Shown here: in pieces, positions 1 to 36,977 of the stretch
How positions within the stretch are numbered: the first letter of the stretch is position 1
Layout: each line of letters begins with the position of its first letter
Source of the DNA: Myxococcota bacterium
GTDB lineage: Bacteria; Myxococcota_C; UBA6777
DNA: 36,977 bases
Direction: 5' to 3'
Assembly: GCA_023150835.1 (NCBI GenBank)
Contig: JAKLKB010000066.1
Span: 23,114 to 60,090, forward strand
Translations under genes and position numbers: made by a program
Notes under the pieces: model-generated
What the model saw: the letters and a program-made list of their open reading frames with translations, nothing else
What the model was told of the DNA's origin: nothing
Database searches by the model: none

Positions 1-394
1 GGACGGGCATGAACAGGACGCTTTTTCCTGTGCGAGTGATGCCGTGTCGCAAGAGTCGGAACAACTCGCCGTCGGAGTACTGGCCGCCGAGGCCGCCGCG
101 TGTGATGTTGGATGAGCGCATGACGCCCAACGGACCGAAGCCAACTTCTTTTCCGCCCGAGAGGTTGGAACCGTGGCAGTCTGCCGTGGCGCATCCGCCC
201 AAAGAAAAGGCCAAGTGTTTTCCCCTCGCAAGAGCCGCAGCATCGGTGGGCAAAGTGACTTTGGGGACGGGCAGATCATAGGTCTTGGCCATGCTTTGGC
301 CGTAGCGGATACCGTGGAACCCAACAAAGCTGCTGAGTCCCAAAACAATCACAAGAACGAAGAGACCAAGCCATTTCAAGATCTTGAACAACAT
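1..394 (-). CDS. membrane-anchored c-type cytochrome, partial (runs off the left edge)
   Basis: Reading the minus strand from the ATG at 394 gives about 131 residues with no stop before the window edge, so the C-terminus is missing. It opens with a hydrophobic segment (about residues 7-27, LKWLGLFVLVIVLGLSSFV) that can act as an uncleaved anchor. A heme-binding signature follows around residue 70: GGCATADCHGSNLSGG. The spacing is C-x4-C-H rather than the usual C-x2-C-H. Further on are GPLGVMRSSNITRGG and YSDGELFRLLRHGI, the layout of the small cytochrome c domains common in myxobacterial genomes. A ribosome-binding site (GAAGGAGGG) lies 5-6 nt before the ATG. The likely role is periplasmic electron transfer. 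The redox partner cannot be inferred because the downstream genes lie outside the window. Confidence 0.8.
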   Translation of the reverse strand, partial: MLFKILKWLGLFVLVIVLGLSSFVGFHGIRYGQSMAKTYDLPVPKVTLPTDAAALARGKHLAFSLGGCATADCHGSNLSGGKEVGFGPLGVMRSSNITRGGLGGQYSDGELFRLLRHGITRTGKSVLFMPV

Positions 395-660
395 CGAACC
401 CTCCTTCGGTGGCGGATCTTGGGCGGTGCTGCTTGTGAGCCGAACAGTCTCAACGCGAAGCCAAGAAAACGCGCAAAGCCGAGAAACACGCAACGTCGCT
501 GAAAAAAAAACGTTTGATGTTGCTTGGTATGGCAAAGCGCGGCCCGATGGGGTTCATGGCACGCAACCCGTTGGGGGTTGTTGTTGTGATCTGCGAAGTT
601 CCTATGCAACGATTTGATCTGTATCGCATCTTTCTGCACAGCGCAAGTCTTGTTTTTTCG

Positions 661-1236
661 TTAGGAGGGTTGTTTGAGTTCGCGGAACAGAAAGGGCTTC
701 ATGTCGACAGGTTTGCTGTTGACTTCGAGACCTTGGATGATGAAAGAGGCGGGTTCTTCGAGGTCTTGGAGGGAGTAGCAAAGCATACGGGTTTGAGCGA
801 CTTTGGGGTCGAGGGGGATGGCGTCGGGGGCGTAGAGGACTTTGGCCATCTCTTCGGCGGAACGCCCGCCGGATTTGCCGTAGTAATCGCGGATGGAGCG
901 CTGGAAGGCAGCGGTTTGGGCGGCTTGTTCGAGGGTCATGGGGGATCGTTTGTCAGAGCCGACTTGGAGGAGCATCACGCTGCGGGGGATGGAGACGGCG
1001 GCGTTCGACCAGTTGGTCAAGCGGAAGGCGACGCAAGCGGTACGGCGGAAAGAAAAGACGCGACCGACGTTGAGGTCGATCTGTTGGCTTTTGCGGTCTT
1101 GTGTATCGGTAGGGACGTAGTAGCGAAAGCCGGGAGGGCAGGCTTGGAGCAAGAACGCCATCGCGCTACAAAGCAAAAACAGGCGGAGGTTGCGGAAGGC
1201 TGTGGACGTTTTGGGATGCGTGTTTTTTGGGGGCAT
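661..1236 (-). CDS. hypothetical outer/inner membrane lipoprotein
   Basis: A 191-residue protein if it starts at the ATG at 1236. The frame is open further upstream, but a longer version would run into the FHA gene ending at 1310. The N-terminus has a basic stretch, a hydrophobic core (LRLFLLCSAMAFLL) and a lipobox LLQAC with the lipidated cysteine at residue 33, so it is a predicted lipoprotein. The mature part has no motif I recognise. It contains a conserved-looking cysteine pair (TACVAFRLTNW and RMLCYSLQDL) that could form a disulfide, and a beta-rich first half. It lies 73 nt downstream of the FHA gene on the same strand and may be co-transcribed with it. The function is unknown. Confidence 0.75.
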   Translation of the reverse strand: MPPKNTHPKTSTAFRNLRLFLLCSAMAFLLQACPPGFRYYVPTDTQDRKSQQIDLNVGRVFSFRRTACVAFRLTNWSNAAVSIPRSVMLLQVGSDKRSPMTLEQAAQTAAFQRSIRDYYGKSGGRSAEEMAKVLYAPDAIPLDPKVAQTRMLCYSLQDLEEPASFIIQGLEVNSKPVDMKPFLFRELKQPS

Positions 1237-1309
1237 GATGTTGGCCTTTTGAGTCGGAAAGAAGGGGGTAATGAGGCGCTTGGTGGTGTGTTGTTTTGTG
1301 TGGTGTGGT

Positions 1310-1840
1310 TTACCAAAGTGGTTCGACAAAGAGCGTGTAGTCACCGATGTTCAATTGGTCCGCAGGATGGGCGACTTGGGGAGATCCGAGTCGTTGGCCA
1401 TTCATGTAGGTGCCATTTTCGCTTTTGAGGTCGAGGACGACAAAGCGATCTTCGCGGACAAGGATGCGGGCGTGGCGGCGGCTGATGTCGGTGCGTCGGA
1501 GAACCACATCACAATCCGAAGAACGTCCGATGGTGATATCGCGTTGGTTGAATTCGTAGCGTTGTTGGCCTTCAGGTCCGTGTACTGTGACGGCAAACAG
1601 CGCAGGGATGGGGCCTTCGGGCGGTTCGATGATTTGGAGAGGTTCAGTATTTTCGCGTGCCGTAAGGTGGCGTGCGTGGCAGTAGTGATGAAGCAGTTCG
1701 TCCATACGTCCGACGAACTCTTGATCGGAGAGTAGGTCGGAGAGTTTGAGTTCGGAGAGTTGCTTCATTTGTTCGACGATCTCGTCGCGAAACATACGGT
1801 GTGCCTCGTGTATCTGGTTTGTGTTGCGATGTTTGTCCAT
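1310..1840 (-). CDS. FHA domain protein
   Basis: A 176-residue protein. Residues 1-65 are charged and helical, and residues 80-176 form a forkhead-associated domain. The phosphothreonine-binding landmarks are all present: G105-R106 in ITIGRSSDCDVVL, S120 and H123 in ISRRHARI, and N142-G143-T144 with N147-G148 in SENGTYMNGQRL. FHA domains bind phosphothreonine peptides, usually downstream of Ser/Thr kinases, which are abundant in myxobacteria. No kinase gene is in the window, so its partner is not known. It has no signal peptide or membrane segment, so it should be cytoplasmic. A good promoter-like sequence lies about 110 nt upstream. The gene diverges from ruvC. Confidence 0.92.
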   Translation of the reverse strand: MDKHRNTNQIHEAHRMFRDEIVEQMKQLSELKLSDLLSDQEFVGRMDELLHHYCHARHLTARENTEPLQIIEPPEGPIPALFAVTVHGPEGQQRYEFNQRDITIGRSSDCDVVLRRTDISRRHARILVREDRFVVLDLKSENGTYMNGQRLGSPQVAHPADQLNIGDYTLFVEPLW

Positions 1841-1955
1841 CTAGGCAGGGATGCGACAAGGTACGCGGCGAGCGATCGTTGAGGGGCAAGGCTCGGTGTA
1901 TCGGCCTTGTTGCGGTAGTTTTGCCGCTTTGTGTCAAAGAAAGCCTCGGGAGCGT

Positions 1956-1983
1956 ATTGTAGTCTTCTGCTCGAAAAGGTCAA
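1956..1983 (-). promoter_or_regulatory. sigma-70-type promoter for the FHA gene
   Basis: On the minus strand, TTGACC (plus 1978-1983) and TACAAT (plus 1956-1961) are 16 nt apart. These match the sigma-70 consensus at 5/6 in each box. The predicted start site near 1949 gives a leader of about 110 nt before the FHA ATG. This is a sequence match only. Confidence 0.5.
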
Positions 1984-2074
1984 CGACTTGATTTCTTGCG
2001 GGCGAGCGGGCAGCGTGTTAAGAAGAAGGATGAAGAGAGAAGTCCTATCCATCGAAAAGATCGAGAGGTGAAAG

Positions 2075-2638
2075 GTGAGTCGAGAGCGTATGTTGGGGAT
2101 CGATCCGGGTTCCAATATCACGGGGTGGGGTGTGGTTGAACAGATCCAAGGGCGTTTGTTGCATATCGATAACGGCGGGATCTTTACGCGAGAAGACGGA
2201 TTTCAGGAGCGTTTGAAAGAGATCTATGACGGTTTGTGCGAAGTGATCCGCGAATACGAGCCGACAGGCGTGTCGTTAGAGAATGTGTTTATGTCGAAAA
2301 ATGCGATGTCTGCGTTGAAGCTTGGACAGGCGCGTGGCGTTGCGATGATCGCGGCGCTGAATGCGGGATTACGGGTGCAAGAATTCACGCCGATGCAGAT
2401 CAAGTTGGCGGTGACAGGTCACGGTCATGCAAAAAAAGATCAGGTTGGGTTGATGGTACAAGCGGTACTGGGGTTGCCAGAGCCCGCGCAAGTCGATGCG
2501 TCTGATGCGTTGGCTGCAGCGATCACGGGGCTGTTGCAACGCCCCGATCATTCGCCTGCATCGAAGATCTTGGCGGAGGCCGAAGCCGCAGCGTGTGGAA
2601 AGCGCCGTCGTCCGAAGAAGTTGGATATCGCGATCTGA
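2075..2638 (+). CDS. ruvC: Holliday junction resolvase RuvC
   Basis: A 187-residue RuvC, the endonuclease that cuts Holliday junctions together with RuvAB. The four catalytic acidic residues can be placed: D10 in MLGIDPGSNITGWGVV, E69 in GVSLENVF, and D141 and D144 in VDASDALAAAI. The basic stretch HGHAKKDQV is also typical. The start is a GTG, with GAGAGGTG about 8 nt upstream. The protein carries a short basic C-terminal tail (CGKRRRPKKLDIAI) beyond the usual length of about 170. It stands alone on the plus strand between two minus-strand groups. ruvA and ruvB are not in the window. Confidence 0.97.
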   Translation: MSRERMLGIDPGSNITGWGVVEQIQGRLLHIDNGGIFTREDGFQERLKEIYDGLCEVIREYEPTGVSLENVFMSKNAMSALKLGQARGVAMIAALNAGLRVQEFTPMQIKLAVTGHGHAKKDQVGLMVQAVLGLPEPAQVDASDALAAAITGLLQRPDHSPASKILAEAEAAACGKRRRPKKLDIAI

Positions 2639-2659
2639 ATCGTTTCACGACGACACGAT

Positions 2660-3133
2660 TTAGGTGCGGTGGTGTGGAGGGGAGGCGTCGAAAGCAGCGC
2701 GTAGATGGGAAAACAGCAGACTTTGATCGGGTCGGAGGGCGATGGCGAGGATATCAAAACGCTGCGGTGCGTTTGTCCATCGGGGGTTTTGAGCGAGAAA
2801 AGCGTGGGCGGTTTGAGCGATACGTTGTTGTTTGGCTGGATTGACGGAGAGGATGGCGGAGGAAGTATCGTTTGCAGCGCGGAGTCGGATCTCGAAAAAG
2901 ACGAGGGTTTCGCCATCTTGAGCGATCAAATCGATCTCACCCCATCGCGTGCGCAGATTGCGTTGAATCGGGCGGATATGTCGCTGTGTGAGCCAGAAGG
3001 TGGCGATATCTTCGGCGGATTGACCGCATTTTGTGGCGGCGTATTTGGGCGATCTGGGAGGAAGAGCGGGTAAGCGCGCAAGAAAGCGACTGGTTCGGTG
3101 AGCGGCGTGGGACGCTTGTGTTGGGTGAGTCAA
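2660..3133 (-). CDS. yraN: YraN/UPF0102 family endonuclease-like protein
   Basis: A 157-residue protein of the UPF0102 (YraN) family, which has a restriction-endonuclease-like fold and unknown cellular role. The family pattern is clear: GQSAEDIATFWL, ILxRNLRTRWGEIDLIAQDG, then TLVFFEIRLRA, followed by KQQRIAQTAHAFL and RFDILAIAL. The E/D of GEIDLI and E/R of FEIRLR correspond to the predicted active site. The N-terminal 35 residues are Ala/Arg/Pro-rich and go beyond the usual family start, so translation may begin later. It follows rnhB by 16 nt, the common rplS-rnhB-yraN order. Confidence 0.92.
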   Translation of the reverse strand: MTHPTQASHAAHRTSRFLARLPALPPRSPKYAATKCGQSAEDIATFWLTQRHIRPIQRNLRTRWGEIDLIAQDGETLVFFEIRLRAANDTSSAILSVNPAKQQRIAQTAHAFLAQNPRWTNAPQRFDILAIALRPDQSLLFSHLRAAFDASPPHHRT

Positions 3134-3149
3134 AGGGGTTGGCTCCGTT

Positions 3150-3842
3150 TTAAAGAGGGAGATCGGTGTCGGCGTCCGAGGATTCGGCGTTGGTGTCGGG
3201 AGAGAGGACGCCGCGAAAGGAGAGACGATGGAGGGGAGAGGGGCCGTGTTGAGCGAGGGCGAGTTTGTGTGCGGGGGAGGGATAACCTTTGTGCTTGTCG
3301 AAGCCGTAGAGCGGATAAAGGGGGTGCATGGCGTCCATGATCTGATCGCGTAAGACTTTGGCGATGATGGAGGCAGCGGCGACGTTTTGGCAGAGTTGAT
3401 CGCCTTTGATGACGGCTTTGCAGGGGAGGGTGTGTGGAAAGGTTTTGTTGCCGTCGATCAAGACGATCTGTGGGGGGTCAGGGAGTAGGCGGCAGAGATG
3501 ATCGAGAGCGAGGGACATGGCGTGGAAGGTGGCTTGGAGGATGTTGCGTTGATCGATCTCGGGGGCATCGACGACGCCAACGCCGATGGCAAGGGCTTGT
3601 TGGTGGATCTGATCAAAAAGTGTGCGGCGGATCGCTTCGGTAAGGCGTTTGGAGTCGTCCAGTTCGGGCAGATCGCAAGAGGGAGGGAGCAAGACAGCGG
3701 CGGCGACGACAGGGCCAGCGAGGGGGCCTCGGCCCGCTTCGTCGATTCCTGCGATGCGATGGAGACCTTGTTGTGCGAGTTCTTCTTCCATCCAGCGTGG
3801 CGTAGCAAACAAAGAGGTTTGTTGAGCGGAGCGCTTGGCCAT
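3150..3842 (-). CDS. rnhB: ribonuclease HII
   Basis: A 230-residue RNase HII, which removes ribonucleotides misincorporated into DNA and degrades RNA in RNA-DNA hybrids. Key motifs are the catalytic D-E pair in IAGIDEAGRGPLAGPVVAA, the third acidic residue in VLIDGNK, and the fourth in the DQIMDAMHPLYPLYGFDKHKGYP region. GYPSPAHKLAL and LHRLSFRGV match the usual C-terminal helix. A roughly 30-residue N-terminal stretch (MAKRSAQQTSLFATP...) precedes the core, and a short acidic tail ends the protein. It lies between rplS and yraN in the conserved order. Confidence 0.96.
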   Translation of the reverse strand: MAKRSAQQTSLFATPRWMEEELAQQGLHRIAGIDEAGRGPLAGPVVAAAVLLPPSCDLPELDDSKRLTEAIRRTLFDQIHQQALAIGVGVVDAPEIDQRNILQATFHAMSLALDHLCRLLPDPPQIVLIDGNKTFPHTLPCKAVIKGDQLCQNVAAASIIAKVLRDQIMDAMHPLYPLYGFDKHKGYPSPAHKLALAQHGPSPLHRLSFRGVLSPDTNAESSDADTDLPL

Positions 3843-3899
3843 CGGGATCTCTGGGGTTGAAGAGAAGGGAGAAGGGGCGGGGCAGAAATGGGGAGGAGG

Positions 3900-4259
3900 T
3901 TATTTCTCGGATTGGCCGGGGTTGATCTCGCGGATACGGGCTGCTTTGCCTTGGAGATTGCGGAGGTAGTAGAGTTTTGCGCGTCGGACACGGCCACGGG
4001 AGACGACTTCGATCTTGTCGACCATGGTGGAGTGGACGGGGAAGGTACGCTCGACGCCGACACCGTAGGAGTGTTTGCGGACGGTGAAAGACTCGCGGAC
4101 GCTGCCGTTTTGTTTGGCGATGCAGATACCTTGGAAAAGCTGGATGCGCTCTTTTTCGCCTTCGCGGATACGGACGTGGACACGGAGGGTATCGCCAGCG
4201 CGAAACGCAGGGATATCGCTGCGTAATTGACGCTGCTCGATTTGCTGGATGATATTCAT
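3900..4259 (-). CDS. rplS: 50S ribosomal protein L19
   Basis: A 119-residue L19, of normal length, located at the 30S-50S interface. Recognisable blocks are [51 protein letters not shown] and [10 protein letters not shown]. The ATG at 4259 is preceded by GGAG. Unlike the usual trmD-rplS neighbourhood, an RNA methyltransferase gene sits between the two. A promoter-like site follows the stop of that gene, so rplS-rnhB-yraN probably has its own transcript with a leader of about 170 nt. Confidence 0.98.
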
Positions 4260-4300
4260 GATCTTGGCTCCAAAGTCATGCGTAACGTTTCAATTTTTGC

Positions 4301-4316
4301 CCGCCCTTCGGGGCGG
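4301..4316. other. short GC hairpin in the rplS leader
   Basis: CCGCCC and GGGCGG form a perfect 6-bp stem around a four-base loop (TTCG on plus, CGAA on minus). It lies 42 nt upstream of the rplS start, inside the predicted leader. It is not followed by a T-run on the minus strand, so it is not an obvious terminator. It could be part of a ribosomal-protein leader or just a dispersed GC hairpin. Confidence 0.4.
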
Positions 4317-4435
4317 ACGCTACTTTGAATGAGTTGGGGATTGAGCGCTACCACAAGGAGGTCGGGAAAGATCCTGTTGGGAAGGGATCGTGTTGTGGGT
4401 GGGCGAACGCCGACAAAGCGCGCAATAGGACGGGG

Positions 4436-4464
4436 AGGATAAGGGAGGAGGGTTCGCTTGTCAA
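4436..4464 (-). promoter_or_regulatory. sigma-70-type promoter for rplS
   Basis: On minus, a perfect TTGACA (plus 4459-4464) is followed after exactly 17 nt by TATCCT (plus 4436-4441; 4/6 to TATAAT). It sits between the stop of the RNA methyltransferase (4499) and rplS (4259), where a separate promoter would be expected. The deduced leader is about 170 nt. Confidence 0.55.
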
Positions 4465-4498
4465 GGATTCTTTTTGATCGCGAAAGAACTTTTGTGGT

Positions 4499-5068
4499 TC
4501 AAGAACCGAGAAGGCGGTCAAGGATGATGGACATGGCGGAGCGAACGGAGAGATGGTTGAATTCGGTGGGTCCGTAGATGGGTGGGAGATAAAGGTCGAT
4601 GGATGGGGAGATCGAGGGAGCGATGCCCCATCCTGTGCCAAAAAGCAAGAGCAGAGGGGTTTCTTGTTGGAGGAGGAGGTTGCGGGCGTCTTGGTAGGAG
4701 ACTTTCTTTTCGGGGAGAGGGCGAGCGCTGGTGCCGATGATTCGGGGGCGCAAGCCTTCGCGCTCTTCGATCTGATCGCAGGTGGCTTGGAGATCGCTGA
4801 GGGGTTCGACAAGAGCCATCGCGGTGTGGCGAGCGCTTTTTTTGCGAGCGCCCGGGCCTTCGACCCAGTGGGAGCGGACGCGGTGGACGAGGGCGCGTTG
4901 TTCGAGGATGGGCGTGATCAGGAAGTAGCGTTGGATGCCGAAGGTTGCGGCGATACGGCCACCGTCATGGATATCGAGATTGGTGACGGCGGTGGTGATG
5001 ATCTCGCCGTGTTGATCAAGGACGGGATGATGCAAGAGAGCGAGGTAGAGCGGAGCAGTTGGCTTCAT
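4499..5068 (-). CDS. SAM-dependent RNA methyltransferase (Methyltrans_RNA / PF09936-like)
   Basis: A 189-residue protein starting MKPTAPLYLALLHHPVLDQ at 5068, with AGGAGG 9 nt upstream. The frame is open for 110 more codons upstream, but that part runs through a repeat element and is not protein-like. The body (GEIITTAVTNLDIHDGGRIAATFGI, then VHRVRSHWVEGPGARKKSARHTAM, then LLLLFGTGWGIAPS and HLSVRSAMSIILDRLLG) matches my memory of the small SPOUT-like RNA methyltransferase family found beside trmD in deltaproteobacteria. The C-terminal glycine-rich LFGTGWG plus LSVRSA looks like the knotted SAM-binding region. The RNA substrate is not established. The family call is from recognition, not a search. 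Confidence 0.8.
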   Translation of the reverse strand: MKPTAPLYLALLHHPVLDQHGEIITTAVTNLDIHDGGRIAATFGIQRYFLITPILEQRALVHRVRSHWVEGPGARKKSARHTAMALVEPLSDLQATCDQIEEREGLRPRIIGTSARPLPEKKVSYQDARNLLLQQETPLLLLFGTGWGIAPSISPSIDLYLPPIYGPTEFNHLSVRSAMSIILDRLLGS

Positions 5069-5135
5069 GAGATCATGCCTCCTATCGGGCGAGTCGACGC
5101 AGATGAATGGAAGAGGACTTACGCGGTGGGGTTTG

Positions 5136-5220
5136 AGGAGTGGGGTTGAACCCCACTCCTCGCAAGGGAGCGCGGCTCCCTTGACCCCGCGTTGGCGAAG
5201 AGAACATTGCTTTTCAAACA
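5136..5220 (+). repeat. dispersed palindromic element, copy A
   Basis: This element fills most of the gap between trmD and the methyltransferase gene. It has two hairpins. The first pairs AGGAGTGGGGTT with ACCCCACTCCT (5136-5160). The second has a 9-bp stem CAAGGGAGC/GCTCCCTTG with loop GCG (5163-5183). A conserved tail follows: ACCCCGCGTTGGCGAAG, then TTTTCAAAC. The same architecture and tail occur at 20152-20232 (plus) and 36766-36847 (minus), so this is a REP/MITE-like genome repeat. Confidence 0.8.
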
Positions 5221-5270
5221 AACGACGCGATGGCTTGGGATGGCCTCGAAACTGGTTTTTTTGATCTGCG

Positions 5271-6248
5271 TCACTCCGAACAAAGGTTCGATTGCTCGGA
5301 TGAATCCGAAGGAATCGACGAGAGGCGTCGTTCGTCCGAAGCTTCCGAAGTAAGGGCAGGTAGTGCGTTCGTTGTTTGAACGATCGACGCGGAGGCAACA
5401 GGGATATCGTGTGCGGATGTTGTGGGGTTGAGTTGTTGAGAGGTCGGGGTGACTACTGGCGTATCGCGTTGCGCGGATGTTGTAGGCGCATGGTGGGTGG
5501 ATGCGATCTCTTGTTGAACTTGCGCGAAGAGTTTTTTTTCTTCGGGGGTAAGGTCAGCGTGTTGCAGAAGATCAGGTCGGTGGAGGAGGGTTGCGCGGAG
5601 TGCTTCGCGAAGCCGCCACCGTCGGATATGGGCATGGTTTCCCGAGAGCAACACGTCAGGGACGGGCAGGCCGCGAAACAAGGGAGGGCGTGTGTACTGG
5701 GGGTATTCAAGGAAGGGTCGTTGGAAGGATTCTTCGCAGATGGACTCGGCATTTCCGAGAACTCCGGGGACAAGGCGGGCGACAGCATCAAGGATGGCGA
5801 GGGCAGCGGCCTCACCGCCCGAAAGGACGAAGTCGCCAAGGGATAATTCGCGATCGACGAAGTGCGTGCGGACGCGTTGATCGATGCCTTCGTATCTTCC
5901 GCAAACCATGATCAGGCCGGGTAGTTCGGCAAGTTCGTGAGCGATCGATTGTTTGAAGGGGACGCCGTGTGGGCTCATCAAGATGACAGGGGAGCCGAGG
6001 GGCATGGCGGCCCGAGCGTCTTCGATGGCGCGTACGAGCGGATCGGGTTTCATGACCATCCCATCGCCGCCACCATAGGGCGTGTCGTCGACGAGGCGAT
6101 GCTTACCTTCGCCGTACTCGCGGAGGTTGAGGGCGGAAAATTGGAGCAAGCCCTTTTCTGCGGCACGTCCGACCACTCCGATGCCGCAGGGACCGGGGAC
6201 GACTTCGGGAAAGAGGGTGAGCAGGAGGTAGCGTTTGGTTTCGGTCAT
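5271..6248 (-). CDS. trmD: tRNA (guanine-N1)-methyltransferase TrmD with a long C-terminal tail
   Basis: TrmD makes m1G37 in tRNAs that read codons starting with C. The SPOUT core spans about residues 1-245: TLFPEVVPGP, YGGGDGMVMKPDP, MSPHGVPFKQ, and the SAM-knot blocks VCGRYEGIDQRV (115-126) and LSLGDFVLSGGEAAA. At 325 residues it is about 75-80 longer than usual. The extra C-terminal part (from about 250) is low-complexity Ser/Thr/Pro/Gln and looks disordered. The ATG overlaps the rimM stop (ATGA), so the two genes are translationally coupled. Confidence 0.96.
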   Translation of the reverse strand: MTETKRYLLLTLFPEVVPGPCGIGVVGRAAEKGLLQFSALNLREYGEGKHRLVDDTPYGGGDGMVMKPDPLVRAIEDARAAMPLGSPVILMSPHGVPFKQSIAHELAELPGLIMVCGRYEGIDQRVRTHFVDRELSLGDFVLSGGEAAALAILDAVARLVPGVLGNAESICEESFQRPFLEYPQYTRPPLFRGLPVPDVLLSGNHAHIRRWRLREALRATLLHRPDLLQHADLTPEEKKLFAQVQQEIASTHHAPTTSAQRDTPVVTPTSQQLNPTTSAHDIPVASASIVQTTNALPALTSEASDERRLSSIPSDSSEQSNLCSE

Positions 6249-7012
6249 GGATCTCGCTCGACGGAGGGTGCTGGGTCGTCAGGCATCGGAAGAAGGCCGG
6301 GGATAGGGCGGATGACGATGCGGCGAGCTTTGGTGTCGATGGAGGGGACAAGGGTCGGCACGATCGGGATCATGGCTTCGCCGTGGGCGGTTTGGATGAC
6401 CAAGAGATTTTGAGCGGGCGCTTCTTGGACTTGGAGGACGTGCCCAAGCAGTTCGTCTTGTGTGTTGTATACGGGGAAACCTTCGAGTTGGAAGAAGTAG
6501 TATTCGCCGTCTTTGAGCGGGGGAAGTTGATCGCGTTGGACGAAGATCTCGGTACGTCGGAGGGCTTCGGCTTGATCGCGATGGTTAACGCCTTCAAGTT
6601 GCAACAGAAAGCCGTCAGAGTGTTCACGAAACAAGCGGATACCCGTTTTGCGGAAGCGCTTTTCACCTTCGCGCTTGAATAAAAGGAAGTCGATCTCGAA
6701 CAACGTTTCGCCTTGAGGGTTGTGGAGATGAAGGTGGACGGTACCATCGAGGCCGTGCGCACGGGTAATGTAGCCAAGAGAGATCAAGTCTTTTTCGGTG
6801 GGCTGGTGCGTTGCGAAAGGAGGCAAGTTGACTTTGGGCGAGGGCGCAGAGGCGGCGGTGTTGGTTTGGTTTATGGGGGCGGTTTGCCCATGCCGGTGCG
6901 CTGTTGGGGGCGCGGGTGCGGTAGGGTTGGTTTGGTTTGTGGAAGGGCGCAAAAGGGGAAGGCGCGGCGGTGGAGTGGGTGTTGTGGGCCGCGAAGAGTT
7001 GTGTTTGGGCAT
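6245..7012 (-). CDS. rimM: 16S rRNA processing protein RimM with a proline-rich N-terminal extension
   Basis: RimM assists 30S maturation by binding S19. The RimM N-domain starts at about residue 77 (ISLGYITRAHGLDGTVHLHL), and the PRC-barrel part contains DGEYYFFQLEGFPVYN, LGHVLQVQEAPAQNLLVI and EAMIPIVPTLV. The ATG at 7012 gives 255 residues. The first 70 are Pro/Thr/Asn-rich (TPTPPPRLPLLRPS...) and precede the domain, which in most species starts within 10 residues of the N-terminus. An even longer frame exists but would overlap khpA. If the start were an internal codon the extension would shrink, but I see no strong internal ribosome-binding site. Confidence 0.93.
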   Translation of the reverse strand: MPKHNSSRPTTPTPPPRLPLLRPSTNQTNPTAPAPPTAHRHGQTAPINQTNTAASAPSPKVNLPPFATHQPTEKDLISLGYITRAHGLDGTVHLHLHNPQGETLFEIDFLLFKREGEKRFRKTGIRLFREHSDGFLLQLEGVNHRDQAEALRRTEIFVQRDQLPPLKDGEYYFFQLEGFPVYNTQDELLGHVLQVQEAPAQNLLVIQTAHGEAMIPIVPTLVPSIDTKARRIVIRPIPGLLPMPDDPAPSVERDP

Positions 7013-7067
7013 ATTTGGTTGATTTCCGAGGGAGGTGAGGGAAGGAGAGGAAGAGAAGGGAGGAAGG

Positions 7068-7301
7068 TTATTCGATGATCTCAAGGACACAGCGCTTGCG
7101 TAGTTTGGTGGAGGCAGCGCTGAGGATGGTACGGATGGCTCGTGCCGTGCGTCCTTGTTTTCCGATGACTTTTCCAAGATCTTCTTTGGCGACCTTCAGT
7201 TCGATGACCGAGGTTTGTTCCCCTTCGATTTCAATCACTTTGACTTGATCGGGGTGATCCACCAGAGCTTTCGCGATGAACTCAACAAGTTCCTTAAGCA
7301 T
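7068..7301 (-). CDS. khpA: KH-domain RNA-binding protein KhpA (YlqC-like)
   Basis: A 77-residue single KH domain. It begins [22 protein letters not shown] at 7301, behind GAGAGGTGG. The KH loop GxxG is GKQG at residues 47-50 in [20 protein letters not shown]. The length and the position between rpsP and rimM are typical of KhpA/YlqC, which binds RNA broadly, often with KhpB. The upstream frame extension to 7388 is not family-like and was not used. Confidence 0.95.
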
Positions 7302-7585
7302 CTTCCACCTCTCGCTAGTTAGGGCATGCCGCATGGCGATTCGACAACAGGACGGTGCATCGTGCGCATGTATAATGTGGCGCAGCAAGTGTCCCAGCAG
7401 GGCTGCTTCCGTCCCCTAAACATAGATCGTTCGATCCTTGGGTCAAGGGTGGATTCCACCTTTGTGGGCGGGGTACAGAAACAGCGCGTTTGTAGACGTG
7501 GGAGCGCCGTGATGGTTTCGATCAAGTTTTGATCAAGTTTCGATCGAGGGTGGGAACTTTTTGAGATCGAGGAAGAAGCCGAGGA
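7302..7585. other. non-coding gap between rpsP and khpA
   Basis: A 284-nt stretch without a credible gene. It contains a tandem 10-mer (GATCAAGTTT twice, about 7518-7540) ending in CGATCGAG, and a TATAAT-like string near 7371. Neither comes with a clear partner box on the minus strand. It may hold the promoter for khpA-rimM-trmD, but I cannot point to it. Confidence 0.4.
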
Positions 7586-7840
7586 TTAGGCGGCTGCGAC
7601 GGCTTTGTTGAGGCGAGTGATCAGACTTTTGACTTTGTCTGTGGGCTGTGCGCCGTTTTTGATCCAATGTTGGACGCGTTCGAGGTTGAGTTGGAGAGCC
7701 GCTTCGGTGTTGATGTGGGGGTTAAAGAAGCCCACACGTTCGATAAAACGGCCATCACGGGGAGCGCGTTCGTCGCAGACGACGACACGGTAGACGGGGT
7801 GTTTTTTCGAGCCATAACGAGCCAAACGAATCTTGACCAT
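7586..7840 (-). CDS. rpsP: 30S ribosomal protein S16
   Basis: An 84-residue S16. It starts [18 protein letters not shown] at 7840 behind AAAAGGAG. The blocks [23 protein letters not shown] and [17 protein letters not shown] are diagnostic. The longer frame to 7978 is not part of the protein. It lies downstream of ffh and upstream of khpA, the common bacterial order. Confidence 0.98.
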
Positions 7841-7869
7841 GAGAAACTCCTTTTGAGTGATAAAGCGGT

Positions 7870-7897
7870 TGTATACGCGGTGTGTAGCGTGGTACAA
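7870..7897 (-). promoter_or_regulatory. possible promoter for rpsP
   Basis: On minus, TTGTAC (plus 7892-7897) and TATACA (plus 7870-7875) are separated by 16 nt, 30 nt upstream of the rpsP start. Both boxes are only moderate matches, so this is tentative. Confidence 0.3.
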
Positions 7898-7968
7898 GTG
7901 AAGGAAGGGGATGATACGATATCCGAGTGATCTGTGATCGAAGGAGAGCGCGTAGACGCCCGATTGTT

Positions 7969-7990
7969 GGGCAGCCACAGGGGGCTGCCC
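7969..7990. repeat. GGGCAGCC palindrome between ffh and rpsP
   Basis: An 8-bp perfect inverted repeat, GGGCAGCC/GGCTGCCC, with a 6-nt loop, followed on plus by CCTACATTTTT. This resembles a short dispersed palindrome ('GGGCAGCCacaggGGGCTGCCCCTACA' type, pieces only) seen in many unrelated bacterial genomes. It could also act as a transcription barrier between ffh and rpsP. Confidence 0.55.
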
Positions 7991-8027
7991 CTACATTTTT
8001 ACGATCACGCAACGGGCGGATTTCGTA

Positions 8028-9401
8028 TTATTTCTTCTTTTTGCCTTTGAAGAGGCCACGAACTTTTTGTCCGATACCTCCGCCTCCGCCAAACATTCCG
8101 AATTTTTTGAGGCGTCGCATCATCTTCTTCATTTCCAAGAAGTCCTTCATCAGTTGGTTGACATCTTGGACTTGAGTACCGCTACCACGAGCGATGCGCT
8201 TGCGGCGGCTGCCGTTGAGGATGTTGTGGTTTCGCCGTTCTTCGGGCGTCATGGAGAGGATGATCGCTTCGACCCGTCGCATCTGCTTTTCGGGATCGTT
8301 TTTGGTGAGGTCGATCTGTTTCATTTGTTGGCTCATGCCGGGGATCTTGTCGAGAAGATCGGTGATCGGCCCCATTTTGCGGAGCTGTTGCATGTGTTCG
8401 AGGAAGTCTTCGAGGGTGAAGTCGTCTTCGATCAGTTTGCGTTGGAGGTCTTCGGCTTTGTTTGCGTCGTAGTTTTCTTGGGCTTTTTCGATCAAGGAAA
8501 GGACGTCACCCATCCCGAGGATGCGGGAGGCGATCCGATCAGGATAAAAGCGTTCAAGGCGATCAACTTTTTCGCCCATCCCAACGAGTTTGACGGGTTT
8601 TCCGGTGACGGAACGGATCGAAAGTGCGGCCCCACCACGAGCATCGCCGTCCATTTTGGTGAGAACAACGCCCGTGATCGAGAGGTGATCGTTGAAGGTT
8701 TTGGCGACTTGTACGGCATCTTGGCCGGTCATGGCGTCCGCAACAAACAGGATCTCTTTGGGATCGAGCGCTTCTTTGATATCGGTGATCTCAGCCATCA
8801 TGTCTTCGTCGATGTGGAGACGTCCAGCGGTATCGACGATTAGGGTATCGTATCCATTTTTGCGTGCGTAGCTGAGGGCAGCTTCGACGACGTCGACAGG
8901 ATCATCTTCGGGGTTGGTATCCCAGACATCGACGCCGATCTGTTTGGCGAGCGTTTTGAGTTGGCTGATGGCGGCGGGTCGATACACATCTGCGGGGACA
9001 AGATAAGGTCGGCGCTTTTGCTTTTTGAGCATATAGGCCATTTTGCCGCAAGTGGTGGTTTTTCCCGAACCTTGGAGGCCAACGACCATGATCACGACAG
9101 GGGGTTTGTGAGCGAGATCGAGGGCGGTATCTTCTTCAGAACCGAGCAAGCGGATCATCTCATCGTGGACGATCTTGATGAATTGCTGGCCGGGGGTGAG
9201 GGATTTCATCACCTCGGTACCGATGGAGCGTTCGCTGATATCTTGGATAAATTGCTTGACCACTTTGAAGTTGACGTCTGCCTCAAGCAAGCTCATCCGC
9301 ACGTCTTTGAGCGCGTCTTGGATATTCTTTTCGTTGAGTTTGCCTTGCCCACGCAGTTTGCGAAAGGTTTCCTCAAGTTTGCTTGTTAGGCTTTCAAACA
9401 T
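8028..9401 (-). CDS. ffh: signal recognition particle GTPase Ffh
   Basis: A 457-residue Ffh (SRP54), which binds signal peptides of nascent inner-membrane proteins and pairs with FtsY. The N domain is at 1-90 and the GTPase domain has P-loop GLQGSGKTTT (about 108-117), DTAGR and TKMDGDARGG. The methionine-rich M domain follows (HMQQLRKMGPITDLLDKIPGMSQQMKQ, then GSRRKRIARGSGT, the RNA-binding part). It ends in a Gly stretch and KGKKKK. The start at 9401 (MFESLTSKLEETFRKL) matches the family; the frame extends 7 codons further without support. A promoter-like site lies about 190 nt upstream. Confidence 0.98.
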   Translation of the reverse strand: MFESLTSKLEETFRKLRGQGKLNEKNIQDALKDVRMSLLEADVNFKVVKQFIQDISERSIGTEVMKSLTPGQQFIKIVHDEMIRLLGSEEDTALDLAHKPPVVIMVVGLQGSGKTTTCGKMAYMLKKQKRRPYLVPADVYRPAAISQLKTLAKQIGVDVWDTNPEDDPVDVVEAALSYARKNGYDTLIVDTAGRLHIDEDMMAEITDIKEALDPKEILFVADAMTGQDAVQVAKTFNDHLSITGVVLTKMDGDARGGAALSIRSVTGKPVKLVGMGEKVDRLERFYPDRIASRILGMGDVLSLIEKAQENYDANKAEDLQRKLIEDDFTLEDFLEHMQQLRKMGPITDLLDKIPGMSQQMKQIDLTKNDPEKQMRRVEAIILSMTPEERRNHNILNGSRRKRIARGSGTQVQDVNQLMKDFLEMKKMMRRLKKFGMFGGGGGIGQKVRGLFKGKKKK

Positions 9402-9555
9402 GGTCTCTCTGCACAGAAACATCCGCTTGCGCTTAGATCGCGATCAGGATCGAGCGCAAACAACACGGCGGAGGTTTGCGTTGGGTGTTAAAAGATAGGG
9501 TTCGTCAGGTGGGTGGTCGCTTCGCGCTGTATCTTTGGGGGAAGTGAACGGCCCA

Positions 9556-9798
9556 TCACGATGGCACGGGTGCCTTCTCTCTGAGGGCAGAGATAATGCC
9601 TAACCCTTGTGTGCTTGTCAACTGAAAAATCAGGGCAGGTGGGCGAGCAGAGCATTTTGGTGCGGGTGGGGGCGGCGAAGCAGGGCAAGAACGCAAAAAC
9701 AACAGCGTGAGAAGTGTGACGCCTAGCGCAAGCCAAAGAAATTCTTTTCGGAAGAGATCTGGGAGCATGGAGCCTGCTTTGTTCGGGTTGGAGGCCAT
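9556..9798 (-). CDS. possible small membrane protein
   Basis: An 80-codon frame with one hydrophobic segment (FLWLALGVTLLTLLFL, about residues 20-35) followed by a Cys/Pro-rich stretch (RSCPASPPPPAPKCSARPP). No strong ribosome-binding site precedes the ATG, and the ffh promoter-like sequence lies inside the frame. It may be a real small gene or a chance frame. No family is recognised. Apart from this frame, the 547-nt stretch 9402-9948 holds only the ffh promoter. Confidence 0.3.
   Translation of the reverse strand: MASNPNKAGSMLPDLFRKEFLWLALGVTLLTLLFLRSCPASPPPPAPKCSARPPALIFQLTSTQGLGIISALREKAPVPS
9593..9621 (-). promoter_or_regulatory. sigma-70-type promoter for ffh
   Basis: On minus, a perfect TTGACA (plus 9616-9621) is followed after 17 nt by CATTAT (plus 9593-9598; 4/6). 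The predicted start near 9586 gives a leader of about 185 nt before ffh. No other good promoter-like pair is visible between ffh and the upstream membrane protein gene. Confidence 0.5.
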
Positions 9799-9948
9799 CG
9801 GAAGACCAATGCTGGATGGAACTCAGGGGCTACAACGGTCTGCGCTGCCTTGGATTTGGAGACCACGAAAAGGCTCGTTTTATCGCAAACAGCCTCCTCT
9901 TGCCCGCTATTCGGGGCTTATCAGAGTTTCTACTGTGTTGGCTTGGGA

Positions 9949-10305
9949 TTAGACCGAGGGAGCGTCAGCGATGCGTATCATGCGGTGAAGCAGGGGAAAC
10001 TTCCATGTGCGTCCCCATAATCCAAGGACGGCTGCAAACAAATTGCACAAGATGAAGAGAACAAACCAAAGAAAGGCCACGAGATAAACCATACGCAGGG
10101 ACGTTCCTTGGAAGGCCAAGACCCATCGCACTCCTCCCAAAACAAGCCCACCGACCAAAAAGCACAGCGTCATCAGGATACCTTGTTGTGCATGAAAACG
10201 AGCATGCGGGCTTTTGGCAAGCAAAAAATACGCAGCGAAGGGGGGAACGAAACCAACAAACCCCAAATAACTCAAAAACACAGGGATCTTGTCTTGATCT
10301 TGCAT
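9949..10305 (-). CDS. small multipass membrane protein, DUF4870/Tic20-like
   Basis: A 118-residue protein from the ATG at 10305, chosen because GGAGAG lies 7 nt before it; an ATG at 10320 is also possible. It has three hydrophobic segments: IPVFLSYLGFVGFVPPFAAYFLL, GILMTLCFLVGGLVLGGV and MVYLVAFLWFVLFILCNLFAAVLGLW. Between the first two is KSPHARFHAQQGI, the 'S..vrfHa.Qa' signature of DUF4870/Tic20-like proteins. The function of the family in bacteria is not known. It is monocistronic or the first gene ahead of ffh. Confidence 0.72.
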   Translation of the reverse strand: MQDQDKIPVFLSYLGFVGFVPPFAAYFLLAKSPHARFHAQQGILMTLCFLVGGLVLGGVRWVLAFQGTSLRMVYLVAFLWFVLFILCNLFAAVLGLWGRTWKFPLLHRMIRIADAPSV

Positions 10306-10490
10306 TCGCCATCTCTCCATGATGCGCTAAATGAATGGAAATTCATAATTTTTTCTTTTGGAGAAGAGTTGCAATTGGGATGGAGGGTAGATTATCCTCC
10401 GTGCGCTGTCAATGTGAGTAAGAAGGCCCGCAGGCGCGAAACAGCGCGGAGGGAAGGGGCCTTGCGAAATGTAAAGTAAGGAGAGTTGAG

Positions 10491-11936
10491 TTGACACGGC
10501 GAGCAAAGATAGTGGCCACGTTGGGGCCGAGTTCGAGTACAGAAGAGCAGATCGAAGCCTTGGTGTGGGCAGGGATGAATGTGGCGCGCCTGAATTTTTC
10601 GCATGGTTCGCACAAGATGCACGCTGAGGTTTACAAGAGCATCCGTCGTGTTTCGGAGCGTCTGGGACGCCAAGTGGCGATCTTGCAGGATCTTCCCGGT
10701 CCCAAGATCCGCATCGGCACGATGAAGGAAGGCGTGGTACTCAAGGAACGCGATCTGTTTACGTTGCAAGTCGGCGATGGAGAAGGGGACGAAAAGCGCG
10801 CCTATACGACGTTTGAGCCCTTGCCTCGGGACGTTCGGCAGGGTGAAAAGGTGCTGATCGATGATGGCAAATTGGTTTTGCGTGTCAACGAAGTTGACGG
10901 ACTGAGCGTGCATTGCGAAGTGATCGTGGGAGGGAATCTATACGGACGGAAGGGGTTGAATCTGCCTGAGTCGACGTTGAGTATCCCGTCCTTTACGGAA
11001 AAAGATCACGAACACCTGAAGTTTGGTTTGGAGATGGGGGTGGATCTGGTCGCGCTTTCTTTTGTTCGAGACGCACGCGATATCACACGGTTGCGCCGAG
11101 CGATCGCGGCGTCGGGCCGTCAAGTTCAAGTGATTGCAAAGATCGAAAAACCCGAAGCCATCGCAAACTTGCATGAGATCTTGGCTGAGTCGGATGGTGT
11201 GATGGTGGCGCGTGGCGATCTTGCGGTCGAGATGAGCACCGAAGAAGTGCCGATCTTGCAAAAGCGCGTGATCGAAGAAGCCAATCGACGCGGCAAGCTG
11301 GTGATCACCGCAACACAGATGTTGGAGTCGATGACCGAAGGCACAATGCCCACACGCGCCGAAGCTTCGGACGTTGCGAATGCTGTGTTTGATGGAACGG
11401 ATGCGTTGATGTTGAGTGCGGAGTCTGCATCGGGCCGTTATCCCGTTCAGTCGGTCGAGATGATGTCGCGGATTATTTGTGCCGCAGAACGAGCGTCTCA
11501 TGCGCGTGCGGCTCAACCTCCCGATCTGATCCAAGATCCCAAGCCTTTCCGAAACCTGATCGCCAAAGCCGCAGCGTTGATCGCCAAAACGCTCAATGCA
11601 CGGGCGCTTGTTGTGTTCACATACACGGGAACCACCGCACGGCTGGTGAGCTCGTATCGACCAAGCGCCGAGATCGTCGCGTTTACACCTTCGCCTGTGG
11701 TGGCGCGGCGAATGATCTCGTACTGGGGAACCCGCTCGTTTGTTTGGGAAAACGAGCTGGGACCGCTCGAAGAGATGATCCCGCAAATGGACAAGTTTCT
11801 TTGCCGCTATCATCTCGCAGAGAGCGAAGATTGCGTGGTGATCGTCTCCGAAAACAGCATCCGCTTGCATCGTGTGGGGACACCCTTTTATGACGATAGC
11901 AACCGCTCCTACGACGATATCAGCGCCTTGATTTGA
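10491..11936 (+). CDS. pyk: pyruvate kinase
   Basis: A 481-residue pyruvate kinase, the last ATP-forming step of glycolysis (PEP + ADP to pyruvate + ATP). The start is a TTG at 10491 with AAGGAGAG about 7 nt upstream. This gives MTRRAKIVATLGPSS, the expected N-terminus. Core motifs are GMNVARLNFSHGSH, DLPGPKIRIG, the active-site block VIAKIEKPEAIANL, then DGVMVARGDLAVE, and ATQMLESM...PTRAEASDVANAVFDG. The C-terminal domain (from about residue 360) is present and full length. The gene has no operon partner upstream, and an 185-nt gap separates it from the next gene. Confidence 0.98.
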   Translation: MTRRAKIVATLGPSSSTEEQIEALVWAGMNVARLNFSHGSHKMHAEVYKSIRRVSERLGRQVAILQDLPGPKIRIGTMKEGVVLKERDLFTLQVGDGEGDEKRAYTTFEPLPRDVRQGEKVLIDDGKLVLRVNEVDGLSVHCEVIVGGNLYGRKGLNLPESTLSIPSFTEKDHEHLKFGLEMGVDLVALSFVRDARDITRLRRAIAASGRQVQVIAKIEKPEAIANLHEILAESDGVMVARGDLAVEMSTEEVPILQKRVIEEANRRGKLVITATQMLESMTEGTMPTRAEASDVANAVFDGTDALMLSAESASGRYPVQSVEMMSRIICAAERASHARAAQPPDLIQDPKPFRNLIAKAAALIAKTLNARALVVFTYTGTTARLVSSYRPSAEIVAFTPSPVVARRMISYWGTRSFVWENELGPLEEMIPQMDKFLCRYHLAESEDCVVIVSENSIRLHRVGTPFYDDSNRSYDDISALI

Positions 11937-12009
11937 TCCTCAAAGAGCCTTGGATGGAAAGCTCCTCCCTTTTGTGTTGCCCACCTTTTGGTTTTGGATG
12001 GCTTGCAGA

Positions 12010-12039
12010 TTGACGCCGTTGTCGAATCCTGTCTATACT
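12010..12039 (+). promoter_or_regulatory. sigma-70-type promoter for the PEGA-protein gene
   Basis: TTGACG (12010-12015) and TATACT (12034-12039) match the consensus at 5/6 each and are 18 nt apart. The predicted start near 12046 rules out the upstream start codon at 12047 for the next gene and favours a start at 12110 or 12122. Confidence 0.5.
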
Positions 12040-12121
12040 CAGCCGCTTGTCGCGGGGTGTGATGCGTTGTCTGCTTGCATCCAAGCGCCGGTGTGGCTTT
12101 GTTTGTGTGATGGGATTGAAC

Positions 12122-14251
12122 ATGTACTCGTACGGAAAGAACCGACAGAACGGGCGAAAGCTCTTTTGGATGTGCTGCCTTTGGGCGATCGGATGGGGTC
12201 TTGGGGAGGGGGCCGCATGGGCGCAACAAACAACGGTGGTGGTGTTGCCTTTTGTCTCGACGTCTTCACGCGACAAGATCGATGCTCTTGCTGAGGTTTC
12301 GCCCAAACTTGCGAGCTTTTTGCAGAAGGTCAATCTTTCGGCGTCGGCTTTGGGAGCCAAGATCCAACCCAAAGTCGCGGCTCTCCCGTTTTTGAAGGAG
12401 TACACCGAAGGGATTGCACAGCACAAAGCGGGCGCTGCCTTGCTCAAACAAGGAAAACCCGAGCAAGCCAAAAAAGAACTTGAATCCGCGATGGAGAAGC
12501 TCGAAAAAGGGCTTGTTCACGTCAAGGACTTTGACGATATCTTGGAACTTTACCGATTGATCGGCTTTTCCGCTTTTCAGTTGGGTATGAACGAACAAGG
12601 AGAGCGGGCCATCCAACACATGGGCTATCTGGCTCCTGAACGAAAGTATGCGCGCAGCCAGATGATCCCTGTGCTTCTGCGCATCCTCCAAAGCGCCCAG
12701 CGTCAGGCCAAAAATGGCCGTGCTATCTTGCGGATCGAAGCTCCCGAAGGCAGCACCGTCACTTTGAACGCTCAGACACTTACAGGTTCGTCTCCTTTTA
12801 CAGTCCGAAAGCTAATGCCCGGCAAGCATTATGTGTGGGTGAAAAAAGAGGGATCCAAAACCCACGCCCAAACCCTCGAACTCAAGGCGGGGGCGACAAC
12901 TCCTTTGCGTGTTGAGTTGGAGGCCGGAGCAGCTACTTCTTCCTCGACATCCGCAGATCTGTCTGCACAAGGAGCCGAAGCCCGTACTCGCCTTCGCCTT
13001 GGAACCACCGACACCGAATTGCGCCGGATCTGTTCGGAGATCGCAGAGGGCCTTTCTGCCGCTTTTCTGGTCTTGGGTTACGCAACGCGTGCGGAAACTC
13101 GCTATGATCTGTCCTTGTTTGTCTATCGGCACAAAGACAAGATCCTCAAAAAAGCGGGCGAACTTCAACTCGACCTCGAATTGTTGGAAGTCGATATCAA
13201 ATCCTTTGAGGCATCGCGTCAGATCAAAAAAGTCATCGATGCTTTTGATTCCCAACCCACCGTTACTTGGTCGCAAACAGCCGTTGCTTCTGCAACACCC
13301 GCCCCAAATCCAACCACCCCAACCGCAAACCCAGCAAACCCAACCAACACCACCACACCGACCCCTTCCACAAGCACAAACACACCAACGCCCCGTCGCG
13401 CCAACGATGCCCCTGAAGAAGACGACGAATTGATGATGGGCGGAAAAAAGCCCGCACATCGGCCTGCTCCGCGACCCGAACCACGTCCTGCACAGCCCGA
13501 ACCGCGACCCGAACCACGTCCTGCACAGCCCGAACCGCGACCCGAACCACGTCCTGCACAGCCCGAACCGCGACCCGAACCACGTCCTGCACAGCCCGAC
13601 TCACGGCCTGAACCGCGACCTGTACAGCCCGACTCACGGCCTGAACCGCGACCTGTACAGCCCGACTCACGGCCTGAACCGCGACCTGTACAGCCCGACT
13701 CACGGCCTGAACCGCAGCCCGACCCGCGCCCTGTGCAGCCCGACTTACGGCCTATTCCACAACCTACTCGCACAGCAGCCCCACGCCTCTCCCAAGCACA
13801 ACAAGCGATTCGTCCCCCCGACGATATCCGCAACGGCTTTAATGCAGATCGCGAGATCGATTGGTCCAACCCCATCCCCAAAGTGGCGCGCCTTGCGCCC
13901 CGCGATGACGAACCCCGAGACGAGGAACCCCGTTCTTCTCGCGCTTCACCAACTTCGGCACAGCCCGAATCACGGCCTGAATCACGGCCTGAATCACGGC
14001 CCGAACCGCCTCGCCGAACCGATCCTGAGGACGACTCTCTGGATGGTGGAAAACGCACCGCGATGGCACCCATTACTCGTCCTCCAACGCCTGTGCCCGC
14101 AAAAGCCCTCCCCGTCACGCAAACATGGTGGTTCTGGACGCTGATCGGTGTGGGTTCTGTTGCGGTGGTTGCAGGTGTCACGGTTGCGATCATCCAAGCC
14201 CAGCCTCCGACGGCCTATGATGTCTTCGTGAATGTCAACCCACCCAATTAA
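12122..14251 (+). CDS. exported PEGA-domain protein with TPR-like helices, Pro/Arg repeats and a C-terminal membrane segment
   Basis: About 709 residues from the ATG at 12122. An ATG at 12110 is also possible, and the frame is open to 12047. Residues 1-35 are a signal peptide (RKLFWMCCLWAIGWGLGEGAAWA, cleavage before QQ). A helical region with TPR-like character follows (GAALLKQGKPEQAKKELESAMEKLEKGL). A PEGA-like beta domain spans about 199-270 (ILRIEAPEGSTVTLNAQ...PGKHYVWVKKEG). Residues about 450-555 are built of Pro/Glu/Arg 11-mers. A hydrophobic segment WWFWTLIGVGSVAVVAGVTVAII is near the end (about 670-694). This layout is common in Myxococcota envelope proteins. The function is unknown, possibly a periplasmic scaffold spanning the envelope. 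The Kelch lipoprotein genes follow directly. Confidence 0.85.
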   Translation: MYSYGKNRQNGRKLFWMCCLWAIGWGLGEGAAWAQQTTVVVLPFVSTSSRDKIDALAEVSPKLASFLQKVNLSASALGAKIQPKVAALPFLKEYTEGIAQHKAGAALLKQGKPEQAKKELESAMEKLEKGLVHVKDFDDILELYRLIGFSAFQLGMNEQGERAIQHMGYLAPERKYARSQMIPVLLRILQSAQRQAKNGRAILRIEAPEGSTVTLNAQTLTGSSPFTVRKLMPGKHYVWVKKEGSKTHAQTLELKAGATTPLRVELEAGAATSSSTSADLSAQGAEARTRLRLGTTDTELRRICSEIAEGLSAAFLVLGYATRAETRYDLSLFVYRHKDKILKKAGELQLDLELLEVDIKSFEASRQIKKVIDAFDSQPTVTWSQTAVASATPAPNPTTPTANPANPTNTTTPTPSTSTNTPTPRRANDAPEEDDELMMGGKKPAHRPAPRPEPRPAQPEPRPEPRPAQPEPRPEPRPAQPEPRPEPRPAQPDSRPEPRPVQPDSRPEPRPVQPDSRPEPRPVQPDSRPEPQPDPRPVQPDLRPIPQPTRTAAPRLSQAQQAIRPPDDIRNGFNADREIDWSNPIPKVARLAPRDDEPRDEEPRSSRASPTSAQPESRPESRPESRPEPPRRTDPEDDSLDGGKRTAMAPITRPPTPVPAKALPVTQTWWFWTLIGVGSVAVVAGVTVAIIQAQPPTAYDVFVNVNPPN
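13471..13740 (+). repeat. 33-nt in-frame tandem repeats in the PEGA-protein gene
   Basis: About eight units of 33 nt encode an 11-residue Pro/Arg-rich motif. Four units are of type RPEPRPAQPEP, followed by three to four of type RPEPRPVQPDS. The switch from A to V and E to D/S happens once and is then copied. This indicates expansion by local duplication of two different parent units. A shorter relict (SRPESRPESRPE) lies near 13970-14000. Confidence 0.9.
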
Positions 14252-14310
14252 AGAACCCCTGTGTGGAGCGTATTGCTGCTGTCCGGCGGACGCTTTCGAG
14301 GATCTTGGAT

Positions 14311-15960
14311 ATGCGATTTGTCATGCGCCTACCTGTTCGGCTTGTTGTTTTGTGGATGTTTTCGTGGACGATGGCTTGCAACCAGACTCCTTTTCAAATG
14401 GAAATTGTTCCCACATTCGGTCAGAGCTTTGCTGATTTGGATGTCTTGTCTTTTCAGATCACAGGGCCTGCTTTAAAAAAGGCGGAAGGCGGCACGCCCT
14501 TGGCCTTTGATGCTTCCGTACAAAGCGGGAAAATGGAGTATCCGAGTATCGTCTTGGATGGCGAATCCAAAGAGAAATGGTTGCGCGTTCAGGCACTCGG
14601 TTTGAATCAGAACTCGAACGTGCAGGCATTCGGGGCAGGCCGATTTGACTTCCCCAACGCAAATCCCTCGGTGTTTCGTATCTTGTTGAGCCGCACAGAT
14701 TCTTTTGGTTGGTTGACGCGGATGGATGGCGCACAAAATGGCCGAAGCTCCTTGATCTCCAAGATCGTCGGCCACCAAAGTATGGCTTTGCCCGATGGTC
14801 GCGTGTTGTTGATCGGTGGAGTGACCCAATTTACCGAAGACAACGCGCTCGTGACGCTCGAAGCCCGCGAACATCTGCTCAAGCGAGTGATGATCTACAA
14901 CCCCAACGATGGGTCGTTTACAACGTCTGCACAGGAATTTGCCAATCCTCGGGCGTTTCATTCCGCTTCGTGGCTAGACGCAAACCGCATCCTTGTGGTC
15001 GGTGGTATCGGTGTGATCGGAACATCGAGTGGTTTTCAGGTGCAATCGCTCGGTTCTGCCGAGATCGTCGATGTGTCAAATCCCAACAGTATCCGCATCG
15101 TCGCTGCACCCGATCAACCCAAACGTGCGAGGGCTTTTCATCGCGCAGTCACGCTCTCGGATAGCTCGGTCTTGTTTGTGGGGGGAGTCGCCAATCCGCT
15201 TCTTGGAAGTGACGGGAGCGCACGTCAAGGCCAAGAAGTTTTGTTTTTAGAGATGTTTGACCATTCTTCGGAAAAGTTTATCGAAGTCGCAAGTGTTTCA
15301 CCCGACCCGAAGATCGGGCGAGTTTGGCATCGTGCGACGGCCTTTTCGGATGATACGGTCTTGGTGACGGGCGGGCTGCGCATCGACGAAAATGGAAAAC
15401 GCAAAACAGCCGATGAACACTTGCTTTTGAAGCGCAGCGGTACGTCTTGGAATCTCTCCGTGATCGAAGTCGAGAGCGCAGGGGGGCGCAAGCGCTTCGA
15501 TCACACCGCAACCCTCGCAAAAGACGGAGACAGCGAGTGGGTGGTCGTGGCTGGAGGCCGCTATATCGAAACCAACGCGATGCTGCGCCCTTTGGAGATC
15601 TGGGACAAGCAAGGCAAATTGGTGACAGGTACCACCAACCTCACCGAAACACGCTACGGTCACGGAGCGATCTGGATCCCCGAGCAAAAGGAAGTCTTGT
15701 TGGGAGGAGGACTTAGCACTTCGAGCGGCGGACTGAAGCCTGTTTTCCAAGGCGAATCTGTGAAGATCCCGAGCTTTGCGGTTGAATCACGCCCACAGAT
15801 CCAAGAAAAAAGTGGTCGTTATCGTTGTGATCCTTTGCGTGTCGACGCGGATGGACGGTCGTTTTGGTTGGGTGGCGCGAACAGCGTCGGAGACAGTGGC
15901 CGTGTGTTTGTGGGCCTTGATACGGGAGAGATCTACACGCCGCGTATCAATGCTCCCTAA
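14311..15960 (+). CDS. Kelch-repeat lipoprotein (first of pair)
   Basis: 549 residues from the ATG at 14311 (GAGGA about 9 nt upstream). The frame is open to a GTG at 14263. The N-terminus MRFVMRLPVRLVVLWMFSWTMAC is a lipoprotein signal with Cys23. The body carries about six Kelch-type blades: GHQSMALPDGRVLLIGGV, RAFHSASWLDANRILVVGG, RAFHRAVTLSDSSVLFVGG, RVWHRATAFSDDTVLVTGG, RFDHTATLAKDG...VVVAGG and RYGHGAIWIPEQKEVLLGGG. These predict a beta-propeller on the membrane surface. The partner is unknown. It follows the PEGA gene by 59 nt and precedes a paralogue, so these three likely form one operon. Confidence 0.85.
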   Translation: MRFVMRLPVRLVVLWMFSWTMACNQTPFQMEIVPTFGQSFADLDVLSFQITGPALKKAEGGTPLAFDASVQSGKMEYPSIVLDGESKEKWLRVQALGLNQNSNVQAFGAGRFDFPNANPSVFRILLSRTDSFGWLTRMDGAQNGRSSLISKIVGHQSMALPDGRVLLIGGVTQFTEDNALVTLEAREHLLKRVMIYNPNDGSFTTSAQEFANPRAFHSASWLDANRILVVGGIGVIGTSSGFQVQSLGSAEIVDVSNPNSIRIVAAPDQPKRARAFHRAVTLSDSSVLFVGGVANPLLGSDGSARQGQEVLFLEMFDHSSEKFIEVASVSPDPKIGRVWHRATAFSDDTVLVTGGLRIDENGKRKTADEHLLLKRSGTSWNLSVIEVESAGGRKRFDHTATLAKDGDSEWVVVAGGRYIETNAMLRPLEIWDKQGKLVTGTTNLTETRYGHGAIWIPEQKEVLLGGGLSTSSGGLKPVFQGESVKIPSFAVESRPQIQEKSGRYRCDPLRVDADGRSFWLGGANSVGDSGRVFVGLDTGEIYTPRINAP

Positions 15961-16065
15961 CATCCGTTGGTTTGTTGGTGCAAACGCCTCGAAGAAGATA
16001 TCGATGCCTGTAAGGGCATCGTTTGGAAAAGCGCTGCGGCGCAGAGACTAAGAAGGATCTAGTGT

Positions 16066-17643
16066 ATGCGAAGACGTTGGTTTTGGTTGGTGGGCTTTGT
16101 GATGCTTTGGGGTGGAGCTTGTGCGCCCAAAGCAAAGCTACAACTTACGTTGTTCTATCCGTACGGAGATGACGGAAAAGCCGCTTATGCGCAGATCAAA
16201 GGGTTTCGGATCAAGGTGAGCGGAGCCTCGTTGACGGATGGGCCGGTAAGCGCAGACTTTGACACAACGTCGGGCCTGAGTGCTTCGGTTCTTGGGGATG
16301 TGAAGTGCGGGAAGGAAAAAGCTGAGCAACTCGATCTTCAGGTGCATGGGTTGGATGGTGCAGGAAAGGTCGTTGCGATGGGCCGACAAACCATCCTCAA
16401 TCCTTGCGGGGCCAAGCGCGATTTGAGCGTTTTTGTGGCACCTGTCGAGGTGTTTTCTTCTTTAACGAAGTACGAAGGTGGTGCCACCGTTCCTGAGCAG
16501 ATGCTGAAGGAGCGGGCGGGGCATCAGATGCGTCAGCTTTCGGACGGGCGGCTGTTGATCTCTGGTGGCTTTACGTTCAACGATCAAGGCGGTGTCGGCG
16601 GTGTTTCCAACCGTATTGAGATCTTTGACCCTGAAACGGGCCGCATCTCGGACGGGATACCGATGAGCGAGCCACGTGCTTTTCATTCGATCACTGTTTC
16701 ACAAAATACGGTCTTGATCGCGGGCGGTATCAAGTTCGACGACGCCACACAAAAGTTGGTCTCCGTTCGGTCGGTGGATATCTTTGAACTGACAGCAGAG
16801 GGCCTAACCAAAAAAAGCTCTTTTGAGATGGCGGAACCGAAGGGACTGCATTCTGCGTTGATCACGCCGTCGATGAACCACATCCTGATCTTCGGAGGGA
16901 TCCATTATCAGGCTGATGGCAGCGTGATTATGGCTAAAAAATGGGAGATCTTTGATGTCAAAGGCTCGCCGATCGGTACGGGGGATATCCCGCTGGATCA
17001 GCAACGTGCGTGGCACAGCGCCACGTTGCTTGGGGATGGGCGGCCCTTTTTTGCGGGCGGAATCAAAGCCAACGCACAAGGTGATCTGGAAGCGCTGTCT
17101 TCGGTGCTTTCGTTGCAGTATTCCAGCGACGACGCTACCGTGACGTTGATCCCGTTGCCAACGCCGCTCAAAGCTGCACGCGCTGCGCACACGGCCACCA
17201 AGCTGCTCGACGGCCAGATCGTGATCGTGGGCGGGATGGTTCCCGAAGCCAAGGACTTTTTGCGGCCCAAGAGTGTGGTCGGTTCGATTCAGATGTTCAC
17301 CGCGCTAGGTGAAGAAAATACCCAATACAACGGCGCGCTCAAACAAGCGCGGGCGTTCCATTCCGCGCATCTGCTCGAAGACGGGCGTTTGCTGATCTAC
17401 GGCGGTTCTACGGGAGCCACCAGCCTCGCGGATCGCACAGAGATCTATACCCCCGAAGGATTGGGACTTTCGTCCGATCCGTTGTTGGTTATGCAACGCA
17501 AAGATCGCTTTCTTCATGCTGCAACCGTCCTGCTTAACGGGGCTTTGGTGGTTTTTGGGGGAGCCACCCTCAATCCCGAAGGGCCTTCTCCTTTCCTTGC
17601 GCTTTCACGCGGCGAGGTGTTTTTGCCGCGCCCCAAACCCTGA
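16066..17643 (+). CDS. Kelch-repeat lipoprotein (second of pair)
   Basis: 525 residues, starting MRRRWFWLVGFVMLWGGAC with a lipobox and Cys19. AAGGA lies upstream of the ATG. Seven Kelch-type blades are seen: RAGHQMRQLSDGRLLISGG, RAFHSITVSQNTVLIAGG, GLHSALITPSMNHILIFGG, RAWHSATLLGDGRPFFAGG, RAAHTATKLLDGQIVIVGG, RAFHSAHLLEDGRLLIYGG and RFLHAATVLLNGALVVFGG. That is enough for a closed seven-blade propeller. It is a diverged tandem paralogue of the gene before it. The region before the propeller (about residues 20-130) is a beta-rich domain I do not recognise. Confidence 0.87.
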   Translation: MRRRWFWLVGFVMLWGGACAPKAKLQLTLFYPYGDDGKAAYAQIKGFRIKVSGASLTDGPVSADFDTTSGLSASVLGDVKCGKEKAEQLDLQVHGLDGAGKVVAMGRQTILNPCGAKRDLSVFVAPVEVFSSLTKYEGGATVPEQMLKERAGHQMRQLSDGRLLISGGFTFNDQGGVGGVSNRIEIFDPETGRISDGIPMSEPRAFHSITVSQNTVLIAGGIKFDDATQKLVSVRSVDIFELTAEGLTKKSSFEMAEPKGLHSALITPSMNHILIFGGIHYQADGSVIMAKKWEIFDVKGSPIGTGDIPLDQQRAWHSATLLGDGRPFFAGGIKANAQGDLEALSSVLSLQYSSDDATVTLIPLPTPLKAARAAHTATKLLDGQIVIVGGMVPEAKDFLRPKSVVGSIQMFTALGEENTQYNGALKQARAFHSAHLLEDGRLLIYGGSTGATSLADRTEIYTPEGLGLSSDPLLVMQRKDRFLHAATVLLNGALVVFGGATLNPEGPSPFLALSRGEVFLPRPKP

Positions 17644-17699
17644 ACCCGCCCAGCCAGATCGCCATCCATCCCACCCCATCGGGATCTCGGGAGCCGCTC

Positions 17700-20102
17700 T
17701 TGAATCTTTCTTTTTTGCAGCTACACAAGCTCTGCACCTATCTTTTGGCCGCCGTGGGGTTTTTGGCGCTTTTGATCCCCCACATCCTCTCGCCGTTGAT
17801 GTGGGGGGTCGTGGGGGTGGCCGTGATCGTGAGTTGGCGATTTGAGCCGCCTACGATCCAACATCCTTTTTATCGCCAAACATGGACGCAGATCACGGTC
17901 GCTCTTTTCGTGGGCAGTTTGTTGTTGACGATGGTTCGGGTGTTTTCTGAGCCGATCGTTGTCGGTGCGTATTTGTTGAGCCTATTGCAGATCAACAAGC
18001 TGTTCAATCGCTCGGAGAGACGGGATTATCTGCATATCTACCTGATCAGCTTTTTGATGCTCACGCTCGGAAGCGTCCTGAACATCGAGCTTTCGTATGC
18101 GATACTCTTCCTGTTGTATGTGGTTTTTGCGACGTGGGCGCTGATGATGCTGCATCTACGGCGTGAATTGGAGGATACGCAGCTTACACGCCACGAAGAA
18201 GACTGGGGCGAAGGCGAACAAGTCGGTGTTGCGCAGATCTTGCAATCGCGCTCGTTGATTCGGGGATCTTTGCTTGCGTATACATCGGTGATGGCGCTGT
18301 TGGTCTTTTTGGGCAGCAGCGTGTTTTTTGTGGTCTTTCCGCGTGTGGGCTTTCGGCTGTTTTTTCAGCGAAATAATCCACCCCAAGCCATCGCAGGATT
18401 TTCGGATCGCGTGCGACTCGGTTCGTTTGGGACCATCCAACAAAACCGCAGCGTGGTCTTGCGTGTCGAAGTCTGGGGTGAGTCAGGGCAGCCGTTGAAT
18501 CATTACTTTCGCGGCCTTGCGTTTGATTTGTATGATGGTCGTGAGTGGCGGCGTTCTCAGCCCAATGCTCAAAAACAGCTTGTGCAGTTTGCGGGTGCTT
18601 CGGTTGGAGCGTTGTCTTTTGCCTTGAGGCGCTTGTCCGACGAAGAGCGCGAACGCGTCGTCTACCAAGAGATCCACCAAGAGCCGCTTCCCGTGAATGT
18701 CCTCTTTGGCGTCGAGCGACCTTCACGCGTCACAATCCCGTTTTCTTTGCGCGAAGGTCTGCGCAATGCGCCCTCACTTTCGACCGATCCCCACAACGAC
18801 ACGCTTTTCTTTTCCTACCCACCCAAAGAACAAAGTGGCTTTCGTTATTATGTCGAGTCTGTTCCGTCGGATTTCTGGCGGTTTCGGCGGCCCTTGAAAC
18901 CTGATGCACGAAAGCGGATGTTGCAGCTTTTCACGCAGATGCCCCAAGGGGTTTTTTCGCCCCGCCTCAAAGTCCTCGCAGAACAGATCACACGCGGCAA
19001 AACAACGGTGCCCGATCGTGCGAGAGCGATCGAAGCCTACCTCCGTAAGACCTACATTTACAGCCTGACCCGCCAACCCGCCCAAGAAAATCCGCTGGAA
19101 GATTTTCTGTTTCGTCAAAAGAGCGGTCATTGCGAGTATTTTTCGACTGCCATGATCATGTTGCTGCGCTCGATCGGTGTCCCTGCGCGCCAAGTGACGG
19201 GTTTTTTGGGGGCTGAGTGGAATCCTTACGGAAACTTCTACGCCGTCCGACAAAGCCATGCGCATTCGTGGGTCGAAGTGCTCGACACACGGGCAGGCTG
19301 GTATCGCTTCGATCCCACGCCTTACCAAACCATCAACACCACGCAAGGCCGAGCATGGACGGCTTGGGCCGAAGATCGGTTTGATGCGTTGCGTTTGCAG
19401 TGGTACAAGTGGGTGATCGAGTACGATCTCGAAGCGCAGTTGGGCTTTTTGCGCCAGATCGCTGCAACGTTTCGCTCCGCACGCAGCGCTTGGAGCGGCG
19501 AGTCTTCGGGAGGTTCTTCGCTTCGAGATATCTGGCGTACGATCCAGCTTCCTGTGGGGCTGTTGCTTTTGCTCGGTGGACTCGGCTTTTTCTTTTGGCA
19601 AAGACGCTTCCGACGCACACGCACGCTGACCGCACAACAAGCCTTTTCGCGGGTTAGCACCATCTACCTCGCGCTTCTTGATGCCCTCGAAAAGCGCGGT
19701 GTCGCACGTCATCCTGCCGAAACGCAAAAAGCCTTCGCTTCGCGCCTTGTCGCTCTCGCCCAATCTTCCGCCCCTTTGGCTGCTTCTTCTGTTCTTGACA
19801 ACAACAAAGATCTCCCAAACAACCCACCTTCCGACCTCTCCACTCCATCGACCGTTTCCCACGAAGAACTACCGACACGGGCCACTTCCGCCGATTCGAC
19901 AAAACCATCCGTTCCTACCGACGCAACAAAACACCACGTAACATCCACCCCTTGGTTGGAACCTCCCGTCGCTGCGTTATTTTCAACTCTGACAGATCAC
20001 TACCTTACGTTGCGCTTTGGTCAAGGTGACGTACCCACCGCCGATATCGATGCCCTCGACCGCCAAGCCCAAGCCATCCTTCTACAGATCATCCCTCCTT
20101 GA
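17700..20102 (+). CDS. TgpA-type membrane transglutaminase
   Basis: 800 residues from a TTG at 17700 (GGGAG upstream). The N-terminal part (1-230) has five to six hydrophobic segments, as in DUF3488/TgpA_N proteins. A periplasmic transglutaminase-like cysteine protease core follows. Its triad can be placed: Cys478 in SGHCEYFSTAMIMLLRSIGVPAR, His522 in SHAHSWVEVLD, and Asp in WYRFDPTP. A further membrane segment (LPVGLLLLLGGLGFFFWQ) precedes a cytoplasmic C-terminal region similar to DUF4129, which here has a Ser/Thr/Pro-rich insert. The family is associated with envelope processing; the substrate is unknown. A DUF58 protein gene and a MoxR ATPase gene, frequent neighbours, are not present here. 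Confidence 0.92.
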   Translation: MNLSFLQLHKLCTYLLAAVGFLALLIPHILSPLMWGVVGVAVIVSWRFEPPTIQHPFYRQTWTQITVALFVGSLLLTMVRVFSEPIVVGAYLLSLLQINKLFNRSERRDYLHIYLISFLMLTLGSVLNIELSYAILFLLYVVFATWALMMLHLRRELEDTQLTRHEEDWGEGEQVGVAQILQSRSLIRGSLLAYTSVMALLVFLGSSVFFVVFPRVGFRLFFQRNNPPQAIAGFSDRVRLGSFGTIQQNRSVVLRVEVWGESGQPLNHYFRGLAFDLYDGREWRRSQPNAQKQLVQFAGASVGALSFALRRLSDEERERVVYQEIHQEPLPVNVLFGVERPSRVTIPFSLREGLRNAPSLSTDPHNDTLFFSYPPKEQSGFRYYVESVPSDFWRFRRPLKPDARKRMLQLFTQMPQGVFSPRLKVLAEQITRGKTTVPDRARAIEAYLRKTYIYSLTRQPAQENPLEDFLFRQKSGHCEYFSTAMIMLLRSIGVPARQVTGFLGAEWNPYGNFYAVRQSHAHSWVEVLDTRAGWYRFDPTPYQTINTTQGRAWTAWAEDRFDALRLQWYKWVIEYDLEAQLGFLRQIAATFRSARSAWSGESSGGSSLRDIWRTIQLPVGLLLLLGGLGFFFWQRRFRRTRTLTAQQAFSRVSTIYLALLDALEKRGVARHPAETQKAFASRLVALAQSSAPLAASSVLDNNKDLPNNPPSDLSTPSTVSHEELPTRATSADSTKPSVPTDATKHHVTSTPWLEPPVAALFSTLTDHYLTLRFGQGDVPTADIDALDRQAQAILLQIIPP

Positions 20103-20151
20103 TTCGCCCTCGTTTTTTCTTCTGTGAGTGTACGTGTGTTTGCCTGTTTTT

Positions 20152-20232
20152 GTGGGGCGCTGCCCCACGCCCCGCAAGGGACTCTCGCCCCTTGACCCCG
20201 TGTTGGCGGAGTGATCCGTCGTTTTTCAAACC
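20152..20232 (+). repeat. dispersed palindromic element, copy B
   Basis: It has the same layout as copy A: hairpin GTGGGGC/GCCCCAC, then CCCCGCAAGGG...CCCCTTGACCCC, then GTGTTGGCGGAG and a TTTTTCAAACCA tail. It lies in the gap between the transglutaminase gene and the WYL gene, on the left side of the CRISPR-Cas locus. Copy C lies on the right side in the opposite orientation. Confidence 0.8.
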
Positions 20233-20366
20233 AATAACGGTGCCGCTTGGGGGAGAGGGTGAATACGCCTTTGTTTCAGCACAAGCCACACCATTGTATC
20301 CTTTCGATCAGACACGCTTTGGGGGCCGCGAACGTGCCTTTCGAGTGTAAGAAACATCCTGCATAC

Positions 20367-20379
20367 TTTAATCATTAAA
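20367..20379. promoter_or_regulatory. AT-rich perfect palindrome upstream of the WYL gene
   Basis: TTTAATCATTAAA is a 13-nt palindrome (6-nt arms, central C) in the 372-nt gap 20103-20474. A perfect TTGACA follows at 20403, but I find no convincing -10 box at the right distance. It is a plausible operator for the WYL protein. The rest of the gap holds only repeat copy B. Confidence 0.3.
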
Positions 20380-20474
20380 CGCTGTGTCGTTTTTCGAGGT
20401 ACTTGACAAACTTTTCTGTCTTCTTTTCCATGATTCTTTCGTCAAGTCGGTAGGTCGAAGCGTGGGAGAGACTC

Positions 20475-21437
20475 GTGGCACGAAACGAACAGATGTTGAG
20501 GCAATGGCAGATCTTAGTCCGCCTTCAACAAGGCCGTGCTTCGCGTAAGGAATTCGCAAACGAATTTGGCTGCAGCTTCCGAACGATTGCGAGGGACATC
20601 GATGCGCTGACACCCAATTTTCCGATCTTTGAAGAACAAGAAGGCAACGATATTTTCTACGCCTTTGAGCAGAACTATCGCCTGCCCGGGGTTTGGTTCA
20701 CGCCCAAAGAATTGTCTGTTCTTTATCTTGCCCAAAAGTTAATCGCCCATGCAGCAAAAACGTCTTCTTTTTCTGAGGTTTTTAGTGGGCTATTGGCCAA
20801 AATCTCCCGAACACACTCCACCGCCGCGCTTCGCGCAAGCCAACGGCTCCCTCAAGTATACCAAAGCGACTTTTCTTCTCCTGATCCTCGATCTGATTAC
20901 ACGGAAGAGATCATCCGTGCAGCCCAAGAAGAACGTTGTATCGCCATGATGTATTTTTCTGCTTCCAAAGGAGAAGAAGCACAGCGCGTTGTGGAGCCGT
21001 TTGTTGTGCGTCTGACCATTCAAGGACTTCATCTCATCGCGTTCTGCCGCTTGCGCCAAGAATTTCGCACCTTTACGATCAACCGTATTCGGGCGTTGTC
21101 TGTGTTGGAGGAAAGGTTCTCTCCAGAAGCACGACGATTCGACTTGCAACGTTACGTCGAAGAAAGCTTTGGTGGACTGCGGAGTGAACCCGTGCAGAAA
21201 GTTCGATTTCATATCCGCTATCCTACGGCTCATTGGGCAAAAGACTTGTTTTATCATTCAACGCAGGTGATCCAAGAGGTCGAGGATGGCATCTTGTTGA
21301 CTTTTCAGGCGGGTGGGGAAGACGCGATCGTGCGCCGAGCGATCAGCTTGGGGGCGGACTGCGAAGTTCTGGAACCGCCTCTTCTACGTCAGCAGGTTGT
21401 TGCTAAAGCGATGCAGATCTTGGAACGCTATAAATGA
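20475..21437 (+). CDS. WYL-domain transcriptional regulator (CRISPR-associated)
   Basis: 320 residues from a GTG at 20475. The N-terminal winged helix-turn-helix is at about 8-65 (QWQILVRLQQGRASRKEFANEFGCSFRTIARDIDALT), and the WYL domain at about 150-215 (RCIAMMYFSASKGEEAQRVVEPFVVRLTIQGLHLIAFCRLRQEFRTFTINRIRAL). The WCX-like C-terminal part is also present. WYL proteins sense nucleic-acid-like ligands and often regulate CRISPR-Cas or other phage-defence genes. It lies directly upstream of cas6 on the same strand with a 161-nt AT-rich gap, so it is likely the regulator of this cas operon. Confidence 0.92.
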   Translation: MARNEQMLRQWQILVRLQQGRASRKEFANEFGCSFRTIARDIDALTPNFPIFEEQEGNDIFYAFEQNYRLPGVWFTPKELSVLYLAQKLIAHAAKTSSFSEVFSGLLAKISRTHSTAALRASQRLPQVYQSDFSSPDPRSDYTEEIIRAAQEERCIAMMYFSASKGEEAQRVVEPFVVRLTIQGLHLIAFCRLRQEFRTFTINRIRALSVLEERFSPEARRFDLQRYVEESFGGLRSEPVQKVRFHIRYPTAHWAKDLFYHSTQVIQEVEDGILLTFQAGGEDAIVRRAISLGADCEVLEPPLLRQQVVAKAMQILERYK

Positions 21438-21439
21438 AA

Positions 21440-21459
21440 GAAAAATGATCATATTTTTC
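21440..21459. promoter_or_regulatory. inverted repeat between the WYL gene and cas6
   Basis: GAAAAAT and ATTTTTC form a perfect 7-nt inverted repeat around GATCAT, 3 nt after the WYL stop. It could be a WYL operator or a weak terminator. The rest of the gap to cas6 is AT-rich. The best promoter-like string is TTGGCA (21535-21540) followed by TAGATC at a 15-nt spacing, which is weak. Confidence 0.35.
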
Positions 21460-21598
21460 AAAGAACTAATCGCTTTGTAAAAATTTGAGCGAGAGGGCTG
21501 ACCTCATCTGTCCAACCTCTGTGCTAAAGGTTTCTTGGCAAAGATCGTGTGGGACTAGATCGCAAAAACTCTTTAAAATAAGGAAGGAGGACGGTGTG

Positions 21599-22270
21599 GT
21601 GACAGGAGAAAAAAGCCAAAAAAGCATCGTGGAGATGGTTTGGTCTGCGCATGGAACCGAAATACCTGCCGATCACGGTTATCCTGTGTATGGGGCTGTC
21701 TCTCGTCATGTTCCTTGGGTTCACGAAAACAAGGAAGCGAGCATTCTGCCTCTTACGGGCCAGCCGATCGGAAACAGGCTGTTGAGCCTCTCGAAAGACG
21801 CTCGTTTTCGTGTGCGTGTGCCCTACGAAGGGGTCGCTGAGATGTACCGATTGTCAGGAAAGCGTCTGGACTTGAACGGCTACTCTGTTCGTTTGGGGGT
21901 TCCTGAACTCTCGCTTTTGCGGGCTTCTCGTTCTCTTTACAGCCGCCTTGTGGTCATTAAAGGCTACACGGAAGAAACCGCTTTTTTGGAGGCCATCCAA
22001 CGGCAACTGACGGATATGGGGGTTCTTGAGGCGTCGCCAAGCATTCCGCTACGAACACCTTTCGACGTGGAAAGATTGCGGCAAAAAGGCTTCGAACCTT
22101 CGTTGACCTGCCGCCGAACGTTGCGCGTGAAAAACAAAGAGATCGTTGGTTTTGCTGTGCGTGTAGACAATCTTTCGGACGGCTCTTCCATACTCTTACA
22201 AGCCGCAGGGTTGGGCGGAAAGCGCCTTTTTGGTTGTGGTTGTTTTGTTCCGTTCGTGGAGGGGGCATGA
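21599..22270 (+). CDS. cas6: CRISPR repeat endoribonuclease Cas6, MYXAN type (Cmx6)
   Basis: A 223-residue Cas6 that should cut the repeat RNA 3' of its hairpin to release crRNAs. The start is set to the GTG at 21599 because AAGGAGG lies 8 nt before it; GTG at 21596 is also possible. The open frame to 21485 is not family-like. The N-terminus EIPADHGYPVYGAVSRHVPWVHE is the hallmark of the I-MYXAN Cas6 family. The central VPELSLLRASRSLYSRLVVIKGYTE and the C-terminal glycine-rich GLGGKRLFGCGCFVPF complete the two ferredoxin-like folds. The general base is not certain; H in ADHGY is a candidate. The stop overlaps the cas3 start (ATGA). Confidence 0.93.
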   Translation: MTGEKSQKSIVEMVWSAHGTEIPADHGYPVYGAVSRHVPWVHENKEASILPLTGQPIGNRLLSLSKDARFRVRVPYEGVAEMYRLSGKRLDLNGYSVRLGVPELSLLRASRSLYSRLVVIKGYTEETAFLEAIQRQLTDMGVLEASPSIPLRTPFDVERLRQKGFEPSLTCRRTLRVKNKEIVGFAVRVDNLSDGSSILLQAAGLGGKRLFGCGCFVPFVEGA

Positions 22271-24654
22271 GTCAGCGTTTTTCTTATCCCCGCTTGCTTG
22301 CGAAGTCTTCGCTCACTCCAGATGTTCCCCATGAAAAAGAGACACTTGTGGGCCATACGCGTGATGTGGTTCTTTCCGCGAAAGCGATCGCAGAAATCGT
22401 CGGAGAGAAGGCCGTTGTGGGACTTGGTCTGCCCAAACACTTCATCGAGAAGCTGTCGGAGGTTTTGCCTCTGAGCGCAGCGATCCACGATCTCGGAAAG
22501 GCCAATCATCAATTTCAGCGGATGGTTCGGCAAAAACAAGGCGAGAGAAATCTTCAAGCCTTCCGCCACGAAAAAATTAGCGTCTACTTGTTGGGCCGTT
22601 TTCCTTCTCTCTACGAATGGTTTTTTGAAGACAAAGAGCCGCTGTACCGGTACGCTGTCATATTTTCTGTTTTGGGACACCATCTTAAAACAGAAGACAC
22701 AACCTTCCGAACCCGCGAAGGGACAGGGGATGATCGCGTCGATGTGCTTGTTGAACACCCAGATTTTCGCAGATGTCTCGAACTTTGCGCAAATGAATTG
22801 GGTTTGGGGAGTCTTCCGTCCTTTGGGGCTTCTGGTGCGACTTGCTCGATCGACCTTTTGGATGCAAAGCCCTTGAACGACGCAAGCAAGATCGCAAAAG
22901 AGTTCGAGAGTTGGTGGGGCGAAGAAGCCAACGAAGATCAACGTCTTTTTGTTGCTTTGTGTAAAGCTTTACTCATGGCTTCAGATGTTGCGGGGTCTAT
23001 CTTGGGATTGCAGCGCAAAGAAGCTGGGGCGTGGGTTCATGAAGCGCTGTTGTACGTTTGTGAAGAGGGTATGTTAGGTGAAGCCGCCAAAAAGCGACTC
23101 GGTGGTTTTCCTGTTCGGCCTTTTCAAAAAACAATCGCAAGTTGCGCCGTTGAATCGGGTGATGTTGTTTTTGTTCGCGCTGGATGCGGGAGCGGTAAGA
23201 CGGCAGGGGCCTATCTTTGGGCAGAGCGCCACGCCGTTGGACGGCAGCTCTTTTTTGCCTATCCCACCACGGGAACTGCGACTCAGGGATTTGCTGATTA
23301 TGTCCTACCTTCCGACTTTAGCGATCTTGCGCTGCTCTCTCACGGGCGGCGTGAAGTCGATCTAGAGGCTTTATACGACACAAATGATCGCGATCTTGGA
23401 GATCGCGATGACCTCCACCGCGTCGAAGCCTTGGAGGTTTGGTATCATCCTTGGATCGTTTGCACGGTCGATCAAGTCCTTGGCCTCGTGCAAAACCAAC
23501 GACGCCCTCTCTACGCAAGCCCTGCTTTGATGCGTGGCGCGTTCGTGTTTGATGAGATCCATCTTTACGATCAACGCCTATTTGGCGCGCTTCTACGTTT
23601 CTTAGAGGCTTTCCGTGGAGCGCCGATCTTGTTGATGACTGCCTCCCTTTCTGCCCATCGCCTCGGCAGCATACGCGATCTATTGCAAAAGCAAGGACGG
23701 CACCTCCATCAGATCGAGGGGCCAAAAGAGCGCGAGGAACTCGCACGCTATACCATCGGGCCGATTGTTTTAAAGGAGCCGTGGGAGCAAGTGGAACAAG
23801 CGATCCTCAGTGGCCAAAAAGTGTTGTGGGTTTCAAACACAGTGAGCCGATGCACCGAGATCGCAAAAGAAGCAGCCAAAAAGTTTCCACCTGAGATCGT
23901 TTTGCCCTACCACAGCCGATATCGCTATGTGGATCGTGTTGAACGTCACCAGCGCGTCATCGAGGCTTTCAAGAAAGAAGGGCCTGTCTTGGCCTGCACC
24001 ACGCAAGTTTGTGAGGTTTCTTTGGACATCTCCGCCGATCTGTTGATCTCAGATATCGCGCCTGCTTCGGCGCTGATCCAACGGATGGGCCGATTAAATC
24101 GCCGCTCTGAGCCAGAGCGCCCGTTGGGAACAAGGCACGCCGTCTTTGTCGAAGTCGAGAAAACGTTGCCTTACGATGCGGAAGAACTAGACCACGCACG
24201 TCGCTGGATACAGGAGCTTCTCAAGAAGGGGGGAGAGATCTCGCAGGATGATCTGCGCCGCGCCTTCGAGAGTTGCGAACTCCCGTCCGAGTTCGTTGCG
24301 CAGGTACAGTCCGAGTGGCTCGATCATGGGGGGCGTGCGCAACGTGCGCCTCTTCGCGAGGCAGGCCATACGATCTCCATCTTGCGCGAAGAAGACTTTT
24401 TGCAGCACGTGCAAAACAAAAAAGGCAAGGAAAAAACGAAAGCGATCATTGCTCACACGATACCGATGCCTTTTTGGGAGATCGTCGAGGAATACCGCAC
24501 GTGGCCGCGAGAAGGCTCAGCGTTGATCTCGCCAAAAGATCGGGTGGACTACGATAACCAATGGGGTGCAACATGGCAAAAGCAAGAGCAAAGCAAAAAG
24601 CAGAACAAGCCCACAAAAAAGCAGAGCAAGCCTGCGAGATCACCCTCCAATTGA
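22267..24654 (+). CDS. cas3: CRISPR-associated helicase-nuclease Cas3
   Basis: 795 residues from the ATG at 22267 (GGAGGGGG upstream, 4-nt overlap with cas6). The HD nuclease domain comes first: H30 in LVGHTRD, the H74-D75 pair in SAAIHDLGKANHQF, H101 in AFRHEK, and GHH at 137-139. The superfamily 2 helicase follows: Walker A AGCGSGKT (305-312), DEIH at 429-432, TASLSA, a motif V region CTTQVCEVSLDISADLLI, and QRMGRLNRR from about 605. HD and helicase are in one chain. Cas3 is recruited to Cascade-bound DNA, unwinds it and cuts it. The tail is Lys/Gln-rich (KQEQSKKQNKPTKKQSKPA) and is encoded in the overlap with cas8. Confidence 0.97.
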   Translation: MSQRFSYPRLLAKSSLTPDVPHEKETLVGHTRDVVLSAKAIAEIVGEKAVVGLGLPKHFIEKLSEVLPLSAAIHDLGKANHQFQRMVRQKQGERNLQAFRHEKISVYLLGRFPSLYEWFFEDKEPLYRYAVIFSVLGHHLKTEDTTFRTREGTGDDRVDVLVEHPDFRRCLELCANELGLGSLPSFGASGATCSIDLLDAKPLNDASKIAKEFESWWGEEANEDQRLFVALCKALLMASDVAGSILGLQRKEAGAWVHEALLYVCEEGMLGEAAKKRLGGFPVRPFQKTIASCAVESGDVVFVRAGCGSGKTAGAYLWAERHAVGRQLFFAYPTTGTATQGFADYVLPSDFSDLALLSHGRREVDLEALYDTNDRDLGDRDDLHRVEALEVWYHPWIVCTVDQVLGLVQNQRRPLYASPALMRGAFVFDEIHLYDQRLFGALLRFLEAFRGAPILLMTASLSAHRLGSIRDLLQKQGRHLHQIEGPKEREELARYTIGPIVLKEPWEQVEQAILSGQKVLWVSNTVSRCTEIAKEAAKKFPPEIVLPYHSRYRYVDRVERHQRVIEAFKKEGPVLACTTQVCEVSLDISADLLISDIAPASALIQRMGRLNRRSEPERPLGTRHAVFVEVEKTLPYDAEELDHARRWIQELLKKGGEISQDDLRRAFESCELPSEFVAQVQSEWLDHGGRAQRAPLREAGHTISILREEDFLQHVQNKKGKEKTKAIIAHTIPMPFWEIVEEYRTWPREGSALISPKDRVDYDNQWGATWQKQEQSKKQNKPTKKQSKPARSPSN

Positions 24655-26204
24655 GTGACCCCGGCATGACGAGCTATCACAAATTGGGCCTCGGCGGGTT
24701 GTACCTCACGCTGTGTGCTTTCGAGAAAAATCCCCGATTGATCGAGTCTTTCGGTGATAAAGGCTGGTCTTGGAAACGGTCGCCTACTGCGGTTTGCTTT
24801 CGTTTGGAAAAAGAACCCAACCTCTTTTTTCAACAATTGGTTTCTGAGTCATTCAAGTTGCGGGATGGCCTGTTTGCTTTTCCAGCGTTAGGCGATCCGA
24901 TGCAATCTCCCGAATATGCCGCTTGTTTGCACGAAGGGATCTTGCAAACCATTCTACAACACGGACTCACCCGAGAGGCAGAACCCCCAAAAAAAGGCAC
25001 AGGGCATTTGGTCTTCGAGTACGAGGACGGTTATGAAACGATCCACTACCGAAAAGTTAAATCATACGTCCATCAGCGAGCGGTGATCGATGTTTCGACG
25101 CCTTTTTCTGTGGCTGGATGGGGGTTCCCGGGTGGAGCTGTGCGGCACACCGCGTTTACCAAAGACACAGAACTCCGCGAGCCTCTTGAAAGGGCTTTGT
25201 GCCTTCTCTTTGCGATCGTTGGGGCGCTTTATTTTCGTTTGCGCGGTCGAGGGGCAGGGGTTCGCGCCAATTACGCTTTGGTGATCCCCGAAATAACGAA
25301 CCTTGAGCAATACCGGTCCATGCGCTCGCAGTTTGGTCGATTTGGCGCAGAGCGATTTTTGGTGGCGGGGCGAGCCGAAGCGGGTTTACAAGTCCTTTTG
25401 GAGCTGGACGCGCAGGGCCTTCTTCAAGAATTTCATGGTGCGGTCTGTCGTGTTGTTCTTTTGTCCACACTGCCGTGGTCAAAGCAGCAAAAAACACGCG
25501 CTGATGTGTTGGCGTTGGGGAAGATTCCTGAGCAATGTTTGCGGGTATATCGGCTTTGTAAGCAAGGCTTTCGCTCTCGCCTTGTTCGTCATCCCGAAAC
25601 AGGAGAGACTTTTTGGAGCGTTCCGCAAAGCCCCGCGCTGATCGCAGAAAATCTTTCCAAAGGAAAATTATCTTGGTGGGACGGCTTTGCAGATTTTTCT
25701 TCGGATAAGGAAAGAGCAAAAGCCATTTTTTCTAAAGAACAAGGAGGTTTGTATCGGATGGTGACAAACGAACAAGCGATGCCAAAAGACAGCCCGCAAA
25801 CAATCTTTGTTGCGGCTTGTCATGAAGCATGGAAACGGCGTCTCGGAAAGATCGGCGAAAGAGCAAGAAGCGCCAACTTGGATTTTTCGCGTCAGGTTTC
25901 AAAAGAATTTGAGAAGCTACGGGTCACGTTTTCGCGTGCAAAAAACGCAGCGACGTTGCGAGCGGCGATCACGGATTTTTGGGTGCGTGGTGGCACAGGT
26001 CTTGGGCCGCTTCAGGGCGACGGTTGGCGCAAGATCCTGCCCCTCTTGGATGACTGGAGCCAAGCGCGAGATCTCGTGCTGTTGGCCCTCGCAAGCTATC
26101 AACCCACAACCAAAGAGGAAGCTGTGGCTCTCGCAATGACTGATCCGCAAGCGAGTGATGCACCCGAAATGGATTCGCAAGAAAGCGAAACATCCGAAGA
26201 ATAG
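24573..26204 (+). CDS. cas8: Cascade large subunit Cas8, DevT/Cmx8 type
   Basis: 543 residues from the ATG at 24573; ATG at 24561 is also possible. This start overlaps the end of cas3 by 82 nt. A later ATG at 24666 would avoid the overlap but remove the strand ITLQLSDPG that precedes TSYHKLGLGGLYLTLCAF, which fits a family start. The protein has the size and layout of the I-MYXAN large subunit called Cmx8 (DevT in Myxococcus). Blocks include PFSVAGWGFPGGAVRHTAF, RVYRLCKQGF and SVPQSPALIAENLSKGKLSWW. It is predicted to read the PAM and hold Cas3. The identification comes from order and pattern, not from a search. The N-terminus is Lys/Ala-rich. Confidence 0.88.
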   Translation: MAKARAKQKAEQAHKKAEQACEITLQLSDPGMTSYHKLGLGGLYLTLCAFEKNPRLIESFGDKGWSWKRSPTAVCFRLEKEPNLFFQQLVSESFKLRDGLFAFPALGDPMQSPEYAACLHEGILQTILQHGLTREAEPPKKGTGHLVFEYEDGYETIHYRKVKSYVHQRAVIDVSTPFSVAGWGFPGGAVRHTAFTKDTELREPLERALCLLFAIVGALYFRLRGRGAGVRANYALVIPEITNLEQYRSMRSQFGRFGAERFLVAGRAEAGLQVLLELDAQGLLQEFHGAVCRVVLLSTLPWSKQQKTRADVLALGKIPEQCLRVYRLCKQGFRSRLVRHPETGETFWSVPQSPALIAENLSKGKLSWWDGFADFSSDKERAKAIFSKEQGGLYRMVTNEQAMPKDSPQTIFVAACHEAWKRRLGKIGERARSANLDFSRQVSKEFEKLRVTFSRAKNAATLRAAITDFWVRGGTGLGPLQGDGWRKILPLLDDWSQARDLVLLALASYQPTTKEEAVALAMTDPQASDAPEMDSQESETSEE

Positions 26205-26212
26205 GAGAAAAC

Positions 26213-27172
26213 ATGACGAAACATCTCTACGGGCTGATCTCCACATCGTTTGGAGTTGCAGCAAACAATCGCGGCGAAAACGAAGGGCACATCTCTACGC
26301 TACAAAAGATCTTGTGGCATCGCGACGACGTTCACACAACAGTTTCTGCGGAAGCTATTCGTTTTGCCGTACGCGATATATGCCAAAAAAAAGGCTTGGT
26401 GCTGAACCGAACGTGGTTCGAACACCAGAACCAGTGGGCTGATCCGAAGTTTGAGCAAGCGGGAACATTTTGGGACGATGACGTCTTGGGCTTCATGTCC
26501 GCAGAAGCTGCAAAGCAAGACGGCGGGGAGGCTGATGTAGCCGAAAAGCCGAAGCCACAAGCCTCTACAGGCAAACCAAAAAACAAAAAAGCAAAACCTC
26601 GGGGAACCACCTTGGTGCGGCGTTCTCGTTTGGAGATCTCACGAGCTGTTTCCTTGTCTCCTTTTCGTGGGGAAGTTAGCTTTAACTCCGCCAGCATCGG
26701 TGCTACACCATCCGCCAGCAGCACAGGGAAAGATCCCGTTCCTTACGGAACAGAAATCCATGCGACGCGGTATCAATACGCGTTTGCCCTCACCCCAGAA
26801 GAACTCGCCAAAAAAGAACGCGCTTTGGATGTTGTGGACATCTTGATGCAATTGTCCCATGTTGCAGGAAATCAATCACGCTTTCTGTACGACTTCTCCC
26901 CCGACTCCGTGATCTTCCGATGGACCGACGATTTTGCACCGCGAATGCTTTATGCTTTTGAACAGCCCGAGGGTACCGAGCTTTGCGTCCCTTCCATCCT
27001 ACAGCGCGTTCAATGCGGCGATATCGAACCAAAAGAATTGGTGATCGGTGGCGCGATCGCATCCGCTCCAGACGGCCACATTTTGCAAAAGGCGGGCGCA
27101 ACCGTTGTTCTTGGGGTTCGGCAAGCTGCAAACGAGATCATCGCACGCATCAAAAAAGATCTCGGTCTGTGA
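26213..27172 (+). CDS. cas7: Cascade backbone Cas7, DevR (Cst2/DevR) type
   Basis: 319 residues from the ATG at 26213, with AGGAG about 6 nt upstream. The N-terminus LYGLISTSFGVAANNRGENEGHISTLQKI, with HTTVSAEAIRFAVRD and later EIHATRYQYAFAL and FSPDSVIFRWTDDFAPRMLYAF, is typical of Cas7 of the Cst2/DevR family. Several copies coat the crRNA. Residues about 101-130 are an Asp/Lys/Pro-rich low-complexity loop (KPKPQASTGKPKNKKAKPRG) where a thumb-like loop would lie. In Myxococcus xanthus the homologue DevR also affects fruiting-body development and dev transcription. Whether that holds here is unknown. Confidence 0.94.
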   Translation: MTKHLYGLISTSFGVAANNRGENEGHISTLQKILWHRDDVHTTVSAEAIRFAVRDICQKKGLVLNRTWFEHQNQWADPKFEQAGTFWDDDVLGFMSAEAAKQDGGEADVAEKPKPQASTGKPKNKKAKPRGTTLVRRSRLEISRAVSLSPFRGEVSFNSASIGATPSASSTGKDPVPYGTEIHATRYQYAFALTPEELAKKERALDVVDILMQLSHVAGNQSRFLYDFSPDSVIFRWTDDFAPRMLYAFEQPEGTELCVPSILQRVQCGDIEPKELVIGGAIASAPDGHILQKAGATVVLGVRQAANEIIARIKKDLGL

Positions 27173-27194
27173 GCCGTTTGGTCAGGAGATAGCC

Positions 27195-27857
27195 GTGAGT
27201 TCTTCTTTTCTTTCTCTGTTTGTTTCCGTCCCGATCGCGTCTTTTCGTGTTGCACAGGCTCGCGAGTATTGGGAAACCTATCCCTGCCCGCCGCCTTCCA
27301 CGGTGTACGGTATGTTGCTCTCTCTCGTTGGAGAAGAAGATCGTTTTGCCCATCAAGGCGCTGAGATCGCCACCGCGTTGCTCTTGCCCGAACCATCGCT
27401 CTCTCGGATTCTTCGAAAAACATGGCGCGTCAAGAAACTTGATGAGGGCCTTGGTCGGGGAAACAACGTGCGCCCCGATTTTCAAGAGCTGTTGACGGGG
27501 GTTCGCTTGGGGGTGTTTCTGCGATCAGGCCCAAACGAAAGCACGCAACATCCGACTCTTTACGAACGTGTGCAATCGACCTTGGCTGCGCCCTCACAGA
27601 TTCGACGGTTTGGTGGCTTGAGTCTTGGCGAAAGTACTCATCTCGTCGACGAACTCCGACTTTTACGCTCCAACGACGCACAGCAAGGAGCGTTGTGGCT
27701 ATCCCCCTCGAATATCGGCTCTTTTAGTTTACCGATCTGGCCAAATCACGTCGGCTTGGAAGGAACTCGTTGGCAACAGTTCCGCTTGGAAGAAGCGCAA
27801 AAGAACCAACCCCTCGATCCAAGCCATGTTTGGGTCACGATCCGATCTGCTGAGTGA
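27195..27857 (+). CDS. cas5: Cascade subunit Cas5, DevS type
   Basis: 220 residues from a GTG at 27195, preceded by CAGGAG. The longer frame to 27048 overlaps cas7 and is not family-like. The N-terminus LFVSVPIASFRVAQAREYWETYPCPPPSTVYGMLLSLVGEE is diagnostic of DevS/Cas5, followed by RKTWRVKK, RPDFQELLTGVRLGV, and the glycine-rich FGGLSLGESTHLVDEL. Cas5 caps the 5' handle of the crRNA in Cascade. It lies 22 nt after cas7. Two CRISPR-like repeats follow its stop. Confidence 0.95.
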   Translation: MSSSFLSLFVSVPIASFRVAQAREYWETYPCPPPSTVYGMLLSLVGEEDRFAHQGAEIATALLLPEPSLSRILRKTWRVKKLDEGLGRGNNVRPDFQELLTGVRLGVFLRSGPNESTQHPTLYERVQSTLAAPSQIRRFGGLSLGESTHLVDELRLLRSNDAQQGALWLSPSNIGSFSLPIWPNHVGLEGTRWQQFRLEEAQKNQPLDPSHVWVTIRSAE

Positions 27858-27889
27858 AACTTCGATCTTTGAAAACAGAATCGATGTCT

Positions 27890-27925
27890 CTTTCGACTTC
27901 TCAGATGCCGCAAGGCGTTCATTTC
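27890..27925 (+). repeat. degenerate CRISPR-like repeat 1 (psi-R1)
   Basis: Aligned over 36 nt to the array repeat, it matches at about 24 positions. The hairpin block GATGCCGCAAGGCGTT (27904-27919) matches 15/16. The one change turns the loop GTAA into GCAA, both GNRA tetraloops, so the structure is kept. The left part is poorly conserved, and the last six bases (CATTTC) differ from the array handle (GAGCAC). It lies 32 nt after the cas5 stop, in the same orientation as the array. Confidence 0.85.
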
Positions 27926-27926
27926 A

Positions 27927-27971
27927 GGAGAACACACCAGAGCGCTACACAACACACAGCGCGAGTTCTCC
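27927..27971. other. nested palindrome inside the psi-spacer
   Basis: GGAGAAC (27927-27933) pairs with GTTCTCC (27965-27971), and inside it GCGCT (27942-27946) pairs with AGCGC (27958-27962) around an A/C-only 11-nt loop. This accounts for most of the 57 nt between the two degenerate repeats. Such a structured insert is not expected of a simple spacer. It may shape a small RNA or bind a protein. Confidence 0.6.
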
Positions 27972-27982
27972 GCGTCTGATCC

Positions 27983-28018
27983 CCACTATTCTCTCGGATG
28001 CCGTAAGGCGTTCATCGA
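27983..28018 (+). repeat. degenerate CRISPR-like repeat 2 (psi-R2)
   Basis: Matches the array repeat at about 29 of 36 positions. The 25 nt from 27988 to 28012 are identical and include the complete hairpin GATGCCGTAAGGCGTT. The last six bases (CATCGA) again differ from GAGCAC, sharing CAT with psi-R1. It lies 65 nt before the cas4-cas1 ATG. The two degenerate repeats are 93 nt apart (start to start), against about 72 in the array. Confidence 0.9.
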
Positions 28019-28028
28019 AACGATCGCG

Positions 28029-28065
28029 GCGCACTTTTTTGTTTGTGCGCTTGTGGCGTTTTTTT
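28029..28065 (+). terminator. hairpin plus T-run before cas4-cas1
   Basis: GCGCAC (28029-28034) and GTGCGC (28045-28050) form a 6-bp stem with a T-rich 10-nt loop. Eight bases later there is a run of seven T (28059-28065). The gap between stem and T-run is longer than in a standard intrinsic terminator, so it may be a weak terminator or attenuator between the interference and adaptation genes. Confidence 0.35.
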
Positions 28066-28082
28066 GACGTTGGAGGCTTGGT

Positions 28083-29741
28083 ATGGAAGAGGATCTGAAA
28101 TCCCCAGAAGAAGGGCTTTTGCGCGTGATGGCACTACACGCGTTGGTTTACTGCGAACGGTTGTTTTTCCTCGAAGAAGTAGAAGAGTTGCGCGTAGCAG
28201 ATTCCGCCGTTTTTGCTGGTCGTACTCTTCACGAAGAACTGCGTCGTACAGAAGAAGAAGACGGCGAGTGGACGAGCCTTTCCCTCTCTAGCGAGTCGCT
28301 TGGACTCGTTGGAAAAATGGATGCTGTTCGCAAACGAGATGGCCAGTGGATCCCTTACGAGCACAAAAAAGGGCGGTCTATGCGCGGCGATCGAAAACCA
28401 CAGGCTTGGCCGTCAGATGCTTTGCAGGTGGCTGCGTACGCGATGCTTTTGGAAGAGCATTACGGTTGTGTTATCGAAGAAGGGCGCATTCGTTATCATG
28501 CCGAGAAGATCACCGTGCGCGTTTTGATCGACTCGTCTTTGCGTGAGGCTGTGCGAAGTACTGTGTTGAGGGCGCGAGCGCTGCGTGCTTCTTTGGAAAG
28601 GCCGCCCATCACGACCGAAGAGAACCGTTGCTTGCGTTGTTCCCTCGCCCCTGTTTGCTTGCCAGAAGAAGAACGGCATCAATCCGATCCTACATGGGCA
28701 ACTGTTCGCTTGTTCCCACCCCACCAAGAAAGAAAAACACTTCACATCGTTTCTTATCAAGCGCAGATCGGGAGGGCTGGTGATACGTTGAAGATTCGGC
28801 AAGAAGGCGAAGAACAAACGTACCCCATCCATGAAGTCGGAACCTTGGTTCTTTATGGCACACCTCAAATCACCACACAGGCTTTGCATTCGTGTTTGGC
28901 GCATGATATCGCTGTCCATTGGGTGACACGAGCAGGGCGCTATCTTGGAGGAATTTCTGCGGGGGTTGGAGCTGTGCAGCGCAAATTACGCCACTACGAG
29001 GCTTTTGCCGACGCCTCGCGACGGCTTGGGCTTTGCCGACGGTTGATATCCGCAAAGATCGAAAATTCTTTACGGTTCTTGTTGCGCGCCACACGCGGCG
29101 AGCAAGACCGTCGCGCCTCTGTGGAAGATTTCATCTCTGAAATGCGTCGATCTCTCAAAAGTGTCACGCACGCCGAAGACGAAAATGCAATCCGTGGTTT
29201 TGAGGGGAATGCTGCACGAGCCTACTTTGCAGCCTTGCCTTTTTTGATTAGTTCGGAGGTCGATCGGTCCATGCTCCCAAAGGGGCGATCAAAACGCCCT
29301 CCAAAAGACCGTTTCAATGCGTTGCTCAGTTTTGGTTACGCTTTGGTTTACCAACGCGTTTTGCAGGCGATCTTGGTTGTTGGTTTGGAGCCTGCGCTCG
29401 GCTTCTTCCACACACCACGCTCGGCAGCGCACCCGTTGGCTCTGGATCTGATGGAGCTATTTCGTTGTGTCTTGTGGGATATGCCTCTTGTGGCTTCTGT
29501 GAACCGACGCACTTGGGGACCTGATGAAGACTTTTCTATTGTTGGTGAGCAGGTCTGGCTTTCGGAGCACGGAAGGAAAAAGGCTATCCAGATCTTTGAA
29601 CGGCGATTGGAAGAAACTTGGAACCACCCCGCAGTGGATTATTCGCTCTCTTATGCGCGCATGGTTGAATTAGAAGTTCGCTTGCTTGAAAAGGAATGGA
29701 CTGGATCTCCGGGGCTTTTTGCACAATTTCGGATCCGTTAG
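28083..29741 (+). CDS. cas4-cas1: Cas4-Cas1 fusion (spacer acquisition)
   Basis: 552 residues from the ATG at 28083 (GGAGG upstream). Residues 1-200 are Cas4: C24 in LVYCERLFFLEE, D80 in LVGKMDAV, E93-x-K95 in PYEHKKGRS, and the Fe-S cysteines C183, C186 and C192 in NRCLRCSLAPVC. These form the RecB-type nuclease that trims prespacers and selects PAM. Residues from about 215 are Cas1: VLYGTPQITTQALHSCLAHDIAVHW, E374 in IRGFEGNAARAYF, H443 in FFHTPRSAAHP, and D455/E458 in LALDLMELFR. Cas1 integrates spacers with Cas2. The fused form is typical of the I-MYXAN and a few other subtypes. Confidence 0.97.
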   Translation: MEEDLKSPEEGLLRVMALHALVYCERLFFLEEVEELRVADSAVFAGRTLHEELRRTEEEDGEWTSLSLSSESLGLVGKMDAVRKRDGQWIPYEHKKGRSMRGDRKPQAWPSDALQVAAYAMLLEEHYGCVIEEGRIRYHAEKITVRVLIDSSLREAVRSTVLRARALRASLERPPITTEENRCLRCSLAPVCLPEEERHQSDPTWATVRLFPPHQERKTLHIVSYQAQIGRAGDTLKIRQEGEEQTYPIHEVGTLVLYGTPQITTQALHSCLAHDIAVHWVTRAGRYLGGISAGVGAVQRKLRHYEAFADASRRLGLCRRLISAKIENSLRFLLRATRGEQDRRASVEDFISEMRRSLKSVTHAEDENAIRGFEGNAARAYFAALPFLISSEVDRSMLPKGRSKRPPKDRFNALLSFGYALVYQRVLQAILVVGLEPALGFFHTPRSAAHPLALDLMELFRCVLWDMPLVASVNRRTWGPDEDFSIVGEQVWLSEHGRKKAIQIFERRLEETWNHPAVDYSLSYARMVELEVRLLEKEWTGSPGLFAQFRIR

Positions 29742-29750
29742 GAGGTCGCG

Positions 29751-30044
29751 GTGGGTTCAGAGAAACGGTGGTATCTGTTCGCATACGACGTACGCGAACC
29801 CAAACGGTTAAAGAGCGTTTCCAAGATATTGGAAGGATATGGAATACGTGTTCAGTACAGCCTTTTTCGATGCCGCTTGACGCCTCGCGAATTGGAGCGT
29901 TTGCGGTGGGAACTCTCTCGCGTCATGCTTTCAGAGGACGCTTTGATGGTGGTTGGACTCTGCTCGCAGTGCGCTGATCGTGTTCATACAACAGGATGCT
30001 CGCACGCGTGGGACAGCGAGTTTTCCACGTTTGAGATCGTTTGA
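29751..30044 (+). CDS. cas2: Cas2
   Basis: 97 residues from a GTG at 29751, with AGGAGG 5 nt upstream; the gap to cas4-cas1 is 9 nt. The fold pattern is WYLFAYDVREPKRLKSVSKILEGYGIRVQYSLFRCRLTPRELERL, with the conserved aspartate at residue 13. Cas2 dimers bridge two Cas1 dimers during spacer integration. The C-terminal tail contains two cysteine pairs (GLCSQCADRVHTTGCSHAW). It is the last cas gene before the leader. Confidence 0.97.
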   Translation: MGSEKRWYLFAYDVREPKRLKSVSKILEGYGIRVQYSLFRCRLTPRELERLRWELSRVMLSEDALMVVGLCSQCADRVHTTGCSHAWDSEFSTFEIV

Positions 30045-30332
30045 GCGGGCGGATAGCGCGCCTCGGAAAGTGTGAAGCAAAAATTCAAGCAACCGAACCC
30101 GTTTTGCTTGCCTTGAGGTGTTCTTGTTGCTTTCGCTTGTTTTCTTGGGGGGTTTGGCGGAAGAGGCGTTGATTTTGATGCTTGACTGTTGTGTTTCTCT
30201 TGGTATCTCAGACCTTTAACAAGGTGAGCCCTGTGCTTTCAGCCCAAAACCTTGTGGCCTTTTGGCTATCTGAAAAGGTTCTTGATTTCTAGGTTGGAAT
30301 TCGTATATAAAAGCAAGGCTTAAAGGGAGGCC
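30045..30332 (+). promoter_or_regulatory. CRISPR leader
   Basis: A 288-nt non-coding, T-rich stretch between cas2 and the first repeat. It contains an inverted repeat ACAAGGT/ACCTTGT (30219-30225 and 30249-30255) and AGCCCAAAA/TTTTGGCT, which could be binding sites for host integration factors or Cas1-Cas2. It ends in a promoter-like site. Side and orientation fit the repeat hairpin strand. Confidence 0.8.
30282..30311 (+). promoter_or_regulatory. array (pre-crRNA) promoter
   Basis: TTGATT (30282-30287) is followed by TATATA (30304, spacing 16) or TATAAA (30306-30311, spacing 18; 5/6). The predicted start near 30318 lies about 15 nt before the first repeat, so transcription runs through the array on plus. 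Confidence 0.6.
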
Positions 30333-33300
30333 CTGCCATTCTCTCGGATGCCGTAAGGCGTTGAGCACTTTTGAGTTAAAATCAATTAGGTTCTCCCATT
30401 CTTCCTGCCATTCTCTCGGATGCCGTAAGGCGTTGAGCACTCCGTGCTGTCCAGCGCCCTCGACCGCGCTATATCCTGCCATTCTCTCGGATGCCGTAAG
30501 GCGTTGAGCACGTTCCGATCTCGATCATCGCGAAGCCTCCGTGCTGTCTGCCATTCTCTCGGATGCCGTAAGGCGTTGAGCACAATCATCCGATTGCATC
30601 GCATCCATCGCATCCACCCTGCCATTCTCTCGGATGCCGTAAGGCGTTGAGCACGACTGGTGCGACGATGAGCCACGATCTGCCGAGATCTGCCATTCTC
30701 TCGGATGCCGTAAGGCGTTGAGCACAAGTAGAGGATGAACCTGCGCCCCCTGCACCGTCCCTGCCATTCTCTCGGATGCCGTAAGGCGTTGAGCACCTTA
30801 ACCCCAACGGGCAGGAGCTTCAAGATTGGGCCTGCCATTCTCTCGGATGCCGTAAGGCGTTGAGCACATGAAGCTCGATTTGACGAGCGTCACCGCGCTT
30901 CCGCCTGCCATTCTCTCGGATGCCGTAAGGCGTTGAGCACCGTAAGAACTTTTCCTTCTGCGCCCACCTTCACGGTGCTGCCATTCTCTCGGATGCCGTA
31001 AGGCGTTGAGCACACCTCGCTGGCGACGTGATGCTCTATCACGTTGGCGGTCTGCCATTCTCTCGGATGCCGTAAGGCGTTGAGCACCGGTCAAGCGCGG
31101 TTGCAAGGCTCATTTCAAGAACCTGCCATTCTCTCGGATGCCGTAAGGCGTTGAGCACTCGATCTGGAGTTCGTCGCCCACATTCATTTGGATCTGCCAT
31201 TCTCTCGGATGCCGTAAGGCGTTGAGCACTCTTTCTGTGGTGCAGACGTTCGCGCTAGAGCAAACCTGCCATTCTCTCGGATGCCGTAAGGCGTTGAGCA
31301 CCGGCACGTTTTTTGTTCTTGTGCGGGTTGGCGCACTGCCATTCTCTCGGATGCCGTAAGGCGTTGAGCACGAATCAGCGTGGCCTTCACCTACAAGCCT
31401 GTCGTGAGCCTGCCATTCTCTCGGATGCCGTAAGGCGTTGAGCACCAGGATCTGCCCATCGAAGAGCGCGTCAAAGTCGTGCGTCTGCCATTCTCTCGGA
31501 TGCCGTAAGGCGTTGAGCACAGGAGTGTTTGGTAGCCCGCCGCCATCTGCCCCTGCACCTGCCATTCTCTCGGATGCCGTAAGGCGTTGAGCACGGAGGA
31601 AATGCTTCAAAACACCCAAGTTGATCCCGCGCTGCCATTCTCTCGGATGCCGTAAGGCGTTGAGCACCAAGCGCTAATGCGTGGATCGAAAAGCAATACA
31701 TAATCTGCCATTCTCTCGGATGCCGTAAGGCGTTGAGCACATGTACAAGATGCCCTTTCCGCCCTTGCATCTAGTCCTGCCATTCTCTCGGATGCCGTAA
31801 GGCGTTGAGCACCGAGGATCGACGCGACAAGTGCGCTGTTTGTGCCGAGCTGCCATTCTCTCGGATGCCGTAAGGCGTTGAGCACCGATCAAGTAGATCG
31901 TTTTCGGTGCGATCCATCACCTGCCATTCTCTCGGATGCCGTAAGGCGTTGAGCACGTGGAAATCTTCCTACAATCCCTTGGATGGATAACCTGCCATTC
32001 TCTCGGATGCCGTAAGGCGTTGAGCACTTCCACCAAACCCCTGCGCTTTGGCCGAGGTTTAGGTGTCTGCCATTCTCTCGGATGCCGTAAGGCGTTGAGC
32101 ACCGTACCAAGCGCGGAACATCTCGGACATCGCCGATCCTGCCATTCTCTCGGATGCCGTAAGGCGTTGAGCACATCAAAAATCGGGTCAATGGGATCTT
32201 TAAGTACCCCGTCTGCCATTCTCTCGGATGCCGTAAGGCGTTGAGCACCTGATCCCACACCACTTGAGGCCCGCCCGTCGTTTTCTGCCATTCTCTCGGA
32301 TGCCGTAAGGCGTTGAGCACTTATCGTCGAAAGACTCTTGAAAGGACTTGATCATTCTGCCATTCTCTCGGATGCCGTAAGGCGTTGAGCACAGAGAGAT
32401 AAGAGCGAAGAAGAGACAGACGACACAGACTGCCATTCTCTCGGATGCCGTAAGGCGTTGAGCACCTATCTAGTTGCTCTTTGTTGGCTCTTGCGTACTT
32501 TTCCTGCCATTCTCTCGGATGCCGTAAGGCGTTGAGCACCTCTTTAAGGAAGCCGAGTTGATTGCGCAATCGTTCCTGCCATTCTCTCGGATGCCGTAAG
32601 GCGTTGAGCACGATATCGAGCAGATCGTGCGAAAGTTTGGGCGCGGCGAAGGTTCTGCCATTCTCTCGGATGCCGTAAGGCGTTGAGCACCCGAATTCTT
32701 TTTGCTGTAGATATGCGCGCAGGAGCTGCCATTCTCTCGGATGCCGTAAGGCGTTGAGCACCCGTGGGCAAGATGTGGCTGATCTCGGCGGTGGCCTGCC
32801 ATTCTCTCGGATGCCGTAAGGCGTTGAGCACGGGTATTTCTCTAACAGTTTCGTCCACCATTCTTGCGGCTGCCATTCTCTCGGATGCCGTAAGGCGTTG
32901 AGCACCGTTGAGATTCCCCCGTGTAGGAAAAAGCCCATTCCTGCCATTCTCTCGGATGCCGTAAGGCGTTGAGCACGGTCGATCACTTTATCATCCGAAT
33001 CGACCAGCCAAATTCTGCCATTCTCTCGGATGCCGTAAGGCGTTGAGCACAGCAAAAAACAGTCGGCCTTGCCTTTAGACGATAACTGCCATTCTCTCGG
33101 ATGCCGTAAGGCGTTGAGCACAAGAAGCAAGTGAATATGATTCGGATGTGACTGATTTGCTGCCATTCTCTCGGATGCCGTAAGGCGTTGAGCACCACGA
33201 GCAGCGGCTAGTGCATATCTGGGCGGGGAGACTGCCATTCTCTCGGATGCCGTAAGGCGTTGAGCACACAAAGGATCACAAACGCAATACTAACCTCAAA

Positions 33301-36300
33301 AGAGACCGTCCTAATCTGCCATTCTCTCGGATGCCGTAAGGCGTTGAGCACGAAGAGATCCGCGAAGTCTTGCGCGCTCTTGATCCTGCCATTCTCTCGG
33401 ATGCCGTAAGGCGTTGAGCACGACGCGGGCAAGCGACAAAGCGCCCCTCCTCAAACCCTGCCATTCTCTCGGATGCCGTAAGGCGTTGAGCACTCTCGGC
33501 GGTGCTTCGACCAGTTCGGACGGTTCAATCTGCCATTCTCTCGGATGCCGTAAGGCGTTGAGCACTTGAGGGCTTTGGGATCGCATGGAATTAAGGAAGG
33601 ACTGCCATTCTCTCGGATGCCGTAAGGCGTTGAGCACTGGACTTTTCAACGAACACTTATTCGCCTGTTGCGGGACTGCCATTCTCTCGGATGCCGTAAG
33701 GCGTTGAGCACCCACCCAACACTCCCAAGTCTCCCCCCCGTGGGGCGCTGCCATTCTCTCGGATGCCGTAAGGCGTTGAGCACAAGAGAGGGAAAAGAAA
33801 AAAACAAAGCGCGATCCCACTGCCATTCTCTCGGATGCCGTAAGGCGTTGAGCACGGGGCGCGGTTGTTTTCTGCGCCCTCTTTGCCGCGCCTGCCATTC
33901 TCTCGGATGCCGTAAGGCGTTGAGCACTACCCTCCCACTTCTACGCAGCGATCCGCTGCGTCAAAGTCTGCCATTCTCTCGGATGCCGTAAGGCGTTGAG
34001 CACGCAAGCAAATCTTGTGTAAGTTCGGCTTGAGGACTGACTGCCATTCTCTCGGATGCCGTAAGGCGTTGAGCACAGCCTGCCTTGCCTGCAAAAAGGC
34101 ATGCGGAAGTGTTCTGCCATTCTCTCGGATGCCGTAAGGCGTTGAGCACACGCAAATCACCTCGATAGCAAAAGCCCCCTACGCGGCTGCCATTCTCTCG
34201 GATGCCGTAAGGCGTTGAGCACATCTCTATCATCCGAATCTATGCTATTCCTTAGACCTGCCATTCTCTCGGATGCCGTAAGGCGTTGAGCACATGGTGG
34301 ATATGGCGGCTCGTATGCCGGGTCAAGTGGGTCTGCCATTCTCTCGGATGCCGTAAGGCGTTGAGCACAGAATGGAGCACCGATATTGCCCAGAAAGCTA
34401 TCCTGCCATTCTCTCGGATGCCGTAAGGCGTTGAGCACCCGGTAAAATCTCGCATGCTTGGCAGACTGGGAACCTGCCATTCTCTCGGATGCCGTAAGGC
34501 GTTGAGCACTACCAAGAAAAGTCTGCGTAAGCGCTAGGTGAGGATCTGCCATTCTCTCGGATGCCGTAAGGCGTTGAGCACTCCGCGTTGGGGCGCGTGG
34601 ACAGGTGCAATTGGTCCTGCCATTCTCTCGGATGCCGTAAGGCGTTGAGCACTATTTTGGTTGTTTGGGCTGTCTTTTTGCGGTCATCCTGCCATTCTCT
34701 CGGATGCCGTAAGGCGTTGAGCACCTATGCGCTACCGATATGTTGTAGGCACGGTGCATCCTGCCATTCTCTCGGATGCCGTAAGGCGTTGAGCACAAAC
34801 TCCCCCAACAACGCTTGAGCTTTTGACTGATCTGCCATTCTCTCGGATGCCGTAAGGCGTTGAGCACTTTGTATCACCCACCGAGGCGAGGTGACAGACA
34901 TTTCTGCCATTCTCTCGGATGCCGTAAGGCGTTGAGCACACGATTCGCCACTGCCCATCGAGGCGATCCCGAACAAGCTGCCATTCTCTCGGATGCCGTA
35001 AGGCGTTGAGCACTACTGGTGGAATTGGGTACATTTGAACATGATCGGCCCCTGCCATTCTCTCGGATGCCGTAAGGCGTTGAGCACACACAGGTCGCGG
35101 CAGAGTGCTTTCGCGTGTTGCCTGCCATTCTCTCGGATGCCGTAAGGCGTTGAGCACCTCAAGAGTAGCGCTAAGGACAGCACAGCGAAACCTGCCATTC
35201 TCTCGGATGCCGTAAGGCGTTGAGCACTACCAAGAAAAGTCTGCGTAAGCAAAGTCTGCGTAAGCCTGCCATTCTCTCGGATGCCGTAAGGCGTTGAGCA
35301 CTAAGCAAAGGGCTACAAGGCAAGCTGATCCCGCGTGTCTGCCATTCTCTCGGATGCCGTAAGGCGTTGAGCACGGGCTGGATCTGTGGGATGCCTTCTC
35401 TTCGCGGGCTGCCATTCTCTCGGATGCCGTAAGGCGTTGAGCACAAGGCGCGTTTGTTTGTTCCCTTCTCCATTGTTTCAACCTGCCATTCTCTCGGATG
35501 CCGTAAGGCGTTGAGCACGATAATTTCGCCGCGTTCTGCTTGCTTTGTTCGTCGTCTGCCATTCTCTCGGATGCCGTAAGGCGTTGAGCACCTCCAGCTC
35601 TGTGTAGTCAAAAGGGTTGGCGTACCTGCCATTCTCTCGGATGCCGTAAGGCGTTGAGCACCTCGGTGCGTGGTACAATATGCCCCTTTTTTCCCTCGCT
35701 GCCATTCTCTCGGATGCCGTAAGGCGTTGAGCACACGGTGTTCCCCAAATTCCCGTACATTCTGGGGAGAGTCTGCCATTCTCTCGGATGCCGTAAGGCG
35801 TTGAGCACGGATACCCGAAGCGGTGATCGTTGTCGAAGTGATCCTGCCATTCTCTCGGATGCCGTAAGGCGTTGAGCACTAAATCCCTTCGTCTTGAAAG
35901 GCGATCTCCAACACCTGCCATTCTCTCGGATGCCGTAAGGCGTTGAGCACGAGAAGTCTTTCTAGCCCTACTCTGGAGCGTCGCCTGCCATTCTCTCGGA
36001 TGCCGTAAGGCGTTGAGCACTCGGACGGGCGGGCTTTTACAACAACACGCAATTTGCTGCCATTCTCTCGGATGCCGTAAGGCGTTGAGCACAGCACAGC
36101 ACGGGCGGCGATCTAGAAAAACTTGTTTTGCTGCAAAACTGCCATTCTCTCGGATGCCGTAAGGCGTTGAGCACGATAATTTCGCCGCGTTCTGCTTGCT
36201 TTGTTCGTCGTGCTGCCATTCTCTCGGATGCCGTAAGGCGTTGAGCACAATCGTCATGCTCCCAAGGTTTTCAGGATAGGCGTCCTGCCATTCTCTCGGA

Positions 36301-36463
36301 TGCCGTAAGGCGTTGAGCACTATTCGACTTGCGCAAAAATTACATTGATCATCGTCTGCCATTCTCTCGGATGCCGTAAGGCGTTGAGCACGTTCAGGTA
36401 AAACCACCGAGCCGAGAGGTGAAGATTCTGCCATTCTCTCGGATGCCGTAAGGCGTTGAGCAC
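30333..36463 (+). CRISPR. CRISPR array, 85 repeats of 36 nt and 84 spacers
   Basis: I count 85 repeats by position, from 30333 to 36428. All look identical; the unit begins CTGCCATTCTCTCG and ends GATGCCGTAAGGCGTT plus GAGCAC. Spacers are 34-43 nt, mostly 35-38. The plus-strand RNA can fold ATGCC/GGCGT with one G.U pair around a GUAA loop. Minus-strand RNA would have a C-A mismatch there. Cutting after GGCG leaves the 8-nt handle UUGAGCAC, which resembles the AUUGAAAC type of other type I systems. Repeats are open in all frames on minus, which creates many false open reading frames. Two spacer pairs are related (72/81 and 58/68). Confidence 0.99.
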
Positions 36464-36548
36464 GAAAAGCATAAGCTTTAGAAGAAATCGGTGCGAGCGA
36501 AGAAGCGGGGGCAGAGGCGATCAATTGACGCGCTGGACATCGGAGATA

Positions 36549-36572
36549 TCATTTCTCTCGGCTTTATAGCAC
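36549..36572 (+). repeat. decayed CRISPR repeat remnant at the trailer end
   Basis: TCATTTCTCTCGG, followed by CTTTAT and then AGCAC, looks like the left half (CATTCTCTCGG, with one extra T) and the last five bases of the repeat with the hairpin lost. It lies 85 nt beyond the last intact repeat. If real it marks the old, leader-distal end. Confidence 0.4.
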
Positions 36573-36765
36573 GGGACGATTGAACTGGTGATGAAAAGAA
36601 AGCCGCAGCATCCGTGATCTTCAATCTTCGACTGCTTACCTTTTCAATCGACCTCTGCTATCAAACAATCGATTTGTTGGTTTGAAAAACGTTCGAAATC
36701 GTATCTAGGAGCGACTCGTGGACAAATCCCCGTGTTCGCGGTATTTCAAGCGAAAGCGTCGTTTG

Positions 36766-36847
36766 TGTTGAAAAACATTGATCTTTTCGCCGATACAGGG
36801 TCAAGGGAGCGGTGCTCCCTTGCGGGGTGTGGGGTGGCACCCCATAC
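36766..36847 (-). repeat. dispersed palindromic element, copy C
   Basis: Read on minus: a hairpin TGGGGT/ACCCCA, then ACCCCGCAAGGGAGC with a 9-bp stem CAAGGGAGC/GCTCCCTTG (36802-36822), then ACCC and ATCGGCGAAAAG, and a TTTTTCAACA tail. Its closest relative in the window is copy A. It is inverted relative to copy B on the other side of the CRISPR-Cas locus. Confidence 0.8.
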
Positions 36848-36914
36848 GCGCCTTGTTAAGGTGGAAACCTCGTAGAGTCGGTCTTGATCGCCTTTTTTTT
36901 CTCCCCCCCTCAAT

Positions 36915-36933
36915 CCCCCCGGCCAACGGGGGG
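36915..36933. repeat. C6/G6 palindrome
   Basis: CCCCCC and GGGGGG flank GGCCAAC, and CCAAC can also pair with GTTGG just downstream. It is a GC-rich hairpin of the type seen as short dispersed elements. Its role is unknown. Confidence 0.5.
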
Positions 36934-36977
36934 AAGTTGGAACGGGCAGCGTCTGCATTTCGTGCATACAGCGTGCG

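Follow-up and report, generated by a model that had tools for sequence, protein, structure and literature searches.

Two degenerate copies of a CRISPR repeat lie inside a cas operon, between cas5 and cas4-cas1. Do they frame a crRNA-like guide, or do they serve the operon in another way? The window (the whole 36,977-nt stretch analysed) carries a type I-MYXAN operon, as identified by profile matches, with the gene order regulator-like gene, cas6 (Cmx6), cas3, cas8 (Cmx1), cas7 (DevR), cas5 (DevS), psi unit, cas4-cas1, cas2-like ORF (named by position only) and array.

Two degenerate repeats with intact hairpins in the cas operon

The psi unit lies in the 225-nt gap between the cas5 stop (27857) and the cas4-cas1 ATG (28083). 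The relevant features are the following.

21485-22270, + strand: cas6 (Cmx6), the presumed hairpin reader (TIGR02807, E 7e-53)
27048-27857, + strand: cas5 (DevS/Cmx5) ORF (TIGR02586, E 1.5e-43)
27890-27925, + strand: psi1, degenerate repeat (24/36), hairpin 27904-27919, handle UUCAUUUC
27926-27982, + strand: psi-spacer, 57 nt, self-folding (27927-27933 pairs with 27965-27971, 27942-27946 with 27958-27962)
27983-28018, + strand: psi2, degenerate repeat (29/36), hairpin 27997-28012, handle UUCAUCGA
28072-28076, + strand: GGAGG, Shine-Dalgarno-like, 5' of the cas4-cas1 ATG; pyrimidines 5' of psi2 are possible pairing partners
28083-29741, + strand: cas4-cas1 fusion, the gene behind the leader (TIGR03983, E 1.9e-144)
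30333-36463, + strand: CRISPR array, 85 identical 36-nt repeats, CTGCCATTCTCTCGGATGCCGTAAGGCGTTGAGCAC

psi1 and psi2 start at a distance of 93 nt from each other and leave 57 nt between them; both have the orientation of the array. In Markov shuffles of 30.3 kb (n=200) the best match to the array repeat was usually 20-22/36; one shuffle reached 24/36, another 25/36 and none of the 200 reached 29/36. A scan of the whole 7.56 Mb genome with a core pattern (21 nt, up to two mismatches) found the 85 array copies, psi1 and psi2 only. We also used a covariance model built from 40 elements of other loci, with the window left out. It scored 29.6 bits on psi2 (E 6e-6) and 29.1 bits on psi1 (E 9e-6), and the next-best match in 30 kb reached 9.9 bits, 19 bits lower; the array repeats match the model too, so these scores show kinship to repeats and not, by themselves, membership of a class. 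In an Rfam search the array repeat alone was matched, below threshold.

Folding gave an intact hairpin in each copy (GAUGCC-GCAA/GUAA-GGCGUU, about -7.5 kcal/mol). In psi1 the mismatches fall on 1 of 16 hairpin positions versus 11 of 20 elsewhere, in psi2 on 0/16 versus 7/20. The hypergeometric probabilities of this sparing (about 0.002 for psi1 and 0.009 for psi2) are biased, as the hits were found through the hairpin. The handle is kept at 4/8 positions in each copy, and the altered handle start UUCAU is common to both. Repeat matching, the genome scan and folding thus bear out what the initial annotation had read from this DNA, namely two ectopic repeats in array orientation with kept hairpins, and the shared change at the start of their handles, to which it had drawn attention, is real.

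The psi unit has eroded handles and no PAM-flanked seed match beyond background

The initial annotation had further proposed that the unit gives rise to a crRNA-like regulatory RNA. CreA, CreR and CrePA act by such a guide (PMC8501985, PMC9458426, PMC12737573). In common with CreA of CreTA (PMC8501985, PMC9458426) and with CrePA (PMC12737573), the psi unit has two degenerate repeats around a spacer-like stretch, in a cas locus and on the cas strand. Unlike in them, the 8-nt handle is not kept, a 10-nt seed target beside a PAM was not found and no toxin gene was noticed in the 225-nt gap; the psi-spacer is also self-folded and longer than the array spacers (57 nt versus 34-48 nt).

The psi-spacer fold had an MFE of -15.2 (z -2.3). 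Seed nucleotides 1-10 were unpaired at 0.28, versus a mean of 0.48 for array crRNAs, so that the seed of the would-be guide is buried by self-pairing. With an ATG PAM, inferred from the guide units of relatives, the best seed match in the local locus was 6/10 (register shifts of -1, 0 and +1), equal to that of shuffled guides. A strict-seed search with both psi units gave no match in the genome (93% complete), which is also the outcome of the search for a PAM-flanked partial match in the host that had been suggested for the psi-spacer. Guide matches of both psi units to the window were likewise absent, and no target was found in the promoter of the cas operon or of cas6 (window and local locus search). 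CreA pairs guide nucleotides 1-5 and 7-11 with a PAM-flanked promoter target, and the psi unit has no such match. A sigma-70 scan of the operon was not clearly above shuffles.

The handle and seed tests of guide-based CreA, CreR and CrePA fail for the psi unit. Of the earlier interpretation, the ectopic repeats in the cas operon, their constrained hairpins and their recurrence in related gaps (see below) are supported, but the guide role of psi1/psi2 is not.

Guide-type units occur in related loci

We retrieved 78 related loci with the Cas4-Cas1 protein, from cyanobacteria, planctomycetes, myxobacteria and others. A position matrix was made from the relatives' array repeats and scanned over all non-array DNA. 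The decoy scan, run on the reversed sequence of all loci, gave 4 hits with a best score of 16.7; psi1 scored 26.2 and psi2 27.2. Isolated repeats with a score of 15 or more numbered 75. Among the intergenic ectopic repeats of relatives, 68/73 were on the sense strand of the operon, and the ectopic repeats clustered in three places: 5' of cas6, 5' of cas7 and in the gap between cas5 and cas4-cas1.

Four loci (L043, L060, L068 and L076) contain Cre-type units. Their guides match nearby targets over 10-17 nt, all four ATG-flanked, and their psiR1 handles keep 7-8 of 8 positions. That I-MYXAN loci can carry Cre-type units is thus supported. Over all ectopic repeats, ATG stood next to seed matches seven times versus 2.0 expected, with ATG itself read from these hits.

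The units of L043 (3928-4340) and L060 (3322-3759) lie between cas3 and cas8 and use an ATG PAM. Their guides have seed matches of 16 nt and 10 nt, respectively, and the targets are located before an ORF of 76-77 aa, whose proteins in the two loci are related (37% identity). Because the target precedes a small ORF conserved between both loci, these units look like candidate CrePA-type modules in cyanobacterial I-MYXAN. L068 (3270-3480) has a CreR-like unit with the intact handle UUGAGCAC upstream of cas6; its guide target, with an ATG PAM, is about 160 nt downstream and before cas6, as for CreR. In L076 (1567-1664, minus strand) the guide of a divergent repeat pair upstream of cas6 agrees at 18/20 positions with a site close by, again with an ATG PAM.

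Handle-less repeat hairpins recur in cas mRNA leaders

A leader hairpin 5' of cas4-cas1 was found in 19/45 loci with cas5 just upstream (window counted in), and the other 26/45 comparable loci have none. In the same gap of related I-MYXAN loci, whose alignment had been proposed as a check, such elements thus recur. As read from the leaders, the distance from the end of the element to the AUG is 18-47 nt for cas4-cas1 (in most cyanobacteria), 20-45 nt for cas7 and roughly 20-65 nt for cas6. A set of 42 elements retains CCTNNGATGCC and the hairpin, and the last six handle positions match at 2.4/6. The leader-class elements keep a 5' CCTNN box and the hairpin but not the handle, and no local target was found for them. 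The stems contain compensatory changes (4 double-change cells versus 0.9 in shuffled data), and their covariation score was 0.196 versus 0.154, reached in 0/500 shuffles. The statistics on these elements as a whole are somewhat inflated, since the search matrix contains the conserved core and many of the cyanobacterial loci are related.

Judged by sequence, degenerate repeats in sense-strand cas mRNA leaders before cas4-cas1, cas6 or cas7 are thus a widespread putative class apart from the guide units. psi1 and psi2 have its traits: the hairpin and a near-CCTNN box are kept (TCT versus CCT in the class, one letter different), the handle is lost, the strand is sense, and psi2 stands before cas4-cas1. 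psi2 appears to resemble the leader-hairpin class, given its place close to that of the class and the erosion of both handles to 4/8. Its end is 64 nt from the cas4-cas1 ATG, near the position of the leader hairpin in related loci and beyond the usual 18-47 nt.

In the loci whose Cas4-Cas1 is closest (L014, L015 and L016) the gap is short and holds no hairpin, and a second I-MYXAN Cas5 was not found in four other genomes of the window's phylum. A myxobacterial match (L132) was discarded, as it turned out to be a small array.

Arrays were also seen near this position; L071 and L088 have small true arrays in the gap, so relics do occur here. L088 (8413-8595) has three repeats before cas4-cas1, the last with a lost handle and a possible antirepeat, and may show a terminal array repeat turning into a leader hairpin. 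In L074 (8907-10001) a 15-repeat array between cas5 and cas4-cas1 runs straight into the cas4-cas1 frame, whose start is apparently missing. The myxobacterial I-MYXAN locus L140 (7150-7293) carries a very small degenerate array directly after cas5, with no cas4-cas1 detected nearby.

Antirepeats tend to precede the cas4-cas1 start codon in related loci

In 22 cas4-cas1 leaders, the duplexes formed by repeat and antirepeat had a mean z of -1.6 versus dinucleotide shuffles (Stouffer z -7.5), and 12/22 leaders had a duplex with p<=0.05. The control, 198 array repeats versus their own spacers, gave a mean z of 0.09 and 5%. Leaders of cas6 (Stouffer z -1.5) and cas7 (0.2) had little or no antirepeat signal. 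An earlier test over all ectopic repeats, which used ungapped Watson-Crick runs, had given a weak excess; the later test allowed G-U pairs and bulges and was split by gene, the split being chosen after the first result had been seen. One antirepeat is common to many Nostocales leaders, so that the independent cases are fewer than 12; a count by eye gives about seven lineages. In most cases the antirepeat helix stops 2-6 nt short of the cas4-cas1 AUG. Pairing partners co-change at several columns (for example A-U, U-A and G-C at column 14), with the caveat that the duplex finder is built to prefer complementary letters.

Candidate counterparts in the window are the following.

27972-27979, + strand: candidate antirepeat of psi1, GCGUCUGA, pairs with UCAGAUGC (27901-27908); duplex p 0.11
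28020-28065, + strand: terminator-like GC-rich hairpin (GGCGCAC 28028 / GUGCGC 28045), then T7 at 28059-28065, from folding
28047-28065, + strand: candidate antirepeat of psi2, GCGCUUGUGGCGUUUUUUU; duplex -14.3 kcal/mol, p 0.14

Each of the two window duplexes, taken alone, is not significant. Pairing of GCGUCUGA with UCAGAUGC excludes the psi1 hairpin, and the fold of 27890-27990 had -26.6 kcal/mol (z -2.9). The candidate antirepeat of psi2 overlaps the 3' arm of the hairpin-T7 structure. Terminator-like hits in the region numbered 21 versus 15.9 in shuffles, which is near background.

A leader element that may be read by Cas6

We see an even chance that psi1 and psi2 are a Cas6-recognised leader element controlling cas4-cas1 and not the ends of a crRNA-like guide. 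The Cas6 (Cmx6) of the same operon would bind the psi hairpins as it does array repeats and probably cut at the 3' base of the stem. Such a cut would part the interference cistrons from the adaptation cistron (cas4-cas1-cas2), whose expression would come to depend on Cas6 that is free of pre-crRNA.

The leader element is possibly a repeat/antirepeat switch. In related loci an antirepeat further downstream, directly next to the start codon, would compete with the hairpin. In the off state the helix of repeat and antirepeat would close the ribosome site; in the on state, binding or cleavage by Cas6 would remove the repeat arm and the site would open. After a cut, the cas4-cas1 mRNA would retain the antirepeat, and the repeat arm would go with the upstream fragment. 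Since the repeat arm would be removed by cutting, an ON switch seems more natural than repression. Cas6 binding and cutting, the direction of control and a window leader that works like the cyanobacterial ones are what we infer here. That I-MYXAN systems in general place a Cas6-sensing RNA switch before the adaptation gene, with free Cas6 opening an antirepeat-closed cas4-cas1 start, is a tentative proposal that we hold to be somewhat improbable. If it were true, spacer acquisition would rise with an excess of Cas6 over pre-crRNA and fall when array repeats suffice. If Cas6 reads the leader class at all, crRNA processing and spacer acquisition would be coupled at the RNA level, and the uptake of new memories could in this simple way be kept in step with processing capacity.

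The unit might instead be a relic, a decayed one-spacer mini-array that was left between cas5 and cas4-cas1 and now has no function. Its repeat-spacer-repeat layout and its orientation fit this explanation, as do the small or degenerate arrays that occupy the same gap in L071, L074, L088 and L047 and the nearest relatives, which are without a psi unit. However, the mismatches spare the hairpin in both copies, the 57-nt spacer exceeds the array range, and elements of this type have, in many lineages, undergone compensatory changes that preserve the hairpin; we regard a relic as rather unlikely. A guide of the CreA/CreR type, in which Cas6 would cut both hairpins and the RNA with 5' UUCAUUUC would direct Cascade to the promoter of the cas operon or of a toxin, can be called quite unlikely. 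The half-eroded handles differ from those of the psiR1 copies with targets (4/8 versus 7-8/8), the PAM-flanked seed match is no better than shuffles locally and absent from the genome, the seed is self-paired and no toxin ORF was noticed in the gap, although the spacer is flanked by two degenerate repeats and relatives of the same subtype have such units.

Transcription could also be the step controlled. The duplex of psi2 and its antirepeat would then be an antiterminator opposed to the hairpin-T7 structure at 28020-28065, and Cas6 on psi2 would favour termination before cas4-cas1. The antirepeat does overlap the 3' arm and the T run, and both alternatives are stable in the fold; but terminator-like hits are little more frequent than in shuffles, the pairing by itself is not significant and the short cyanobacterial leaders are too small for a terminator. 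We think that attenuation is very unlikely.

Comparison with known regulatory RNAs

A Cas6-recognised leader element would have parallels outside CRISPR regulation. Autogenous leaders mimic the normal target of an RNA-binding protein, as in ribosomal-protein leaders and in the cutting by RNase III of its own mRNA. The psi unit would share with them an enzyme-substrate mimic in an mRNA leader beside a start codon; it would differ in being read by a CRISPR processing enzyme and in using a CRISPR repeat, together with an antirepeat, as the mimic. Csy4/Cas6 sites serve as operon insulators in synthetic biology. These also place a Cas6-type hairpin between cistrons, but the psi unit is natural, lies within a cas operon and is not engineered. 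Among the papers searched, which took in few subscription titles, none was found to describe Cas6 sites with antirepeats in leaders of cas mRNAs.

When degenerate repeats occur outside the array in a cas locus, they are usually interpreted as guide RNAs (CreA, CreR). CreR of type I and V-A systems (PMC12737573) shares with the psi unit an ectopic repeat in the cas operon that is thought to feed back on cas expression. Unlike CreR, the psi unit has no guide match to the cas6 promoter and sits in the cas4-cas1 leader, and its proposed reader is Cas6 on mRNA, not Cascade on DNA. Within this one subtype both kinds occur, guide units with kept handles and PAM-flanked targets and handle-less leader hairpins without a target, and the handle and antirepeat features may help to discriminate the classes in other loci.

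The initial annotation had also linked the unit to Dev autoregulation in Myxococcus, where the mechanism of Dev feedback has been described as unknown (PMC8616872). This link found no support: the eight dev loci (L124-L131) have no hairpin in the gap between cas5 and cas4-cas1, and the psi finding therefore does not explain Dev feedback. Elsewhere in the genome of the window, contigs C149, C183 and C138 carry further cas1-like genes, and several CRISPR systems may coexist.
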